Below, in pieces: positions 1 through 64,000 of a DNA stretch of 64,000 bases (position 1 is the stretch's first letter; every line of letters begins with the position of its first letter). Source of the DNA: Elusimicrobia bacterium HGW-Elusimicrobia-3 (GTDB lineage: Bacteria > Elusimicrobiota > Elusimicrobia > Elusimicrobiales > UBA9959); NCBI GenBank assembly GCA_002840355.1, contig PHAL01000007.1, positions 1 through 64,000 on the forward strand. The letters run 5' to 3'. A program made the position numbers and the translations under genes. The notes beneath the pieces are model-generated. The model worked only from the letters and a program-made list of their open reading frames with translations. It was not told the origin of the DNA and made no database searches.

Positions 1-2
1 CC

Positions 3-1151
3 TCGGGCCGGCGGCGCGCGTTGTACGCGCCGCTGGCGCTGCTGTTGGTGGCCGGCGTTGCGGCCTCCGGTTCGCGTGGGGCCGTGCTGGCCGCGCTGCT
101 GAGCGCCGGGGCCGGCCTGGCCTGGCTGCGCCGCTGGTCCTGGCTGGCCGGCCTGCTGGCCGTGCTGACCGCCGCCGCGCTGGCGTTTCCCGGCGGCGCG
201 GCGGAATTCCTGAAGCTCGGCGACGCGCGCGCTTTCGAAAGGCCCAGACTGTGGAACGCCGCGCTGCAGGCCGCGCTGGCCAGCCCGCTGCTGGGCTGGG
301 GGCCAGGTCAGTTCGGCGGCGTCTTCGAGATTTTCAAGTTTCCCTATTTCGACGGGGTTTCCTATTTCGGTCACTCTACCCTGCACGCCCACAGCGAGCC
401 GCTGAACCTGGCGGCGGAGGCCGGTTTCCCGGCCGCGCTGCTGTTCCTGGCCGCAGCGGCCGCCGGGCTGGCCAGGGGCTGGAAGAATAACCTGCCGCTG
501 GCGCTGGCCGCGCTGGCCGCGCTGCTGCAGGGCGGCGCCGACATGATCTTTTACTCGGGCGCCGTCGGGCTGCTGTACTGGGGCTCGCTCGGCTTCTGTG
601 CCGCCGGCGAAACGCCGGCCGGCAACGGCTCGACGGCCCGGGCGCTGGCGGCGCTGCTCCTGGCCGGCCTGCTTGCCGTGCCCGCCGCGGACACCCCCGG
701 GGCGCGTTCCTTTACCGCCGCCGCCGAGCTGGAGTCCTCCGCCGGGGGCAACCGCGCGCTGGGCGTGGCACTGGCCCGCCGCGGCGCCGCGGCGCGGCCG
801 AGGGGAGCTTTTGACGCGGCCGAAGAGGGCGCGGCGCTGGCCGCCGCCGGAGACCTGGCCGCCGCCGCCGCGGCCTTCGCCCGCGCCCTGGAATTGGAGC
901 CGGCCTTCGCCGAGGCGCGGCTGGGTCTGGCCGGCGTTTACGCCGCCGCCGGGCGCTACCCCGAGGCTTGCGCCGCGGCGGAAGGGCTGGAGACTTACGC
1001 GGCCGCTAGGCCGAGCGGCGAGTATGAGCGGCTGCTGCTGGCCTACGACCGGCCCGCCGCGGAAAGATTTAAGAAAGAACTATGCGGCAAAAAGAAAACT
1101 GGAAGCGCTACTGCGTCTCCCCGCAGGACGTCCTCGAGGGCAACGAAGTAG
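3..1151 (+). CDS. O-antigen ligase (Wzy_C/WaaL-like) with C-terminal TPRs, 5'-truncated
   Basis: The reading frame is open to the window edge, so the true start lies upstream; TTG at 21 is only the first in-frame start codon. Hydrophobic segments surround a Wzy_C-type region: an SRG motif, an RPRLWNAAL segment, a PLLGWGPGQF loop, then HAHSEPLNLAAEAG, the periplasmic signature of O-antigen ligases and polymerases. These inner-membrane enzymes join or polymerise glycans on a polyprenyl carrier. The last 110 or so residues are Ala-rich and hold at least one tetratricopeptide-like repeat (AAAFARALELEPAFAEARLGLAGVY). The 3' end overlaps the next gene by 70 nt. Family assignment is good; ligase versus polymerase cannot be separated here. 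Confidence 0.75.
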   Translation, partial: SGRRRALYAPLALLLVAGVAASGSRGAVLAALLSAGAGLAWLRRWSWLAGLLAVLTAAALAFPGGAAEFLKLGDARAFERPRLWNAALQAALASPLLGWGPGQFGGVFEIFKFPYFDGVSYFGHSTLHAHSEPLNLAAEAGFPAALLFLAAAAAGLARGWKNNLPLALAALAALLQGGADMIFYSGAVGLLYWGSLGFCAAGETPAGNGSTARALAALLLAGLLAVPAADTPGARSFTAAAELESSAGGNRALGVALARRGAAARPRGAFDAAEEGAALAAAGDLAAAAAAFARALELEPAFAEARLGLAGVYAAAGRYPEACAAAEGLETYAAARPSGEYERLLLAYDRPAAERFKKELCGKKKTGSATASPRRTSSRATK

Positions 1152-2236
1152 AGCTGCTCAAGGGCGGTGAGGAGGCTTTCCCGGCGATGCTCTCGGCCGT
1201 CGCCGGAGCGCGCCGTTACGTGCTGCTGGAGTTCTATTCCTTCTCCGACGATTCGGCGGGCCGCGCCTTCGCCGAGATCCTGCGCCGCAAGGCGCGCGAG
1301 GGCGTAAAGGTCTTCCTGGTCTACGACTCGGTGGGCTCCATCCTGACCGACCGCAGTTTCTTCCAGGGGCTGGCCGCCGCCGGGGTGAGCGTGGCCGAGT
1401 TCCGGCCGGTGATCTACTGGAAGCCCTACTGGAACTGGATCAAACGCGACCACCGAAAAACGGTCTGCGTCGACGGGAGCTGCGCCTTCGTAGGCGGCTT
1501 CAATATCACGGCGAGCGACGCGCCGCTGTCCATGGGCGGGCGCGGCTGGAAGGACACGCAGGTGCGCGTCTGCGGACCCGCCGCGGCGGGGATAGAGCGG
1601 ATATTCTGGGAGGCCTGGACGGCTTCCACTCCGGTGGACGCCGCGGCGCAGGCGCCGCTGCCCCTGGCGGCGCCCGCCGCCGCCGGGACCAGGGCCGCCT
1701 CGGTAGTCTCGGCCAACGGCATACGCAACGTGCGGTCCATCCGGCACGCCTACCGCTACGCCATCGACATGGCCAGCGAGTACATCTATATCACCAACGC
1801 CTACTTCCTGCCGGACAAGCTGGTGCTGCGGCGGCTGGTGCGCGCCGCGCAGCGCGGCGTGGACGTGCGCATCATCGGCCCGCGCGAGACCGACCACCCC
1901 TACGTGCGCTGGGCCTCCTGGGCCATTTTCGGCCGCCTGATAAAGAACGGCGTTAAGATCTACGAGTGGCAGGGCCCGATACTGCATTCCAAGACCGCCG
2001 TGATAGACGGGGTCTGGTCGTCGGTGGGCAGCCATAACCTGGACCACCGCAGCCTCTCCTACAACCTGGAGCTGAACCTGAACGTTTATGACCGGCCGTT
2101 CGGCACGGCGATGGTGCGCGCCTTCCGGGAGGACCTGCGCAACTCCAGGCAGGTCACCCTGGAGGACGTGCGCCGGCGGCCGCTGACGGCCAAGGCTGCT
2201 TCCAGGCTGCTTTACCTTTTCCGTTCCTGGCTATGA
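1082..2236 (+). CDS. Phospholipase D superfamily, cardiolipin synthase-like
   Basis: A 384-aa protein with two HxKxxxxD catalytic motifs: HRKTVCVD around residue 121 and HSKTAVID around residue 302, each followed by the usual GGFN or GSHN. Two HKD motifs and this length fit bacterial cardiolipin synthases, which condense phosphatidyl groups at the inner membrane. It lacks the long N-terminal transmembrane pair of classical ClsA, so it resembles the ClsB/C group; other phosphatidyl transfers are possible. The ATG lies inside the end of the O-antigen ligase gene, and the stop overlaps the next ATG (ATGA), so translation is probably coupled. Confidence 0.85.
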   Translation: MRQKENWKRYCVSPQDVLEGNEVELLKGGEEAFPAMLSAVAGARRYVLLEFYSFSDDSAGRAFAEILRRKAREGVKVFLVYDSVGSILTDRSFFQGLAAAGVSVAEFRPVIYWKPYWNWIKRDHRKTVCVDGSCAFVGGFNITASDAPLSMGGRGWKDTQVRVCGPAAAGIERIFWEAWTASTPVDAAAQAPLPLAAPAAAGTRAASVVSANGIRNVRSIRHAYRYAIDMASEYIYITNAYFLPDKLVLRRLVRAAQRGVDVRIIGPRETDHPYVRWASWAIFGRLIKNGVKIYEWQGPILHSKTAVIDGVWSSVGSHNLDHRSLSYNLELNLNVYDRPFGTAMVRAFREDLRNSRQVTLEDVRRRPLTAKAASRLLYLFRSWL

Positions 2237-3660
2237 CGAAGAAACTCCTGCTCCTGCTGCCGCTGCTGTGCGCGCCCGCCGCGCCGGCCTTCTGCCAGCC
2301 CGCACCCGGCCGGGCCGAGGCGCCCGCCGACGCCGCCGCCGTCAGGGACAAGCTGGCCTCCAGCTTGTTCGCCCGCGGCGACCTGGCCGACAGGATCGTA
2401 GACGCCGGTATGGCCGACCGTTTTATCAGCCTCGAAGGCCTGGAGACCCACGCCGACGTGCGCTCGGCGCTGATGGAATGGATACGCCTCAATCCCGGGC
2501 GCGCGGCGGACACCTGGCTGGGCCTCAAGGGTTCCGGCGGCAAGGTGCACACCTCCATACAGACCCGCGAGATGACCTGGGAATTTAATCCGTCCTTCCT
2601 GGCGGCGATCAAAGCGCTCAACGCCGCCGCCGGCAGCGCCTCGGTGTCGCAGGAGGCGATGGAGATGGCGTCGCGGCGGCTGTACGGCGAGGCGCAGCTG
2701 CTGGACGAGGCGCCGGCCGTGGTTTTCGGCGGGCCGGGCGGAAGAGGCGGCGCCTCGGCCCGGTTGGATTACGCGGATTACAGGCTGGATAAGGCGGGGC
2801 TGGAGCGCGAGCTAGCGCGCGCCGGAGAGTGGCTCGCCGCCGCCAGGCCGCAGGGCGGGCGGGACGCCGCCGGAGTTTACTCGGCGGCCTTCGCCTCCTA
2901 CCAGGATTTCGTGGTGGCCGCTTCGGCCCTGAAGGGGCGCGCGGCGATAAGCGAGCGCGAGGCCAGGCGGTTGGAAGCCCTGCGCGGGCGCCTGCGCTCG
3001 CTGCTCTCGGCCATGGCGCTGCGCGCGCGGTCCTCGGCCCTGGAAGAAGCCGGAGCCGCGCTGGGCGGCGGGGGGGCGCCGGCAGCCGCGCTGCTGGCGG
3101 AGCTTCAAGCCGCCGCGGAGAAACTGGAGGCGCTCGCCGGCAGGGCCGCCTCGGGCGGAGCGGACCTGGCGGAGCTGACCAGGCTGGTCAACGCCGGGGA
3201 AGACGCTTTCGCCGGCCTGTACATGCGCTACACGGTCTACGACGCGCTGGAGAACCTGCGGCGCCGGGCCGCCGGGGCCGGCTTCTCCTGCTTCAACGAT
3301 TACGCGGTATACAGGCTGCAGGCCGCCTTCTTTCCCTCGGCGCCTTACCCCCGCGCGCTGGCGGAGCTGGCGGCCGCGGCGGCACCGCTGGAGGCGGCCC
3401 TGGCTGGCGCCGCCGCCGGCGACATCTCGGCCGCGGCGGGCCTGGACGCCGCCGGGCTGGAGCGCAGCGCCGCCGCCGTAGAGGCTTATTCCGCGCGTAA
3501 CCGCGCGGTGCAGTTCTTCTCGTGGGGAATAATCTTCAGGCCGGTGGAGCTGAAGCTGGTGCCGGGGCGGGGCCGCCCGAAGTTCAGGCCGGCTTTCGGC
3601 ATAGCGGACTTGGCCGCCGGTAAAAAACGGAACGGCCGCGGAGCGGGGGAACTGAAATGA
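2233..3660 (+). CDS. Secreted alpha-helical protein of unknown function
   Basis: A 475-aa protein I do not recognise. Residues 1-21 form a signal peptide (MTKK, Leu/Ala-rich core, ending AFC-Q); a Cys at about 20 leaves lipoprotein processing open. The rest is Ala-, Leu-, Glu- and Arg-rich and predicted helical, with long heptad-like stretches around residues 180-350 that suggest coiled coil or helical bundle. No catalytic motif is seen. The ATG overlaps the stop of the cardiolipin synthase-like gene, and its own stop overlaps the next ATG, so it sits inside a four-gene coupled unit. An envelope role is inferred from context only. Confidence 0.6.
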   Translation: MTKKLLLLLPLLCAPAAPAFCQPAPGRAEAPADAAAVRDKLASSLFARGDLADRIVDAGMADRFISLEGLETHADVRSALMEWIRLNPGRAADTWLGLKGSGGKVHTSIQTREMTWEFNPSFLAAIKALNAAAGSASVSQEAMEMASRRLYGEAQLLDEAPAVVFGGPGGRGGASARLDYADYRLDKAGLERELARAGEWLAAARPQGGRDAAGVYSAAFASYQDFVVAASALKGRAAISEREARRLEALRGRLRSLLSAMALRARSSALEEAGAALGGGGAPAAALLAELQAAAEKLEALAGRAASGGADLAELTRLVNAGEDAFAGLYMRYTVYDALENLRRRAAGAGFSCFNDYAVYRLQAAFFPSAPYPRALAELAAAAAPLEAALAGAAAGDISAAAGLDAAGLERSAAAVEAYSARNRAVQFFSWGIIFRPVELKLVPGRGRPKFRPAFGIADLAAGKKRNGRGAGELK

Positions 3661-4337
3661 AAAAACTTTATATCTTCTCTTACGGGCTGTATCCCGCCCA
3701 GGTAACGCTGGAGACGCTGGCCGCCATGCGCGGCTGCGGCGCCGTCTACACGCATTGCCTGGACAAGGCCACGTCGGCGCAGTTCGGGCGCCTGGCGCCG
3801 GGGCTGCGGCTGACGTCGGGGCTGAGCCGGGAGGAGACGGCCAGGGCCGCCGTGGCGGCGCTGGACAGCCACGACACGGTGGGCTTCCTGACCTACGGCA
3901 ATCCGCTGTTCCTCAACCAGACGGCCGCCGAAGTGATGAAGGCGGCCGCCGCGCGCAAGGCCGAGGTGACGGTGCTGGGCGCCGTTTCCTCTTTCGACGC
4001 GCTGGTGAACCTCTTCGACCTGAATAAATATTCCCACCCCGGCCTGCGGGTGGTGGACACCGCCAACTCGATGGGCCGCCACCGGTTCACGCCGGAGATG
4101 GACACGCTCTTCTTCGTGCCCGACAGCCTGAACCTGCCCAGGAACGCGGTTCACAGGAAAACCTTCCTCGCCCGCGCGGCGGCGGCCTACCCGGCGGCGG
4201 CCCCGGTGTTCCTAGCGGACTGCGCGTCCATCTCCGGGCGCAAGCCGGCCGTAATAAAAGGGAAAATAAGCGGCCTCTCGGCGCTGCTTAAAAAACTCAA
4301 CGAGCGCCACACAATATATATCCCCGCCGTGAAGTGA
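3657..4337 (+). CDS. Tetrapyrrole-methylase-fold SAM-dependent methyltransferase, substrate unknown
   Basis: A 226-aa protein whose N-terminus (KKLYIFSYGLYPAQVTLETL) and later YGNPLFLNQTAAEVMKAA segment match the layout of TP_methylase proteins: a first beta strand and loop, then the SAM-contacting Y-G-(N/D)-P loop near residue 81, then a VLGAVSSFDAL segment like the family's PGxSS region. The fold serves corrin and siroheme methylases, diphthine synthase, RsmI and borosin peptide N-methylases. No cobalamin or heme genes are nearby, so the substrate is open. The start overlaps the preceding gene (ATGA). The gene ends 16 bp before the convergent Nudix gene with no terminator between. Confidence 0.6.
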   Translation: MKKLYIFSYGLYPAQVTLETLAAMRGCGAVYTHCLDKATSAQFGRLAPGLRLTSGLSREETARAAVAALDSHDTVGFLTYGNPLFLNQTAAEVMKAAAARKAEVTVLGAVSSFDALVNLFDLNKYSHPGLRVVDTANSMGRHRFTPEMDTLFFVPDSLNLPRNAVHRKTFLARAAAAYPAAAPVFLADCASISGRKPAVIKGKISGLSALLKKLNERHTIYIPAVK

Positions 4338-4353
4338 CGGGCGGCGGCATTTT

Positions 4354-4764
4354 TTAGGATCTCTTCAGGAGTTCCAGGATCTCGAGGTCGCTGCGGTAGG
4401 AGAGCAGCCCGCCGGCCTCGGCCAGCGTGGCCCAGCGCAGTTCCAGCACCTCGTCGGGGGTTTTGGGGACCCCGTCGCCGCCGGTGCGCTTCACCCGGTA
4501 CCAGCGCACGTCTTTGTCCACCGGCCGCCCGTTCCTCGAGAAGGAGTAGCGGGCGGTGTACAGGTCGGACACTATCTCGCAATTCCAGCCAGTCTCTTCC
4601 AGCACTTCCCGGAGCGCGGCCTGCTCCGGGGTTTCGCCCGGGTCCAGGTGGCCCTTGGGGAAGGTCCACACCCGGTCGCCGCGCAGGGTCCGCATGAGTA
4701 TCAGCAGCAACCGCCCGTCTTCCAGGATCACGCCGCCGGCGGAATGTTCTTTGTCTGTAGTCAT
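4354..4764 (-). CDS. Nudix hydrolase
   Basis: A 136-aa protein with a perfect Nudix box at residues 38-60: G-x5-E-x7-R-E-V-L-E-E-T-G-W. The Glu residues bind the divalent metal used to hydrolyse nucleoside diphosphate-linked substrates. The short N-terminus (SAGGVILEDGRLLLI) and WTFPKGHLDPGET resemble diadenosine-polyphosphate or MutT/AP4A-type members; the substrate cannot be read from sequence. The ATG at 4764 begins 11 nt after the pcrA stop on the same strand, so the two are probably co-transcribed. A longer open frame upstream of this ATG is only a shadow of pcrA. Confidence 0.88.
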   Translation of the reverse strand: MTTDKEHSAGGVILEDGRLLLILMRTLRGDRVWTFPKGHLDPGETPEQAALREVLEETGWNCEIVSDLYTARYSFSRNGRPVDKDVRWYRVKRTGGDGVPKTPDEVLELRWATLAEAGGLLSYRSDLEILELLKRS

Positions 4765-4775
4765 TTTGCTGCGGG

Positions 4776-6968
4776 CTAAATGGGCTGCAGCGGGGCGTAT
4801 TTGAGCATGAAAGTCTGACGCACGCCGCTGTCGAAGACCACGGTCACCTTGGAGAGCTCTCCGGACCCGATCATATCTACGACGCGGCCGGGGCCATGCA
4901 CCGGGTGCATCACCTTGCGGCCCTTGCCCACGCGCGGGATGGAGGGCGGCGGGGTATAGGACGCCAGCACCTGCACGTCCTCCTCGCCGCTGCGCGTGGC
5001 CGTCTCCTTGGCCACCTTGCTTTCGAAGATGAAGCGCGAGCCCAAATTGGGATAGGTCGTGCCGTAGACGCGGCGCGTGTTGGCCCAGGTCAGGAACAGG
5101 CGCTGGCGGGCGCGGGTCATGCCCACGTAGGCCAGGCGCCGCTCCTCCTCCAGGTCGTCCTCGGAGGCGTTGGCGGCGTTGATGGGGAAAAGGTTCTCTT
5201 CCAGGCCGGTCAGGAAGACGGCCGGGAACTCCAGGCCCTTGGCCAGGTGCACCGTCATCAGCGTGACGGCGTGGGTGTCGGTGTTGAGCTTGTCCACCTG
5301 GGAGGAGAGCATGACCTCCTCGAGGTACTTGTGCAGCGTGGGCGCGGCGCCTTCCTTCACGCAGTGTTCCTCGAATTCCTTCACGGCGTTCACGAGTTCC
5401 TGCAAATTGCCCAGCCGCGCCAGGGACTCCTGCGGCTCCTTCTCGGCCAAATCCTCGGTCATCTTCCAGTAGCCGGATTTCTCCAGGATATTGGCGAGCA
5501 TCGCCGACGGGGTGGCGGAGAACAGGTCCGACTTGACCCCTTCGAGCAGGTCCAGGAATTCCTTGATGCCGCGGCGGGCGGTGTTGGTGATGGCGGGCAC
5601 CTGTTCGGCCGAGAGCAGCGCGTCGTAGAGCGGCATCTCCTTCTGGCGCGAGTAGGCCATCACGTGGTCCATGGCCGTCTTGCCGATGCCGCGCGCCGGC
5701 GTGTTGATGACGCGCAGCAGGCTGATGGTGTCGCCCGGGTTCACCAGCAGCTTGAGGTAGGCCAGCACGTCCTTTACTTCCTTGCGGTCGTAGAAGCGCA
5801 CCGAGCCTATCAGCCGGTACGGGATGCGCGCGCGGCGGCAGGCCTCTTCGAAGGAGCGGCTCTGCGCGTTGGTGCGGTAGAAGACGGCGATGTCGTTGTA
5901 GGTGAAGCTGCCGCGGCCGGTGAGCTGCTTGATCTCGTCGGTGATGCCGCGGGCCTCGTCGTTCTCGTTCTGGTACTCGAGCACTTCCGGGGCGTCGCCG
6001 TGGTCGGCCTTGGTCCACAAATTCTTGGGGCGGCGGTTGCGGTTGTGCTTGATAAGCTCGTTGGCGGCGTGCAGGATGCGGGCCGTGGAGCGGTAATTCT
6101 CCTCCAGCACTACGGTGAAGGCGTCGGGGAAGTCCTTCTCGAATTCCATGATGTTGCGGATGTCGGCGCCGCGCCAGCCGTACACGCTCTGGTCCGGGTC
6201 GCCTACCACGCAAAGGTTCTTGTGTTTGGCCGACAGGGTCTTTACCAGCACGTACTGCGCGTGGTTGGTGTCCTGGTACTCGTCGACGAGGATGTACTGG
6301 AAATTTTCCTGGAAGTAGTCCCGGATCTCCTCCTTCTCGTTGAGGAGTTCCACGGTGCGCACGATCAGGTCGCCGAAGTCCATGGCGCCGGCCTCTACCA
6401 GCTTCTTCTGGTAGCGGCAGTAGATCTTGGCCGCCTTCAGGCGGGGTTCGTCGTTGACCGCCTGGGCGTTGATCAGGTAGCTGGCCGAGTCCAGCAGGTC
6501 GTCCTTGGCGCGCGAGATGATGGAGAGGTACATGGAGGCCTTGTTCTTCTCCGCCTCGAAGCCGAGCTCTTCCATCGCCAGGCCGATGAGCTTCTTCTGG
6601 TCGTCGTCGTCGTAGATGACGAAGTCCTGCTTGATGCCTATGAGCCGCCCGTGCTGCCGCAGTATGCGCGCGCCCAGCGCGTGAAAGGTATGTATCCACA
6701 TGCCGCCGGAGTACGGCACCAGCTTGCCCACGCGGTGCAGCATCTCCTGCGCGGCCTTATTGGTGAAAGTGATGGCCAGCACGCGGGAGGGGGGGATGCC
6801 CGAGGCGATGAGCAGCGCTATTTTGGAGGTGAGCGTCTTGGTCTTGCCGGTGCCCGCGCCCGCCAGGATCAGCAGCGGGCCGGCGAAATACTGCACGGCC
6901 TCCGATTGTTTCGGGTTGAGGCCCAGCTTGGGCAGCATGGCGGGGTTAAGGTTCAGTTCGAGGCTCAC
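4776..6968 (-). CDS. pcrA: UvrD/PcrA-type superfamily 1 DNA helicase
   Basis: A 730-aa protein with the full SF1A motif set in order: Q motif (LNPKQSEAV), Walker A AGAGTGKT near residue 37, ITFTNKAA (Ia), DEYQDTN (II), GDPDQSVYGWRGAD (III), the ENYRS region (IV), VHLAKGLEFPAVFLTGL (V) and EERRLAYVGMTRAR (VI). The C-terminal 60 or so residues contain a Tudor-like segment (GRVVDMIGSGELSKVTVVF) typical of PcrA, which binds RNA polymerase. The enzyme unwinds DNA 3'-5' in nucleotide excision and mismatch repair. The start appears to be GTG, with AT-rich sequence containing TAAAAT a few bases upstream and no Shine-Dalgarno. The Nudix gene follows 11 nt downstream. Confidence 0.93.
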   Translation of the reverse strand: MSLELNLNPAMLPKLGLNPKQSEAVQYFAGPLLILAGAGTGKTKTLTSKIALLIASGIPPSRVLAITFTNKAAQEMLHRVGKLVPYSGGMWIHTFHALGARILRQHGRLIGIKQDFVIYDDDDQKKLIGLAMEELGFEAEKNKASMYLSIISRAKDDLLDSASYLINAQAVNDEPRLKAAKIYCRYQKKLVEAGAMDFGDLIVRTVELLNEKEEIRDYFQENFQYILVDEYQDTNHAQYVLVKTLSAKHKNLCVVGDPDQSVYGWRGADIRNIMEFEKDFPDAFTVVLEENYRSTARILHAANELIKHNRNRRPKNLWTKADHGDAPEVLEYQNENDEARGITDEIKQLTGRGSFTYNDIAVFYRTNAQSRSFEEACRRARIPYRLIGSVRFYDRKEVKDVLAYLKLLVNPGDTISLLRVINTPARGIGKTAMDHVMAYSRQKEMPLYDALLSAEQVPAITNTARRGIKEFLDLLEGVKSDLFSATPSAMLANILEKSGYWKMTEDLAEKEPQESLARLGNLQELVNAVKEFEEHCVKEGAAPTLHKYLEEVMLSSQVDKLNTDTHAVTLMTVHLAKGLEFPAVFLTGLEENLFPINAANASEDDLEEERRLAYVGMTRARQRLFLTWANTRRVYGTTYPNLGSRFIFESKVAKETATRSGEEDVQVLASYTPPPSIPRVGKGRKVMHPVHGPGRVVDMIGSGELSKVTVVFDSGVRQTFMLKYAPLQPI

Positions 6969-7057
6969 AGGTGTAAATTTTATAATTTTACGAGCGCCTT
7001 GTGGGCCGGCATAAATAGGGCCTCCGCCCCGGCCGCCCGGCCCGTCTTTTTAGTATC

Positions 7058-8308
7058 ATGGATTTAACCGTTATGACCAATGAAAAACTAGACGCCTTCT
7101 TCCTGACCGAGGAGCAGTCCGGCGAGCGCAAGATCAACCTGCTGCGGCTGGTCTTCCTGCTGGTGTTCCTGGCCAACGAGTTCTCCAACTACTACCTGCT
7201 CAAGGTGGTCGAGGGCTGGCTGCACCAGCGCGCGGTAGCCACCATGCTGGCCTGGATAGCCTACGCCGCCGGCGCCTGGTACCTGGTCAACCGCCGCCGC
7301 CTGTACGGCCGGGCCGTGAAATACGTCTCCGCCGGCGCCGACGCGCTGTTCCTGGCGCTGACCATAGTGCTGGTGGAGGGCAATAACGGCCCGCTGGTGC
7401 CGGTCTTCTATATCCTTATAGTCGGCTGCGCCCTGCGCTACAGCTACCGCGCGATCCTGGCCGCCTCGGCCTTCTCGGCGCTGGGCTACGCCGCGGTCTG
7501 GTACACCTCCTTCGGCAACCCGCGGCTGACGCCCATCCCCACTTATTCCGCCATTATCCACCTGCTGATCATGGTGATGATGGGCGCCTTCTCCGCCTAC
7601 GCGGTCAACAAGATGCGCGGCCTGGTGCTCAAGTTCGCCGAGAACTTCGCCCGCCGCGAGATGGCCGAGGGGGCGCTGTCGCGTTACGTGTCGCGCCAGG
7701 TGGCCAAGAAGATCCTGGATTCCCCGGACGGGGGCTCGGCCATGGGCGTGGGCCGCCGCACGCAGGCCGCCGTGCTGATCAGCGACATCCGCGGCTTCAC
7801 GCCGCTGTCCGAGGGCATGGACCCCGGCGAGCTGGTGGCGCTGCTCAACTCCTATTTCAGCCGCATGGTGGACGTGGTATTCCGCCACGACGGCACGCTG
7901 GACAAGTTCGTCGGGGACGCGCTGATAGTGGTGTTCAACGACCCGTTCGAGCAGACCGACGCCGAGAGGCGCGCTGTGGCCTGCGCGGCCGAGATGCAGC
8001 GCGAGATAGAGGCCTTCAACCGCGAGCAAACTGCCGGCGGCCGGCATACGCTGGGCGTGGGCATAGGCGTGCACTGCGGTCCCGTGGTGGCCGGCAATGT
8101 GGGCTCAGAGTCCCGTATGGACTACACGGTAATGGGCGACACGGTGAATTTCGCCTCGCGCCTGCAGGGCAAGGCCCCGGCCGGCGCGGTGTTCGTCTCC
8201 GGCGCGGTAAAGGCCAAGACCGACGGCGCTTTCTCTTACAAGAGCGCCGGGATGATGGAATTCAAAGGCTACAGGGAAGCCGCCGAGGTCTTCGCGCTGC
8301 AGGCCTGA
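7058..8308 (+). CDS. Membrane class III adenylate/guanylate cyclase
   Basis: About 416 aa. The N-terminal half has around six hydrophobic segments (residues 30-185), followed by a linker helix and a class III cyclase domain from about residue 225. Motifs seen: the metal-binding Asp in ISDIRGFTPLSE, the second Asp and the base-contacting Lys in LDKFVGDALIVVF, and YTVMGDTVNFASRL with the transition-state Asn and Arg. A Lys with a polar partner suggests ATP as substrate, so cAMP is the likely product. The start is uncertain: ATG 7058 and ATG 7073 are both possible, and neither has a clear Shine-Dalgarno. Single-copy domains of this type act as homodimers. Confidence 0.85.
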   Translation: MDLTVMTNEKLDAFFLTEEQSGERKINLLRLVFLLVFLANEFSNYYLLKVVEGWLHQRAVATMLAWIAYAAGAWYLVNRRRLYGRAVKYVSAGADALFLALTIVLVEGNNGPLVPVFYILIVGCALRYSYRAILAASAFSALGYAAVWYTSFGNPRLTPIPTYSAIIHLLIMVMMGAFSAYAVNKMRGLVLKFAENFARREMAEGALSRYVSRQVAKKILDSPDGGSAMGVGRRTQAAVLISDIRGFTPLSEGMDPGELVALLNSYFSRMVDVVFRHDGTLDKFVGDALIVVFNDPFEQTDAERRAVACAAEMQREIEAFNREQTAGGRHTLGVGIGVHCGPVVAGNVGSESRMDYTVMGDTVNFASRLQGKAPAGAVFVSGAVKAKTDGAFSYKSAGMMEFKGYREAAEVFALQA

Positions 8309-8318
8309 CCCGGCCCAA

Positions 8319-8353
8319 AAAGAAAAAGCCCGCTCTCGCGGGCTTTTTCTTTT
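8319..8353. terminator. Bidirectional intrinsic terminator
   Basis: A hairpin with arms AGCCCGC and GCGGGCT, a 4-nt loop, and A-rich and T-rich flanks on the two sides. It lies between the convergent cyclase and ychF genes and can serve both. Confidence 0.85.
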
Positions 8354-8365
8354 AACAAGGCCAGG

Positions 8366-9439
8366 TCAGACGTTGAACTTGAAGAAACAGATGTCGCCGT
8401 CCTTCATCACGTATTCCTTGCCCTCGGAGCGGATCAGGCCTTTTTCCTTCAGGACCTTCTCTTCCTTGTACTTCATGATGTCGTCGAAGGAGTAGACCTC
8501 GGCGCGGATGAAGCCTTTCTCGAAGTCGGTGTGTATGCGGCCGGCGGCCTGCGGGGCCTTGAGGCCGCGCTTGAGGTTCCAGGCGCGCACCTCGTCCTCG
8601 CTGCCGGCGGTAAAGAAGCTGATCTGGTCCAGCAGCTTGTAGCCGGCTATGGCCATCTTCTCGAGGCCGGTATAGTCCTCGCCCAGGTCCTTGAGGAAGA
8701 CGGCTTTTTCCTCTTCGGGCAGCTCGATGATCTCGGACTCTATCTTGGCGGAGATCTCCACCAGGATGGCGCCGCGGGCCTTGATGAACTCGCGCAGCTT
8801 GCCCACTACCGCCTGGTCGGGCTGCTCGGAGGTGTTGGCCACGAAGAAAACGGGCTTGGTGGTGAGCAGGTTGAAGTCGCGCACCTCGTCGATAGTGTAG
8901 CCGGCCTCGCGGGCGGGCTTGCCGTCGGCGAGCAGACCCTTGATGGTCTCGAGCCGCACCTTCTTTTCCTCGGCGTCCTTGGTGCGGGCCTTCAGGTCGC
9001 GCTGATTTTTCTCCAGCGCCTTGTCCACGCTTTCCATATCGGCCAGCAGCAGCTCGGTCTCGATGACCTCGATGTCGCGGATGGGGTCCACTTCGCCCAG
9101 CACATGCACCACGTCGGGGTCCTTGAAAACGCGCACCACCTGCACGATGGCGTCCACCTCGCGGATATTAGCGAGGAACTTGTTGCCCAGGCCCTCGCCC
9201 TTGGAGGCGCCCTTCATCAGGCCGGCGATGTCGACGAACTTTATATAGGAGGCCACTTTCTTGGGCGGCTTGAACAGGTCGAACAGCGCGTCCAGGCGCT
9301 TGTCCGGCACGGGCACCACGCCCACGTTGGGGTCGATGGTGGTAAAGGGGTAGTTGGAGGAGGCCGCCCCGGCGCGCGTCAGCGCGTTGAACAGGGTGGA
9401 TTTGCCGACGTTGGGCAGACCGACGATGCCGATATCCAT
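8366..9439 (-). CDS. ychF: Obg-like ATPase YchF
   Basis: A 357-aa protein, the usual YchF length. The N-terminus [20 protein letters not shown] carries the P-loop; [18 protein letters not shown] and [21 protein letters not shown] are the switch and DxxG regions. The C-terminal TGS domain includes LISFFTAG-like and RAEVY segments. YchF binds ribosomes, prefers ATP over GTP and affects stress responses. The upstream sequence has AAGGA about 9 nt before the ATG and a TATAAG hexamer just before it, so the leader is short. The gene converges on the adenylate cyclase and shares its terminator. Confidence 0.96.
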
Positions 9440-9501
9440 GGTTTGGTCCTTATAAACTAAAAGCCGATCCCCTTCTGGGAACCGGCTTGCCGTCTAAAAT
9501 T

Positions 9502-9577
9502 TGGCGGCCCCTACGGGATTCGAACCCGTGATCTCTGCCTTGAGAGGGCAGCGTCCTAACCGCTAGACGAAGGGGCC
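9502..9577 (-). tRNA. tRNA-Glu (anticodon CTC), CCA encoded
   Basis: The minus strand folds into a full cloverleaf: acceptor stem GGCCCCT/AGGGGCC, anticodon stem CTGCC/GGCAG with loop CTCTCAA, and T arm ACGGG-TTCGAAT-CCCGT. The anticodon CTC reads GAG codons. A genomic CCA follows the discriminator G. It lies just upstream of ychF on the same strand. Confidence 0.97.
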
Positions 9578-9624
9578 GTGAGCCAATATTTTACCAAATA
9601 GCGGGCCCGGGCGGCAAAAAATCA

Positions 9625-9697
9625 AGCCGACTATCGGGTTCGAACCGATGACCTGCTGTTTACAAAACAGCTGCTCTACCAGCTGAGCTAAGTCGGC
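9625..9697 (-). tRNA. tRNA-Thr (anticodon TGT), no encoded CCA
   Basis: The cloverleaf has acceptor stem GCCGACT/AGTCGGC, a D arm with AGCTGGTAGAGC, anticodon stem CTGTT/AACAG with loop TTTGTAA (anticodon TGT), and T arm ATCGG-TTCGAAC-CCGAT. The bases after the discriminator are not CCA, unlike the neighbouring tRNA-Glu, so CCA must be added enzymatically. A TAAAAT hexamer lies about 10 nt before the 5' end. Confidence 0.96.
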
Positions 9698-9845
9698 GAT
9701 ATCTCTATTTTACAATAATACGCGGGCGCCCGTGTTTAGGGCAATTGTCTCCAGGGGCCTGGGCCCTTTGGCCCTCTCCCCGCGCGGTTATTTCGCTTAC
9801 AATATAAATATAGTCAACAAAAGGACAGCCGCGGCCACGGAACTC

Positions 9846-10835
9846 ATGCAAAAAATTCTTCTCGCGATAGCGCTGATCGTCTCCTCCGCAACCGGCTTGC
9901 TGGCGCAGCTGGACGTCACGTTCGTGAACGTCGGCCAGGGCGACGCCATCTTTATCGAGTTCCCCAACGGCAAGAGGGCGCTGATAGACGGCGGCAACTC
10001 CGGGGTGCTGATAGACAATTTCCTGAGGTCCAAGGGCGTGACCCGCCTGGACTTCGTGGCCCTGACCCACCCGCACAGCGACCATTACCGGGGCCTGAAG
10101 AAAGTTTTCTCCAACTACCAGGTGGACAATTATTACGACACCCGGGCCGAGAACATAGACGCCAAAGGCGACAACAACCTGCGCGAGCTGGCCGCGGCGG
10201 AGCCGGGCTGCAAAACCCATTATCCCAAACCCGGAGACATCCTGAACTGGGATCCCAAGGTGACCGTGAAGGTCTTCAATGCCTGCTGGGAGCCGGTGCA
10301 GATGCGCGATAACGACGAGACCAACAACTGCTCGCTGGTCATGCGCCTTTATTACAACGGCAACGGCGTCCTGTTTACCGGCGACGCGAATTCCGAAATG
10401 GAGGCCGACATGCTGCGCCACTTCAAGTCCGGCCTGCAGTCCAATATCCTCAAGGTGGGGCACCACGGCTCTCGCACCTCCACCAGCGACGCCTTCCTGG
10501 CGCGCGTGCGGCCGGACTACGCTTTCATCTCCGTCGGGCAGAACAACAAGTACGGCCACCCCCACCAGGACACCCTGTCACGCCTGATCAACGCCGGCGC
10601 CGAGATCTACCTGACCACGGCCGGCACGCAGTCTTTCACCATTCCCGCCCCGGACAAGAACCTGCCGGGGCCCGTAAAGCCGATAATCCGGACTGAGATC
10701 GGAGAGATGGCCGAAATGGGCCCCCTCACCCGCCTTGTGCCGGTGTCGGTGACCTGGGATCCGGCCGAGCTTATGAACTCCGACTCGCCCGCGCTGGACC
10801 AGCTGCGGGGCGAGGCCGCTACCGTTTCCGACTGA
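9846..10835 (+). CDS. Secreted metallo-beta-lactamase-fold hydrolase, ComEC C-terminal-like
   Basis: A 329-aa protein from ATG 9846, chosen because it gives a clean signal peptide (MQKILLAIALIVSSATGLLA). The mature part begins LDVTFVNVGQGDAIFIEFPNGK, typical of the ComEC/Rec2 extracellular metallo-beta-lactamase domain. Metal ligands are visible: THPHSDH (HxHxDH), LFTGDAN and KVGHHGS. The ComEC membrane channel is absent, so it is a free secreted hydrolase; family members are proposed phosphodiesterases or nucleases. The last 60 residues (after FTIPAP) form an uncharacterised tail. The Shine-Dalgarno is weak (CGGA). No competence genes are nearby. Confidence 0.82.
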   Translation: MQKILLAIALIVSSATGLLAQLDVTFVNVGQGDAIFIEFPNGKRALIDGGNSGVLIDNFLRSKGVTRLDFVALTHPHSDHYRGLKKVFSNYQVDNYYDTRAENIDAKGDNNLRELAAAEPGCKTHYPKPGDILNWDPKVTVKVFNACWEPVQMRDNDETNNCSLVMRLYYNGNGVLFTGDANSEMEADMLRHFKSGLQSNILKVGHHGSRTSTSDAFLARVRPDYAFISVGQNNKYGHPHQDTLSRLINAGAEIYLTTAGTQSFTIPAPDKNLPGPVKPIIRTEIGEMAEMGPLTRLVPVSVTWDPAELMNSDSPALDQLRGEAATVSD

Positions 10836-10889
10836 CGCTAACCAGACAGGAATGACCGCCGCCGCGCCGAGTACGCGCCAGGCAGCGAG

Positions 10890-10914
10890 CCCCGCCTTTC
10901 CGGCGGGTTTTTTT
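10890..10914 (+). terminator. Intrinsic terminator
   Basis: A CCCGCC/GGCGGG hairpin with a 5-nt loop is followed by seven T residues. It lies downstream of the metallo-beta-lactamase-fold gene. Confidence 0.85.
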
Positions 10915-11006
10915 GTCGGCTATTCCCGCGGGGCCCGATCTGCGTCCAGTGTTGCCCGGCCCGGCGGCGCTGTGGTAATATGTAGTTGAAAGGTTAAGGG
11001 GGATAT

Positions 11007-11426
11007 ATGGATCAATACCTGGCGGTACTTAATAAATACGCTGTCTTTTCCGGCCGCGCCGGCCGGCGGGAATACTGGATGTTCCTGCTTTTTAACCTTA
11101 TCTTCTCCATAGCGGCCCGCTTTGTGGATATGACTTCCGGATCGGAAGCCATTCTGATGGGGATGCGGCCGGTAAGCCTGGCTTACGGCCTGGCGGTCGC
11201 GCTGCCCTCCCTTGCCGTCGGGGTCCGGCGGCTGCACGACATCGGTTACGCCGGGTGGTGGATGCTGCTGCTGATCGTTCCCTTTCTCGGCCCCGTGGCC
11301 CTGCTAGTCATGTTCTGCCTGGCCGGTGACCCGGGAGAAAACAAGTATGGTCCCGCCCCGGCCGCCTCGGCCCCGGAAATGAAAGCGGCTGAGGCCAGCC
11401 AGCCCGAGCCGCCGCAGCAGAGCTGA
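11007..11426 (+). CDS. DUF805 family inner-membrane protein
   Basis: A 139-aa protein. The N-terminus (YAVFSGRAGRREYWMFLLFNLIF), the SLAVGVRRLHDIGYAGWWML segment and the C-terminal LAGDPGENKYGP are hallmarks of DUF805 membrane proteins (YhaH type). There are three to four membrane helices, and a Pro/Ala-rich tail follows. The function of the family is unknown. The start has an AAGGGGG Shine-Dalgarno. The DJ-1-like gene follows 24 nt downstream, so these may form a three-gene unit. Confidence 0.88.
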   Translation: MDQYLAVLNKYAVFSGRAGRREYWMFLLFNLIFSIAARFVDMTSGSEAILMGMRPVSLAYGLAVALPSLAVGVRRLHDIGYAGWWMLLLIVPFLGPVALLVMFCLAGDPGENKYGPAPAASAPEMKAAEASQPEPPQQS

Positions 11427-11450
11427 CCGCGCGGTCCGCGAGGAGGAAAT

Positions 11451-11960
11451 ATGGGTAAAAAGATAGCCATGTTCATAGCTTTCCAGGGTTTCAGGGACGA
11501 GGAATATATCGAGCCCAAGAAGGCGCTGGAGGCGGCCGGCCACCTGGTGACCACGGTCTCCACCGCCAGGGGCGAGGCGCGCGGCAAGTTCAGGCTGACA
11601 GCGCAGGTGGACAAGACCGTCGACGAGATAAAGGCCGCCGACTACGACGCGCTGACGCTGGTGGGCGGGCCCGGCGCGCTGGAGCATCTCGACAATCCCA
11701 AGGTGCACGCTCTTTTTAAAGAAGCCCTGGCGCTGGGCAAGGTGGTCGGCGCCATCTGCATCTCGCCCGTGGTGCTGGCCCACGCCGGCCTGCTGGCGGG
11801 GCGCACGGTGACCTGCTTCCCCGACGGCGCGGCCGAGGTGGAGAAAGGCGGGGCCAAGTATACCGGCTCCGACCTGGAAGTGGACGGGGAATTGATAACG
11901 GCCAGCGGCCCGGTGCCGGCCAAAAAATACGGCCAGGCGCTGGCCGAAGCGCTGAAATAA
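11451..11960 (+). CDS. DJ-1/PfpI family protein
   Basis: A 169-aa protein, normal for the PfpI/YhbO group. The nucleophile Cys sits in the elbow GAICISP near residue 103, the conserved Glu in FRDEEY near residue 18, and GGPGALEHL forms the oxyanion-side loop. Members act as deglycases, glyoxalases or stress proteins; the exact activity cannot be told. The His that usually follows the nucleophile in PfpI proteases (CHG) is replaced here by Ile-Ser, which argues against protease activity. The Shine-Dalgarno is strong (GAGGAGG). A cytochrome b5-like gene follows after 9 nt. Confidence 0.88.
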   Translation: MGKKIAMFIAFQGFRDEEYIEPKKALEAAGHLVTTVSTARGEARGKFRLTAQVDKTVDEIKAADYDALTLVGGPGALEHLDNPKVHALFKEALALGKVVGAICISPVVLAHAGLLAGRTVTCFPDGAAEVEKGGAKYTGSDLEVDGELITASGPVPAKKYGQALAEALK

Positions 11961-11969
11961 GGGGAAAAA

Positions 11970-12566
11970 ATGAGAATACTGAATATTATCCTGATGACGG
12001 CGGCGCTGGCGGCGCCCGCGGCGGCCCAGCAGCCGGCCGAGACGGCCGAAGCCTGGAAGACCCGCACCTTTACCGCAGAGGAGCTGAAGAAATATAACGG
12101 CCGTGACGGCATGCCGGTGTACGCGGCCGTGGACGGGATAGTCTACGACCTGACCAAATCCAAGTACTGGAAAACCGGCAAGCACATGAAAATGCACGAC
12201 GCCGGGGGTGATCTGAGCGAAGATATACATAAGAAAGCCCCGCAGAGCATACACCGCGGCGGGAAGATACTGGAGCGCATGCCCAAGGTGGGGGTGCTGG
12301 CCGCCGGCGCCACCGTGGGCGGAGAGGGGCCGGCCGTAGCCGTACACAAGGTGCTCGAGGCCGAGTTGGGCAAGCAGGTCTCCTGCCCGGTCACCAAGGC
12401 CAAGGTGACGGTCACCGAAAAAACCCCGGCGCTGGATTTCAAGGGCAAGACCTATTTCTTCTCGGGGGAAGCGGCGATAGAAAAGTTCAAGGCTTCGCCG
12501 GGCAAATACCTGGGCGAGCTGAAGGCCGGCGATAAAATGAAGGGGCTGCTCAAGAAGAAAAGCTGA
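11970..12566 (+). CDS. Exported cytochrome b5-like heme-binding domain plus YHS-like domain
   Basis: A 198-aa protein. Residues 1-19 are a signal peptide (MRILNIILMTAALAAPAAA). Residues 30-110 resemble the cytochrome b5 heme/steroid-binding fold (FTAEELKKYNGRDGMPVYAAVDGIVYDLTKS, then a His-containing KHMKMHDAGGDL segment). Residues 128-185 look like a YHS metal-binding domain (SCPVTKAKVTVTEK, KGKTYFFSGEAAIEKFKASPGKYL). This combination suggests a periplasmic heme- or metal-binding redox protein. The start has a GGGGAAAA leader. Its 3' end overlaps the convergent aroA gene by 17 nt, with no terminator between. Confidence 0.72.
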   Translation: MRILNIILMTAALAAPAAAQQPAETAEAWKTRTFTAEELKKYNGRDGMPVYAAVDGIVYDLTKSKYWKTGKHMKMHDAGGDLSEDIHKKAPQSIHRGGKILERMPKVGVLAAGATVGGEGPAVAVHKVLEAELGKQVSCPVTKAKVTVTEKTPALDFKGKTYFFSGEAAIEKFKASPGKYLGELKAGDKMKGLLKKKS

Positions 12567-13791
12567 AAACTTTCCTGAAATCTTTCCAGAAACCCGGGTA
12601 TGACTTGTTCACGCAGCCCGGGTTTCTGATCTTCAGGCCGGGGCAGGCCGCGCGGGCGGCGGCCGCGGCCATGGCTATGCGGTGGTCGTCGAAGGTGTCC
12701 GCGGCCGCTTTGGCCGAGAACTTCTTTGCGCCGGTTACTGTCAGCGAACCGGACTTGCAGGCGGCCTTCACGCCGAGAGCGGCCAGCAGGGCCAGCGTGC
12801 TCTCCACCCGGTCCGACTCCTTGCCGCGCAAGGCGCCCGCTCCGCCGATGACCGTGTTCCCTTTGGCCGCCCCGGCCAGCACGGCCAATAGCGGCACCTC
12901 GTCTATCATCGCCGTTATCTCGGCGGGCTTGATCTTTACGGCCTTGAGTTTGGACGGCAGCACTTCTATTTCTCCGGCCGGCTCGGGGAAGCCTCTGTCG
13001 GTCTTTATGTTTATTTTCGCGCCCATGCGGCGCAGCGCGGCGATGAAACCCAGGCGCAGCGGGTTGAGGCCGCAGCCGGTCACGCGCAAGGGCGTGCCGG
13101 CCAGTAGCGCGGCCGCTATGAACGGCGCCGCCGACGAGATATCCCCGGGCACGGTCACCGGCCTGGCGGTGAGGGGCCCCGCTTCCAATATTAATCTTTT
13201 GCCGTCCGTGGTCAGTCTGGCGCCCAGCAGGGACAGCAGGCGCTCGCTGTGGTCGCGGGTGGCGGCGGCCTGCCTTATTTGAACCGGGCGCACGGCGTAC
13301 AGCCCCGCCAGCAGCAGCGCCGATTTAACCTGTGCGCTGGTCACGCCGCTAACACTGCCGCCTTTTATCAGGGCCGGCTTGAGGGTAAAGGGGAGAAAGC
13401 CGCCGGCCGTATTTATCCTGGCGCCGATCTTGGTTAAGGCGTCGGCTGTCCCGGCCATGGGGCGCCCCAGCAGCGTGCCGCGGCCGGAGAGGACGGAGGG
13501 AAAAGGCTGCGCCGCCAGCAGGCCGGCCAGCAGGCGGGCCAGCGCGCCGGACTCGCCGGCGTCGAGCGGCCCGGCCGGCATCTTCAGGCCGTTCAGGCCG
13601 CGGCCCTCTATGAGGATGGCGTTGCCGTCGGGGCTGTGGCGCACGCCCAGCGCCTCCAGGCAGGCCAGGGCGGCCTCGGTGTCGGCGCAGATCAGCGGGT
13701 TCTCCACGCGCGAGTTGCCGGCGGCAATGGCCCCGAACAGCAGCGCCCGTATGGTTATGGATTTGTCCGCCGGCGGGCAGTAGGTCTTCAT
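12550..13791 (-). CDS. aroA: 3-phosphoshikimate 1-carboxyvinyltransferase (EPSP synthase)
   Basis: A 413-aa protein, slightly short for the family because the N-terminus is trimmed to MKTYCPPADKSITIRALL; the DKS residues correspond to the GSKS phosphate-binding segment. Also seen are the DSG-like GESGALARLL region, the catalytic Asp in MIDEVPLLAVLA, GKESDR, and DDHRIAMA near the C-terminus. It transfers enolpyruvate from PEP to shikimate-3-phosphate, step six of the pathway. The ATG at 13791 overlaps the aroQ stop (ATGA), which decides the start over an in-frame ATG 30 nt upstream. This is the last gene of the operon. Confidence 0.95.
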   Translation of the reverse strand: MKTYCPPADKSITIRALLFGAIAAGNSRVENPLICADTEAALACLEALGVRHSPDGNAILIEGRGLNGLKMPAGPLDAGESGALARLLAGLLAAQPFPSVLSGRGTLLGRPMAGTADALTKIGARINTAGGFLPFTLKPALIKGGSVSGVTSAQVKSALLLAGLYAVRPVQIRQAAATRDHSERLLSLLGARLTTDGKRLILEAGPLTARPVTVPGDISSAAPFIAAALLAGTPLRVTGCGLNPLRLGFIAALRRMGAKINIKTDRGFPEPAGEIEVLPSKLKAVKIKPAEITAMIDEVPLLAVLAGAAKGNTVIGGAGALRGKESDRVESTLALLAALGVKAACKSGSLTVTGAKKFSAKAAADTFDDHRIAMAAAAARAACPGLKIRNPGCVNKSYPGFWKDFRKVFSFSS

Positions 13792-14231
13792 TCGCCTTTC
13801 TTGTTCTTTAACCCTAAACAATAATCGACAGCTTTGAAATAGGAGGTGGGGCCTTCGCCCTTGAACTGGGCCAGGCAGACCGGCTTGATGACGGACACGC
13901 GGCGGAAAGGCTCGCGTTTGGAGATGTCGCTCAAATGCACTTCCACGGCGGGCAGGCTGAGAGCTTCTACCGCGTCGCGGATGGCGTAGCTGTAATGCGT
14001 GTAGGCGGCCGGGTTGATCACCAGCGCGTCGGCCCAGGAGGCGTTGGCCGTGAGCAGGTCGATGATCTCCCCTTCGGAGTTGCTCTGGAAAGCGCGCACC
14101 CTGGCGCCGCTGGCCGCCGCGTGTTTCTTTATGGCCGCGTTCAGTTCTTTCAGCGTGGCGCTGCCGTATATTTCCGGGTCCCGGCGGCCGAGCAGGTGCA
14201 GATTGGGGCCGTGGATGACGAGCAGGTTCAT
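13788..14231 (-). CDS. aroQ: Type II 3-dehydroquinate dehydratase
   Basis: A 147-aa protein, the normal type II size. It starts NLLVIHGPNLHLLGRRDPEIYG, where the Tyr is the proton-abstracting catalytic residue and the Arg sits in the flexible lid. FQSNSEGEIIDLL, INPAAYTHYSYAIRDA (catalytic Asn and His) and EVHLSDISKREPFR follow in family order. It converts dehydroquinate to dehydroshikimate. The start ATG 14231 overlaps the aroB stop and its own stop overlaps the aroA start, both as ATGA. Confidence 0.96.
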   Translation of the reverse strand: MNLLVIHGPNLHLLGRRDPEIYGSATLKELNAAIKKHAAASGARVRAFQSNSEGEIIDLLTANASWADALVINPAAYTHYSYAIRDAVEALSLPAVEVHLSDISKREPFRRVSVIKPVCLAQFKGEGPTSYFKAVDYCLGLKNKKGE

Positions 14232-15316
14232 TTCAGGGCTCCTTCGAAAGCCTTTTTCAGCAGCGCGGCGTCCAGGTCCTCGGCGGGGCAGAGCCGGCCG
14301 GGGCCGGCGGCCAGCACGAAGCGGTTGTTGGCGCCGCGGGCCTTCTTGTCGCGCGAGACCAGCGACAGGAAATGCCTGAAGTCCCGGCGCACCAGGGCCG
14401 GCTTGAGCCGCAGCGCGCCTACCAGCGCGTCCATGGCGTCGTGATCTTTCTTGGAGAGTATGCCCGCGCCGCGCGAGGCGATCAGCGCGAAGCGCAGGCC
14501 GCGGGCCACGGCCTCGCCGTGCGGCAGGCGGCCGGCCGACATGGCCTCGAAGGCGTGACCGGCGGTATGGCCGAAATTCAGGGCCTCGCGCACGCCGCGC
14601 TCGTCGCGCTCGTCCCTGGCCACCAGCTTCAGCTTGTAGGCCGCGCAGGCGCTGACGCAGGAGGTCAGCGCGGCGCGGTCGCCGGCCAGCACCTTGGAAA
14701 GGTTCTTCTTGACCGTGCGGAACAGGTCGCCGGGGCCTATCATCGCGTACTTCACCAGCTCGCCGGCTCCGGAGCGCAGCTCGGCGTGCGGCAGCGAGTC
14801 CAGGAAAGCCGTGTCGCAGACCGCCAGGGCCGGTTGGTGGAAAGTGCCCACGATATTCTTGGCGCCGGCCAGGTTCACGGCGGTCTTGCCGCCCAGCCCG
14901 GCGTCTATCTGCGCCAGGAAGGTGGTGGGCGCGCTCACCCAGCGTATGCCGCGCATGTAGACGGAGGCAGCGAAACCGGCCAGGTCGGTCACGGCGCCGC
15001 CGCCGGCCGCTATCAGCAGCGAGCCGCGAGAGAAGCCCTCGCCGAACAGGAAGGAGCACAGCCGCCCGGCCTGCTCCAGGGTCTTGGCTTTTTCCGACGG
15101 GGGCAGCCAGAAATAGGCGTGGGGCCGCGCGCCCTCGGGGAACAGGGCCAGCGCCCGCGCGCGCAGGCTGGGCGGGGCGTCCGAGCCGGTGACCAGGCAG
15201 ACCTTGTCCACCGAGCGGAACAATTCCGGGAACTGCGCCGGGACATTCTCCATGTTGCGGCCGAGCGCGGCTTTCACCGTGCCGGTGGTTTTAAGGTTGA
15301 AGCTGAAAGTTTTCAT
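14228..15316 (-). CDS. aroB: 3-dehydroquinate synthase
   Basis: A 362-aa protein. AAGGGAVTDLAGFAASVYMRGI is the NAD-binding region and APTTFLAQIDAGLGGKTAVNLAGAKNIVGTF the central signature. The Zn ligands are the Glu in GAGELVKYAMI, the His of NFGHTAGHAFEA and the His of LPHGEAVARGL. It cyclises DAHP to 3-dehydroquinate in the cytoplasm. The ATG at 15316 overlaps the aroK stop (ATGA). The order aroK-aroB is common; here both sit in the middle of the eight-gene run. Confidence 0.96.
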   Translation of the reverse strand: MKTFSFNLKTTGTVKAALGRNMENVPAQFPELFRSVDKVCLVTGSDAPPSLRARALALFPEGARPHAYFWLPPSEKAKTLEQAGRLCSFLFGEGFSRGSLLIAAGGGAVTDLAGFAASVYMRGIRWVSAPTTFLAQIDAGLGGKTAVNLAGAKNIVGTFHQPALAVCDTAFLDSLPHAELRSGAGELVKYAMIGPGDLFRTVKKNLSKVLAGDRAALTSCVSACAAYKLKLVARDERDERGVREALNFGHTAGHAFEAMSAGRLPHGEAVARGLRFALIASRGAGILSKKDHDAMDALVGALRLKPALVRRDFRHFLSLVSRDKKARGANNRFVLAAGPGRLCPAEDLDAALLKKAFEGALK

Positions 15317-15861
15317 AGTTTTAGTGACCTCTTGATCTTGGCGGCGGCCTGCTCGGCGTTCAGGCCGGCTACGTTGACTACCAGGTCGGCCCGCCGGTAG
15401 CAGGGCAGGCGCGTCTCGTAAAGCTTCTTGGCGCGGGGGGCGGCTTTTTCCCAGGAGCCGGCCAGCAGCGGCCGGCCGCGCCGCGCCGCCTTCAGTCGGT
15501 CCTCCAGCTCCTGCCAGGGGCAATAGAGGAAAACGGTGGTGCCGGACTTCTTGAGCAGCGGCGCCCTGGTGCCCGACGGGTAGAAGCCGCCGCCCAGCGC
15601 TACCACCAGGCCGGCCCGCGCCGCCAGTTCTTTGGCTATGGCGGCTTCGGCGCGGCGGAAGGCGGCGAGGCCCTCGACCCGCACGAACTCGGCCACGCTG
15701 CGGCCCGAGGCTTTGACGAAGAGGGAGTCGGCGTCGCGGAAGGGGCGGCGCAATGCCTTCGCCAGCGCCCGGCCGGCGCTGGTCTTGCCGGCGCACATGA
15801 AGCCGGTGAGGTAGAGGTTGCCTACAGGCGGCGTAATATCTTTTCCGTTTTTTTGCGCCAT
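15313..15861 (-). CDS. aroK: Shikimate kinase
   Basis: A 182-aa protein. The P-loop GFMCAGKTSAG has Cys where most shikimate kinases have Gly, with GKT instead of GKS. DADSLF is the DxD metal and substrate motif, FRRAE holds the shikimate-contacting Arg, ALGGGFY the Gly-rich shikimate loop, and GRPLL the lid. It phosphorylates shikimate at the 3-hydroxyl. The ATG lies 40 nt inside the end of aroC, and the stop overlaps the aroB start. Confidence 0.94.
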   Translation of the reverse strand: MAQKNGKDITPPVGNLYLTGFMCAGKTSAGRALAKALRRPFRDADSLFVKASGRSVAEFVRVEGLAAFRRAEAAIAKELAARAGLVVALGGGFYPSGTRAPLLKKSGTTVFLYCPWQELEDRLKAARRGRPLLAGSWEKAAPRAKKLYETRLPCYRRADLVVNVAGLNAEQAAAKIKRSLKL

Positions 15862-16844
15862 TCATCCACCCGCAGCTTCAGTTCCGGCAGCGAGTCGCCG
15901 CCGAATTTTTTCAGCAGCGCCCCGGCCAGCTCCAGCGCCGTCATATGCTCGCCCACCACGGCCGCCGCGAAGACGGCGGTGGTGTCCGAGGTTTTGGAAA
16001 CGCAGAGTTTCTGTCTGAAAGTTTTGAGGTCCGTGGCCGGGACGCCGCCGGGCAGGCCGGGCACGGGCTTCACGGCGCAGCGCAGCAGCAGCTCGCGCCC
16101 GTTGGTCATGCCGCCGTCGAGGCCGCCGGAGAGCTCGGGGCAGGCCGCGGCCTCCTTGCCGGTGAGGAGCGGGGCTTCGAAGCCGCCGCCGATCTCGAAA
16201 CCTTTGACCCCGTTGATGCCGGTCAGCGCCGCGGCCAGGCGCGAGGAGAGCCGCCGGTCCCACTGCATGCAGGAGCCGAGGCCGGCCGGCACCCCGGCGG
16301 CGCTCACCTCGAAGATGCCGCCCAGCGTGTCGCCGGCGCGGCGCGCCTTCAGCAGCTCCTGCGCGGCCGAGGCGGCGGTGACCGAGGGCAGGGAGCCCAG
16401 CGCTATCACGCGGGAATTGATGTCTATGCCCAGCAGCTCGTTGAGGCGCAGCGCGAAGGAGCCCAGCGCCACGCGCATGGCCGTTTCCCTGGCGCTGGCC
16501 CGCTCGCGGATCAGTACCGCGTCGGGCGTGCCGTATTTGAGCATGCCGGGCAGGTCGGCGTGGCCGGGCCGCGGCAGGCTGGAGGGGGCCGGCAGGGCGC
16601 GCCCGGCGTTGCGCAACAGCACGGCTACCGGGGCGCCGGTGGTGGCGCCGCGATGCAGGCCGGAAATGATCTCGAACTCGTCGGTCTCCACGGCCTGGCG
16701 GGCGCTGCGGCCTGGCGCCAGGCGGCGGCGCTTGAGCTGCGCCGCTATATAGGCCGGATCTATCTTAACGCCGGCCGGAAAACCCTCGATTATGCCGGAC
16801 AGGTATTTGCCGTGCGATTCGCCGGCGGTCAGGTAGCGCAGCAT
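15822..16844 (-). CDS. aroC: Chorismate synthase
   Basis: A 340-aa protein, a little shorter than the usual 360. It begins MLRYLTAGESHGKYLSGIIEGFPAG, the family's first signature. RRRLAPGRSARQAVETDEFEIISGLHRGATTGAPVAVLL and RPGHADLPGMLKYG follow, then RERASARETAMRVALG and GGMTNGRELLLRCAVKP. These are the flavin- and substrate-binding regions. It removes phosphate from EPSP to make chorismate, using reduced FMN. The start ATG shares its A with the aroE stop (TGATG). The 3' end overlaps aroK by 40 nt. Confidence 0.96.
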   Translation of the reverse strand: MLRYLTAGESHGKYLSGIIEGFPAGVKIDPAYIAAQLKRRRLAPGRSARQAVETDEFEIISGLHRGATTGAPVAVLLRNAGRALPAPSSLPRPGHADLPGMLKYGTPDAVLIRERASARETAMRVALGSFALRLNELLGIDINSRVIALGSLPSVTAASAAQELLKARRAGDTLGGIFEVSAAGVPAGLGSCMQWDRRLSSRLAAALTGINGVKGFEIGGGFEAPLLTGKEAAACPELSGGLDGGMTNGRELLLRCAVKPVPGLPGGVPATDLKTFRQKLCVSKTSDTTAVFAAAVVGEHMTALELAGALLKKFGGDSLPELKLRVDEWRKKTEKILRRL

Positions 16845-17692
16845 CAGGAGCCCCCTTTAATCTTTTTCTCCAGCAGGGAGAAAGCTTCCCTCTTGAATTT
16901 TACTATATCGCCGGTAGGCAGGCCGGCCCAGAAGCGCAGGCTCAGCGCGGCCTGCCAGACCAGCAGCGACAGGCCGTCGATGACCAAGGCGCCGGCCCGG
17001 GCGGCCTCAGCCGTGAAGTCGGCGCCGGCCGGGGCGTAGGCCAGGTCCGCGCAAAGCTGGCCCCGGCGCGGCTCGCAGGGCGGGCGGCCAGGCTCGTACA
17101 TGCCCAGCGGCGTGGCGTTGACCAGAATGTCGGGCTCTCCCTTTTCCGCCTCCCAGCCGGCGGCGGAGAAAGCGGTATCGGGGAAGCAGTCGGCCAGCCT
17201 GGCGGCCAGCGCGCTCGCGGCGGCCTTGTCGCGGGCGCGGAAAACCACGGCAGCCGCCATGGCCCGGCCCAGCGCCCAGCCCGACGAGGCCGCGGCCCCG
17301 CCGGCGCCGAAGACCACGGCGCTTTTGCCCGCGGCGTTATAGGAGAGTTCCTGCAGGGCTTCCAGCAGGGCGCGCGCGTCGGTGTTCATGCCTTCCAGCC
17401 CGCCGCGGCCGAAGCGCACCGCGTTCACGGCGCCGGCGGCCTTTACCGCCGGGTCGGCCAGGCGCAGCAGCGAGCAGACTTCTTTTTTGTAGGGCAGCGT
17501 GACATTGAAGCCGGCCCAGCCCTGGGCCCGCGCCTGCTCTATGGCCGGGCGCAGGCCTTGCTGCTCCACCTCCCGCAATTCGTAGGAGATGCGCTCGCCG
17601 GTGAGCGCGGCGAAGATGCCGAAAATGTCGGGGGAGAGGGATTTGGAGAGGGGGCGGCCGATCAGGCCGGCCTTCAGCGGTGTTTTTTGCAC
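16844..17692 (-). CDS. aroE: Shikimate 5-dehydrogenase
   Basis: About 282 aa. The N-terminal domain has LIGRPLSKSLSPDIF (shikimate binding), NVTLPYKKEV with the catalytic Lys, and AVNAVRFGRGGLEGMNTDA with the catalytic Asp. The NADP domain has VVFGAGGAAASSGWAL and LVNATPLGM; near the C-terminus is the IDGLSLLVWQAALS segment. It reduces dehydroshikimate to shikimate. GTG at 17692 is chosen because it puts the first motif at residue 9 and gives a 19-nt overlap with the DAHP synthase gene. The frame stays open further upstream, but that part is only an antisense-like shadow. Confidence 0.93.
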   Translation of the reverse strand: MQKTPLKAGLIGRPLSKSLSPDIFGIFAALTGERISYELREVEQQGLRPAIEQARAQGWAGFNVTLPYKKEVCSLLRLADPAVKAAGAVNAVRFGRGGLEGMNTDARALLEALQELSYNAAGKSAVVFGAGGAAASSGWALGRAMAAAVVFRARDKAAASALAARLADCFPDTAFSAAGWEAEKGEPDILVNATPLGMYEPGRPPCEPRRGQLCADLAYAPAGADFTAEAARAGALVIDGLSLLVWQAALSLRFWAGLPTGDIVKFKREAFSLLEKKIKGGS

Positions 17693-18657
17693 GGCGTCCC
17701 CGCTATGGCGCGGAAGGTTTTCAGGTCCACGGTCTGCCGGCCGTCCACGCGCGACGACAGCGGCTCCGCGCTGGCTTCCAGCAGCAGGCCGTCGGCCCCG
17801 GCCCGCAGGGCCTGCACGGCGAGGACGGCGGCCCGCTCGCGGCTGCGCGCGGCATGGCTGGGATCGGCCAGCACCGGCAGCCCCGAGATCTTCTGGGCGG
17901 CGGCCATCAGGGCGAAATTCAGCAGCGGCCCGCGGCCGTCGGGGCTGGCGTCGCCGCGCTCGCAGAGGGCCACCTTTTTGGCGCCGTGCGCGAGCAGGTA
18001 CTCGGCTGACAGCAGCCACTCGCGCAGCGTGGAGCGCATGGCGCGCTTGAGCAGCACGGCCCGGCCCGAGCCGGCCGCTTCTTTGAGCAGTTCGTAGTTG
18101 CGCATATTGCGCGCGCCGATCTGCAGTACGTCGCAGACGGCGGCCAGGCGGCCCACCTGGCGCGGGTCCGTGGTCTCGGTGACCAGCGGCAGGCCGGTCA
18201 ACTGCCGGGCGGCGGCGATTATCTTCAGACCTGGCCAGCCCAGGCCCTGGAAAGCGTAAGGCGAGGAGCGCGGCTTGAAGATGGCCGCGCGCAGCGCGTG
18301 CGCGCCGGCGGCCTTGAGCGCCGCCGCCGAGGCCAGGTAGGAGAGGCCGTCCTCCACGGCGCAGGGGCCGGCGATGAAGACCGGCCCGCGGCCGAAAGGC
18401 AGCGGCGAAGAGAAGATCTTTTTGCCCGGCGCGGTCGCTCGCGGGCAGAGCTCGGCGTCGGTGAAGGTCACGGCCGCCACTCCCGGCAGGTTCTCGATGG
18501 CGGGTACGGCGTCGGCGGCTTTTTCGGGGCGGGGGAGGGCCGCGCTGAAGCCGCCGGGGACGGCGCCCATGCGGCAGCCGGGCAGCAGCGCCGCTACGGC
18601 CCGCGCCAGTTCGGCGCGCCGCGCGCGGGGCAAACCGCCTTGGAGTATTATTTTCAT
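17674..18657 (-). CDS. DAHP synthase, type I-beta (ferredoxin-like N-terminal domain)
   Basis: A 327-aa protein. Residues 1-70 form a ferredoxin-like domain and the TIM barrel follows. Metal ligands are seen as Cys in IAGPCAVE, His in DPSHAARS, Glu in LLLEASAEP and Asp in SRVDGRQ. FKPRSSPYAFQGLG and LQIGARNMRNYELLKE are PEP- and E4P-binding segments. This is the AroF form seen in Thermotoga and Bacillus, not the E. coli AroFGH form. In that group the small N-terminal domain mediates feedback control by aromatic amino acids. It overlaps the chorismate mutase stop (ATGA). Confidence 0.93.
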   Translation of the reverse strand: MKIILQGGLPRARRAELARAVAALLPGCRMGAVPGGFSAALPRPEKAADAVPAIENLPGVAAVTFTDAELCPRATAPGKKIFSSPLPFGRGPVFIAGPCAVEDGLSYLASAAALKAAGAHALRAAIFKPRSSPYAFQGLGWPGLKIIAAARQLTGLPLVTETTDPRQVGRLAAVCDVLQIGARNMRNYELLKEAAGSGRAVLLKRAMRSTLREWLLSAEYLLAHGAKKVALCERGDASPDGRGPLLNFALMAAAQKISGLPVLADPSHAARSRERAAVLAVQALRAGADGLLLEASAEPLSSRVDGRQTVDLKTFRAIAGTPCKKHR

Positions 18658-18905
18658 TCAGGGGCCTGCAGCCGCTTGGACTGGCGAATGATCTCGGCGA
18701 AGACGGCGCGGGCGTGGGGGGCGTGGCCTTTTTTGACGGCGGCCGCGGCGTTGGCCAGCACGCGGCGCTCGCGGGCCGGGTCGGCCGCGCGGCCTTTGAG
18801 CGCGCGCAGCGGCGCCGCGAGCGCGAACCTGCGCGAGAGCAGGGCCGCTATCCTGCGGTCCAGCGCGTCTATCCGCGCGCGAGCCGCTGTGAGCTTATCC
18901 GTCAT
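18654..18905 (-). CDS. Chorismate mutase, AroQ type (monofunctional)
   Basis: An 83-aa all-helical protein. RARIDALDRRIAALLSRRFALA is the first long helix with the active-site Arg residues; an Arg-rich REKR-like RERRVLANA follows, then the last helix FAEIIRQSKRLQ. It converts chorismate to prephenate. It is first in the operon and next to the beta-type DAHP synthase; in Bacillus relatives the two are fused, and here they are separate genes joined by an ATGA overlap. The TAGAAT hexamer 8 nt before the ATG implies a leader of only a base or two. Confidence 0.88.
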   Translation of the reverse strand: MTDKLTAARARIDALDRRIAALLSRRFALAAPLRALKGRAADPARERRVLANAAAAVKKGHAPHARAVFAEIIRQSKRLQAPE

Positions 18906-18957
18906 AATATAGAATTCTATTAAAATACGGCGGGGAATAAAATTGTAAAATAGTCAA
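18906..18957. promoter_or_regulatory. Divergent promoter region between the chorismate operon and prfB
   Basis: A 52-bp AT-rich gap in an otherwise G+C-rich region. On the minus strand TAGAAT (18919-18914) lies 8 nt before the chorismate mutase ATG. On the plus strand TAAAAT (18946-18951) lies exactly 6 nt before the prfB ATG. No Shine-Dalgarno is seen for either gene, so both mRNAs may be leaderless or nearly so. The -35 elements are not obvious. Confidence 0.55.
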
Positions 18958-20103
18958 ATGGCTGGAACGCTGGAACTTAAGGATATAAGCAACAAACTGG
19001 AAGAGCTGGACGCGCTGCTCGCCGCGCTGGGCAAACTTTACGGCCTGGAAGACAAGCGCGCCAAGCTGCGCGAGAAGGAAGCCGTCTCAGGCTCGGGCGA
19101 CTTCTGGAACGACGCGGCCAAGGCCCAGGCGCACATGAAAGACCTCAACGACCTCAAGAAGGGCGTGGAGCTGCTCGATACCGTGGCCCGGGAGCTGGAA
19201 GATTTCAAGGTGCATTTCGAGCTGGCGCGCGACGCCGGCGACGCCAGCGAGCTGGGCGTCATCATGGACGGGCTGCAGGCGGTGGAGAAGAAACTGCGGA
19301 TCCTGGATTTCGAACTGAAACTGTCCGACCCCAACGACAAGCTGGACGCCATCATCAGCATCCACGCGGGCGCCGGCGGCACCGAGGCCTGCGACTGGGC
19401 CCAGATGCTGCTGCGCATGTACACCCGCTGGGCGGAGCAGAAGGGCTTCTCGTTTTCCATTACCGATTTCCTGCCCGGCGAGGAAGCCGGCGTGCGCGGC
19501 GTGACCGCCATCATACGCGGCCGCTACGCTTACGGCTACCTCAAGAGCGAGGTGGGCGTGCACCGCCTGGTGCGCATTTCGCCGTTCGACGCCAACAAGC
19601 GGCGCCATACCTCTTTCTCCTCCATCGACGTGCTCGCCGACATCGACGACGACATCGTGATCAAGATCGAGGACAAGGACGTGCACATGGACACGTTCCG
19701 CTCCGGCGGCGCCGGCGGCCAGAACGTCAACAAGGTGGAAACGGCCGTGCGCCTGACCCACGTGCCGACGGGCGTCATCGTGAGCTGCCAGGTGGAGCGC
19801 AGCCAGCTGAAGAACCGCGAGATGGCCATGCGCCTGCTCCGGGCCAAGCTCTACGAAATAGAGATGGACAAGAAGCGCACCGAGATGGAGCGCCACTACG
19901 ACGCCAAGGGCGACATAGGCTGGGGGCACCAGATCCGCTCCTACGTGTTCATGCCCTACCAGCTGGTCAAGGACCTGCGCACCGGCGAGGAAAGTTCGCA
20001 GATAGACGCCGTGATGGACGGCGCGCTGGACCCTTTCATGCATTCCTACCTCTCCTGGGTGGCCGGCGGCAGGAAGAAGCGCAGCGTCAGTTCCGAAGAT
20101 TAA
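18958..20103 (+). CDS. prfB: Peptide chain release factor 2
   Basis: A 381-aa protein. The tripeptide [12 protein letters not shown] contains SPF, the codon-recognition motif that marks RF2 (UGA and UAA). [19 protein letters not shown] holds the GGQ that triggers peptidyl-tRNA hydrolysis. The coding frame is continuous from ATG to stop: there is no in-frame UGA near codon 25, so the autoregulatory +1 frameshift of many prfB genes is absent. The -10-like TAAAAT 6 nt before the ATG and the lack of a Shine-Dalgarno suggest a leaderless message. Confidence 0.96.
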
Positions 20104-20113
20104 CGCGTGCCGA

Positions 20114-20240
20114 GGGACCTGCGGGGGCGTCCTCGCAGGGGCCTCGCGAGGCCCGAGCTTGCGTAAGCGCGAGGGCCGAGTGAAAGAGCCGGGCCACGGT
20201 GTGGCCCGGCGTACCCGGAGAGGACGCCCCTGTAGGTCCC
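20114..20240 (+). repeat. Structured repeat element, copy 1 (candidate non-coding RNA or 5' leader)
   Basis: 127 bp between prfB and tatD. The closing arms 20114-20134 and 20220-20240 pair by 18 bp (7 outer pairs, a 3x3 loop, 11 inner pairs). The 85-nt core has a first hairpin (GGCCC...GGGCC around CTTGCGTAAG) with an internal GAG/CGA loop, the conserved strand GAGTGAAAGAG, a GGCCAC-GGT-GTGGCC hairpin and CGTACCCGGA. The core is nearly identical to the copy at 48440-48565 (opposite strand), while the arms differ but still pair. It ends 7 nt before the tatD ATG and is followed by TTTT, so it may be part of the tatD leader. Confidence 0.75.
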
Positions 20241-20247
20241 TTTTACA

Positions 20248-21054
20248 ATGCTAATAGAAACACACGCTCATCTCAACGACAAGGCTTTCGACGCCGACCG
20301 GCCCGCGGTGCTGGACAAGGTTTTCGCCGCCGGGGTGGAGCGGATAGTGGAGATCGCCTGCCAGCCCTCCGACTGGGCGCAGGGCGAGGCGTTCTGCGCC
20401 GCCTACCCGGGCAAAGTAGTCTGCGCCTTCGGCGCGCATCCCGAATATACCCGCACCCTGCCGGCCGACCTGATGGCGCGGCTGGAAACTTACATGGCCA
20501 AGCCCTGCGCCGCGGCGCTGGGCGAGGTGGGCATAGATTACTGGTGGGACATAGGCACCAAAGAAGAGCAGCTGGCCCTGCTGGGCTCGCAACTGCCGCT
20601 CTGCTCAAAATTCAACAAGCCGGCGGTGTTCCACGCCCGCAACGGCAAGACCTCCGGCGAGAACGCCTACGCCGACCTGCTGGAGTCTTTGAAGGCCTGG
20701 GACTACCGCCCGGCCCGGCGCTTCCGCGGGGTGCTGCACTGCTTCTCGGGCTCCTGGGAGGACGCGCGGGCGGGCCTGGACCTGGGCCTGTGCCTGGGCG
20801 TGAACGGGACTTTTACCTATAAGAAGAACGACGGCCTGCGCGAGACGGTGCGGCGCGCCGGGCTGGACAACATCGTGCTGGAGACGGACTGCCCCTACCT
20901 GCCGCCGCAGGGCGCCCGCGGCCAGCGCAACGATCCCTCTTTTATCCCGGAGATAGCGGCCATGGTGGCGGGGCATTTGGGGTCAAGCAACCGCGAGATG
21001 GCGGACAAGACCACCGCCAACGCCATCGAGCTGTTCGGGGATCTTGTCAAATAA
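20248..21054 (+). CDS. tatD: TatD family metal-dependent deoxyribonuclease
   Basis: A 268-aa TIM-barrel protein. Metal and catalytic residues are in ETHAHLND (HxH), the Glu of ALGEVGIDYWW, the His of PAVFHARNG, HCFSGS and ETDCPYLPP. TatD enzymes are 3'-5' exonucleases or DNA-repair nucleases in the cytoplasm. The start follows the structured element by 7 nt; the only purine-rich stretch upstream (GTAGG) is inside the element's closing stem, so initiation could depend on its folding. The metH-like gene follows after 9 nt. Confidence 0.93.
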   Translation: MLIETHAHLNDKAFDADRPAVLDKVFAAGVERIVEIACQPSDWAQGEAFCAAYPGKVVCAFGAHPEYTRTLPADLMARLETYMAKPCAAALGEVGIDYWWDIGTKEEQLALLGSQLPLCSKFNKPAVFHARNGKTSGENAYADLLESLKAWDYRPARRFRGVLHCFSGSWEDARAGLDLGLCLGVNGTFTYKKNDGLRETVRRAGLDNIVLETDCPYLPPQGARGQRNDPSFIPEIAAMVAGHLGSSNREMADKTTANAIELFGDLVK

Positions 21055-21063
21055 GGGAAAGAG

Positions 21064-23577
21064 ATGACGAACGAAGAAATTAAGAAACTTTTCGCGGAGC
21101 GGATACCGGTTTTCGACGGGGCGATGGGGACCTACCTGCCCGGCTTCGGCCTGACCGAGAAGGATTTCTCCGGGCATGACGGGCTCAACGAGATGCTCAC
21201 GCTCTCGCGGCCTGACGTGGTGAGCCGTGTGCACGGCGACTACCTGGCCGCCGGCGCGGATTTTATAGAGACCAACACTTTCGGGGCCAACGCCGCGGTG
21301 CTGGCCGAGTACGGCCTGCAGGGCCGCGTGCGCGAGTTCAACCTGGCCTCGGCGCGGTTGGCCCGCGCGGCCGCGGATAAGTTTTCAGACGGGCGCCGGC
21401 GCTACGTGGCCGGTTCTGTGGGCCCCACCAACAAGGCGCTGTTCGTTACCGGCGGCCTGAGCTTCGACGACCTGCGGGATATTTACCTGGAGCAGTTCTC
21501 CGGCCTGATAGACGGCGGGGCCGACCTGCTGCTGCTGGAGACCGCGCACGACGTGCTGAACCTCAAGGCCGGCCTGGCCGCCGCGCGGCTGGCTTTCAAA
21601 AAAGCCGGGCGCGACCTGCCGGTGATCGTCTCGGCCACGATGGACGAGCGCAACAAGATGCTCTCCGGCCACGACGCCGAAGCCTTCTTCGCCGCGGTTG
21701 AGCATTTCCCGCTGGCGGCCATAGGCTTCAACTGTTCCACCGGCCCCGAGGGGCTCGGCCTGCGACTGGAGCGGCTGGCCGCGCGCGCGCAGTTCCCCGT
21801 CTTCGCCATGCCCAACGCCGGCCTGCCCGACGAGAACGGCGCCTACCTGCAGACCCCCGAGAGTTTTTCGGCCGTGCTGGCCGGCTACGCCAAGGGCGGC
21901 CTGCTCAACGCCGCCGGCGGCTGCTGCGGCACCAATCCCGGGCACATCAAGGCCCTGGCCGAAGCCGTTAAGGGCATCAAGCCGCGCGCCCCGCGCGCCG
22001 GCGGCCCCTGGGTGGTGTCGGGCGTGGAGGCCTTGTTCTTCGACGAGATAGAGCCGCCCGCGATGGTGGGCGAGCGCAATAATTCCATAGGTTCCAAGAA
22101 GTTCCGCGACATGGTGGCCGCGGGCGACTGGGCCGGCGCCGTGGCGCTGGCCAAGGCCCAGGCCGCGGCCGGCGCGCATATCCTGGACGTCTGCCTGGCC
22201 AACCCGGAGCGGGTAGAACTGGCCGACGTGAAGACTTTCGCGCCGATGCTGGCCCGCGCCGTGCGCCTGCCGCTGATGACCGACACCACCGATACCGCCG
22301 TGATGGAGGAAATGCTCAAGACCGCGCCCGGCAAGGCACTGCTCAACTCGGTCAATTTCGAATTCGGCGAGGACAAGCCGCGCGCGGCCGCCGAGCTGGT
22401 GAAGACCTACGGCGCCAAGCTGGTCTTCGGCTGCATAGACGCCGACAAGACGCACGGCCTGCCCCTGGACGCCGGGCGCAAGGTGGCCATAGCCCGCCGG
22501 GCCTACGCCTTCCTGACCGGCGAATGCGGCCTGCGGGCCGGCGACATCATCTTCGACACGCTGGTCTTCCCCGTGGCCGTGGGCGGCGAGCATACCCGCA
22601 CCGCGCACGAGACCATCAAGGCCATAGAGACCATCAAGAAAGAATTCCCCGGCGTTAAGACCATACTGGGCGTGAGCAATGTCTCGTTCGGCCTGCCCCC
22701 GGCCAGCCGCGAGGTGCTCAATTCCGTCTTCCTGCACCACGCCGTGAAGGCCGGCCTGGACCTGGCTATAGTCAACATAGAGAAACTTAAGCGCTACGCC
22801 GGCATCTCCGCCGAGGAGCGGGAGCTGGCCGAGGACCTGGTCTTCGCCCGCCACCCCGACGCCGCGGCGAAGTTCGCCGCGCGCTACCGCGACGCCAAGA
22901 AGGGCCCCGCCGCCGCGGCCGCCCCGGGCGCGCCGCCCGCAGAGGCGCTGCGCCTGGCCGTGCTGGGCGGCACGCGCGCCGGCATAGAAGAGGCCGTAGC
23001 GGCGCTGCTCAAGACCGAGAACCCACTGGACATCATCAACGGCCCGGTGATGCGGGCCATGGCCGAGGTGGGCAAACAATTCGCCTGCGGCGACCTGATA
23101 GTGACCGAGGTGCTGCAGAGCGCCGAGGCTGCCAAGGCCGCCGTGACGGCGCTGGAGCCGGCGCTCAAGGCCCAGAAAGCCCCGCGCCGCGGCCGCGTGC
23201 TGCTGGCCACCGTAAAGGGCGACGTGCACGACATCGGCAAGAACCTGGTGGGCATCATCTTCGAGAGCAACGGCTTCGACGTGGAGGACCTGGGCGTCAA
23301 GGTGGCGCCCGAGGACATAGCCGCCGCGGCCGCCAGGTCCCGCCCGGACTTCATAGGCCTGTCCGGCCTGCTGGTGCGCTCCTGCGAGCAGATGACGGTG
23401 ACCGCGCGCGAACTCGCCAAGGCGGGGCTGACATGTCCGCTGCTGGTGGGCGGCGCCGCGCTGACCCCCAAATTCACCGAGACCAATATAGTCCCCAATT
23501 ATAAAGGCCCCGTCTTCTACGCCAAAGACGCGATGGAAGGCCTGAACTACGCGCTGCAGAAAGTGAGCGCCGCGTGA
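21064..23577 (+). CDS. metH: Cobalamin-dependent methionine synthase, catalytic part (no activation domain)
   Basis: An 837-aa protein with three MetH modules. Residues 1-310 are the homocysteine barrel (PVFDGAMGT; Zn Cys residues in GFNCSTG near 223 and GGCCGTNPGH near 286-287). Residues 320-600 are the methyltetrahydrofolate barrel (VGERNNSIGSKKF, HILDVCLANPERVE). Residues 625-837 are the B12 cap and Rossmann module, with GDVHDIGKNLVG (the DxHxxG lower-ligand motif). The usual 330-residue SAM-dependent reactivation domain is missing; it is supplied by the next gene, whose GTG overlaps this stop. No cobalamin riboswitch is visible, and the upstream gene is only 9 nt away. Confidence 0.93.
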   Translation: MTNEEIKKLFAERIPVFDGAMGTYLPGFGLTEKDFSGHDGLNEMLTLSRPDVVSRVHGDYLAAGADFIETNTFGANAAVLAEYGLQGRVREFNLASARLARAAADKFSDGRRRYVAGSVGPTNKALFVTGGLSFDDLRDIYLEQFSGLIDGGADLLLLETAHDVLNLKAGLAAARLAFKKAGRDLPVIVSATMDERNKMLSGHDAEAFFAAVEHFPLAAIGFNCSTGPEGLGLRLERLAARAQFPVFAMPNAGLPDENGAYLQTPESFSAVLAGYAKGGLLNAAGGCCGTNPGHIKALAEAVKGIKPRAPRAGGPWVVSGVEALFFDEIEPPAMVGERNNSIGSKKFRDMVAAGDWAGAVALAKAQAAAGAHILDVCLANPERVELADVKTFAPMLARAVRLPLMTDTTDTAVMEEMLKTAPGKALLNSVNFEFGEDKPRAAAELVKTYGAKLVFGCIDADKTHGLPLDAGRKVAIARRAYAFLTGECGLRAGDIIFDTLVFPVAVGGEHTRTAHETIKAIETIKKEFPGVKTILGVSNVSFGLPPASREVLNSVFLHHAVKAGLDLAIVNIEKLKRYAGISAEERELAEDLVFARHPDAAAKFAARYRDAKKGPAAAAAPGAPPAEALRLAVLGGTRAGIEEAVAALLKTENPLDIINGPVMRAMAEVGKQFACGDLIVTEVLQSAEAAKAAVTALEPALKAQKAPRRGRVLLATVKGDVHDIGKNLVGIIFESNGFDVEDLGVKVAPEDIAAAAARSRPDFIGLSGLLVRSCEQMTVTARELAKAGLTCPLLVGGAALTPKFTETNIVPNYKGPVFYAKDAMEGLNYALQKVSAA

Positions 23578-24362
23578 GCAATCGTTTCTCGCCGGACCAG
23601 ATCCCGGTCCCCGAGGACCTGGATCGCCATTTTGTCGAGCCGTCCCTGACGGAGCTGTTCGACAATATGGATGAGGACCTGTTCAACCTGCGTTTCCTCG
23701 GTTTGAAGAAAGCGCAGGAGGAGAAGCGGCTGGAGGCGCAGAAGCTGCTGGCCGCGCTGAAAGCGGACATAGTCGCCGGCGGCCTGATCAAGCCCCGCGG
23801 CGTCTACCGTTTTTTTGCGGTCAACTCCGAAGGCGACGATCTGGTCTTTTACGGCCCCGCCGGAGAGCGGGCGGCCGTTTTTAATTTTCCGCGCCAGAGC
23901 GCCGGCGAAAGATTGTGCCTGGCGGATTTCGCGGCGCCCGCGGCTGGGGGCGGGAGGGATTACGCCGCGCTGCTGGCGGTGACCTGCGGCGAGGGCGTGC
24001 TGGAGATCTCGAAACGGGAGCGGGCGGCCGGCAACTATGTCCGCTCCTACATGATAGAGGCGCTGGCGCTGACGCTGGCCGAAGCCGCCGCCGACGTGGT
24101 GCATTACCGGATCAGGCAGGCCTGGGGCATAGCCGAAGAAAATCCGGTCAAACCGCTGCTGCGCAGCAAGTACGCCGGCAAGCGCTACTCTTTCGGCTAC
24201 CCCGTAGCCCCGGACCTGGCCAACCAGCGCGGGCTGTTCGACCTGCTGCGCCCGGAGCCGGACGCCGGCATAAAACTCACCGAGGGCTACATGATGGATC
24301 CCGAGGCCTCGGTGTCCGCCATAGTCTTCCACAACCCCAAAGCCGTTTACTTCGGGATCTGA
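23574..24362 (+). CDS. Methionine synthase activation (SAM-binding reactivation) domain as a separate protein
   Basis: A 262-aa protein matching the C-terminal domain of MetH: FLGLKKAQEEK, the SAM-binding RGVYRFF, YMIEALALTLAEAAADVVH, GKRYSFGYPVAPDLANQRGLFDLL and LTEGYMMDPEASVSAIVFHNPKA. In MetH this domain reductively remethylates cob(II)alamin with SAM and flavodoxin. Split activation domains are known, for example in Thermotoga. The GTG start overlaps the metH stop (GTGA), so the two halves are co-translated. The first 60 residues (charged, helical) have no counterpart I recognise and may dock onto the catalytic subunit. Confidence 0.9.
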   Translation: MSNRFSPDQIPVPEDLDRHFVEPSLTELFDNMDEDLFNLRFLGLKKAQEEKRLEAQKLLAALKADIVAGGLIKPRGVYRFFAVNSEGDDLVFYGPAGERAAVFNFPRQSAGERLCLADFAAPAAGGGRDYAALLAVTCGEGVLEISKRERAAGNYVRSYMIEALALTLAEAAADVVHYRIRQAWGIAEENPVKPLLRSKYAGKRYSFGYPVAPDLANQRGLFDLLRPEPDAGIKLTEGYMMDPEASVSAIVFHNPKAVYFGI

Positions 24363-24380
24363 GTAGGACTTTTTTGGGTC

Positions 24381-24461
24381 TTGACACCTGCCCTTCGTCT
24401 GCTATACTATTGATGGGTCCGCGGCCCCTCTCAGTGGGTTTCTCGCGGACCCTTTCTTTTT
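24381..24461 (+). ncRNA. Small RNA A1 with its promoter
   Basis: A strong promoter (TTGACA 24381-24386, 16-nt spacer, TATACT 24403-24408) places +1 at about 24415, exactly the first base of a 9-bp stem (24415-24423 with 24444-24452). The 20-nt loop contains GCCCCTCTCAGTGGGTT, and TTTCTTTTT follows the stem. The predicted transcript is only about 47 nt, or about 78 nt if it ends at the next terminator (24469-24492). A paralogue with an identical layout lies 139 bp downstream. No open reading frame is present. Confidence 0.75.
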
Positions 24462-24468
24462 GTGCCGT

Positions 24469-24492
24469 CGCCGCTGTTGCAGCGGCGTTTTT
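24469..24492 (+). terminator. Intrinsic terminator after small RNA A1
   Basis: A 7-bp hairpin CGCCGCT/AGCGGCG with loop GTTGC is followed by five T residues. It is a second hairpin just downstream of the A1 stem-loop and may define the real 3' end. Confidence 0.7.
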
Positions 24493-24519
24493 AATTGCGG
24501 AAAGCCGTGTGGTCGGGGG

Positions 24520-24599
24520 TTGACAAGTTAATCCTGTCTGCTATACTATGAATGAGCCCGCAGCCCCTTTCAGTGGGTTATGCGGGCTCTTCACTTTTT
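24520..24599 (+). ncRNA. Small RNA A2 with its promoter
   Basis: The promoter is TTGACA 24520-24525, a 16-nt spacer and TATACT 24542-24547. The predicted +1 near 24554 again coincides with the first base of a 9-bp stem (24554-24562 with 24581-24589). The loop GCCCCTTTCAGTGGGTT differs from A1 by one base. Three stem positions change compared with A1, and all three partners change to keep pairing. A T-rich tract follows, then a second terminator hairpin. Confidence 0.75.
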
Positions 24600-24631
24600 G
24601 CCGCCGGGTTTGGCCCGGCGGCCTATTTTTT
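24600..24631. terminator. Intrinsic terminator shared by small RNA A2 and the WG gene
   Basis: A 9-bp hairpin GCCGCCGGG/CCCGGCGGC with a 5-nt loop, then CTATTTTTTG on the plus strand. It abuts the stop codon of the convergent WG-repeat gene. Confidence 0.75.
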
Positions 24632-25582
24632 GTACTCAAAACCTTTCTGGTCTACGTAGAAGGCGCGGCCGCCAAGCGAAACCCGGGCTATGCCGCCGCG
24701 GAAGCTCCCGGCCTGCTCGTATTTAAAATCTATTACCGTTTTTCCGTTACTGTCGATATAGCCCCAGCCGCCCTTGAAATCCTTCAGCGCGGGAGCCAGG
24801 CCCCCGTCGAAAGAGGCGCACATGGCGAAAGAGACGGGGATGGCCAGCTTGCCTTCCTTGTCTATGTAGCCGCAGCGCCCCTCGCCCTCCAGGGTTTGCG
24901 CGTGCGCCAGGCCCTCGCTGTAGGGGCCGATGGAAATATAGTCGCGGTACTTCAGCGTGAGCGCCTCCCGGCTGATGAAGCCGTACCTGTCCCCGAGGCG
25001 GGCGGTGGCGTAGCCGCCGCTGAACGGGAAGGCCTCGGCGTAGACCGGGGGCAGCACCTCCTTGCCTGAGAGGTCTATGTAGCCGTACTTGCCGTCCACC
25101 TTAACGCGGGCCAGGCCCTCGCTGACGGGGTAGATCTCTTCGTACCTGCCGCCGCGGAACTCCCTGGAATCCTTGAGCAGCAGGCCCCAGCGCCCGTCCT
25201 TCCTGGCGGGGGCGGCGCCCTCGCGGAAAGGCAGCAGTTCGTCGTAGTCGAAAGGGATGACCGTTTTGCCGGCGCCGTCCACGCAGCCCCAGCGCCCCCT
25301 GCTCTTTACCGGGGCGCAGCCGCCGCTGAAAGAGCCGGCCGACTGGTAGCGCGGCGCTATGACCTTTTTGCCCCGCTTGTCTATGAAGCCGTACTTGCCG
25401 CCGGCCAGCACCAGGGCCAGGCCCTCGCTGAACGGCTCGGCGTAGCCGTAGGCGGGGCGTATGACCACCCGGCCGCCCGGCGCGGCGTAGCCCCATTTGC
25501 CCTTGGAGTTATAAGGAATTAATTCCTGCGCCGCCGCCCCCGCGGCGAGCGAAAAGAGCAGTATAAAAGCGGTTCTGATCAT
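24623..25582 (-). CDS. Secreted WG-repeat protein
   Basis: A 319-aa protein with a signal peptide (MIRTAFILLFSLAAGAAA) and about nine copies of a 30-40-residue WG (KWG) repeat, for example KWGYAAPGGRVVIRPAY, KYGFIDKRGKKVIAPRY and GWGYIDSNGKTVIDFKYEQAGSF. The repeats alternate G-(Y/F)-I-D and P-x-Y/F-(E/D)-x-A-x-P-F-S-x-G-L-A signatures. WG proteins form beta-rich solenoids or propellers and are often surface or periplasmic binders of unknown ligand. A TATTAT hexamer 6 nt before the ATG, with no Shine-Dalgarno, predicts a leaderless mRNA. It is divergent from coaD. Confidence 0.85.
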   Translation of the reverse strand: MIRTAFILLFSLAAGAAAQELIPYNSKGKWGYAAPGGRVVIRPAYGYAEPFSEGLALVLAGGKYGFIDKRGKKVIAPRYQSAGSFSGGCAPVKSRGRWGCVDGAGKTVIPFDYDELLPFREGAAPARKDGRWGLLLKDSREFRGGRYEEIYPVSEGLARVKVDGKYGYIDLSGKEVLPPVYAEAFPFSGGYATARLGDRYGFISREALTLKYRDYISIGPYSEGLAHAQTLEGEGRCGYIDKEGKLAIPVSFAMCASFDGGLAPALKDFKGGWGYIDSNGKTVIDFKYEQAGSFRGGIARVSLGGRAFYVDQKGFEYKK

Positions 25583-25645
25583 AGGCCAATAATACTATTT
25601 TTGCCGTCCGGGCCGTCCGGACTAAATTTGTATAATCGAATTATC

Positions 25646-26128
25646 ATGAAAAAGCGCGTCGCGGTTTACCCCGGCAGTTTCGACCCGGTCACTTTCGGCC
25701 ACCTGGATATCATCGACCGGGCCTCCAAGATCTTCGACCACCTGATAGTCAGCGTTTTCGTGCACAGCGCCAAGCGGCACCTGTTCGATATTCCGCAGCG
25801 CGTGGCCATGCTCAAGACCGCCCTGAAAGGCAAAAAGAACGTCAGCGTGGACTGCTTCGAGGGCCTGCTGGTGGATTACGCCAGGAAGAAGAAGACCGGC
25901 GTGATAGTCAGGGGCCTGCGCGCCATCTCGGACCTGGAGTACGAGTTCCAGATCGCCGCGGTGAACCGGACGCTGTCGCCCGGCATAGAAACGGTGTTCT
26001 TCATGCCGCGCCAGCGCTATACCTATCTCTCCTCCAGCATAGTGCGCGACATCGCCCACTTCAAAGGGGACGTGTCCAAACTGGTGCCGCCGCACGTGGT
26101 AAAGGCTATAAAACGGCTTAAAAAATAA
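25646..26128 (+). CDS. coaD: Phosphopantetheine adenylyltransferase
   Basis: A 160-aa protein, the family length. AVYPGSFDPVTFGHLDIIDRA contains the TxGH nucleotidyltransferase motif; VRGLRAISDLEYEFQIAAVNR and YTYLSSSIVRDIAHFKGDVSKLVP are the substrate and ISSS-type motifs. It adenylates 4'-phosphopantetheine to dephospho-CoA. ATG 25646 is chosen over an upstream in-frame start because the TATAAT hexamer at 25631-25636 would place +1 only a few bases before this ATG, implying a leaderless or very short leader; no Shine-Dalgarno is seen. Confidence 0.96.
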   Translation: MKKRVAVYPGSFDPVTFGHLDIIDRASKIFDHLIVSVFVHSAKRHLFDIPQRVAMLKTALKGKKNVSVDCFEGLLVDYARKKKTGVIVRGLRAISDLEYEFQIAAVNRTLSPGIETVFFMPRQRYTYLSSSIVRDIAHFKGDVSKLVPPHVVKAIKRLKK

Positions 26129-26140
26129 CCCTTACTGCCA

Positions 26141-26175
26141 ATAAAAAACCCCGGTTCCTGCCGGGGTTTTTTATT
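26141..26175. terminator. Bidirectional intrinsic terminator
   Basis: A CCCCGG/CCGGGG hairpin with a 6-nt loop, flanked by A6 and T6 runs, between the convergent coaD and FecR-domain genes. Confidence 0.9.
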
Positions 26176-26189
26176 TGTGGTTAAACGGC

Positions 26190-26906
26190 TTACTTGGGCT
26201 TCAGCCCCACGTCCACGTCCTTCTCCTGGCCGTCCTTGGCTATCTTGACGCGCAGGTTCTTGTCGCTCAGGCCCACGCGCTTGAGGTATTTGCCGATGTC
26301 CTTTACGTCTATGGCCTCCTGCCAGTTGCCGGCCTCGCCCTTGGTCATGCTCCTCGCCGGCGCCGGGGCCGATCTCGGGTCCGCCACCGTGCTGATCTGG
26401 CCGGCGAACAGCGACTGCTTGCCCAGCGCGTTCTCCAGGTCCACGTGCCCCTCGTAAACCTTGACGGTCAGCAGGCTGCGCTGCTCTATGTCGGCCTCGG
26501 TGCCGCGCACCGCGCAGACCGCGGCCGGGGTGCGCACGGTCAGTTTGGCCCGCTTGTGCAGCATGCGGCTCCAGACCTGGCCCATGGCCAGCCCGAACAT
26601 TTCCCGCAGCCCCTTCTTGCCGGGCATCTCCAGCACAGAGTTTTCGTTGATGCGGATCTCGGCGCCGGTCTTGGTGATCAGGGAGGCCCTGGCCCCGGCC
26701 CCGGTTTTCACCAGGTCGCCCGGGTGCAGCAGGTCGTTGGCCTTGAGTTCGGCGTAAGCCTCGCTCCCGGCCCGGGCGTAGGTGACGTCGCCCTGCACGA
26801 AGACGGAGACCGCCGCTATCTTTTCGGCGCAGAAAGCCTGCCCGCCCGGGTACAAGGTCAGCACGGCCAGCGCGGCCGCCGCCAGAATGGTCTTATGGAG
26901 TTTCAT
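26190..26906 (-). CDS. Exported FecR-domain protein
   Basis: A 238-aa protein with a signal peptide (MKLHKTILAAAALAVLTLYPGGQAFC). The FecR-type core runs over residues 30-160: VQGDVTYARAGSEAYAELKANDLLHPGDLVKTGAGARASLI, EIRINENSVLEM, VRTPAAVCAVRGTEADI and VKVYEGHVDLEN. Here it is a stand-alone periplasmic protein with no sigma factor or TonB receptor nearby, unlike iron-dicitrate FecR. The last 60 residues are charged. The start has a GGGGAGG Shine-Dalgarno. The promoter TTGCCC, 17-nt spacer, TACAAT lies about 45 nt upstream of the ATG. Confidence 0.85.
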   Translation of the reverse strand: MKLHKTILAAAALAVLTLYPGGQAFCAEKIAAVSVFVQGDVTYARAGSEAYAELKANDLLHPGDLVKTGAGARASLITKTGAEIRINENSVLEMPGKKGLREMFGLAMGQVWSRMLHKRAKLTVRTPAAVCAVRGTEADIEQRSLLTVKVYEGHVDLENALGKQSLFAGQISTVADPRSAPAPARSMTKGEAGNWQEAIDVKDIGKYLKRVGLSDKNLRVKIAKDGQEKDVDVGLKPK

Positions 26907-27039
26907 ACTGTTACCTCCCCGCGTATCGCTCTACTAGATTGTAGCTCCGCCACGGCGGGGGGGCAAGGTGACGCTGTTTACTTGTATCCAAGTGCACACT
27001 GCGCTAGCCGCCGAACTCGGTGAGGTTGCGGCGGTATTT

Positions 27040-27060
27040 CAGCGGCACGTTCTGCCGCTG
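27040..27060. repeat. 8-bp perfect hairpin in intergenic region
   Basis: CAGCGGCA and TGCCGCTG flank a 5-nt loop. It is one of three hairpins within 110 bp upstream of the DMT transporter gene. There is no T-tract, so it is unlikely to be a terminator. Confidence 0.5.
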
Positions 27061-27067
27061 CAGTCGG

Positions 27068-27090
27068 CTGTCGAGGCTTCGCCTCGACAG
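27068..27090. repeat. Short palindromic repeat, copy 1
   Basis: A 10-bp stem CTGTCGAGGC/GCCTCGACAG closed by TTC (GAA on the other strand). The same 23-nt palindrome recurs at 32579-32601 with a single compensatory G-C to A-T change. Confidence 0.65.
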
Positions 27091-27116
27091 GGGAAAGCGC
27101 GTGTCGGGTAGTTTTC

Positions 27117-27143
27117 TATAATATAAGCCGCTAGCAAAGCGGC
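27117..27143 (+). promoter_or_regulatory. Promoter and start-proximal hairpin of the DMT transporter gene
   Basis: A TATAAT hexamer at 27117-27122 is followed by a GCCGCT/AGCGGC hairpin with a 5-nt loop (27127-27143), which ends 2 nt before the ATG. The predicted +1 falls at the hairpin, and there is no Shine-Dalgarno. The palindrome could be an operator or an RNA structure over the start. Confidence 0.5.
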
Positions 27144-27145
27144 AA

Positions 27146-28021
27146 ATGGAAAAAGCCTATCTCTTCGCCTTCGCGGCCAACCTCAGCTTCGCCATCGGCG
27201 TGCAGTTCTTCACGCATTACGCGCGCAGGATCTCCAGCCTGTGGGTGAACTGCTTCAAGGGCCTGGTGGCCGCCCTGCTTTTCGCGGTTACGGTGCTGCT
27301 GCAGGGCGGCTTTCACCAGGTGGGCGCCGGCAGCGCCGCGCTGTTCGGGCTCTCCGGCCTGCTCGGCCTCGGGGTGGCCGACGTCTTCCTTATAAAAGCT
27401 TTCTCGCTGATGGGCCCCGGCCGCACCATGATGCTGTTCGGCTTCCAGCCGCTGATCATAGGCGTGGTCAGTTATTTCGCCTTCGGCCAGGCCATAGACG
27501 CCAGGAAGATCTACGCCATCCTGTTCTTCGTGGTCTGCCTCTTTATTTTCTCGCTGGAGTCCTTCCGCAAGCAGGGCCACTGGAATGTGCGGGCCAGCCT
27601 GTTCGCCCTGGGCGGCGTGGCGCTGGACGGCCTGGGCGTGCTGATTACGCGCTACGCCTTCAACAACAGCCCCGGCATCGGCACCACCGAGGGCAACTTC
27701 TACCGCGCAACCGGGGCGCTGCTGCTTTTCGCCCTGCTGTCGCGTGTGAAGCCTTTCCGTTTCGTCGAGAAATTCAGGGGGCTCAGCCGGCCCGCGCTGC
27801 TCTGGATCACGCTGGGTTCGGTGGCCGGCACCTACATGTCGCTGATGTTCTACCTCAGCGCCATACGCTATTCCGGCGCGCTGGCGGCGGTGTCTGGCAT
27901 AGCCATCACCGGCACCCTGTTCGCCTCGCTGTTCGAGTGCCTGGCGGAGCGGCGCCTGCCGTCCGGCTACCTCATGGTCGCGCTCGTCTTCTTCCTGGGC
28001 GGTATGGCCTTCCTTTTCTGA
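27146..28021 (+). CDS. EamA/DMT superfamily transporter
   Basis: A 291-aa protein with about ten hydrophobic helices in two repeats of five, the DMT layout. The first repeat begins at YLFAFAANLSFAIGVQFFTHYA; the second begins near residue 150 (ASLFALGGVALDGLGVLITRYAF) and ends AAVSGIAITGTLFASLFECLAERRLPSGYLMVALVFFLGGMAFLF, the typical last helix pair. These proteins export metabolites or drugs at the inner membrane; the substrate is unknown. The next gene starts 34 nt downstream with its own Shine-Dalgarno (CGGAG). Confidence 0.85.
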   Translation: MEKAYLFAFAANLSFAIGVQFFTHYARRISSLWVNCFKGLVAALLFAVTVLLQGGFHQVGAGSAALFGLSGLLGLGVADVFLIKAFSLMGPGRTMMLFGFQPLIIGVVSYFAFGQAIDARKIYAILFFVVCLFIFSLESFRKQGHWNVRASLFALGGVALDGLGVLITRYAFNNSPGIGTTEGNFYRATGALLLFALLSRVKPFRFVEKFRGLSRPALLWITLGSVAGTYMSLMFYLSAIRYSGALAAVSGIAITGTLFASLFECLAERRLPSGYLMVALVFFLGGMAFLF

Positions 28022-28055
28022 CGCCGCCCATGCTATTATTTTTCACGGAGAGCTT

Positions 28056-29081
28056 ATGATAAAAATTATTTTCGCCTGCCTGATATGCGCCGTCCCCGCC
28101 GCAGCCGGTGAAGAAGAGGCTTTTAGGCCCGAATCGCTGGCCCCGGCCTACCTGCCGGTGAGCCGCCCCGCCCAACCGGAACTGACGGCCGCCCTGCGCG
28201 GCAAGGTAAAGACGCTGGGCCTTAACAACAGGAACAATATCTCGCGGGCGCTGCTGCTGCTGCCGCGCGACCGCTCGGGGGCAGGCGCGCTGAGTTTCGA
28301 GATAGAGAAAGGCGAGCGCGCCGGCGTCTACCAGTGCGAAGCGCTGGGCCGGGGCGAAACCGTCCGCGAGCCGCGGGATAAGTGGACGGCCGGCCTGATA
28401 AGCGGGACCACTATCTATTACGCCCCGGCGCACCTGTCCGGCGGCGCAACCATCCCCGGGGTTTACGACATCAGGAACATCTCTCCGGAGGTCTACGACG
28501 TGCATTTTCTTAACAAGGCCGACGAGGCGCTGCTGGCCCGCACCGCCCGGCCGAAAAAGACCCCGAAGAAAGTGAAGCGCCGCTTCAGCGCGGTCTGGAG
28601 CCACTGGTATCCGAAAAATTCTCCGGCCGTGCCGGTGGACATGATCTGGGCGGCGGACTCCCAGGCCGGCTCGCAGGGGCAGGGCCTGCCGGCGTTCGAG
28701 CGGCCGCCCCAAGGGCTGACGCCGGAGCAGGGTTCGCTGCGGGCCAGGCAGCTGGCCGCCGACCCCGGCTATTACCGCGGGCCCTACGGGCGCCACGGCT
28801 TCGCCGTACATACCGACCGCTGGGAGGACCCGGAGCGGCTGGCCGATGCGGCCTTCGCGGGCCGGCCCGAGAAAGAGGATTTCCGCTGGCGCGACACCAA
28901 CGGCTGCGTAAAACTGCGGCCCGCCTGCCTGGAACTTTTTAACGAGTTCATCGCCGAGCAGGAAGGGAAGAAGCGCCGCGTGCAGCTGGAGGTCTACGAG
29001 ACCCCGCTGCTCGACGGCCTGCCCGCCGAGCCGCCGTCAGCCCAGGGCGACGAAGCCGCGGGGGGCCAGCCGGAGAATTAG
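28056..29081 (+). CDS. Secreted L,D-transpeptidase (YkuD)-like protein
   Basis: A 341-aa protein with a signal peptide (MIKIIFACLICAVPAAA). Near the C-terminus GRHGFAVHTDRW followed by FRWRDTNGCVKLRPACLELFNEF matches the YkuD layout of a His-containing strand and then the catalytic (S/T)-H-G-C-(V/I)-R-(L/M) motif. Here the motif is TNGCVKL, with Asn for His and Lys for Arg. A central linker is Lys-rich (KKTPKKVKRR). If active it would cross-link peptidoglycan or attach proteins to it; the altered motif makes activity uncertain. The last 45 nt overlap the convergent amylase gene. Confidence 0.6.
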   Translation: MIKIIFACLICAVPAAAGEEEAFRPESLAPAYLPVSRPAQPELTAALRGKVKTLGLNNRNNISRALLLLPRDRSGAGALSFEIEKGERAGVYQCEALGRGETVREPRDKWTAGLISGTTIYYAPAHLSGGATIPGVYDIRNISPEVYDVHFLNKADEALLARTARPKKTPKKVKRRFSAVWSHWYPKNSPAVPVDMIWAADSQAGSQGQGLPAFERPPQGLTPEQGSLRARQLAADPGYYRGPYGRHGFAVHTDRWEDPERLADAAFAGRPEKEDFRWRDTNGCVKLRPACLELFNEFIAEQEGKKRRVQLEVYETPLLDGLPAEPPSAQGDEAAGGQPEN

Positions 29082-30476
29082 TTCTTTGCCGGCGGTTTGT
29101 ATCGCAACGCCGGAGTCTAGCAGCGCGCGCGGGCTACTGCCCGGCGCGCTTTTCTTTACGCGGATCTCGCGTGCCGCCGGGCTGTTGTTGATGTAGCAGG
29201 TGATGGCGGCGCGGCCGAGGCGGCGCCGGAATGCCAGTATCTCCCCGTCGCAATACTCTTCCAGGAACTCGAAACTGCCGCTCTTGATGACAGGGTTGTT
29301 GCGGCGCAGCGCGCCCAGCTGCCGGTAAAGTTTAAGCAGGCCCGTGTTCCACGCCTTCCGGTTCTGCCACGGCATGGCGTTGCGCGTGCCGGCGTTCAGC
29401 GCCCCTTCCATGCCTATCTCCTCGCCGTAATAGACGTTCACCGCGCCCGGGAACAGGAACGAGAACACCACCGCCATCTGCACCAGCGCCTCGTCGCCGC
29501 CGTAGGTGTTGAGCATGCGGTCCGTGTCGTGGCTCGACAGCATGTTCATCTGCACCAGCGTGGTGGCGTACTTGTAATGCCCGAGCAGCGCGCGGATGTC
29601 GTCCTGGAATTTCTTCTGGCCGCCGGGCCGCAGCCGCCTCCCGCCGTAGGCGTGGGTGAGGCTGAGCTTTTTGCCGCCGAAATAGGCGATGCAGGCCGCG
29701 CTGAGCCGGTAGTTCATCACCGCGTCGAACTGGTCGCCGGCCAGCCAGCGCTTTGCCTCGCCCCAGATCTCGCCGGTGATATAGCAGCCCGGGTTCACGC
29801 CCTTGCAGACCCGCCTGAACTCGCGCCAGAAGGCGTCGTCGTTGATCTCGTGCGGCACGTCGAGGCGCCAGCCGTCTATGCCCCGCTCCAGCCAGTATTT
29901 TGCGACGTCCAGGATGAAGCGGCGCACTTCGGGGTTCCTGGTGTTGAACTTGGGCAGGGCCGGCAAATTCCACCAGCAGGAGTAGTTCGGTTTTTCGTCC
30001 CGGCCGAGGTTGTAGGCCTTCAGCGGCCAGCCCCGCGGGTGGAACCATTTGCGGTACGGCGAGGCGGCGCCGTTCTCCAGCAGGTGGTTGAACTGGAAGA
30101 AGCCGCGGCTGGCGTGATTGAAGACGCCGTCGAGGATGACCCTTATGCCGCGCCGGTGCGCCGCCTTTATGAAGGAGTCCAGCGCGGCGTCGCCGCCCAG
30201 GATGGGATCTACCTTGTAATAGTCGTGGGTGTGGTAGCGGTGGTTGGCGGCGGAGGCGAAGACCGGGTTGAAATAGACGGCCGTGGCGCCCAGGCTCGCG
30301 ATGTGGTCCAGGCGTTCCTCCGCGCCTTTCAGGTTGCCCCCCTTGAAGCCCTCGGCGGTCTCCGGGGTCTCCCAACGCTCGAATTCGCCGTCTATGCCCG
30401 CGGCCGCCGACCGCGCGAAGCGGTCCGGGAAGATCTGGTAGATCACCGCGCCCCTGACCCAGTCTATGTGGCTCAT
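29037..30476 (-). CDS. Glycoside hydrolase family 13 (alpha-amylase / neopullulanase-like)
   Basis: A 479-aa protein without a signal peptide, so cytoplasmic. The GH13 regions are in order: VIYQIFPDRF, GATAVYFNPVFAS, the DGVFNHAS region I, GWRLDVPHE with the nucleophile Asp, ITGEIWGE with the acid/base Glu, and NMLSSHDTDRML with the third Asp. The YHTHDYYKVDPILGG segment is typical of neopullulanases and cyclomaltodextrinases. It probably degrades maltodextrins or internal glycogen. The C-terminal 80 residues form the usual beta domain. Its 3' end overlaps the YkuD-like gene. Confidence 0.92.
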   Translation of the reverse strand: MSHIDWVRGAVIYQIFPDRFARSAAAGIDGEFERWETPETAEGFKGGNLKGAEERLDHIASLGATAVYFNPVFASAANHRYHTHDYYKVDPILGGDAALDSFIKAAHRRGIRVILDGVFNHASRGFFQFNHLLENGAASPYRKWFHPRGWPLKAYNLGRDEKPNYSCWWNLPALPKFNTRNPEVRRFILDVAKYWLERGIDGWRLDVPHEINDDAFWREFRRVCKGVNPGCYITGEIWGEAKRWLAGDQFDAVMNYRLSAACIAYFGGKKLSLTHAYGGRRLRPGGQKKFQDDIRALLGHYKYATTLVQMNMLSSHDTDRMLNTYGGDEALVQMAVVFSFLFPGAVNVYYGEEIGMEGALNAGTRNAMPWQNRKAWNTGLLKLYRQLGALRRNNPVIKSGSFEFLEEYCDGEILAFRRRLGRAAITCYINNSPAAREIRVKKSAPGSSPRALLDSGVAIQTAGKELILRLAPRGFVALG

Positions 30477-30500
30477 GCCGTCTCCTTGTAAGCCGCTAAT

Positions 30501-30535
30501 GAAAGAGCCCCCCCGGTTTGTTCCGGAGGGGCTCT
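30501..30535 (-). terminator. Intrinsic terminator after the S1 gene
   Basis: On the minus strand, AGAGCCCC and GGGGCTCT arms enclose a loop that can itself pair partly (CCGG...CCGG), followed by TTTC. It lies between the S1-domain gene and the amylase gene on the same strand. Confidence 0.6.
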
Positions 30536-30554
30536 GCGTAACTGGCTGCTCCGG

Positions 30555-31742
30555 TTACTTGTTTATCTTGTTCTTGGTCTCCAGCTGGCGCTTGAGCTGC
30601 TCGCCCAGCGAACCCATCACCGGCTCCTCGTGGGATTCCGGCTTCTGGTACTTCTGCATGGTCTCGTTGGTCTCCTGCTCCTGGCGGCTGACCTCGGCGG
30701 GCACCAGCGAGATGCGCTTGTTGGCCGTGTCGACGTTCTCCACCAGCACCTCTATCTCCTGGCCCACCTGGAGGACTTCCTCGGGGTGGTTGATGCGGCG
30801 GTCGCCGCCCAGGCGGGAAACGTGTATGAGACCGTCCACGCCGTCGCCCAGAGAGACGAAGGCGCCGAACGGGGCCAGGCGGGAAACGCGGCCCTTCTGG
30901 TAGGAGCCGGCCGGCCAGTTCTGGGAGGCGGTGTCCCACGGGTTGGGCAGCGCGTCCTTGAGGCTCAGCGAGATCCTGCGGTTGTCCCAGTCCAGGTTCT
31001 TGATAATGACTTCCACCGGCTGGCCGGCGGTGAGCAGGTCGCTGACCTTCTCGGTGCGGCCCCAGGCCAGTTCGGACACGGGCAGCAGGCCTTCCACGCC
31101 GCCGATGTCGACGAAGGCGCCGAATTTCTGTATGGAGGTAACGACGCCGCGCACTTTATGGCCTTCCTGCAGCGTCTCTTTGAGCTCGGCGATCTTGACC
31201 TGGCGCTCCTGCTCCACGATCTCGCGGCGGGACAGCACGACGTTGCGGCGGTCCAGCTCTATGATGTAGAAAGCCAGTTCGGAGCCGACGTAGGCTTCGT
31301 GGTTCTCGTCGCGGCGCATGCCCATCTGCGAGAAGGGGCAGAAGGCGCGGGCGCCGCCGGGCAGCGTGATCTCGAAGCCGCCCTTGATCTCCTTGGCCAC
31401 GCGGCCGGCCACGGGGATGTGTTCCTTGAAAGCGTCTTCCATCTGGGCGCGGGCCGCGGGGCCGGTGCCGATGCGGGTGGTAAAGCGCATCTCGCCTTCC
31501 TCGGAGCGCAGGAACCAGGCGCGGATGGTGTCGCCTTCGCGGGCAATCAGATTGCCTTCGGCGTCTTTCAGCTCGTTAATATCTACGTAGCCTTCGCCTT
31601 TGCCGCCGACTTCGATCAGCGCCCATTCGGGGGTGATCTTCACGATGGGGGCTTCGACCTTCTGGCCGGGTTCCATCCTTGACGGCTCTTTATAGCTCTG
31701 TTCGAATAGTTCAGCGAAATTCTCTTCGTTTTCCATTTCCAT
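30555..31742 (-). CDS. rpsA: Ribosomal protein S1-like, four S1 domains
   Basis: A 395-aa protein with four S1 RNA-binding repeats, at about residues 28-96, 112-178, 194-262 and 282-352. The third and fourth carry the sharpest signatures (VRGVVTSIQKFGAFVDIGGVEGLLPVSEL, GRVSRLAPFGAFVSLGDGVDGLIHVSRL). Six-domain S1 is typical of Proteobacteria; shorter forms occur in other phyla. The start at 31742 is preceded by AGGAG with a 6-nt spacer. In-frame ATGs at 31775 and 31772 lie just after a TAAAAT hexamer, so a leaderless start 10-11 codons earlier is also possible. Confidence 0.88.
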   Translation of the reverse strand: MEMENEENFAELFEQSYKEPSRMEPGQKVEAPIVKITPEWALIEVGGKGEGYVDINELKDAEGNLIAREGDTIRAWFLRSEEGEMRFTTRIGTGPAARAQMEDAFKEHIPVAGRVAKEIKGGFEITLPGGARAFCPFSQMGMRRDENHEAYVGSELAFYIIELDRRNVVLSRREIVEQERQVKIAELKETLQEGHKVRGVVTSIQKFGAFVDIGGVEGLLPVSELAWGRTEKVSDLLTAGQPVEVIIKNLDWDNRRISLSLKDALPNPWDTASQNWPAGSYQKGRVSRLAPFGAFVSLGDGVDGLIHVSRLGGDRRINHPEEVLQVGQEIEVLVENVDTANKRISLVPAEVSRQEQETNETMQKYQKPESHEEPVMGSLGEQLKRQLETKNKINK

Positions 31743-31882
31743 GAGGGTCTCCTGAGGGGGTGTAGCGGACATCATAATGATTTTACAAAATTAAGAGGCC
31801 TTATTGGGAGAGAAGCCGCGCCCGTCGTTTAATTTTTGTATGATAGAGGCAGGTTCGGCAAAATTCGAGGAGCGGCCCCACA

Positions 31883-32524
31883 ATGGACAACACCAAGAAA
31901 TCGCGCTTCATCATCGGCATAGCCGGCGGCTCCGGCTCCGGCAAGACCACGCTGGCCGGCAAGCTGGTGGAGCATTGCGCCCGGATCGGCATCACCGGCC
32001 AGATCTTCTCCCTCGACAACTACTACCAGCCGCTCGACCACCTGGATTTCGACGAGAGGAAGAACTACAACTTCGACCATCCCGACGCGATAGACTCCGC
32101 CCTCGCCGTCAAACACCTCACCGACCTCTGCTCCGGCAAGACCATACAGCAGCCGGTCTACGACTTCAAGCAGCATACCCGCGAGCAGGAGTGCGTGCCC
32201 TGCAAGCCGACGCAGCTGATAGTGGTGGAAGGTCTCTACACGCTGCATTTTCCGAAGCTGCTGAAGGTCTGCGACTATAAGATCTTCGTGTCCACCGGCA
32301 TGGTGACGGCCGTGCTGCGCCGCGTGCAGCGCGACATCAGCGAGCGCGGCCGCGACATTGAGGGCATCAAGCACCAGATCCTGTCCACCGTGCTGCCCAT
32401 GTACGAGACCTTCGTGAAGCCCACGCAGAAGAACGCCCACTTCTCCATCAACTGGGAGGGAGAGGAGATCCCGGGCAAGGCCACCGAGGGCCTGGTGCGC
32501 ATGATGCGCGACCACTTCCGCTAG
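31883..32524 (+). CDS. udk: Uridine kinase
   Basis: A 213-aa protein. The P-loop is GIAGGSGSGKTTLA; SLDNYYQPLDHLDFDERKNYNFDHPDAIDS is the uridine-binding signature; VVEGLYTLHF holds the Walker B-like strand; RRVQRDISERGRD is the lid. It phosphorylates uridine and cytidine in pyrimidine salvage. The start has GAGGAG about 12 nt upstream. A strong terminator follows. Confidence 0.94.
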   Translation: MDNTKKSRFIIGIAGGSGSGKTTLAGKLVEHCARIGITGQIFSLDNYYQPLDHLDFDERKNYNFDHPDAIDSALAVKHLTDLCSGKTIQQPVYDFKQHTREQECVPCKPTQLIVVEGLYTLHFPKLLKVCDYKIFVSTGMVTAVLRRVQRDISERGRDIEGIKHQILSTVLPMYETFVKPTQKNAHFSINWEGEEIPGKATEGLVRMMRDHFR

Positions 32525-32538
32525 GCGCCGCCGAGCGA

Positions 32539-32572
32539 ATAAAAAACCCCGGGCTGCCCCGGGGTTTTTTAT
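32539..32572. terminator. Bidirectional intrinsic terminator after udk
   Basis: A CCCCGGG/CCCGGGG-type hairpin with A6 before and T6 after, between the convergent udk gene and the C11 peptidase gene. Confidence 0.9.
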
Positions 32573-32578
32573 TGTCCG

Positions 32579-32601
32579 CTATCGAGGCGAAGCCTCGATA
32601 G
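32579..32601. repeat. Short palindromic repeat, copy 2
   Basis: A 10-bp stem CTATCGAGGC/GCCTCGATAG with a GAA loop, 2 nt from the C11 peptidase stop codon. It is the same palindrome as 27068-27090, with one compensatory base-pair change. Confidence 0.65.
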
Positions 32602-32603
32602 GG

Positions 32604-34019
32604 TTACTTGCGCCAGACGCTGTCGGTCCAGGTCACGAACTCGTCCCACTGCGAGGCCCGGGAGAGCGAGAGGTCGCTGTACTTGGTCTCGTGGAGGTCG
32701 TTGAGCGCGGCCGGCACAGCCTTGATCTTCATCGTGGTGTTGATGGCGATGCCGCCCACCTTGGTGTAATCGTAGCCGTTAACCTTGTCGCCGTTGATGC
32801 CCACGTTGCGCACTACCAGGGCGCCCTTGATGAAGCCCACCAGGTTCTGGGCGGCCTGCCGGGTCTCCTGCGAGCTGGCGTTGGCGCCAAGGATGGAGGC
32901 GAAATCCGCCAGGTCGGCGTAGGCCGCTATCAGCTTTTGCTTGTCGTTGGCGGGGTCGAGGCTGGTGAAGCGGATGACGCCCTGCACGGCGGCGGCGGCG
33001 GCGGCTTCTTCATTGTTGCGCATGGCGGCGTTCGCGAAAGCGTCCAGGTAGCCGGGCAGTTCGCCCAGGGCGGCGGGGCGCACCAGGGACAGCGTGGCGC
33101 CCATGTCGTCGAGGGGCATCGAGATGGGGCCGATGTTCATGCCAGCGGCGTAGAAAGCTTTGTACCACTTAACCAGGTAGTCGCCGAACTGTTCATGCGT
33201 GAAGGCCGGGTTGGCGTTCATGAAGTTGAGCAGGCCGGTATAGTCGAAGCCCTGCGCCAGCATGGTCTCCTCGGAGCCCACGAACAGGCCGGCGTAGTCC
33301 TTCATCTCGTAGAGCACTTCGGCCATCTGCTGCAGGCAGGCGTTCTGCATGACGATGTCGGTGTAGCCGATCTGGCGCATCATCTCTTTCATCTGCGCGG
33401 TGCGGAGATAGTTCTTGGTCTCGTCGTCGAAGAGGATGCCCTTGTTGGCGGTGCCGGTGCCGGCGGGGGCCTGCTCCATCTTGGGGTCGATCCAGCCGAG
33501 GCCGTGGTTCCAGAGCACCAGCATGGTCTTTTTGGCGGGGAAGGTTTTCTTGGACCACTGCGCGAATTCTACGACGCGCTTGTAGTCGCCCATGTCGGCG
33601 TCGGGGTATTCGCCGTACACCTTCTCGCCGGAGGAGAAGACGCCGCCCTTCTTGGTGATCAGCATGCGCCTGGAGCCTTTGCCCTTGATGCCGTGCTCTA
33701 CCACGATGTTGACCTTGTCGGAAGTGCCGACTTCCTTCATCTCTTTAATATCTTTCTCGGCCCATTTGCCCACCAGGCCCATCAGCTGGCTGTCGCTGAG
33801 GTCGTTCTTGGCGTTCATGAACACCATGATGGTCCATTCTTTCACGGGCATCGGCTGCGGCTTATCGGGCTTGATGAAATCGAGGATGCCTTTATCGGCC
33901 TGCATCGCGCGGATGTCGGCGGCGCTGAGGCCGTTGAGGTTGAAGTCCTGGGCGTTCAGGCCGGAGGTCCCGAGGACCAGGGCGGAGAGTACCGCGGAAA
34001 CGAAAGTTTTGTTTATCAT
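32604..34019 (-). CDS. Secreted clostripain-family (C11) cysteine peptidase, divergent paralogue
   Basis: A 471-aa protein with a signal peptide (MINKTFVSAVLSALVLGTSGLNA). The C11 core begins EWTIMVFMNAKNDLSD; the catalytic dyad is His172 in LWNHGLGW and Cys228 in NACLQQM. The residue before Ala-Cys is Asn, where the other three copies in the window have Asp. C11 peptidases cleave after Arg or Lys and often self-activate. The protein is longer and more divergent than the tandem trio at 52.9-57.2 kb. TAGACT (34031-34026) lies exactly 6 nt before the ATG with no Shine-Dalgarno. Confidence 0.85.
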   Translation of the reverse strand: MINKTFVSAVLSALVLGTSGLNAQDFNLNGLSAADIRAMQADKGILDFIKPDKPQPMPVKEWTIMVFMNAKNDLSDSQLMGLVGKWAEKDIKEMKEVGTSDKVNIVVEHGIKGKGSRRMLITKKGGVFSSGEKVYGEYPDADMGDYKRVVEFAQWSKKTFPAKKTMLVLWNHGLGWIDPKMEQAPAGTGTANKGILFDDETKNYLRTAQMKEMMRQIGYTDIVMQNACLQQMAEVLYEMKDYAGLFVGSEETMLAQGFDYTGLLNFMNANPAFTHEQFGDYLVKWYKAFYAAGMNIGPISMPLDDMGATLSLVRPAALGELPGYLDAFANAAMRNNEEAAAAAAVQGVIRFTSLDPANDKQKLIAAYADLADFASILGANASSQETRQAAQNLVGFIKGALVVRNVGINGDKVNGYDYTKVGGIAINTTMKIKAVPAALNDLHETKYSDLSLSRASQWDEFVTWTDSVWRK

Positions 34020-34225
34020 GCTTATAGTCTAGCGCTTAACCGGGCCCGGCAGTAGAGGCGGAGGGCCCAAAACGGCGCAGTTTTAGGGCCTAGGCCCGCC
34101 TAGGCCTTTTGGAATATATATAGATCAGATAGGCCCCCGGCGCGTGGCTATTGGACGGCTCTCATTGGTATAATAAAGATATCTATAGCGCCGGCGCGGC
34201 GGTCCGCCCGGCGAGTAAGGAGCGA
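34020..34225. other. Intergenic region with GGCC-rich palindromic motifs
   Basis: A divergent gap with GGGCCC, GGGCCTAGGCCC and CCTAGGCC clusters at 34071-34106, then an AT-rich stretch (TATATATAG). The promoter of the C11 gene lies at the left end; TATAAT (around 34170) may serve the glycan cluster on the right. I see no gene. Confidence 0.45.
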
Positions 34226-35218
34226 ATGAAGGCGAAGCTTTCCATCGTAGCCGGATTCCTTGTCAGCGGGCTGCTGCTTTACCTGGCCCTGCGCAACATC
34301 GATTTCTCCAACCTCGCGGCCATCTATTCCAGGGTGGACCCGGTCTACCTGCTGCCTTTCGCCCTGGTGGGCGTGCTGGAACTCGTGGTGCGCGGCGCGC
34401 GCTGGCGCCTGCTGCTAAAGCCCTCCAACCCGGCGGTCGGCGTCCTCGACGCTTTCAGGCTGGAGACCGCGGGGCTGGCCCTGAACAATATCCTGCCCAT
34501 GCGCCTGGGTGAACTGGCCCGCGCCACTTTCGTGTCGCGCCTGTTCAAAATTCCGCTGCTGACCGTGCTGGCCACCATCCTGGTGGAGCGGCTCGTGGAC
34601 GTCATAGTCCTGATGGTTATGTTCGTGGCCGCGGCGCGGCTGGGGGGCATCACCGGCGGCTTCCTGGAATATGACGGCCTGCTCTGGGCGCTGTTCGGCG
34701 GCGTGGCCGCGGCCATGGCCGCCCTGATCTTCGCCGACGAACTGGTGTCCCACGCCTGGTTCTCCGGCTTCTTCTCGCGTTTTCCGCGGCTGCGCTCCCT
34801 GTTCGAGCGGGTGGCGATGGGCGTTAAAGGCTTTCATTCTTTCAAGAGCGGCGCGCTGATACTGCTGTTCGCCGCGCTGCAGTGGCTTCTCGACGCCGTG
34901 AACTTCGTGCTGCTGGGCTTCGCTTTCGGCCTGAGCGGCGTTATAGATATCTACAAAGGCGTCGCGCTGATCTTCGCCGGCGCGGCGGCCGCCTCCGTGC
35001 CCGGCATGCCCGGCTACTTCGGCAACTTCGAGCTGGTGCTGACCAGGGTGCTGGTCTCCTGGGGGATAGCCGGGGATACCGCTTTCGCCTACGCTTCTTA
35101 TTCCCACGTGGCCGGCTACCTGCTGGTCACGCTGCTCGGCATTTTCTTCTTCTACCAGATGGGCCAGTCGCTGGGCAAGGTGTGGGGCGAGTTCACCGCC
35201 CGCCGGGAGGCGAAATGA
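34226..35218 (+). CDS. UPF0104 / lysylphosphatidylglycerol synthase-like (AglD-type) integral membrane protein
   Basis: A 330-aa protein with about eight hydrophobic helices. LALRNIDFSNLAAIYSRVDPVYLLP, RGARWRLLLKP, NNILPMRLGELARA and the late FAGAAAASVPGMPGYFGNFELV are signatures of the LPG_synthase_TM / UPF0104 family. Many members are stand-alone flippase-like or glycosyltransferase-associated proteins in surface-glycan clusters, which fits the genes that follow. The catalytic LPG synthase domain is absent. ATG 34226 has a TAAGGAG Shine-Dalgarno. The stop overlaps the GT4 start (ATGA). Confidence 0.82.
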   Translation: MKAKLSIVAGFLVSGLLLYLALRNIDFSNLAAIYSRVDPVYLLPFALVGVLELVVRGARWRLLLKPSNPAVGVLDAFRLETAGLALNNILPMRLGELARATFVSRLFKIPLLTVLATILVERLVDVIVLMVMFVAAARLGGITGGFLEYDGLLWALFGGVAAAMAALIFADELVSHAWFSGFFSRFPRLRSLFERVAMGVKGFHSFKSGALILLFAALQWLLDAVNFVLLGFAFGLSGVIDIYKGVALIFAGAAAASVPGMPGYFGNFELVLTRVLVSWGIAGDTAFAYASYSHVAGYLLVTLLGIFFFYQMGQSLGKVWGEFTARREAK

Positions 35219-36378
35219 CCCCCGCCGTGAATTCCGTGGTAATGCTCAGCCAGACTTTTTATCCGGCGATGGGGGGCTCCGAGAAGCAGGCGCTGTCGCT
35301 GTCTCGCTCCCTGGCCGGGAGGGGGCTGCGCGTGACCGTGCTCACCCGCCAGCCCGGCGGTCTTCCGGCCGCGGAGGACATGGGCGGCGTGCTGGTGCGG
35401 CGGCTGCCGGTGTTCGGGCCGCGGGCGGTGGATTCCGCCCTGTTCATGCTGAAAAGTTTTTTCTGGCTGCTCGCTCACCGCTCCGAGTACGACGCGGTGC
35501 ACGTGCACCTGGCCTCCTCCCCGGCGGTGGCGGCCGTGCTGGCCGGGCGCCTGACCGGCCGGCGCACCCTGGTGAAGCTGGGCGGCGGCCGCGGCGTCGA
35601 CGAGATCACTCTTTCCATGGGTACGCTGCTGGGCCGGCTGAAGCTGGCTTTTTTCCGCGCCGCCAGGCCTGAACTGCTGGTGATGAACGGCGAGGTGTAT
35701 GACTGGCTGAAGGGTACGAAAGAATTTTCCGGACTGCGGCTGCGCCAGTTCCGCAACGGCGTGGACACCGGCCGCTACACCCCGCCGCTCTATAATGAAA
35801 AAATAAACGCCAAGACCGCGCTGGGCCTCGATAACGCGGCGCTGTTCCTGTTCGTGGGCCGGCTCTCGCCTGAGAAGCGCGTGAAGGAATTCATAGAGGC
35901 TTGGGCCGAGCTCTTCAGCGAGGAAGCCGCCCCGCCCAAAGCCCGGCTGCTTATCGTGGGAGACGGGCCCGAGCGCGCCGCGCTGGAGCGGGCCGTGGCC
36001 GACCTGGGCTTGGCCGGCAGTGTTACGCTGGCCGGCCGCAAGGAGGACCTGCTGCCGTATTACCAGGCGGCCGACGTCTTCATCCTGCCGTCCATTTCCG
36101 AGGGGCTGTCCAACTCCATGCTGGAGGCGATGGCCTGCGGCGTGGCGGTGCTGGCCAGCCGCGTGGGCGGCGCCCGGGACGCGATAGAGCCAGGCGTGAG
36201 CGGCTGCCTGTTCGACCCGCTCAGCCGCGCCGAGCTCAAGGCCTGCCTGCGCCGGCACCTGGCCGACCGCGGCCTGGCCCTGCGGATGGGCGAGGCCGCC
36301 CGCCGGACCGCCGTGGAGAAGTATTCCATGGCGCGGGTCACCGACGATATTCTGCGGATCTACGAGGGGGAAGTTTGA
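35215..36378 (+). CDS. Glycosyltransferase family 4
   Basis: A 387-aa GT-B protein. The N-terminal donor-side loop is TFYPAMGGSEKQALSLSRSLA. The C-terminal domain starts FVGRLSPEKRVKEFIEAWA; GDGPERAALERAVADLGL, AADVFILPSISEGLSNSMLEAMACGVAVLAS (the EGxSNSxLEAMAxG nucleotide-sugar motif) and VGGARDAIEPGVSGCLFDP follow. It probably adds a sugar to a lipid-linked glycan at the cytoplasmic face. The ATG overlaps the preceding stop, and the next gene's TTG overlaps this stop, so three genes are coupled. Confidence 0.9.
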   Translation: MTPAVNSVVMLSQTFYPAMGGSEKQALSLSRSLAGRGLRVTVLTRQPGGLPAAEDMGGVLVRRLPVFGPRAVDSALFMLKSFFWLLAHRSEYDAVHVHLASSPAVAAVLAGRLTGRRTLVKLGGGRGVDEITLSMGTLLGRLKLAFFRAARPELLVMNGEVYDWLKGTKEFSGLRLRQFRNGVDTGRYTPPLYNEKINAKTALGLDNAALFLFVGRLSPEKRVKEFIEAWAELFSEEAAPPKARLLIVGDGPERAALERAVADLGLAGSVTLAGRKEDLLPYYQAADVFILPSISEGLSNSMLEAMACGVAVLASRVGGARDAIEPGVSGCLFDPLSRAELKACLRRHLADRGLALRMGEAARRTAVEKYSMARVTDDILRIYEGEV

Positions 36379-37931
36379 GCGCCCGCCGCGGACTGCTGAA
36401 GACCGAGTCCTACCGCTCCGGCATAGCCCTGTCGGTGGGCTTCAGCCTGCTGGCCAAGCTCATAGCGCTGGCCTCCAGCCTGGTGCTGGCGGCGCTGTTC
36501 GGGACCAGCGGGGAAATGGACGTCTACCTGTACGTGTTCTTCGCCGCCGCGCTGGTCACCACCTTTATTTCGGCGCTGAACTCCTCGGTCATCATCCCGG
36601 AGGCGATGCGTCTGGCCGGCCAGGAGAGCGAGGGCGTCAGCCGGGAATTTCTGAATTTCTTTCTGTACGCTTACGGGGCCCTCGGGGTGGCGGTTTCCGG
36701 CGTCTTCCTGATCAGCCCGGCGGCCGCATTCGGGGCCGTGTCTCGGTTCGAGCCGGGGCTGCTGGCCGCCAACTCCGGTTTGCTCTACGCGGCCCTGCCG
36801 CTCTTCCCGCTGATGCTGGTGTCCGGCTACCTCTCCGACGTGCTGGCGTCGCGCAAGTATTTCACCATGCCGATGATAGCGGCCATGTGCAACAACGCTT
36901 TTGTGCTCCTGTTCGTGCTGGCTTTCAGCGGGCGCTGGGGCGTCAGTAGCGCGCTGTACGGCCTGTGCGCCGCCCACGCGCTGCAGTCCCTCGCGCTCGG
37001 CTGGTTCATGGCCGGCAGCCTGGGGTGGAGCTTCGCCGTCCCGACGGCGCGCCCGTCGCGCCGGATGTTCGGGGACGTGCTTTTCGCCCAGCTCGGCAAC
37101 CTGGCCACCGCGGTCTCGGCGTATGTGCCCATGTTCCTGCTCAGCGGCTTCGACCGCGGCACCGTCAGCGCCATGAACTACGGCCGGCAAGCGGCGGAGT
37201 TCCCGAATAATTTCATCACGCAGCAGTTCTCGTCCGTGGCCGGCATCAAGCTCAACGAGGTTCTCGCCCAGCGCCGCATGGATGAAGCGGGCAGGGTGTT
37301 CCTGGCCTCGATGAGGGGGCTCTCTTTCGCGCTTGTGCCCCTGAGCCTGTTCGGAGCTTTCTACTCCCGCGAGATCGTGGGGATATTGTTCGGCCGGGGC
37401 GCTTTTGGCCCCGCTTCGGTGGAGGCGGCCTCGGGTTTTTTTCTGCTCTTCGCTCTCCTGCTGCCGTTCTACGGCACTAACGCCGTGGTCACCCGGCTTT
37501 TCCTCGCGGCACGGAAGGTGCGGGAGGCGTTCTGGTACCAGCTGGTGATGAACCTGCTCCTGGCCGGCATCATAGCGGCCTGCGTGGCGAGGTTCGGCGC
37601 GCTCGGCTACCCGGCCGGCCTGCTGGCCTTCTATGTCCTGACCCTTTTCACGGCCGGCCTGCTTACCGGCCGGCATTTTCCCGGGGTACGGTATTGGAGC
37701 GGGATCTGGTACCTGGCCAGGGTCGCGGCTTTGGACATCGCGCTGCTGCTGCCGGTCTGGTACGCGGCAGCGCGCTTCGGACCGGAAAACGCGTTGCTCC
37801 GCGCCGCGCTGGCCGCGGCCGTCTATTTCGGGCTGCTCGCGTGGCTGTCGGTACGGCTCGGGATCAACGAGGATTTCCGGCAGGCCGTGGCCGGCCTGAA
37901 AGGCAGAATAACGGGGGCAATGTCGAGTTAA
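36375..37931 (+). CDS. MurJ/MviN-type lipid-linked oligosaccharide flippase
   Basis: About 518 aa with 12-14 hydrophobic helices. The N-terminus (SYRSGIALSVGFSLLAKLIALASSLVLAALFGTSGEMDVYLYVFF) and SGFDRGTVSAMNYGRQAAEFPNNFITQQFSSVAGIKLNEV match the MOP-superfamily MurJ/MviN layout; GILFGRGAFGPASVEAAS is the conserved MviN segment. In this neighbourhood it more likely moves a glycan intermediate than lipid II, though either is possible. The start is TTG 36375, preceded by GAGGGGG and overlapping the GT4 stop as TTGA; no closer ATG or GTG fits. Confidence 0.85.
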   Translation: MSARRGLLKTESYRSGIALSVGFSLLAKLIALASSLVLAALFGTSGEMDVYLYVFFAAALVTTFISALNSSVIIPEAMRLAGQESEGVSREFLNFFLYAYGALGVAVSGVFLISPAAAFGAVSRFEPGLLAANSGLLYAALPLFPLMLVSGYLSDVLASRKYFTMPMIAAMCNNAFVLLFVLAFSGRWGVSSALYGLCAAHALQSLALGWFMAGSLGWSFAVPTARPSRRMFGDVLFAQLGNLATAVSAYVPMFLLSGFDRGTVSAMNYGRQAAEFPNNFITQQFSSVAGIKLNEVLAQRRMDEAGRVFLASMRGLSFALVPLSLFGAFYSREIVGILFGRGAFGPASVEAASGFFLLFALLLPFYGTNAVVTRLFLAARKVREAFWYQLVMNLLLAGIIAACVARFGALGYPAGLLAFYVLTLFTAGLLTGRHFPGVRYWSGIWYLARVAALDIALLLPVWYAAARFGPENALLRAALAAAVYFGLLAWLSVRLGINEDFRQAVAGLKGRITGAMSS

Positions 37932-37961
37932 CAGCCGGGCGGCCGGCTTACCGGAGAATTT

Positions 37962-39869
37962 ATGTGCGGAATATGCGGCATCTATAATTACGGTTCGGGT
38001 CTGCCCGTAGAAAAGGCGGACCTGAAGGCCATGAACGACCTGATCGTCCACCGCGGCCCCGACGACGAGGGTTACTACACGGACCGCGATCTTGGGCTGG
38101 CGATGCGGCGCCTCTCTATCATCGATCTCTCCACCGGCCACCAGCCGCTCTCCAACGAGGACGGCACCGTGTGGGTAGTGCTCAACGGCGAGATCTACAA
38201 TTTCCAGGAGCTGCGCGCCGGCCTGCTGGCGCGGGGGCATAAATTCAAGACCAAGACCGACACCGAGGTGCTGGTGCACCTTTACGAGGAGAAGGGGGAG
38301 GATTTCCCGAAAGAACTGCGGGGCATGTTCGCCGCGGCCGTCTGGGATAAGCGGCGCCGGCGCCTGGTGCTGGCCCGGGACCGCATAGGCAAGAAGCCTC
38401 TTTTTTACGCGCAGACGCCGGCAGGACTGGCTTTCGCCTCCGAGCTGCGCGCGCTGCTGGCGGTAAAGGATATGCCGCGCGAGCTGGACCTGCGCGCGAT
38501 AGACGCGTACCTGACGCTGCAGTACGTCCCCAGCCCGCTGTCCGTGTTCAAAGGCATTAAAAAGCTGGAGCCCGGTTCCGTGCTGGTGATGGAGGACGGG
38601 GCGGTCTCCGTTTCCAGGTACTGGAACCTGCCGTTGGGAGCGGAGAAACTGGGGCATGTGCCCCTTGGGGAGCTGAAGGAGCGGCTGCGGTACGAGCTGG
38701 AAGAAGCCACGCGCATACGGATGATCTCCGACGTGCCCCTGGGCGCTTTCCTGTCGGGAGGCATAGATTCTTCGGTGATCGTGGCGCTGATGGCGAAACA
38801 TTCGGCGTCGCCGGTAAAGACGTTCGCGATAGGCTTCAAAGAGGAGAAGTTTTCCGAACTGAGCTACGCGCGCCAGGTGGCGAAGATGTACGGCACCGAG
38901 CACACCGAGTTTACGGTAGAGGCGAAAATGGCCGACGTGCTGGAGAAGCTGGTTTGGCATTACTCGGAGCCTTACGCCGACTCCAGCGCGCTGCCTTCCT
39001 ACTTCGTCTCTCGCGAGACGCGCAAGGCGGTGACGGTGGCGCTAAACGGCGACGGCGGGGATGAATGCTTCGGCGGCTACCTGCGCTACGTCGCGATGAA
39101 CATAGATTCTTACTGGCACCTGATGCCGAACCCCGTGAAAAGGGCGATGCTCGCGTCCACGCACCTGTTCCCGAAGCGGGCCCCCTATAATTTCTTCTGG
39201 AGGGCCGAGAAATTCATAAAGGCCTCGCTGCAGGAGAGCCTGCCGCTGCGCTACCTGTCCACGATATCGATATTCGGTCCTAACGAGAAGGACGGGCTTT
39301 TCTCTCCGGGCTATGTCAACGCGCTGGGCCGCGACTTCCGCTACGGCGAGCATTATATCTCCAAACTTTTCGAGGAGGCCGAGGGGCAGGACCTGGCCGG
39401 CAAGATGAGCTACGTGGACTTCCGCTCCTACCTGCCCGAGTGCCTGATGGTGAAGATGGACATCGCCTCGATGGCCAACTCGCTGGAGGCGCGCTCGCCC
39501 TTCCTGGACCAGAACGTGGTGGAGTTCGCCTTCCGGCTCCCGGGCAACCTGAAGCTGCGCGGCCTGCGGGGGACCAAGTGGCTGCTCAAGGAGTCCTTCA
39601 AGGATATGCTGCCGCCGGAGATCTACGGCCGCGGCAAGATGGGGTTCGGCATACCGCTCGGCCCTTGGTTCAAGGGCGAGCTTAAGGATTACTGGGCCGG
39701 GGTCTGCCTTTCGCAGAAGGCCCTCGGCCGGGGCTATTTCAACGCGCCGCATTTGTTCCGGCTCTGGGACGAGCACCAGAGCGGACGCCGCGACCACGGC
39801 TACAAGCTCTGGACGCTGCTGATGCTGGAACTGTGGCACAAGCAGTTCGCTGACGATTTTAAACTATGA
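37962..39869 (+). CDS. asnB: Glutamine-dependent asparagine synthetase-like amidotransferase
   Basis: A 635-aa protein. The N-terminal Ntn glutaminase domain starts MCGICGIYNYG, with the catalytic Cys exposed after Met removal; HRGPDDEGYY, RRLSIIDLSTGHQPLSNEDG and LNGEIYNFQELR follow. The synthetase domain has the PP-loop FLSGGIDSSVIVALM near residue 265, and GDGGDECFGGYLRY. It makes asparagine or amidates a sugar acid. Its place between a flippase and glycan genes, and its length, resemble amidotransferases of polysaccharide clusters, so the acceptor may be a sugar. It starts 30 nt after the flippase; the Shine-Dalgarno is GGAGAA. Confidence 0.88.
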   Translation: MCGICGIYNYGSGLPVEKADLKAMNDLIVHRGPDDEGYYTDRDLGLAMRRLSIIDLSTGHQPLSNEDGTVWVVLNGEIYNFQELRAGLLARGHKFKTKTDTEVLVHLYEEKGEDFPKELRGMFAAAVWDKRRRRLVLARDRIGKKPLFYAQTPAGLAFASELRALLAVKDMPRELDLRAIDAYLTLQYVPSPLSVFKGIKKLEPGSVLVMEDGAVSVSRYWNLPLGAEKLGHVPLGELKERLRYELEEATRIRMISDVPLGAFLSGGIDSSVIVALMAKHSASPVKTFAIGFKEEKFSELSYARQVAKMYGTEHTEFTVEAKMADVLEKLVWHYSEPYADSSALPSYFVSRETRKAVTVALNGDGGDECFGGYLRYVAMNIDSYWHLMPNPVKRAMLASTHLFPKRAPYNFFWRAEKFIKASLQESLPLRYLSTISIFGPNEKDGLFSPGYVNALGRDFRYGEHYISKLFEEAEGQDLAGKMSYVDFRSYLPECLMVKMDIASMANSLEARSPFLDQNVVEFAFRLPGNLKLRGLRGTKWLLKESFKDMLPPEIYGRGKMGFGIPLGPWFKGELKDYWAGVCLSQKALGRGYFNAPHLFRLWDEHQSGRRDHGYKLWTLLMLELWHKQFADDFKL

Positions 39870-40318
39870 AAATAGTGCTGATAAACCCCGACATCCCCTG
39901 GAACGCCGGCAATATCGGCCGCACCTGCGTGGCCACCGGCACGGAGCTGGCTTTCGTCGGGAAGATGGGGTTCAACCTGAGCGACAAGGAGATACGCCGC
40001 TCGGGTCTGGATTACTGGCAGTTCCTGAAGCACTCGGTGCACGCGGATTTCGAAGCGTTCCTGAAGACCCTGCCCGAAAACCCGTCGCTGATCTTCTTCT
40101 CTACCCGGGGCGGGAAGACCTACTGGGAAGCGCCGTATCGGGAAGATTCCTGCCTGGTCTTCGGCGCCGAGACGGCGGGCTTTCCGGACGAGATCTACGA
40201 GAAGTACGCCGACCGGATGTACCGCATACCGATGTGGTCCGACCGAGTGCGTTCACTGAACCTTTCCACCTCCGCCGGGGTGGCGCTTTACGAAGGGCTA
40301 AGGCAAGTTCGTCAATAG
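39866..40318 (+). CDS. trmL: tRNA (cytidine/uridine-34 2'-O)-methyltransferase
   Basis: A 150-aa SPOUT protein, typical of TrmL. INPDIPWNAGNIGRTCVATGTELAFVGKMGF is motif 1, LVFGAETAGFPDEIYEKY motif 2 (GxExxGlP), and YRIPMWSDRVRSLNLSTSAGVALYEGLRQ motif 3 with the trefoil-knot SAM site. It methylates the wobble ribose of tRNA-Leu isoacceptors. Its ATG overlaps the asnB stop (ATGA), an unexpected partner, so it is probably a passenger of the glycan operon. Confidence 0.93.
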   Translation: MKIVLINPDIPWNAGNIGRTCVATGTELAFVGKMGFNLSDKEIRRSGLDYWQFLKHSVHADFEAFLKTLPENPSLIFFSTRGGKTYWEAPYREDSCLVFGAETAGFPDEIYEKYADRMYRIPMWSDRVRSLNLSTSAGVALYEGLRQVRQ

Positions 40319-40332
40319 TGTAAAATATCCCG

Positions 40333-41280
40333 ATGAAAGAAAAGCTGCTAAGAGTTCTTTGCTGCCCGGCCTGTGCCGCCGACCTGGCGCTGAAGGCCGC
40401 CGCGGAAGCCGGCGGCGAGGTGCTGGAAGGCGAGCTTACCTGCCGCGGCTGCGGCAAAACCTACCCTGTCCGCAACTCCGTGCCGCGTTTCGTGGAGACC
40501 GACAAGTACGTAGGGAATTTCAGCTTCGAGTGGCTCTTTTATAGAAAAACGCAGCTGGACAGCCACAACCGGGCCGAGTCCTCCAGGAACGATTTCATCC
40601 TTAAGACCGGGCGGGCGCCCGCGGACCTGGCCGGCAAGCTGGTGCTGGACGTGGGCTGCGGCACGGGGCGCTTCATGGAGATCGCCGGCGGCGGCGGCGC
40701 CGAAGTGGTCGGGGTGGACCTCTCTTTCGCGGTGGAGACCGCCGCCGAGAACATGAAGGGCAGGGCGAACGCCCATGTGGTGCAGGCCGACGTCTTTCAC
40801 CTGCCGTTCAAGCCCGGTTCTTTCGATTTCATCTACAGCCTCGGCGTGCTGCACCATACGCCGTCCACCCGCGAGGCCTTCCTGCGGCTGCCGCCGCTGC
40901 TCGCGCAGCGGGGCGAGGCCTCTATCTGGGTGTATTCCGCCGAGACCCGCTACGAGCGGGTGCGCAACGCCTTCACCGACTTCTACCGCTTCTTCACCTG
41001 CCGCATGCCGATACGCCTGTTGTGGCTGCTCTGCCACGCGGCGGTGCCGCTCTATTTCCTCAAGCGCCTGGGCAAGCCCGGGGCCCTGCTGGAGATGGTG
41101 CTGCCTACCTCGATGAGCCCCCGGGCCGAGGAGCGGGTGCTGGACACTTTCGACTGGTATTCCCCGAGGTACCAGTTCAAACACACATATTCTGAAGTCG
41201 AAGGGTGGTTCAGGGAGGCCGGCCTCAAGCCGCGCCGCCTGGGTTTCCCGGTCGCCGTGACAGGGGTGAAACAGGAGTAG
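40333..41280 (+). CDS. SAM-dependent methyltransferase with N-terminal Trm112-like zinc ribbon
   Basis: A 315-aa protein. Residues 10-45 hold a four-Cys ribbon (CCPACAADL, then CRGCGKTYPVRNSVPRF), as in Trm112/UPF0434. The class I methyltransferase core follows: VLDVGCGTGRFMEIA near residue 105, VVGVDLS, VQADVFHLPFKPGSFDFIYSLGVLHH. Such proteins are common in O-antigen and capsule clusters, where they methylate sugars or act as regulators; the acceptor is unknown. The start is 14 nt after trmL. The gene converges with the following minus-strand glycosyltransferase. Confidence 0.85.
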   Translation: MKEKLLRVLCCPACAADLALKAAAEAGGEVLEGELTCRGCGKTYPVRNSVPRFVETDKYVGNFSFEWLFYRKTQLDSHNRAESSRNDFILKTGRAPADLAGKLVLDVGCGTGRFMEIAGGGGAEVVGVDLSFAVETAAENMKGRANAHVVQADVFHLPFKPGSFDFIYSLGVLHHTPSTREAFLRLPPLLAQRGEASIWVYSAETRYERVRNAFTDFYRFFTCRMPIRLLWLLCHAAVPLYFLKRLGKPGALLEMVLPTSMSPRAEERVLDTFDWYSPRYQFKHTYSEVEGWFREAGLKPRRLGFPVAVTGVKQE

Positions 41281-41286
41281 AGCCGC

Positions 41287-42363
41287 TCAGGCTCCCAGGA
41301 CTTCCTCGTAGGAACGCAACATTCCCGCCAGCGAGAATTTCTTTTCGAGGTCCGAGTAAGCGTTTTCCGCCAGGGCCCGGCCAAGGGCCGGGTCGGCGGT
41401 CAGCCTGTCTATGGCCGCGGCCAGGGCGGCCGGGTCGTTCTGCGGTACTATCAGGCCGGTACGGTCGTGATCGATAAGTTCGCGCACCGCGCCAGGGCAA
41501 TCCACCGAGACCACCGGCGTACGGCAGGCCATGGCCTCCAGGATAACGTTCGGTAGTCCCTCGAAATCCGAGGTCAGGGCGAAGACCGCCGCGGCCTTGA
41601 TATGGGGGTAGGGGTTCTCCAGGTGGCCCGGCAGCAGCAGTTCCACTCCGAGCTCAGCGGCTCTTCGCTCCAGCTCGGCCTTCAGCGGACCGCGTCCCGT
41701 TATTACCACCTTTTTCACGCTGCTGCGCGCCGCGGCTTCGATCAGCAGGCCGTAATTCTTCCACCGGTTCAGGCCGCCGCAGGCGGCTATATAACCGGAG
41801 AAGGGCGTCGGGTATTCAGCCGCTTTCCTCTCCGTTTCCGCCGCGTCTACTCCGTTGAGTATTACGGAGACCAGCGCCGGCGGCACACCGAAATTCCCCT
41901 CCAGGTCCCGTTTGACGCAAACGGCTACCGCTACGACCCTTTCCGCGCGCCGGTAGAGGCGCCGCACCAGGAACGCCTTCAGCCCCGGGAAAGGCTCCAG
42001 CCCGACGCTGACCGACGGCGTCGTGGCCTCGGTGACCACGGCCGGAACGCCGGCAAGCGCCGCGGCGGCGAGGGTTATGATGTTGACGCTCCAAAGCGAG
42101 GAAAACACGCGGTCCGGCCGCGCGCGGCGCAGCAGGCCGAAGAGTTTAAGGAACAGGAACAGCGAGGCCGGGCGCAGGGCGGTAGAGAGGTCGTGCAGCG
42201 GCACTCCGGGCGGCAGGCGTTCCCTGTCGCCGGGAGCGGAGCTGAAAACACAGAGTTCCGGCTCGAATCTTTCCCTGTCCAGCGCGCGCAGGATGGCCAG
42301 CGTGCGCTTTTCCGCCCCGCCGCCGTAGACGGAGTAGGAGACGAAAAGTATTTTTTTCCTCAC
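41287..42363 (-). CDS. Glycosyltransferase family 4
   Basis: A 358-aa GT-B protein. ILFVSYSVYGGGAEKRTLAILRAL is the N-terminal loop; YIAACGGLNRWKNYGLLIEAAA starts the second domain; HIKAAAVFALTSDFEGLPNVILEAMACRTPVVSVDCPGAVRELI carries the E-G-L-P-N-x-x-x-E-A nucleotide-sugar motif; TGLIVPQNDPAALA follows. It starts with GTG 42363, which overlaps the stop of the upstream gene (GTGA). Together with the next gene it forms a two-gene minus-strand unit inserted in the mostly plus-strand glycan region. Confidence 0.9.
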   Translation of the reverse strand: MRKKILFVSYSVYGGGAEKRTLAILRALDRERFEPELCVFSSAPGDRERLPPGVPLHDLSTALRPASLFLFLKLFGLLRRARPDRVFSSLWSVNIITLAAAALAGVPAVVTEATTPSVSVGLEPFPGLKAFLVRRLYRRAERVVAVAVCVKRDLEGNFGVPPALVSVILNGVDAAETERKAAEYPTPFSGYIAACGGLNRWKNYGLLIEAAARSSVKKVVITGRGPLKAELERRAAELGVELLLPGHLENPYPHIKAAAVFALTSDFEGLPNVILEAMACRTPVVSVDCPGAVRELIDHDRTGLIVPQNDPAALAAAIDRLTADPALGRALAENAYSDLEKKFSLAGMLRSYEEVLGA

Positions 42364-43328
42364 GCGGCGCCTCCGGGCAGGACGAGGCCGGAGAACAGGG
42401 GCGAGCGCAGGTCCGGGAGCAGTTCATGGCCGTGCCGTTCCTCGGCGAGGATGAAGCTGTCCTTTTCGCGGCGCAGCGCCACGTAGGCCTCGCCGTTCTC
42501 GTACCTGGGGTTGCTCTGGCTGATGATCAGCCACCCGCCCTCGCGCAGGCTGCCGTGCAGGTTGGCCACGGCCCGCTTCATCTGCGCCGGGGTGAAATAG
42601 GCCTTGTTCAGGACGTTGGCGCACTTGATGGCCGCGGCCGTCTCCGGCAGCGTACCGGAGAAAATGTCGAAGGGCAGAAGTTTCGCCTCGGGGAACAGGG
42701 CGGCTACTGCGGGGTTGAGCAGGGAGACGGACCGCGCGTCGGCCGGCACCTCGCGCGCCGGCAGGCCGAGGCAGAGATACAGGAAGAGGAACTTGACCGA
42801 GACGGCGCCGTCTTCTTTGTCGTAGAAGACGCGGAAAGGGCCGATATCCTTGTACCGGAAAGCGTCCTGCCTGTCGGTCAGGAGCACGCCGCGTCCGCCG
42901 CGGGCCTCCAGCAGGCCCAGCGCCGAGACGCCGTCGGATACTCCGACTTCCGCGATCAGGCCGTCCGGGCCGGCCTTCTCCAGAGCTGCGCGGTCGGCGG
43001 CCGGGGCTCGCCCGGCCGAGGTGGTCTTGAAGGTCGGCCCGCTGCGGAAGAGGTTCATGGCCGCGGAGAACAGCGCGCCCTGTCGGGAGGGCGGCAGACC
43101 GGACCGGCGGATCCCCTCGAGTATGTCCGGGGTAAACTTTATCCTGGCGGCAATCAGCAGTTGGCGCAGGCCGGGGGTATTGATGCCGCGCAGGAACAGG
43201 CGCAGCGCCGGCAGTGTGTCGCAGCAGAAACCGCTGCGCAAGATCATCCTGAGGATGGTTTTCATTTGTCCCAGCCGCGGCGCGCGCCGCCGGCGGATAA
43301 CTGATTTAATCAAATAGTAGCCGCGCAT
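42360..43328 (-). CDS. Methyltransferase-like protein of unknown role in glycan cluster
   Basis: About 322 aa. The central part has a Rossmann-type methyltransferase layout: DGLIAEVGVSDGVSALGLLEA (motif I-like), LLTDRQDAFR, KLLPFDIFSGTLPE, then IKCANVLNKAYFTPAQMKRAVANLHGSLREGGWLIISQSNPRYENG, which resembles the post-motif III segment of chemotaxis-type or sugar methyltransferases. The first 100 residues are basic and helical and I do not recognise them. The start is uncertain: ATG 43328 or ATG 43265, neither with a good Shine-Dalgarno. Its stop overlaps the GT4 gene. Confidence 0.6.
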   Translation of the reverse strand: MRGYYLIKSVIRRRRAPRLGQMKTILRMILRSGFCCDTLPALRLFLRGINTPGLRQLLIAARIKFTPDILEGIRRSGLPPSRQGALFSAAMNLFRSGPTFKTTSAGRAPAADRAALEKAGPDGLIAEVGVSDGVSALGLLEARGGRGVLLTDRQDAFRYKDIGPFRVFYDKEDGAVSVKFLFLYLCLGLPAREVPADARSVSLLNPAVAALFPEAKLLPFDIFSGTLPETAAAIKCANVLNKAYFTPAQMKRAVANLHGSLREGGWLIISQSNPRYENGEAYVALRREKDSFILAEERHGHELLPDLRSPLFSGLVLPGGAA

Positions 43329-43414
43329 TGAAAGAGCGGAGCCGGGTAATTTATATAATCTAAACTGGCGCGGCCCCGGGATCTCTTTTGAGGCCGGACC
43401 GTGCCAGAGGAAAA

Positions 43415-44098
43415 ATGCCGGACGATAAAAATATTTGGGAACATTTTCAGAACGAGGCGGCCGATGTCTTCACGGGCAGCGAGTCCCGCCTGTCTTTCCT
43501 GTCCGCCGGTTTCAGGGCCGGCGAGAAGGTGCTGGACATCGGTGTCGGCAACGGTAGGCTGGAAGAACTTGCGCTGTCCCGCGGCGCGGACGTCTACTCG
43601 CTAGACCCCGGCGAGAGGACCATCGAGAACCTGCGGGCCAGGCTGGGGCTGGGGGAGAAGGCCGCGGTGGGCGGCTCGGACAGGATCCCGTTTCCGTCGG
43701 ACCATTTCGACGCCGTAGTTATGTCCGAGGTGCTGGAACACCTTGCGCCGGACGCGATGCTGGCCACGCTGGCCGAGGTGCGCCGGGTGCTGCGCCCGGG
43801 CGGACGCTTCCTGGGGACCGTGCCCTGCAACGAAACCCTGGCCGACCAGCAGGCGCTGTGCCCGAAGTGCGGGGAGAAATTCCACCGGTGGGGGCACCGG
43901 CAGTCCTTCACTCCTGAATCCCTGTCGGCGTCCCTGTCGGGACGGTTCTCCGCGGTCAGCACCGAGAAGAAATTCTTCGTGACGTGGGGGGCTCTCAACT
44001 GGAAGGGGAAGCTGCAGGGCGCGTTCAATTACGCCCTTTTTTATTGCGGCCTGCTCAGCGACGGCCGGCAGAACATCTATTTCAACTGTAAAAAATAA
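43415..44098 (+). CDS. Class I SAM-dependent methyltransferase
   Basis: A 227-aa protein. VLDIGVGNGRLEELALSRGADVYSLDPG holds motif I and the acidic end of strand 2; IPFPSDHFDAVVMSEVLEHL and LAEVRRVLRPGGRFLGTVP are motifs II and III of UbiE/COQ5-like enzymes. A CPKCGEKFHRWGHRQSF insertion looks like half a zinc site. ATG 43415 is chosen because AGAGGA lies 5 nt upstream; an in-frame TTG 27 nt earlier has no such signal. It is divergent from the 42360 gene and the last member of the glycan cluster; the substrate is unknown. Confidence 0.83.
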   Translation: MPDDKNIWEHFQNEAADVFTGSESRLSFLSAGFRAGEKVLDIGVGNGRLEELALSRGADVYSLDPGERTIENLRARLGLGEKAAVGGSDRIPFPSDHFDAVVMSEVLEHLAPDAMLATLAEVRRVLRPGGRFLGTVPCNETLADQQALCPKCGEKFHRWGHRQSFTPESLSASLSGRFSAVSTEKKFFVTWGALNWKGKLQGAFNYALFYCGLLSDGRQNIYFNCKK

Positions 44099-44115
44099 AA
44101 ACGCCGGCGGCGGCG

Positions 44116-44997
44116 CTAGAAGAGCTTTTTCAGGTCGAGCCCCAGCAGCGGGCCCGCGCCGGTGCGCACTACGGCGCGGTGCTCGTCGTACTGCTCGCCC
44201 AGGTAGTATCGGCCCCTGAACCCCCACCCTGCCCAGAGCGAAGCCTCCCAGCCTTTAGCGGGCCTCAGCGAGGCCTTCGCCCCCGCCTGCGTCTGCTCTA
44301 GGAATAAGGACCGGTCTTTGTCTTCTCTCCCGGCCAGCAGGTACTGTCTGAGCTGTATGCCGCCGGAGAGAGCCAGCGTAAGCGCGGGGGAGAACTTGCG
44401 GGAAATCGAAAGAGAGAAATACTTGGGCGGGAAATACGAGGCCTGCAGCGACGAGGCCTCGCTGATCTTCCAACGCAGCGCGAACGGGAAGAAGACGGTG
44501 AGCCTCTCGCCCGTATAGCTGTAGGACAGGTAGGGGAAGGGGACGCCCTTGAGGAAGCTGCGCCGCGAGGAATAGTTCACGCCGAACATGACGGAGTGCG
44601 GGCCGCGGCGGCGCAGCACGGTGCTTGCGTCCAGGTTGATGTCCGTTTCCGAAGGGGAGTTGAAGGGCCGGTCCGAATTGCTCCTGGCCCCGGCGCCGAA
44701 AGTCCATTTTCTGCCGGCGGCGCGCAGGCCGAAGGAGGCGTCGTAAACTTCGCCGGGGAACCAGCCGCCGGTCCAGGTGCGGTGATGTTCAACCCCGGCC
44801 GAACCGGAGAAGGAATAGCCTCCGGCGCGGCCCAGTCCTAAGGCGGCGCTCAGCCCGGCCGACCTGGAATCGAAGCCGTCGCGGCCGGAGAAAGTCGAGG
44901 AGAGCAGCAGCGAGTCTTCGGCCGGAGGCCGGCCGCGCCCCTGGGCGGCGGCGAAGGAGGGCAGGAGGAGGAGCAGCGCCAGCGGGAGCGTTTTCAT
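44116..44997 (-). CDS. Probable outer-membrane beta-barrel protein
   Basis: A 293-aa protein with a signal peptide (MKTLPLALLLLLPSFAAA). The mature part shows repeated alternating polar/hydrophobic strands rich in Gly, Ser, Tyr and Trp (SGSAGVEHHRTW, WTFGAGARSNSD, LSYSYTGERLTVFFPFALRW, LTLALSGGIQLRQYLL, WEASLWAGWGFRGRYY) and ends in Phe, as outer-membrane barrels do. About 12 strands could fit. I do not recognise a family. It starts 1 nt after the stop of the zinc-ribbon membrane gene, so the two are one operon. Confidence 0.65.
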   Translation of the reverse strand: MKTLPLALLLLLPSFAAAQGRGRPPAEDSLLLSSTFSGRDGFDSRSAGLSAALGLGRAGGYSFSGSAGVEHHRTWTGGWFPGEVYDASFGLRAAGRKWTFGAGARSNSDRPFNSPSETDINLDASTVLRRRGPHSVMFGVNYSSRRSFLKGVPFPYLSYSYTGERLTVFFPFALRWKISEASSLQASYFPPKYFSLSISRKFSPALTLALSGGIQLRQYLLAGREDKDRSLFLEQTQAGAKASLRPAKGWEASLWAGWGFRGRYYLGEQYDEHRAVVRTGAGPLLGLDLKKLF

Positions 44998-44998
44998 G

Positions 44999-45709
44999 TC
45001 AGTATAGCCTCATGTTGCCGAGTTCCACCGGCTCGCGCCTCAGCGCGTCGCGGCCTATCAGGTAAAAACTGTAAAATATGACCGCGGAGCCCAGGAGGAA
45101 AATGGCCCTGCCCACCCCTTCAGGGTGCGCTATCAGGCCTACCTCCGTCAATAAATAGGTCCAGTCGTGCGTGCCGCCGCCCACCAGCGGCAGCTCCTGC
45201 TTTATCGCGTCGGCGGCGTAGATGCTGACGTTGAGCAGGCTCTGGCCTGTCCAGAACAGGCAGAGCTGCCAGCCCAGGTTGGCGCCCTGCCGCAGGAAGT
45301 GGACCAGGCAGGCGGCCGGGATCAGCAGCTGGAAAAGGGTGCCGCCCAGCGTCGTGATGAACTGCCCGAAGAAGCCGAGGAAGACGTGGCCCGCCTCGTG
45401 GAAGGCCAGGTTGATGTAATCGAGGAAAGAGAAGTGCTTGTCCTCTCTCAGCCACTGCAGGTAAAAAACGAACAGCCCGCCTATCAGCGCGAGCCGCCCC
45501 CAGAGCCTGGAGGCCGGCCGCTCTGGCCCGGCGGCGGCCGCCGGGGCGCCGCGGAATTCTTCCAGGGCCCGCCGCGCCCTGGCCTCGGCGCGCTCCTGCG
45601 CGGGGATGCGCAAATGCTTGAAGCAGGCGCCGCAAAACTCGGCTTCTATGGAATTGTGCGCGCCGCAGTAGGGGCAGTTCACGCTGTCGGGGGCGCCGGT
45701 ATTTTCCAT
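44999..45709 (-). CDS. Zinc-ribbon membrane protein with HExxH motif (M50-like)
   Basis: A 236-aa protein. Residues 12-33 form a four-Cys zinc ribbon (CPYCGAHN, FCGACFKHL). After a charged linker come four or five hydrophobic helices. The first holds NLAFHEAGHVFLGFFGQF, an HExxH motif in a membrane context, followed by TLGGTLFQLLIPAACLVHF, as in site-2-protease-like M50 peptidases. No C-terminal DG motif is clear, so proteolytic activity is not assured. ATG 45709 is divergent from secA; a TATAAT hexamer lies about 10 nt before it. The outer-membrane gene follows immediately. Confidence 0.65.
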   Translation of the reverse strand: MENTGAPDSVNCPYCGAHNSIEAEFCGACFKHLRIPAQERAEARARRALEEFRGAPAAAAGPERPASRLWGRLALIGGLFVFYLQWLREDKHFSFLDYINLAFHEAGHVFLGFFGQFITTLGGTLFQLLIPAACLVHFLRQGANLGWQLCLFWTGQSLLNVSIYAADAIKQELPLVGGGTHDWTYLLTEVGLIAHPEGVGRAIFLLGSAVIFYSFYLIGRDALRREPVELGNMRLY

Positions 45710-45775
45710 GGTTACGGAAATTATAGTAAGTTGTCCGGTATTTATAAACGCGTTTAAAAGTTGTTTAATATCACC

Positions 45776-48418
<2,643 letters not shown>

Positions 48419-48439
48419 TCGCGGTAGACCGGGGAAGGC

Positions 48440-48565
48440 GGAGGACAAGGGTACGCCTTCTCCGGGTACGTTCGGCCACACCGTGGCCTCTCTCTTTCAC
48501 TCGTGCTCGGCGCTGCGCAAGCCTCGCACTCGTGAGGCCCCTGCGAAGGCATACCCTTGCCCTCC
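48440..48565 (-). repeat. Structured repeat element, copy 2 (candidate non-coding RNA)
   Basis: 126 bp between secA and lnt, matching copy 1 (20114-20240) when read on the minus strand. The closing arms 48440-48460 and 48545-48565 pair at 19 of 21 positions, though their sequence is unrelated to the copy-1 arms. The 84-nt core keeps GCAGGGGCCTC, GAGTGAAAGAG, the GGCCAC-GGT-GTGGCC hairpin and CGTACCCGGA. The first core hairpin changes from GGCCC/GGGCC to GTGC/GCAC while keeping the GAG/CGA internal loop. No T-tract follows on either strand. Confidence 0.75.
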
Positions 48566-48587
48566 GCGCGCGGAGTCCTGAATATAG

Positions 48588-50087
48588 ATGTTTAAAAAAA
48601 TCCCGCTGATCGTTTATCCCTTCCTAACTTCCCTGCTTCTCGTCCTCGCCTATCCGAAATTTGATTTGGGGTGGCTGGCCTGGGTCGGGCTGGCGCCTTT
48701 GTCCTATTACCTGCTCAAGGTGCGCACTTTCAGGGCGGCCGCGCTGGGCGGGCTGGGCTGCGGTTTCCTGTTCTACCTGGGCATACTTTACTGGATCTAT
48801 CCCACCATGCGGGCCGGCGGGGTGGGTCCGGCCGTTTCTGCGCTGGGGCTGGCGCTGCTGGCGCTGGTGCTGGCCGCCGAGTTCCTGGCTGTTTCGGCTT
48901 TCGGCTACCGGCTGCGCAAGGCGGGGCTCCAGGCCTGGCCTTATGTCTTTGCCCTGGGCTGGTTCGTCATGGAGTACGGGAAGATTTATCTGAGTCAGAA
49001 GGCGGTCTGGTTCCCTTGGTTCATGCTGGGTTATACCCAGGCGGACTTGCTGCCGCTGGTGCAGGTGGTTTCGGTGACGGGCATTTACGGGCTCAGCGCG
49101 GCCGTCTGTTTTACCGGGGCGCTGGCCGGCGCGGCGCTGGCCGCCGACTGCCGGCCCGCGGCCAGGCTGCTGCGCTTCTCGCCGGCCCTGCTGCTGGTGG
49201 CGGGACTCTGGTACTTCGGGCAGAGGGAATTGGCCGGCGCCTATGTGCCGGAGCGGTCGCTGCAGGTGGCCCTGCTGCAGCCGTCCATAGATCTTTACGC
49301 CAAGTGGGACGCCGCCGAGGCGGACAACATAAAGGCGAACATCGAGGGACTGCTGGCTGGCGCGGGGGGCGCCGACCTGGCCGTGTGGCCGGAGAACGCC
49401 CTGCCCTGCTGGATAGACGAGCCGGCTTGCGAGGGTTGGCTGCGCGGGGCCGCCGCGCGTTCGGGCGCGGAGGGGAATTTCGTGGGGTCGGTTTCCAAAG
49501 GGGGGGGGCGGCATGTGTCGGCCTTCCTGCTGGACAGTTCCGGCACGGTGCGCTCCTCGTACAATAAACGGCAGCTGGTGCCGTTCGGGGAATATGTGCC
49601 GCTGCGGGGGCTGCTGGGCAAATTTATTCAGCCGGTGGCCGCGCTGGGAGAGTTCGAACCCGGCGCCCCGCGGCAGAGGCTGGCGGAGTTCGGCGGGATA
49701 AAAATAGGTTCCGCCATCTGCTACGAGTCCATCTTCCCTAACCTGTTCGCCGGCGACTCCCGGGCCGGGGCGGACCTGTACGTGAATATCACCAACGACG
49801 GCTGGTACCTGGACACCGCCGCGCCGTACCAGCACTTTAACGCCAATATCTTCAGGGCCGTGGAGACGCGGCGCTCGGTGGTGCGGGCCGCCAATAACGG
49901 TATTTCCGGGGTTATAGATCCCTGGGGGCGCGTGCTGGCCCGCACGGCGCTCAACGAGCGTACGGTGCTGCGCGCGGCGGCTCCTGTGTATGTGGAACAG
50001 GCTTTCTTCCCCGCCTACGGCCACTGGGTCGCCGGGGCGGCCCTGCTGCTGGTGCTGGCTTTCCTGCTGGCGCTGCTCTTCGCCTAG
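48588..50087 (+). CDS. lnt: Apolipoprotein N-acyltransferase
   Basis: A 499-aa protein. Six or so N-terminal membrane helices (residues 5-200) are followed by a nitrilase domain with the catalytic triad: Glu in VWPENALP near residue 269, Lys in YNKRQLVPFGEYVP and Cys in GSAICYESIFP; NITNDGWY and RAANNGISG follow, and a last helix ends the protein. It adds the third acyl chain to lipoproteins in the periplasmic leaflet, a Gram-negative function. No Shine-Dalgarno is seen; TATAG lies next to the ATG. The 3' end overlaps the convergent PAS gene by 4 nt. Confidence 0.94.
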   Translation: MFKKIPLIVYPFLTSLLLVLAYPKFDLGWLAWVGLAPLSYYLLKVRTFRAAALGGLGCGFLFYLGILYWIYPTMRAGGVGPAVSALGLALLALVLAAEFLAVSAFGYRLRKAGLQAWPYVFALGWFVMEYGKIYLSQKAVWFPWFMLGYTQADLLPLVQVVSVTGIYGLSAAVCFTGALAGAALAADCRPAARLLRFSPALLLVAGLWYFGQRELAGAYVPERSLQVALLQPSIDLYAKWDAAEADNIKANIEGLLAGAGGADLAVWPENALPCWIDEPACEGWLRGAAARSGAEGNFVGSVSKGGGRHVSAFLLDSSGTVRSSYNKRQLVPFGEYVPLRGLLGKFIQPVAALGEFEPGAPRQRLAEFGGIKIGSAICYESIFPNLFAGDSRAGADLYVNITNDGWYLDTAAPYQHFNANIFRAVETRRSVVRAANNGISGVIDPWGRVLARTALNERTVLRAAAPVYVEQAFFPAYGHWVAGAALLLVLAFLLALLFA

Positions 50088-51520
50088 CCCTGGGGGCCCG
50101 CCCCGGAGCCGGCCTTCTTTCTGCCGCTGGTGTCCACCATCATACACAGTAAGCCGTTGGTTTTTCCGTCGGGCCCGAGCAGCGGGGTGCCGGACAGAGA
50201 GACCGGGACGGAGATGCCGTCCTTTCTGAGGGCCTCCGCCGCGTAGTCGTTTATCGTTTCCCCGGCGCGTATCCGCTCCATGAAAGCGCGGAATTCTTCG
50301 GCCCGCGGCTCCGGCACCAGCGGGTGGCGCCTGCCCAGCGCTTCGCCCTCCGCCCAGCCGAACATCCGTTCCGCCGCCGGGTTCCAGGTGTTTATGACGC
50401 CCTCCAGGTCGGCGCAGACTATGGCGGCCGGGGAGTTGTTCATTATCGCCTTCAGCTTTTCCGCGTTCTCCCTGAGGGCGGCTTCGTTGCGCTTGCGGGC
50501 GGTGATATCGCGCAGGGTGCCCTCCACCCCGGTAGGGATGCCGCCCGGGCCGCGGCGCAGGTGAGCGTTCACCGAAACCACTATCGGCCTGGCGTCCTTC
50601 GTCTTCAGGTTCACCTCGTAATCATCCACTTCGCCCTTGGCCAGCAGTTCCATCAACAGCTTCCTCCGCTCGCGTGGGTCCTGGTACACCTCGTGCACTG
50701 GCCTGCCCAGCAGTTCTTCCCGGCTGAAACCGGAGTATTTCTTTATCGACGGGGTGATGTCCGTCAGCCGGCCGGCGAGATCCGTGGTGTAGGCCACTTC
50801 CTGCACGTTGTTGTACAGGTGGCGGTACAGCTCTTCCTTTTCCCGCAGCAGCTCCAGCGTGGCGGGGGCGCTCCGGCGCCAGCGCCTTATGGCGGCCATC
50901 GCGGCTAGCCAGGCGAAAAGGGATAAGCCCAGCGCCAGTATTCCGGCCAGCGTGTCCTTGAGGCGCAGGCGCCGCAGGGCGCTGGAATCTTCCCCGGTCA
51001 GGGCCTCGGAGGCGTCTTCCAAGCTGCCCATCGCTTCGGCGTAGGCTCTTTTGTGCCGGGTGTATTCCGGAGAAGTCAGCGGCCCCCGCGCGCCGCGGCC
51101 CGCTATCGCCGCGCGCTCTATTTCCACCATGCGGAGATTGGCGGCCTCGAGCCGGTCCAGGGTCGGCGCCAGGGCCGGGCCGTAAGGCCTGCCGCGCAGG
51201 GAGGCTATCAGTTCCTCTGTTTTCGGCTCCAGCGCCCTGTAGCGCAGTGCTTGCTCCCTGTCTCCGGAGATCGCGGCCACCTGGGCCGCCAGCGTCATCG
51301 CCTGGTCCAGCACGCGCAGGCGCGCCAGGTCCTTGTCCAGCGCTACATGCTCGGCGTAGATATCGTGATAGGCCCTGTGCAGGCGCCAGGAGTAGACCGA
51401 GTGCGCCGCGATTATGAAGAAAGTGATGGCCATGGCCGCAAGGAAGAACCTGGTGGGCAGGCCGTAATGGTCGAATCCCTGGTCTTTTATATCCATATGC
51501 GGGACTATCGCGGCCTTCAT
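50084..51520 (-). CDS. Membrane protein with two PAS domains and no output domain
   Basis: A 478-aa protein. A helix at residues 25-45 and another at about 193-213 enclose a helical periplasmic sensor region. PAS 1 starts ELYRHLYNNVQEVAYTTDLAGRLTDITPSIKKYSGFSREELLGR and is followed by the PAC-type GTLRDITARKRNEAAL. PAS 2 starts KLKAIMNNSPAAIVCADLEGVINTWNPAAERMFGWAEGEALGR and ends MMVDTSGRKKAGSG. The gene stops there: no histidine kinase, GGDEF or other output module follows. It may signal through a partner, or be a truncated receptor. It overlaps lnt by 4 nt. Confidence 0.85.
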   Translation of the reverse strand: MKAAIVPHMDIKDQGFDHYGLPTRFFLAAMAITFFIIAAHSVYSWRLHRAYHDIYAEHVALDKDLARLRVLDQAMTLAAQVAAISGDREQALRYRALEPKTEELIASLRGRPYGPALAPTLDRLEAANLRMVEIERAAIAGRGARGPLTSPEYTRHKRAYAEAMGSLEDASEALTGEDSSALRRLRLKDTLAGILALGLSLFAWLAAMAAIRRWRRSAPATLELLREKEELYRHLYNNVQEVAYTTDLAGRLTDITPSIKKYSGFSREELLGRPVHEVYQDPRERRKLLMELLAKGEVDDYEVNLKTKDARPIVVSVNAHLRRGPGGIPTGVEGTLRDITARKRNEAALRENAEKLKAIMNNSPAAIVCADLEGVINTWNPAAERMFGWAEGEALGRRHPLVPEPRAEEFRAFMERIRAGETINDYAAEALRKDGISVPVSLSGTPLLGPDGKTNGLLCMMVDTSGRKKAGSGAGPQG

Positions 51521-51607
51521 GGCCGCGCGCTAACTGTATATATGAAGTCCTTCCCCCCTGACTGTATTATAGCCTAAAACTTTTAGAAATCAAGGCCGGG
51601 ACGGTGT

Positions 51608-51640
51608 AAATAAAAACAGCCGGCTTTTAGCCGGCTGTTC
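51608..51640 (-). terminator. Intrinsic terminator
   Basis: On the minus strand an ACAGCCGGC/GCCGGCTGT hairpin with a short A-rich loop is followed by TTTTTATTT. It lies downstream of the secreted Cys-repeat gene. Confidence 0.88.
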
Positions 51641-51665
51641 TCTGTCTCGGGCACTCGGGCAGTGG

Positions 51666-52550
51666 TTAGGGTCGGGCGAAGTAGCCGATGACGTAGTAGA
51701 AGCCTTCGCTGCCGTAGGCGACCACCTCGTGGGTGACCACGGCGGCGCCGTCGTACTCCAGGCGGTCGGCCATCTCGAACATGCGCTCATAGGCGTCAAG
51801 CTCTACCTTGAAGACCTGGCTGGACTCGATGGCGAGCGGGGCGGGGGCCTTGTAGGCTATGCGGAAGCGGTACTCGCCGAGACCGTTGGCCACTATGGCC
51901 TGGTTGGTCACCTCGGTCTTGGCGAACTTGAAGTAGTTGGCGGCCCAGGTCATGACCTCGGAGGCCTTGGCGGCGGTGGGGTACTTGCCATAGCTGTCGT
52001 AGACCTGCTCCGTGGAGACGGCTTTGAGACCGAAGGCCGGCTTGATGGGGCGGATGATATGGGTGGCGCAGGCGCCGGCCGGTTCGCCGGTGGAGAAATC
52101 GGGCTTCTGGGCCGGCTCTACCAGAATGGCGCCGCTCTCGCACTTGAACAGGCACTTGTTGTTCTTGAACTCGGTGAACAAGCAATAGTCCAGGGTGGCG
52201 GGGGGCTGCGGGAAGGGGTTGTGCTGGTTGTTGATCTGGTTCCAGATGGAGCCGGCGTCCGGGAGCTGCTTGGCGCTGTCCCTGTAGTCGCCGCCGCCGC
52301 ATTTCTCGTATACGCTGTCGGCGCCGGGGTTGACCGGCTTTATCTGGAAGGTTTCGCCGCTGCGGCACTTGAAGCTGCACAGGCCTTCCTTAAGACCGGT
52401 AAGGTAGCAACTGTCCGGGTTGGACGGGTTGGGGAAGGGGTTCACTTTTGAGATGCCGGCCGCTTGCATGGTCTGCAGGCTGGTGAAGTCGGCGGCCAGG
52501 GCCGGGGCGGCCAGGGCGAGGGCTAATACTAAGGTCGAAATCATTTTCAT
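51666..52550 (-). CDS. Secreted protein with two cysteine repeats, unknown function
   Basis: A 294-aa protein with a signal peptide (MKMISTLVLALALAAPALA). Two similar Cys modules follow: NPFPNPSNPDSCYLTGLKEGLCSFKCRSGETF near residues 37-70 and NPFPQPPATLDYCLFTEFKNNKCLFKCESGAIL near 110-142, each with C-x8-C-x3-C. The C-terminal half (EQVYDSYGKYPTAAKASEVM to the end) is an alpha/beta region of no recognised family. The start has GGAGG 4 nt upstream. It lies next to the tandem C11 peptidases and is divergent from the first; a functional link is only a guess. Confidence 0.6.
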   Translation of the reverse strand: MKMISTLVLALALAAPALAADFTSLQTMQAAGISKVNPFPNPSNPDSCYLTGLKEGLCSFKCRSGETFQIKPVNPGADSVYEKCGGGDYRDSAKQLPDAGSIWNQINNQHNPFPQPPATLDYCLFTEFKNNKCLFKCESGAILVEPAQKPDFSTGEPAGACATHIIRPIKPAFGLKAVSTEQVYDSYGKYPTAAKASEVMTWAANYFKFAKTEVTNQAIVANGLGEYRFRIAYKAPAPLAIESSQVFKVELDAYERMFEMADRLEYDGAAVVTHEVVAYGSEGFYYVIGYFARP

Positions 52551-52890
52551 TTATCCTCCGTTTGACTATATGATCAGGATATTAAAAATACCGCCTGCCG
52601 GCAGAGAGGCCAAGGGCCTACCGGCCGGGTTCCCTTTGGCGCCGGGCCTGGGCCCTTCGGTCCGGAGCCTGTGTAGTTGACCGAAAACAATGTTGCGGCT
52701 TTTCTGCTCCGGGATGGGCATTCCTCCTATGAGGCCTTGACTTGTCTATGGGCCTTTGGGCCCAAAAAGCAATAGGCCTAAAGACTAAAACTTGACTGGG
52801 CCCTTTGGTCTTGATTATAATCAACGATAGGCTAAACTATAAAGACCAGACAGTTTAACCAGACCAAACCGCAGTAGTAGGGAGGAGTTA
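52551..52890. promoter_or_regulatory. Intergenic region with promoters of the first tandem C11 gene
   Basis: 340 bp without a gene. The left end holds a TATAGT hexamer for the Cys-repeat gene. The middle (52606-52765) is filled with GGGCC-type palindromes. The right end has two overlapping promoter-like sets for the C11 gene: TTGACT (52792-52797), 18-nt spacer, TATAAT (52816-52821); and TTGATT, 16-nt spacer, TAAACT (52833-52838). TTGATTATAATCAA (52811-52824) is a perfect palindrome covering one -10 and the other -35, a plausible operator. A GGAGG Shine-Dalgarno precedes the ATG. Confidence 0.55.
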
Positions 52891-54162
52891 ATGTTCAAGA
52901 AAGCAATGTTGGCGTTAGTGTTGGTTTCCTCAGTATCCGCCCTGGTGTCAGCCGAAATAAAGTTCGACACCCTCAACAACACCAGCCTGCAGCAGGAAAT
53001 CTCCGCGATGGAGCTGACCCTGCCCGAAGCCGCCCCGGCCATGGCCGAGGATAAAGCCGCGCAGAAAGAGTGGACCGTCATGGTCTTCCTCAACTCCAAG
53101 AACAACCTGGAGCGCTACGGCCTCCTGGACGTAAACGAGATGGAGAAGATCGGTTCCTCCGACAAGGTCAACGTCGTAGTGGAAATGGGCCGCATTAACG
53201 GCTATTCCACCGCCGACGGCGACTGGAAGACCACCCGCCGTTTCCTTATACAGAAGGACAACGACTTCTCCAAGATCACCTCCCCCGTGCTGGCGGACCT
53301 CGGCAAGACCGACATGGGCGACTATAAGAGCCTGGTCAACTTCGTGAAGTGGGCCAAGGCCGCCTACCCGGCCAAGAAATACGTCCTGATAGTGTGGAAC
53401 CACGGTTCCGGCTGGGACAAGAGCCGCGCCCTGGACGTCACCAAGGGCATCTCCTACGACGATGAGACCGGCAACCACATCAGCACCCCCCAGCTGGGCC
53501 TCGCGCTCAAGGAAATGGGCGGCGTGAACGTGTACGGCTCCGACGCCTGCCTGATGCAGATGCCGGAAGTCACCTACGAGATAAAGAACTACACCGAATA
53601 CATCGTGGGTTCCGAAGAGACCGAGCCGGGCGACGGCTACACCTACGACCTGTGGCTGGGCCCCGTGGTGGCCAAGGGCAACATGAGCTCGTATGAGATG
53701 GGCAAGGCCGCCGTGGACGGTTACAGCAACCATTACCAGAGCATCGGCCAGGCCTCTACCCAGAGCCTGCTGAAGAGCTCCGCTCTCAACGACTTCACCG
53801 TGCTGGTCAACGACTTCGTGCTCTCCGCCATGGACACCGGCGAGAAGGCGCTGGTCAAGACCGCCGCCGGCGGTTCCCAGAGCTACGCCGTGTACGACAA
53901 CAAGGACATGGGGCACTTCTTCGACCGCTACGCGGCCACCACCGCCAACGCGGACGTGAAGATGAAGGCCCTGGCCCTCAAGAGCTACATAGACGGCAGC
54001 CTCATCGTGCACAACCGCGTGAACGGCAACTTCGCCAACGGCAACAGCCATGGCATAGCCGCCTATATGCCCTCGTACTCCTTCAACGGCTCCTACAACA
54101 GCCTGGCCTGGGCCAGGGACAGCCAGTGGGACGAGTTCATAAAGTGGTATCAGGCTAAATAA
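52891..54162 (+). CDS. Secreted clostripain-family (C11) cysteine peptidase, tandem copy 1
   Basis: A 423-aa protein with a signal peptide (MFKKAMLALVLVSSVSALVSA). A short acidic propeptide-like region (residues 22-58) precedes KEWTVMVFLNSKNNLERYG. The catalytic dyad is His171 in VWNHGSGW and Cys220 in GSDACLMQM; YIVGSEETEPGDGYTYDLWL and the C-terminal SQWDEFIKWYQ are shared with its two neighbours. C11 peptidases cut after basic residues; secretion suggests a periplasmic or extracellular target. Translation starts after GGAGGAGTTA. It has its own promoter and terminator, so the three tandem copies are separate units. Confidence 0.9.
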   Translation: MFKKAMLALVLVSSVSALVSAEIKFDTLNNTSLQQEISAMELTLPEAAPAMAEDKAAQKEWTVMVFLNSKNNLERYGLLDVNEMEKIGSSDKVNVVVEMGRINGYSTADGDWKTTRRFLIQKDNDFSKITSPVLADLGKTDMGDYKSLVNFVKWAKAAYPAKKYVLIVWNHGSGWDKSRALDVTKGISYDDETGNHISTPQLGLALKEMGGVNVYGSDACLMQMPEVTYEIKNYTEYIVGSEETEPGDGYTYDLWLGPVVAKGNMSSYEMGKAAVDGYSNHYQSIGQASTQSLLKSSALNDFTVLVNDFVLSAMDTGEKALVKTAAGGSQSYAVYDNKDMGHFFDRYAATTANADVKMKALALKSYIDGSLIVHNRVNGNFANGNSHGIAAYMPSYSFNGSYNSLAWARDSQWDEFIKWYQAK

Positions 54163-54180
54163 CAAGCGTTAGCCAACGGA

Positions 54181-54213
54181 AAAGCCGGCTTAACAGCCGG
54201 CTTTTCTTTTTTA
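54181..54213 (+). terminator. Intrinsic terminator
   Basis: A hairpin AAAAGCCGGC/GCCGGCTTTT with a 5- to 6-nt loop is followed by CTTTTTT. It ends the first tandem C11 gene. Confidence 0.88.
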
Positions 54214-54255
54214 TATAGGCCAAAGGGCCTAGACGGGGCCTGGGCCCCAGACCAC

Positions 54256-54284
54256 TTGACAAATGTCAACCGTATGCGTAAACT
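54256..54284 (+). promoter_or_regulatory. Promoter of tandem C11 copy 2
   Basis: TTGACA (54256-54261), a 17-nt spacer and TAAACT (54279-54284). TTGACA is one arm of the palindrome TTGACAAATGTCAA, comparable to the palindrome at the first copy. An ATG (54291) lies exactly 6 nt after the -10; an in-frame ATG with GGAGG follows 33 nt later. Confidence 0.7.
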
Positions 54285-54323
54285 ATAACCATGAAACTCA
54301 ACTTGCTTAGCCTGGAGGCAGTC

Positions 54324-55658
54324 ATGATACGCAAGCTCTCCCTATCCGCCATAGCCGTTTCGCTTTTAGCCTCTGTCGCCGCCGCCGAGATCGGCTTCGA
54401 CGGCGCGGCCGACATCCGGGCCGAGATAGCCGCCATGGATCCCGCCGTTCCCGCGCCCGCCGCCGCCGAGGCCGTGGACGCCGACAAGGGCATACTGACC
54501 GACTGGCTGTTCGGCAAGCCCGCCCCCAAGGGCCCGGCCGAGTGGACCATCATGGTTTTCGGCAACGGCAAGAACGACCTGGAGCCTTTCCTGCTCAAGG
54601 ACCTCAACGAGATGGAGAAGATCGGCTCCACCGACAAGGTGAACATCATAGTGGAAGCCGGCCGCATAGAGGGCTATGACGGCAGCGACGGCGACTGGAA
54701 GGGCGTGCGCCGCTATCGCATGACCAAGGACAACGACACCCGCAAGGTGAGCTCCAAGGTGCTCGCCGACCTGGGCGACAAGGACATGGGCGCCTACCAG
54801 AGCGTTATAGACTTCGCCAAGTGGGCCAAGACCGCCTATCCCGCCAAGAAGTACATGCTGATCTTCTGGAACCACGGCGCCGGCTGGACCAAGAGCGGCG
54901 AGCGCATCATCACCAAGGGCATTTCTTATGACGAGTCCAGCGGCAACCACATCAATACCCCCCAGATGGGCCTGATCATGAAGGCCCTGGGCAAGACCGA
55001 TGTGGTGGGCACGGACGCCTGCCTGATGCAGATGGCCGAGGTCAACTACGAGATCAAGGATTCCGTTGAATATATCGTGGCCTCCGAGGAGACCGAGCCC
55101 GGCGACGGCTACACCTACGACCTGTTCCTGGGCCCCGTGGTGGCCAAGCCCACGATGACCGCTATGGAAGTGGGCAAAGCGGCCGTCAACGGCTACGCCA
55201 ACCACTACGACGGCATAGACCAGGGGTATACGCAGAGCCTGGTCAAAGCTTCCGCCATGAACCAGCTGCCGGCGCTGACCGACGCCTTCGGCGCCGCCGT
55301 GATGGCAGCCGGCGAGAAGGCCCTGGCCAAGACCTCCCGGGACGCCACCATCAACTACGCCTATGATGAGAACCGCGACCTTGGAGACTTCGTCCGCCGC
55401 GTGGTGGCGGGCACCAAGAGCGCCGAGGTGAAGACCAAGGGCCAGGCCCTGCTGAACCACATCACCGGCTCCCTGGTGATCCACAACCGCACCCGCGACG
55501 ACAAGGGCGGCTACTGGAGCGGCCCCAAGGAGTACACCCTCTCCAAGGGTATAGCGGCCTACTTCCCCAAGGCCTCCCTGGGCGCAGGCTACACCGACCT
55601 GGCTTGGGCCAAGGCTTCCAAGTGGGACGAGTTCACGCTCTGGATCAACCAGCCTTAA
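54324..55658 (+). CDS. Secreted clostripain-family (C11) cysteine peptidase, tandem copy 2
   Basis: A 444-aa protein from ATG 54324, chosen for its GGAGG Shine-Dalgarno and clean signal peptide (MIRKLSLSAIAVSLLASVAAA). An in-frame ATG at 54291 coincides with the predicted +1 and could give an 11-residue longer leaderless product. The dyad is His184 in FWNHGAGW and Cys233 in GTDACLMQM. It is very similar to copy 3, for example in the shared segment NRTRDDKGGYWSGPKEYTLS. After the signal peptide a 50-residue region with DKGILTDWLFGKP may be a propeptide. It is flanked by its own promoter and terminator. Confidence 0.9.
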   Translation: MIRKLSLSAIAVSLLASVAAAEIGFDGAADIRAEIAAMDPAVPAPAAAEAVDADKGILTDWLFGKPAPKGPAEWTIMVFGNGKNDLEPFLLKDLNEMEKIGSTDKVNIIVEAGRIEGYDGSDGDWKGVRRYRMTKDNDTRKVSSKVLADLGDKDMGAYQSVIDFAKWAKTAYPAKKYMLIFWNHGAGWTKSGERIITKGISYDESSGNHINTPQMGLIMKALGKTDVVGTDACLMQMAEVNYEIKDSVEYIVASEETEPGDGYTYDLFLGPVVAKPTMTAMEVGKAAVNGYANHYDGIDQGYTQSLVKASAMNQLPALTDAFGAAVMAAGEKALAKTSRDATINYAYDENRDLGDFVRRVVAGTKSAEVKTKGQALLNHITGSLVIHNRTRDDKGGYWSGPKEYTLSKGIAAYFPKASLGAGYTDLAWAKASKWDEFTLWINQP

Positions 55659-55675
55659 AAGATCGGGCTTAAGAG

Positions 55676-55709
55676 AGGGCCGGCCTAAACAGCCGGCCCT
55701 TTTCTTTTT
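55676..55709 (+). terminator. Intrinsic terminator
   Basis: A hairpin AGGGCCGGC/GCCGGCCCT with a short A-rich loop is followed by TTTTCTTTTT. It ends the second tandem C11 gene. Confidence 0.88.
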
Positions 55710-55760
55710 ATAGGTCTGCCCAAAGGGCCCAGGGCCGGCCGGGTCCAGCGCCCCTTGTTG

Positions 55761-55782
55761 AAAACCCAGGGTCAGCTAAACT
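55761..55782 (+). promoter_or_regulatory. Promoter of tandem C11 copy 3
   Basis: TAAACT (55777-55782) is preceded by TTGTTG or TTGAAA at sub-optimal spacing. An ATG (55789) again lies exactly 6 nt after the -10, and an in-frame ATG with GGAGG is 36 nt further on, mirroring copy 2. The palindrome seen at copies 1 and 2 is not conserved here. Confidence 0.55.
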
Positions 55783-55824
55783 ATAAGTATGGAAAGCAAC
55801 GACAGCCGCAGCCTGGAGGTATCA

Positions 55825-57162
55825 ATGTTACGCAAGATCTATATGTCCGCCGCAGCCCTTTCGCTGTTCGCCTCGATGGTCTCCGCCGAGGTCAATTTCG
55901 ACGGCAGGGGCAACGCCGGCTTGCGCGAGCAGATCGCCGCGATGGACGCGGCCGTGCCCGAAGCTACCCCCGAGGCCGCCGACAAAGGCATCATCGACTG
56001 GCTGTTCGGCAAAAAGCCCGAAGCCCCCAAGGCCCCGGCCGAGTGGACGATCATGGTTTTCTCCAGCGCCAAGAACGACCTGGAAAAATACCTGCTGATG
56101 GACCTCAACGAGATGGAGCTGGTCGGCTCCAACGCCAGGGTCAACATCGTGGCCGAAGTGGGCCGCATAAAAGGCTACGATTCCTCCGACGGGGACTGGA
56201 CCGGCGTGCGCCGCTACCTGATCACCAAGGACAGCGACAAGACCAAGATGGGCTCCACGATGCTGCAGGACCTGGGCATGATAGACCAGGGCGACTACCG
56301 CAACCTGGCCGCCTTCGGCAAGTGGGCCAAGCAGGCCTACCCCGCCAAGAAGTATATGCTGATCGTTTCCAACCACGGCTCCGGCTGGGAGAAAGGCGTG
56401 CAGCGCGCCGTCCAGAACAAGGGCATCTCCTATGACGAGCAGAGCGGCAACCACATCAACACGCCGCAGCTCGGCCTCGCCCTCAAAGAGATCGGCAAGG
56501 TGGACGTGTTCGGCACCGACGCCTGCCTGATGCAGATGGCGGAAGTGGTCTACGAGATCAAGGACAGCGTGGACTATATCGTGGGCTCCGAGGAGACCGA
56601 GCCCGGCGACGGCTACACCTACAACGACTTCCTCGGCCCCGTGGCCGCGCGGCCTACGATGACCCCCAGGGAAGTCGGCGCGCAGGCCGTTAACGCCTAT
56701 GCCGACCATTACGACCGCATCGACCAGGGCCATACCCAGAGCCTGGCCAGGGCCTCGGCGGTCGGCAGGCTGCTGACCGTGACCGACGCCTTCACCGCCG
56801 CCGTGATGAACGCCGGCGAGAAGGCGCTGGCCAAGAGCTCCCGCGATTCCGCCATCAACTACGCGATGGACGAGAACCGCGACCTGTACGACTTCACCCG
56901 CCTGGTGGTGGAAGGCAGCCGGAACGCCGAAGTGAAGGCCAAGGGCCAGGCCCTGATGAACTTCATCACCGGCGAGCTGGTGCTGGTCAACCGCACCCGC
57001 GACGACAAGGGCGGCTACTGGAGCGGCCCCAAGGAATACACCCTGTCCAAGGGCATGGCGGCCTACTTCCCCAGCTACGGCATGGGCAACGGCTACAATG
57101 AGCTGGCCTGGGCCAAGGCTTCCCAGTGGGACGAATTCGTGACCTGGATCAACCAGCCTTAA
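55825..57162 (+). CDS. Secreted clostripain-family (C11) cysteine peptidase, tandem copy 3
   Basis: A 445-aa protein from ATG 55825, supported by GGAGG and the signal peptide MLRKIYMSAAALSLFASMVSA. An earlier in-frame ATG (55789) sits at the predicted +1. The dyad is His184 in VSNHGSGW and Cys234 in GTDACLMQM; in this copy the usual Trp before NHG is Ser. DKGIIDWLFGKKP marks the same propeptide-like stretch as copy 2. The C-terminus SQWDEFVTWINQP closely matches copy 2, so copies 2 and 3 are the most recent duplicates. It has its own terminator. Confidence 0.9.
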   Translation: MLRKIYMSAAALSLFASMVSAEVNFDGRGNAGLREQIAAMDAAVPEATPEAADKGIIDWLFGKKPEAPKAPAEWTIMVFSSAKNDLEKYLLMDLNEMELVGSNARVNIVAEVGRIKGYDSSDGDWTGVRRYLITKDSDKTKMGSTMLQDLGMIDQGDYRNLAAFGKWAKQAYPAKKYMLIVSNHGSGWEKGVQRAVQNKGISYDEQSGNHINTPQLGLALKEIGKVDVFGTDACLMQMAEVVYEIKDSVDYIVGSEETEPGDGYTYNDFLGPVAARPTMTPREVGAQAVNAYADHYDRIDQGHTQSLARASAVGRLLTVTDAFTAAVMNAGEKALAKSSRDSAINYAMDENRDLYDFTRLVVEGSRNAEVKAKGQALMNFITGELVLVNRTRDDKGGYWSGPKEYTLSKGMAAYFPSYGMGNGYNELAWAKASQWDEFVTWINQP

Positions 57163-57178
57163 TAAGGGCTTCGGTTAA

Positions 57179-57209
57179 GGAAAAGGGCCGGCGTAAGCCG
57201 GCCCTTTTT
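57179..57209 (+). terminator. Intrinsic terminator
   Basis: A hairpin AAGGGCCGGC/GCCGGCCCTT with a 4- to 5-nt loop is followed by TTT. It ends the third tandem C11 gene. Confidence 0.85.
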
Positions 57210-57252
57210 GCGTGCGGGGATGAAGCGCGGCCGGGCGCGGGGCCCCGAGCGT

Positions 57253-57293
57253 AAAAGAACCGGCCGGGGCTCGCGCCCCGGCCGGTTCTTTGT
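57253..57293 (-). terminator. Strong hairpin terminator for the membrane-protein gene
   Basis: A long perfect hairpin, about 17 bp per arm (AAAGAACCGGCCGGGGC with GCCCCGGCCGGTTCTTT), with a short loop. It can act on both strands but is best placed for the minus-strand transporter gene ending at 57326. Confidence 0.75.
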
Positions 57294-57325
57294 CTGGCGC
57301 TCCCGGGGGAGCGGCTCGTCCGATC

Positions 57326-58483
57326 CTACGCTTTGGCCTGGGTAGCTTCCGGCTTGCAGATCTCGTCGTCCTTTTCGGGCTCGATCTCGTGGGCCTTGGC
57401 CAGCTCGCAGGCGCGCTTCTGTTCGGCGCGGCCCATGAAGTAGATGGCGACGAAGATGGAGGCCAGGCCGAACCAGTCTTCCATGGCCGGCGGCTTCTGG
57501 TTGGCTATCAGCCACCAGACCACCAGCGTGGCCACGGTGCCGGCCACCAGCGAGGTGACGCGGTTGACCAGGCCGGCGAAGGTGGCGGTGCGGCCCTTGA
57601 ACATGAACAGGAAGACCGAGAAGAAGGCCGCCGCGCCGAACGGCAGGCCCGACATGATGCCTTCCTTCCACAGCGCCGGGGTGTTGACCAGCGCGTTCTT
57701 GAACTGGAAGCCGAAGGTCTTGGGGTCGGCGAAGCCGAGGTCCACCGAGTAGAACAGGAGGGTGGCGGCTATCAGGAGGGCCACCGTGGAGGCTATCTGC
57801 TCCACCGCGAAGAAACCCTTGGTGTCGTAGATGGCGTCCTTCTTGCGGGTGTTCTTGTAGTAGTTGAAGATGTAGATGCGGATGGAGTAGGCGGTCAGGT
57901 AGGCGCCCAGTATCGTCATCGCCATGGTATTGTTGATGAAGTCGAAGTCGCCCGGCTTCACATAGATCATCTTGATGCTGACGGCGATCAGCGCGAAAAT
58001 TACGGCCACGTTCTCTTCCCAGTAGACGGTCTTGTGCAGCACGCCCTGCTTTATCTGTATGGCGTCGATGATGCGGCTGATGATGATGACGCTGGCGCGC
58101 ATGATGATCATGGCGACCATCACGGAGATGGGCAGCACGTACATCAGCGTGGTGGTGGGGATGATGACCGCGGTGCAGATGCCCGAGGGGATGATGTAGA
58201 GGAACTCGCGGGGTATGCTGAGGCCCAGGACCTGCATGCGGTCCGTGGACTTGAACTTGTACCAGCCCCAGATGATGACCACCAGGTTGCAGATCAGCAT
58301 GCCGCCTATGGTGTTGTAGACGGTGTAGGTGGTGCCGCCCATGCCCAGGGTCTTGGCGAAGTACTTGGCCAGGAAGCCGGTGACGACGTAGAGACCGAAG
58401 TAGGCGAAAGAATACTGCAACAGCCTTTCGGTGGTGCCTTCATGGGTTTTCTGGGTGAAAACAGTATGCAGAGTCTTTAACAT
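57326..58483 (-). CDS. Polytopic membrane protein, DMT/EamA-like, substrate unknown
   Basis: A 385-aa protein with about ten hydrophobic helices from residue 22 to 350 and charged ends. The two-fold arrangement and segments such as GMGGTTYTVYNTIGGMLICNLVVIIWGWYKF and ILGAYLTAYSIRIYIFNYY resemble drug/metabolite transporters but are too divergent for a firm family call. An extra charged loop (KNTRKKDAIYDTKGFF) follows helix 6. The start has GGGGAG 5 nt upstream. An AT-rich inverted repeat lies 16 nt before the ATG and may be an operator. Confidence 0.6.
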   Translation of the reverse strand: MLKTLHTVFTQKTHEGTTERLLQYSFAYFGLYVVTGFLAKYFAKTLGMGGTTYTVYNTIGGMLICNLVVIIWGWYKFKSTDRMQVLGLSIPREFLYIIPSGICTAVIIPTTTLMYVLPISVMVAMIIMRASVIIISRIIDAIQIKQGVLHKTVYWEENVAVIFALIAVSIKMIYVKPGDFDFINNTMAMTILGAYLTAYSIRIYIFNYYKNTRKKDAIYDTKGFFAVEQIASTVALLIAATLLFYSVDLGFADPKTFGFQFKNALVNTPALWKEGIMSGLPFGAAAFFSVFLFMFKGRTATFAGLVNRVTSLVAGTVATLVVWWLIANQKPPAMEDWFGLASIFVAIYFMGRAEQKRACELAKAHEIEPEKDDEICKPEATQAKA

Positions 58484-58498
58484 GATTCTCCCCGTATC

Positions 58499-58520
58499 TG
58501 AATAATAACTATATTATTCA
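58499..58520. promoter_or_regulatory. AT-rich inverted repeat upstream of the transporter gene
   Basis: Perfect 9-bp arms TGAATAATA and TATTATTCA enclose ACTA. It lies 16 nt upstream of the minus-strand start codon, where a promoter would be, and includes TATTAT-like hexamers. There is no T-tract, so an operator is more likely than a terminator. Confidence 0.5.
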
Positions 58521-58548
58521 AAATAAGTGGCCATACTGCAAATGGACG

Positions 58549-58581
58549 CAAAAAAACCGGCCTGTCGGGGCCGGCTTTTTT
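58549..58581. terminator. Intrinsic terminator for the response regulator gene
   Basis: A CCGGCC/GGCCGG hairpin with a 5-nt loop, flanked by A7 and T6. On the minus strand it follows the response regulator stop. Confidence 0.88.
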
Positions 58582-58598
58582 CGCGCGTCTGGCGGAGG

Positions 58599-59015
58599 TC
58601 AGGGCTTCTGGGCCCGCTTCCTGGCCAGTTCCGCGGCCTTGCGGATCTTGGCGGTGAGCGTATCCAGGTCGAACGGCTTCACCATGTAGTCCATCGCGCC
58701 GAACAGCAGCGCGTCGTTGAGGGTGGCGGCGTCGTTGAGGCCGCTGACGGCGATTATCGGTATGTGGGCCGCGACGTCCTTGGAGCGGATGTCTCCCATG
58801 AGGCTGATGCCGTCCACGCCGGGCATCATGATGTCCATCAGGATGACGTCGGGAACGTCGCCGGGCTTGGCGGCGGCGAAGAATTCCCGGGCCTTCTTGG
58901 GGTCCGAGAAAGAGCGCACCTCGCAGCCGGCGGCGGCCAGGCCGGTCTCATAGATCTCTAGAATGGTCTCGTCGTCGTCGACGGCCACCACTTTTATCCT
59001 GGGTTCATCTGCCAT
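58599..59015 (-). CDS. Single-domain response regulator (CheY-like receiver)
   Basis: A 138-aa protein: one receiver domain and no output domain. The acidic pocket is VVAVDDDETI, the phospho-acceptor Asp is in VILMDIMMPGVDG near residue 60, the Ser of IIAVSGLND is the switch residue, and the Lys is in YMVKPFDLDTLTAKI. It takes phosphate from a histidine kinase that is not encoded nearby; the PAS protein at 50-51.5 kb lacks a kinase. The start has GAGG about 8 nt upstream and TAGAAT further up. Confidence 0.92.
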   Translation of the reverse strand: MADEPRIKVVAVDDDETILEIYETGLAAAGCEVRSFSDPKKAREFFAAAKPGDVPDVILMDIMMPGVDGISLMGDIRSKDVAAHIPIIAVSGLNDAATLNDALLFGAMDYMVKPFDLDTLTAKIRKAAELARKRAQKP

Positions 59016-59040
59016 ATTGACCTCGGGGCTATTCTAACAA

Positions 59041-59077
59041 AAAAAGCCGGGCCTTAACTCTTTTTAGCCGGCTTTTT
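59041..59077 (-). terminator. Possible terminator overlapping a gene end
   Basis: AAAAAGCCGG/CCGGCTTTTT arms enclose a 17-nt loop and include the last codons of the 59054 gene. The T-run follows on the minus strand. The loop is long, so confidence is moderate. Confidence 0.5.
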
Positions 59078-59866
59078 GGCGGGGGCCTTTTTTACGGGGG
59101 CCCGCGGCGCCTGTTTGCGCGAGGCGTCGAGCAGCGTGCATTTGAAGGTGCCGCGCGTGCTGGGGACGTAGAACTGGGTCAGCAGGCCGTACAGCTGGCG
59201 CGAGTGGACGAACTTCTGAAGCTCCTTGAGCCCGGCCTCGTTCTCTATCGGTATCAGCCGGTAGGGCTCTTTGATGGCGGCCATCAGGGGCTTCACCTTC
59301 TGCAGGTCTACCGTCTCGATGATCTTTACCTCGCCGTCGGTGGCGGCCTTGGAGCGGAAAGAGGACAGCTCGTCGCCTTCCACCGCCTCGGCTCGCAGGA
59401 AGGCTTTCAGCTTCTCCTCCTGCGGCAGCGCGGCCACGGCCTTCTTCACTTCGCCGAAAGCATAGGCGAAAGCCTCGCCGAAGTTGTTCATCGGGGCCTC
59501 GGTGCGGGTCAGCTCGCCGCTGATATAGGCCGAGATCTTCAGGATGTCGCCGCGGTAGAAGACCATCTTGCTCTGCTTCACGTTCTGGGAATTGATGATC
59601 TCGGAGTTCTCGATCTCGCGGTAGAAGTCTTTGACGAGGAAGGTCTTGATGGTCCCGCGCCGGGTGATTATGCTCCGGGAGGTCTCCTCGCGCATCAGGG
59701 CCTGACCGTCCTGCGCCACTTCCAGGTAGTATTCCTGGCCGGTCTTGATGGAGGAGGCCGTCATCCAGGCGGCCTTGGGGGGCGCCTTGCGGTTATAGGG
59801 GCGGTAGGCCCAGACGCCCGCTACGCAGACCGCCAGCAGCGCGGCGGCGAGCAGCCCCCGCTTCAT
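59054..59866 (-). CDS. Exported protein of unknown function with Lys/Pro-rich tail
   Basis: A 270-aa protein. Residues 1-20 form a signal peptide or N-terminal anchor (MKRGLLAAALLAVCVAGVWA). The body (YYLEVAQDGQALMREETSRSIITRRGTIKTFLVKDFYREIEN) is mixed alpha/beta. The end is an AAPVKKAPAKKPAKKS tail, typical of cell-wall or nucleic-acid contact. I do not recognise the family. It is the third gene of a unit with the DoxX-like and DsbA-like genes; its ATG overlaps the previous stop, so it may be a partner or substrate of the thiol-redox pair. Confidence 0.55.
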   Translation of the reverse strand: MKRGLLAAALLAVCVAGVWAYRPYNRKAPPKAAWMTASSIKTGQEYYLEVAQDGQALMREETSRSIITRRGTIKTFLVKDFYREIENSEIINSQNVKQSKMVFYRGDILKISAYISGELTRTEAPMNNFGEAFAYAFGEVKKAVAALPQEEKLKAFLRAEAVEGDELSSFRSKAATDGEVKIIETVDLQKVKPLMAAIKEPYRLIPIENEAGLKELQKFVHSRQLYGLLTQFYVPSTRGTFKCTLLDASRKQAPRAPVKKAPAKKPAKKS

Positions 59867-60321
59867 TTAGCCTCCACTACGGCGTCGGCCGACCAGCGGG
59901 AGGGGAATTTCCAGGCGGCCCAGGTCAGGGCCAGGAAGACCAGGTTCTGCGCGAATTCAGCTGCGATGGAGTTGCTGCCGGAGCTGCCGAAGCAGCCGCA
60001 GGAGGTTATGGGCAGGCCGCGCAGCCAGGCCTGGCCCAGCAGCAGCTCGAAGAAAACCAGCATGGCGCCTATGAACAGCGCGTTGGCGCGCGTGAACACT
60101 CCGGCGGCCAGCAGCATGCCGGCCCACAGCTCCACCCAGGGCGTCACGTAGGCCGCGTACAGGGAAAGCTGGGCGTTGAGCACGCGGTAGCTCTCTATGG
60201 CGTAGGCGAACTCCTCGGCCGGGGCGAGCGCCTTGATCGCGCCGGAGTAGACGAACAGGCCGCCTACCGCGAGGCGGGCGAGCAGGCCTATGATCTCTTT
60301 GGTTCCGGTTTTTTCGTTCAT
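59863..60321 (-). CDS. DoxX/MauE-family membrane protein
   Basis: A 152-aa protein with four hydrophobic helices. LARLAVGGLFVYSGAIKALAPAEEFAYAIESYRVL and YVTPWVELWAGMLLAAGVFTRA are DoxX/MauE signatures. The motif TSCGCFGSS holds a Cys-Gly-Cys pair facing the periplasm, as in MauE-type proteins proposed to move thiol-redox equivalents. The gene overlaps the DsbA-like gene upstream and the unknown exported gene downstream (ATGA at both), which supports a shared role in periplasmic thiol chemistry. Confidence 0.82.
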   Translation of the reverse strand: MNEKTGTKEIIGLLARLAVGGLFVYSGAIKALAPAEEFAYAIESYRVLNAQLSLYAAYVTPWVELWAGMLLAAGVFTRANALFIGAMLVFFELLLGQAWLRGLPITSCGCFGSSGSNSIAAEFAQNLVFLALTWAAWKFPSRWSADAVVEAK

Positions 60322-60959
60322 TTGTTCGAGGCCTTCCTGAGTACCGAATCGAATTTGCGGGCCTGGTCCAGCAGCTGGCCGGAGCCCACCGCGCGCTTGC
60401 CGTTTATGAAGAAGGTGGGAGTGGCGTTGACGCCTTTCATGTCCGCCTCGGCTATTTCCAGCTTTATGGTCTTAAGGGTCTCCGGGTCGTTGGCGCAGGC
60501 GCGCATGGCGTCCAGGTCCAGGCCCAGACGGCCCGCGTATTCGGCGAACTGCTTCGGCTCCTCTTTGGCCTCGGCCCAGTGCTGCTGGCCCTCGAAGAGC
60601 AGCGCCGCGTACTCCTTGAACTTGCCCTGCGCGCCGGCGCAGTCGGCGTAGGCCGCCGCGTGCAGCGACCAGGGATGGATGTTGAGCAGCGGGTAATGCT
60701 TGAAGTGGACGCGCAGGCCGGGGCCGTAGACCTTCAGCATCTCTTCTACCAGGCCGGCCGCGCCGCGGCAGGCGGGGCAGGCGAAATCGGTGTACTCGTG
60801 TATCTGCACGGGGGCGTCCGCCGGGCCGAAAGCGCGGAAATCCGGGGCCGGCCGCTCCGGGCCCAGGTTGAACTGGCGGGCCAGCAGCACCGCTATCGTG
60901 GAGGCGAAGACGAGGGCCGCGCCGATGGCGGCCAGGCGGGATCTTTTCTGGTCTATCAT
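60318..60959 (-). CDS. Membrane-anchored DsbA-like thiol-disulfide oxidoreductase
   Basis: A 213-aa protein. An N-terminal helix (residues 9-27) anchors it or acts as a signal. The thioredoxin fold begins PVQIHEYTDFACPACRGAAGLVEEM with the CPAC active site, and the cis-Pro loop is VNATPTFFINGKRAVG. It fits the DsbA / BdbD-like family that introduces or exchanges disulfides in exported proteins. Its own promoter, TATAAT, lies exactly 6 nt before the ATG with no Shine-Dalgarno, although a co-directional gene ends just upstream. The DoxX-like gene follows with an overlap. Confidence 0.88.
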   Translation of the reverse strand: MIDQKRSRLAAIGAALVFASTIAVLLARQFNLGPERPAPDFRAFGPADAPVQIHEYTDFACPACRGAAGLVEEMLKVYGPGLRVHFKHYPLLNIHPWSLHAAAYADCAGAQGKFKEYAALLFEGQQHWAEAKEEPKQFAEYAGRLGLDLDAMRACANDPETLKTIKLEIAEADMKGVNATPTFFINGKRAVGSGQLLDQARKFDSVLRKASNK

Positions 60960-60965
60960 AGCGGA

Positions 60966-60971
60966 ATTATA
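60966..60971 (-). promoter_or_regulatory. Leaderless -10 element of the dsbA-like gene
   Basis: A consensus TATAAT on the minus strand, 6 nt before the start codon, so the predicted +1 is the A of ATG. It overlaps the end of the DUF167 gene. Confidence 0.6.
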
Positions 60972-61185
60972 TCACTTTAACTATCTTGGCCGGGGAGGTG
61001 GCGCCCTTGATGAGCATGATCTTCCTGGCGTCCACGCCCAGCTGCAGCGAGAGCTGCCGAATCGCCGAGGCGTTGGCCAGGCCCCGCTCTGGCGGGGCCT
61101 TGGTCCAGACCTCGTAGGCGTCCGGCGCCTTCTTCATGATCTTGTCGCGGCGCTCGCCGGGATGCACCTTGAGCTTTATGAACAT
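60967..61185 (-). CDS. DUF167 / YggU family protein
   Basis: A 72-aa protein: MFIKLKVHPGERRDKI, the acidic/aromatic YEVWTKAPPERGLAN, then NASAIRQLSLQLGVDARKIMLIKGATSPAKIVKV. This matches the DUF167 fold (xVKVxPxAxxxxI, AxPxxGxAN, SxxKxxxI). The function is unknown; homologues often sit next to pyrroline carboxylate or YggS genes. The start ATG at 61185 shares its A with the gpmI stop (TGATG), so it is translated with gpmI. The longer frame upstream is only a shadow of gpmI. Confidence 0.88.
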   Translation of the reverse strand: MFIKLKVHPGERRDKIMKKAPDAYEVWTKAPPERGLANASAIRQLSLQLGVDARKIMLIKGATSPAKIVKVI

Positions 61186-62738
61186 CAGGCTATCAGCGAC
61201 TTGGAGGTCATGTCCGCCGGCTGCGGCAGGCCCATCACCTGCAGCACCGTCGGGGCTATGTCCGACAGGATGCCGTGCGGGCGCAGCTTCACGCCGTCCG
61301 CGTCTTTGGCGACATAGATGAATTCCACCGGGTTGACGGTGTGGGAGGTCTTGGGCATGTCGATCTTGTAATCCCACATCTCCTCGGCGTTGCCGTGGTC
61401 GGAGCTGATCATCACGGTGTAGCCGTGTTTCAGGGCTTCGTCCGTGAGCATCCCCACGCTGGCGTCGGTTATTTCCACGGCCCGCTCGGTGGCTTCGTAG
61501 ATGCCGGTATGGCCCACCATATCGCAGTTGGCGAAGTTGACCACGATGAAGTCGTATTTTTCCGACGCTATCTCCTGGAGGGCGCGCTCGCGCACCTTAG
61601 GGGCGTCCATCTCGGGATGCTCGCCGAAAGTAGCCGGGTCCCAGCTGCCCTTTATCTCCACCTGGTCCTCGCCCTTGTAGGGCTCGGTGCGTTTGCCGTT
61701 GAAGAAGGAGGTGACATGCTTGAACTTCTGCGTCTCGGCCAGGCGCAGCTGCCTGAGGCCTTTTTCGGCGATGATCTGGCCCAGCAGGTTGTTCATCCCG
61801 CCGCCCTCGTCCATCGGGGGCAGGGCGCTGAACTTGAACTCGTCGTAGTAACGCGTAAGGCCGCAATAGACCACGTCCATTTTCTTCCAGCGGCTGCCGG
61901 GATAATTATCCTCCACGAAGGCCCGGGTGAGCTCTATGGCCCGGTCCTGGCGGAAGTTGAAGTGGATCACGGAATCCCCGTCGTTCATGCCGGGGTAATC
62001 GCCGATGATCGTGGGCGGGATATACTCGTCCACTATCGGCTGGCCGTTGGGGTTCTTGAGCGAGGCGTAGGCGTCGTTGAGGGCGGCTTCCGCCGAAACG
62101 GCTTTGGCCCCTTCGGCCCGGGTGATGGCGTTATAGGTGGCCTCCACGAGCGGCCATTTTTCGCCGCGGTCCATGGCGTAGTAGCGGCCCATGAGGGTGC
62201 CCACGGCGGCGTTGCCGGTTTCTTTTATGACCTCGTCGAGCATTTTCACGAAAGCCAGGGCCGAGCGGGGGGGCGTGTCGCGGCCGTCGGAGAAGAAATG
62301 GATCCACACTTTCTTTATGCCGCGCTTTTTAGCCTCGCGCATGATGGAGTACAGGTGGTCCTGGTGCGCGTGCACGCCCTCGTCCTGGACGAGGCCCATT
62401 AGATGGAGGGCGCTGCCCTTGGCCACGCAGTTGTCGAGCGCCGCGGCGAGGGCGGGGCGGCCGAAGAAGGTGCCGTCCTCTATCATGTCCTTGATGCGCT
62501 TGAGCTCCTGTATGACGATGCGGCCGGCGCCGATGTTCAGGTGGCCGACCTCCGAGGAGCCCTGGTAGCCCTTGGGCAGGCCGACGGACTCGCCGGCGGG
62601 CTCGAGTACGGTGTTCGGGTACTGCTTGAGCAGGCGCCGCATGACGGGGGTTTTGGCGTTGACCACGGCGTTGAACTTGTCGGGGCGGTACATGCCCCAG
62701 CCGTCGCGTATGATGAGCAGAACTTTCTTATTGTCCAT
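61185..62738 (-). CDS. gpmI: 2,3-bisphosphoglycerate-independent phosphoglycerate mutase
   Basis: A 517-aa protein, the typical iPGM length. The phosphatase domain has LLIIRDGWG, the catalytic Ser in QGSSEVGHLNIGAGR, VNFANCDMVGHTG and ISSDHGNAEEM with metal Asp and His. The transferase domain has VHAHQDHL, FFSDGRDTPP and MGRYYAMDRGEKW. It interconverts 3- and 2-phosphoglycerate in glycolysis and gluconeogenesis using two Mn ions. AAGGA lies about 8 nt before the ATG. The twin small RNAs lie in the gap upstream, on the same strand, and end before this gene. Confidence 0.96.
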   Translation of the reverse strand: MDNKKVLLIIRDGWGMYRPDKFNAVVNAKTPVMRRLLKQYPNTVLEPAGESVGLPKGYQGSSEVGHLNIGAGRIVIQELKRIKDMIEDGTFFGRPALAAALDNCVAKGSALHLMGLVQDEGVHAHQDHLYSIMREAKKRGIKKVWIHFFSDGRDTPPRSALAFVKMLDEVIKETGNAAVGTLMGRYYAMDRGEKWPLVEATYNAITRAEGAKAVSAEAALNDAYASLKNPNGQPIVDEYIPPTIIGDYPGMNDGDSVIHFNFRQDRAIELTRAFVEDNYPGSRWKKMDVVYCGLTRYYDEFKFSALPPMDEGGGMNNLLGQIIAEKGLRQLRLAETQKFKHVTSFFNGKRTEPYKGEDQVEIKGSWDPATFGEHPEMDAPKVRERALQEIASEKYDFIVVNFANCDMVGHTGIYEATERAVEITDASVGMLTDEALKHGYTVMISSDHGNAEEMWDYKIDMPKTSHTVNPVEFIYVAKDADGVKLRPHGILSDIAPTVLQVMGLPQPADMTSKSLIA

Positions 62739-62845
62739 AAATTGTCCTTGGCCTGGCGGATACCGCTGCGGCAGATCGGTGTGACTGCCTATATTTTAGG
62801 AAATATGGGGCGCTTTGGGTATGCGTCCGGCTGGCCGCCGCAGGC

Positions 62846-62960
62846 AAAAAGCGGGGCGGGCCCTGTGGCCCGCCCTCTGTGGGGTCCCGACTCACCGCGA
62901 CTACCGCTTCTGGGACCCCGTCCGTTACTATGTTATAGCTTCCTGATCGCCGAATTTCAA
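62846..62960 (-). ncRNA. Small RNA B1 with its promoter
   Basis: Minus strand. TTGAAA (62960-62955), a 17-nt spacer and TATAAC (62937-62932) predict +1 near 62925. The transcript has a GGGGTCCC/GGGACCCC stem enclosing a 23-nt loop, then a 9-bp terminator GGGCGGGCC/GGCCCGCCC with loop ACAG and CGCTTTTT. The predicted length is about 80 nt, and there is no open frame. It is a paralogue of B2, which lies immediately upstream. Confidence 0.72.
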
Positions 62961-62987
62961 GGGCCCTTCGGGCAAAAAAAGGCCTAT

Positions 62988-63105
62988 AAAAAAAGAGGGG
63001 CAGGTTGCTGACCTGCCCTCTCGGGGTCCCACGCTCCGAGTTGCTTATACTTGGGTGGGGCCCGTACCTTATCAATACTATAGCTCCCGGAAACCGTTTT
63101 TTCAA
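62988..63105 (-). ncRNA. Small RNA B2 with its promoter
   Basis: Minus strand. TTGAAA (63105-63100), a 17-nt spacer and TATAGT (63082-63077) predict +1 near 63070. A stem CGGGCCCCAC/GTGGGACCCCG (one internal loop) encloses about 22 nt and is followed by the terminator GGGCAGGT/ACCTGCCC and TCTTTTTTT. The length is about 83 nt. B1 and B2 share promoter spacing, the GGGACCCC-(2 to 3 nt)-AGAGGGC segment and their order of elements. Confidence 0.72.
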
Positions 63106-63180
63106 GGGTCCTAAGGGTAAATTGCGGGGGAGGGCTGAAGTATTGTTGAATTGCTGTGCGCCTGTCGGCCAGGCGCGCTT

Positions 63181-63927
63181 ATGACCATCCAAAACGAAGA
63201 AACGGATTTTCCGCGGCTGCAGCCTATAGGCGTGCTGGAGTCCTGCTTTAAAGAAAAATTCGGTACGCCCCGGCAGCCGCATTTGGTGCCCGGCTCCACG
63301 GCCAGGCTGCGCGTACTCCCGCGCTACAGCCCGGAGCATTCGCTGGCCGGCCTGTCCGAATTCAGCCATGTCTGGCTGATCTCCTGGTTCCACCTCAACA
63401 CCAATAAGAGTTTCCATCCAAAGATACACCCGCCCCGCCTGAAGGGCGGCAAGATCGGCGTCTTCGCCTCCCGCTCGCCGCACCGGCCCAACCCGCTGGG
63501 ACTGTCGCTGGCCAAGCTGGAGCGGGTGGAGGGCGACACCCTCTATCTCTCGGGCATAGACCTGATAAACGGCACCCCCATACTCGACATCAAGCCGTAC
63601 CTGCCTTTCAGCGACGCGGCGCAGGCCCCGCTGTCCGGCTGGATCCCGGACCACGCCTTCCCGGAGCTGGAAGTGGCCCTGTCGCCGCGCGCCCTGGCCG
63701 ATACCGAGGGGCAGCCGGCGCTGCGCGGGCTGATAACCGACGCGCTGCGCCACGACCCCCGCAACCGCCGCGACGCCACCCAGATGAAGGAGGGGGCCGA
63801 ACTGGAATTTTTCCTTTGCGACCGGGAGGTGCATTTCTCGGTGCGGGCCGGCGCCGCCACAGTGTCCCGCGTGGAGGCCGCCAAAAAATTCGAGAAGAAG
63901 TTCCGCCGCAAAAAGCCGGGCCCCTGA
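63181..63927 (+). CDS. trmO: tRNA-t6A37 N6-methyltransferase-like (TrmO/TsaA family)
   Basis: About 248 aa. The TsaA-type beta-barrel motifs are LQPIGVLESCFKEKFGTPRQPHL, VLPRYSPEHSLAGLSEFSHVWLISWFH, GVFASRSPHRPNPLGLSLAKLERVEG and LSGIDLINGTPILDIKPYLPF, the last two being the SAM-binding signatures of TrmO. It methylates N6-threonylcarbamoyladenosine at position 37 of some tRNAs. The C-terminal 80 residues contain the RNA-binding-like domain and end in a Lys/Arg-rich tail. The start is uncertain: ATG 63181 has no Shine-Dalgarno, and a TTG lies 30 nt upstream in frame. Confidence 0.88.
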   Translation: MTIQNEETDFPRLQPIGVLESCFKEKFGTPRQPHLVPGSTARLRVLPRYSPEHSLAGLSEFSHVWLISWFHLNTNKSFHPKIHPPRLKGGKIGVFASRSPHRPNPLGLSLAKLERVEGDTLYLSGIDLINGTPILDIKPYLPFSDAAQAPLSGWIPDHAFPELEVALSPRALADTEGQPALRGLITDALRHDPRNRRDATQMKEGAELEFFLCDREVHFSVRAGAATVSRVEAAKKFEKKFRRKKPGP

Positions 63928-63937
63928 GCCGGGGGCG

Positions 63938-63971
63938 ACAAAAAAAGCCGCCGGAACTCCGGCGGCTTTTC
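63938..63971. terminator. Intrinsic terminator after trmO
   Basis: A GCCGCCGG/CCGGCGGC hairpin with a short loop, preceded by A6 and followed by TTTT. Confidence 0.88.
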
Positions 63972-64000
63972 GCTTGTTCCCTGTAATAATGGCCCCATTC

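Follow-up and report, generated by a model that had tools for sequence, protein, structure and literature searches.

A dispersed, strand-specifically folded hairpin element of Elusimicrobia that is probably a giant REP-like mobile element

The window analyzed here, a 64,000-nucleotide stretch from the genome of Elusimicrobia bacterium HGW-Elusimicrobia-3, holds two copies of a hairpin element, one lying between a prfB-like release-factor gene and a tatD-like gene, the other antisense to both of its neighbors, secA and an lnt-like gene (Table 1). Both copies had been picked out in an earlier sequence-only reading and both are present; a model search of the 64 kb revealed none beyond these two. 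Their cores, put at 84–85 nt by that reading, measure 85 nt in copy 1 and 84 nt in copy 2. Between the copies, the 21-nt closing arms agree at just 9/21 and 10/21 positions, yet within each copy they pair over their entire length (21/21, comprising 19 Watson-Crick and two G-U pairs), slightly exceeding the 18 and 19 bp counted previously. The core of copy 1 contains a short stem, P2 (GGG/CCC), and a branched hairpin, P3, whose internal loop is a tandem GA/GA and whose apical loop is GUAA, in addition to the linker and P4. An exchange of stems between the two cores (GGCCC/GGGCC versus GTGC/GCAC), flanking the GA/GA motif, was likewise found as described. Both copies fold far better than shuffled sequences (z-scores of -8.6 for copy 1 and -5.4 for copy 2), with 0/200 shuffles being equally good.

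Table 1. Positions and parts of the two element copies in the window
Feature	Position	Strand	Details
Copy 1, hairpin element	20114..20240	+	127 nt; E 1.5e-19 with model R2
Copy 1, gene context			prfB-like release-factor gene ends at 20103; tatD-like gene starts at 20248
Copy 1, 5' closing arm	20114..20134	+	21/21 paired with 20220-20240, 2 G-U
Copy 1, 3' closing arm	20220..20240	+	partner of 20114..20134
Copy 1, conserved core	20135..20219	+	P2, P3, linker GAGUGAAAGAG, P4
Copy 1, P4 hairpin GGCCAC-GGT-GTGGCC	20192..20206	+	
Copy 2, hairpin element	48440..48565	-	126 nt; E 4.1e-25 with model R2
Copy 2, gene context			secA (45776-48418) on one side, lnt-like gene (48588-50087) on the other; antisense to both
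Copy 2, 5' closing arm	48545..48565	-	21/21 paired with 48440-48460, 2 G-U
Copy 2, 3' closing arm	48440..48460	-	partner of 48545..48565
Copy 2, P4 hairpin GGCCACGGTGTGGCC	48474..48488	-	

The element is present in about 60 copies in its own 2.9 Mb genome (G000). Starting from a core pattern with five exact copies in that genome, we built a covariance model (R1) that returned 62 own-genome matches at E<=0.1, a few of them weak or duplicates of one copy; a second model (R2), built from 59 aligned copies, returned 63 matches at E<=0.001. While the E-values, which come from a short calibration, are rough, match numbers of 62 and 63 in a single genome exclude chance. Several copies coincide with contig ends (the start of C20 and the ends of C30, C36 and C37), and the true copy number is therefore likely above this count. 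The closest genome used, G014, yielded 45 matches. Matches were found in 34 of 295 Elusimicrobiota genomes, all but one of them within the family of the source organism; the element occurs across that organism's genus and family. Among the matches listed, the named records carrying the motif are mostly metagenome-assembled genomes of Elusimicrobia. A GC-rich copy also sits at the terminus of a contig labeled as Magasanikbacteria GW2011_GWA2_37_8 (L201, 4228-4331), which is probably mis-binned or chimeric. At the gathering score, two tRNAs alone matched Rfam over the window and neither lies on the element; at a relaxed threshold, matches in the loci of the copies do not overlap it, in line with the earlier reading, which had assigned it to no known RNA family. 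The literature searched contains no account of such a family in Elusimicrobiota, and we regard it as previously undescribed. The original observation is thus confirmed, and is larger than first reported.

An alignment of the own-genome copies (A3) comprises several subtypes with one architecture: a closing stem (P1), the short P2, the branched P3, a purine-rich linker and P4 with the motif CAC-GGT-GTG. P3 carries the tandem GA/GA in its internal loop and is capped by a GNA or GNAA loop, the commonest apical sequences being GTAA, GTA, GCA and ATA; the inner A-U and C-G pairs of P4 are invariant in 59/59 aligned own-genome copies. The proposal that pairing rather than sequence is retained was borne out, with 93.2% pairing in own-genome copies versus 70.1% in shuffled controls, and 94.5% versus 66.5% in other species. 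Covariation scores amounted to 0.517 (own genome) and 0.620 (other species) compared to about 0.16 upon shuffling, and fell to about 0.13 or less when partner columns were slid by one; fitting the alignments to the model favors its structure, but the effect size is far beyond that bias.

The fold is also strand-specific. In an arm alignment that scores G·T and A·C symmetrically, 300 G·T stand against 75 A·C pairs, and copies with a G·T majority outnumber those with an A·C majority by 122 to 11. In addition, in 193/195 copies the minimum free energy (MFE) is lower for the element strand than for the complementary one. The G·T excess and the lower MFE of the element strand together place the functional fold on the strand chosen by the sequence-only reading. 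A strand-specific fold is compatible with RNA as well as with folded single-stranded DNA (ssDNA) as in REP elements, and does not distinguish the two. Most or all of the genomes are metagenome assemblies, in which short-read errors at hairpins are possible; this concern is tempered by arms of 21–24 bp, which are short compared to usual read lengths, and by the occurrence of inversions in several genomes (see below).

Based on gene calls from a simple codon-based caller trained on the window, which are approximate, 206/207 copies lie outside genes (59/59 in the own genome, 44/44 in G014 and 103/104 in the others), with 94% of the window being coding. A typical site is located between co-directional or convergent genes. 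Convergent sites exceed divergent ones by 11 to 3, 11 to 4 and 25 to 6 in the own, G014 and other sets, respectively, which share some orthologous sites and are not independent; divergent gaps are under-used, although they hold most of the intergenic bases of the window. In co-directional gaps, antisense copies outnumber sense copies in the same three sets (26:11, 18:10 and 39:20). With respect to replication, raw GC skew gave no strand preference, and a small residual after removal of the gene-strand contribution (p=0.015) is not relied on. Where two copies lie close together, they are arranged head-to-head, both among own-genome and other-species copies (20/20 pairs, with spacers of 18–102 bp) and in G014 (all six close pairs), and the members of a pair often differ in subtype. 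The paralogous pairs L098 and L099 also have a similar spacer, suggesting that the two members of a pair may spread together.

Whole copies have dispersed. The recent paralogues L048/L051 and L149/L151 are 97.6–98.4% identical out to the tips of the arms, while their flanks are unrelated. Terminal inverted repeats are common to recent copies, and between older copies they are divergent but paired; the arms look unrelated due to rapid divergence after dispersal, not due to the absence of terminal repeats. Insertion of the core into pre-existing host palindromes was also considered and was rejected for recent copies, given that their arms are shared to the tips; core-only flips and core swaps do exist (L066/L173 and L092/L170).

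Comparison of orthologous sites revealed extensive rearrangement in place. Between G000 and G014, the element is inverted at 9/24 single-copy orthologous sites, with flanks that are mostly 84–97% identical. At L048/L151 the entire element is inverted; at L066/L173 the outer arms are kept, while the core is flipped and belongs to another subtype; at L092/L170 arms and orientation are kept and the core is different. Subtypes are replaced between flanks of up to 97% identity (L092/L170, L064/L183 and L066/L173), and about ten other G000 sites are empty or nearly empty in G014. The prfB-tatD site of window copy 1 bears a plus-strand element in G000, an inverted element of differing subtype in G014, G001, G006 and G017 (the G014 copy ending in a scaffold gap and the G006 copy being judged mainly by eye), and none in G008, G009 and G012. 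Moreover, younger copies interrupt older ones (L046/L142 and L057/L148) or adjoin remnants of older ones (L098 and L099). The sequence-only reading had favored an RNA fold over a mobile element; paralogues that share arms but not flanks, and sites that are empty, inverted, subtype-replaced or nested, leave this part of it unsupported. Among the orthologous sites compared, no clean empty site fixed the element ends to the base.

Smaller or related repeats accompany the element. The larger elements at L305, L313 and L306 in G014 and at L079 in the own genome (C11:8050-8173) contain an inserted mini-hairpin, GTGGAGCGNAGCGACAC, built of a stem, GA/GA, a second stem and a GNA loop. TTTCTTG or CGCAGTG often follows it, and a single copy holds as many as three (L305). 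Small dispersed repeats of cyanobacteria are also reported to insert in other repeats; they are much smaller than the element described here, and only the mini-hairpin inside it is of that size. At two further G000 positions (C9:21345, L329; C67:55953, L338), a different repeat core (GAACCCTTTGGGGAAGGGGGGCCCCGCTTCGGGGGGGAACCGCGCAACGGTTCCC...) is held in a similar hairpin frame, and the 3' tail of these repeats, CGACTNNGCATCTCGCGG, is also found beside many copies of the 126-base element. The region around C72:65973 of G000 (L339) contains an arms-only perfect palindrome, AGGCTGGCGAGGGCATGCCCTCGCCAGCCT, with no core, beside the same 3' tail; it is either a product of loss or an unoccupied target.

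Covariation of this kind raises the question of a host function. A structured RNA selected for its fold, either a family of trans-acting small RNAs or a cis element in 3' untranslated regions or between the genes of operons, would account for massive covariation, for loop conservation and for a fold that is specific to one strand and includes G-U pairs, as well as for the placement at gene ends. Indeed, the covarying multi-stem fold and conserved loops resemble those of structured RNAs in Rfam, while no family matches. However, the element is antisense to co-directional genes by about 2:1, such that read-through transcripts would mostly carry the wrong strand, its orientation flips at orthologous sites, and some sites are empty in relatives. 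Furthermore, a 3' T run as in intrinsic terminators follows just 6/195 copies, no constant neighbor gene was seen, and pair spacers down to 18 bp leave scant room for two promoters. We consider a host RNA unlikely.

The element might instead comprise neutral, inert hairpins, i.e. old inverted repeats whose pairing is maintained solely by hairpin-templated repair (quasi-palindrome correction) and which are flipped by recombination between the arms. Eight ortholog pairs of a young subfamily bear on this idea; the counts were restricted to them because the model shifts register from one subtype to another, which partly distorts a tally over all orthologues. In these, 15 arm pairs had changed on both sides with pairing kept, while eight were broken and six were wobble pairs. 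The double changes are far above the expectation for independent change and too many for independent point mutation at such divergences, and copying or replacement must therefore contribute; inversions, too, happen in place, as expected for inert hairpins. However, templated repair is strand-blind and would not give a 4:1 excess of G-T over A-C tied to core orientation, an asymmetry that already weakens this explanation, and the dispersal of recent copies, the conserved loops and the head-to-head pairing would be left unexplained. We therefore regard inert hairpins as quite improbable.

REP, BIME and REPIN sequences are GTAG- and CGTC-tagged palindromes (PMC3733652, PMC3116915, PMC3686654); REPs are intergenic, lie near 3' ends and form head-to-head dimers with 20–100 bp spacers, some of them inside other palindromes (PMC3733652). 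The present element is similarly a high-copy intergenic palindrome that is placed in co-directional and convergent gaps, close to where the upstream gene has its 3' end, occurring mostly in head-to-head dimers, often heterodimers, and sometimes inside other palindromes. In contrast to these systems, it is 126 nt long and branched (REPs have 20–50 nt) and is often inverted and subtype-replaced at orthologous sites. The ends of IS200/IS605 elements and the substrates of TnpA-REP are folded hairpins of which one strand is recognized, with mismatches, bulges and loops being important (PMC8266576), features that the conserved GA/GA motif and loops of our element may parallel; unlike in those systems, no element copy adjoins a Y1 transposase gene in the loci fetched, and a role as a substrate is putative here.

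A strict REP element mobilized by a RAYT/TnpA-REP Y1 transposase would match the head-to-head dimers, spacers, heterodimers and siting (PMC3733652) and the strand-specific folded substrate (PMC8266576), and the own genome encodes one Y1_Tnp protein. A 5' GGAG is present in 65/195 copies, compared to 1/195 further upstream, but the GTAG form of the GT(A/G)G tag precedes just 1/195. Moreover, none of 32 fetched Y1 loci, two of which represent the own gene, contains an element copy, and numbers of Y1_Tnp matches and of elements do not correlate across genomes: elements abound in G003, G015, G023 and G025, where nothing matched Y1_Tnp, and they are absent from G034 and G035 despite 8-9 Y1_Tnp matches there. 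Together with the size difference, these results render a strict REP assignment very doubtful. The only Y1_Tnp gene found in G000 (L139, C57:23500-27500) combines Y1_Tnp with a DnaA-like helix-turn-helix domain that falls just below its cut-off. On either side of this gene, a separate repeat, AGGGGACGCTGATGACTATATGAC, occurs in both orientations. By eye, we also saw no obvious R'/R'' core boxes of integron attC sites. A conventional miniature inverted-repeat element (MITE) derived from a DDE-type insertion sequence would be intergenic and numerous and would carry its terminal inverted repeats along, but we consider it highly improbable, as direct repeats of 4–9 bp are no more frequent at the ends than expected from shuffling (22 vs 35.4 at 4 bp), speaking against a target-site duplication, and as the arm sequence varies freely.

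We therefore favor, as the probable explanation, a giant REP/REPIN-like, non-autonomous mobile element whose working form is a folded single strand; we call it giant REP-like, and not REP or MITE, because it is longer and branched and lacks GTAG, a tie to Y1 and a target-site duplication. In this mechanism, the 126-nt strand would fold with its long closing stem around the conserved two-hairpin core, and an enzyme would recognize the folded strand and place new copies in intergenic positions, next to existing copies or within them. The recognized form is more likely to be ssDNA than RNA, and the part recognized may be the core, i.e. P3 with its tandem GA and GNA/GNAA loop and P4 with CAC-GGT-GTG; it would then be mobility that selects the fold. 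After insertion, the arms would change fast and in a paired manner by replacement and, probably, by hairpin-templated repair. More tentatively, the element could exemplify a novel class, a folded-single-strand mobile element moved by an enzyme other than RAYT/Y1 and preferentially entering its own resident copies. Intergenic sites would then become cassettes for hairpins, with orientation and core being swapped time and again.

Covarying paired arms are usually a strong sign of functional RNA; here, they occur in a mobile repeat that is flipped and replaced, which calls for caution in covariation-based RNA discovery. The family also offers an extensive natural collection of quickly changing, strand-specific hairpins, and through its head-to-head rule, inversions and nesting, the question of how REP-like palindromes are moved becomes directly testable.
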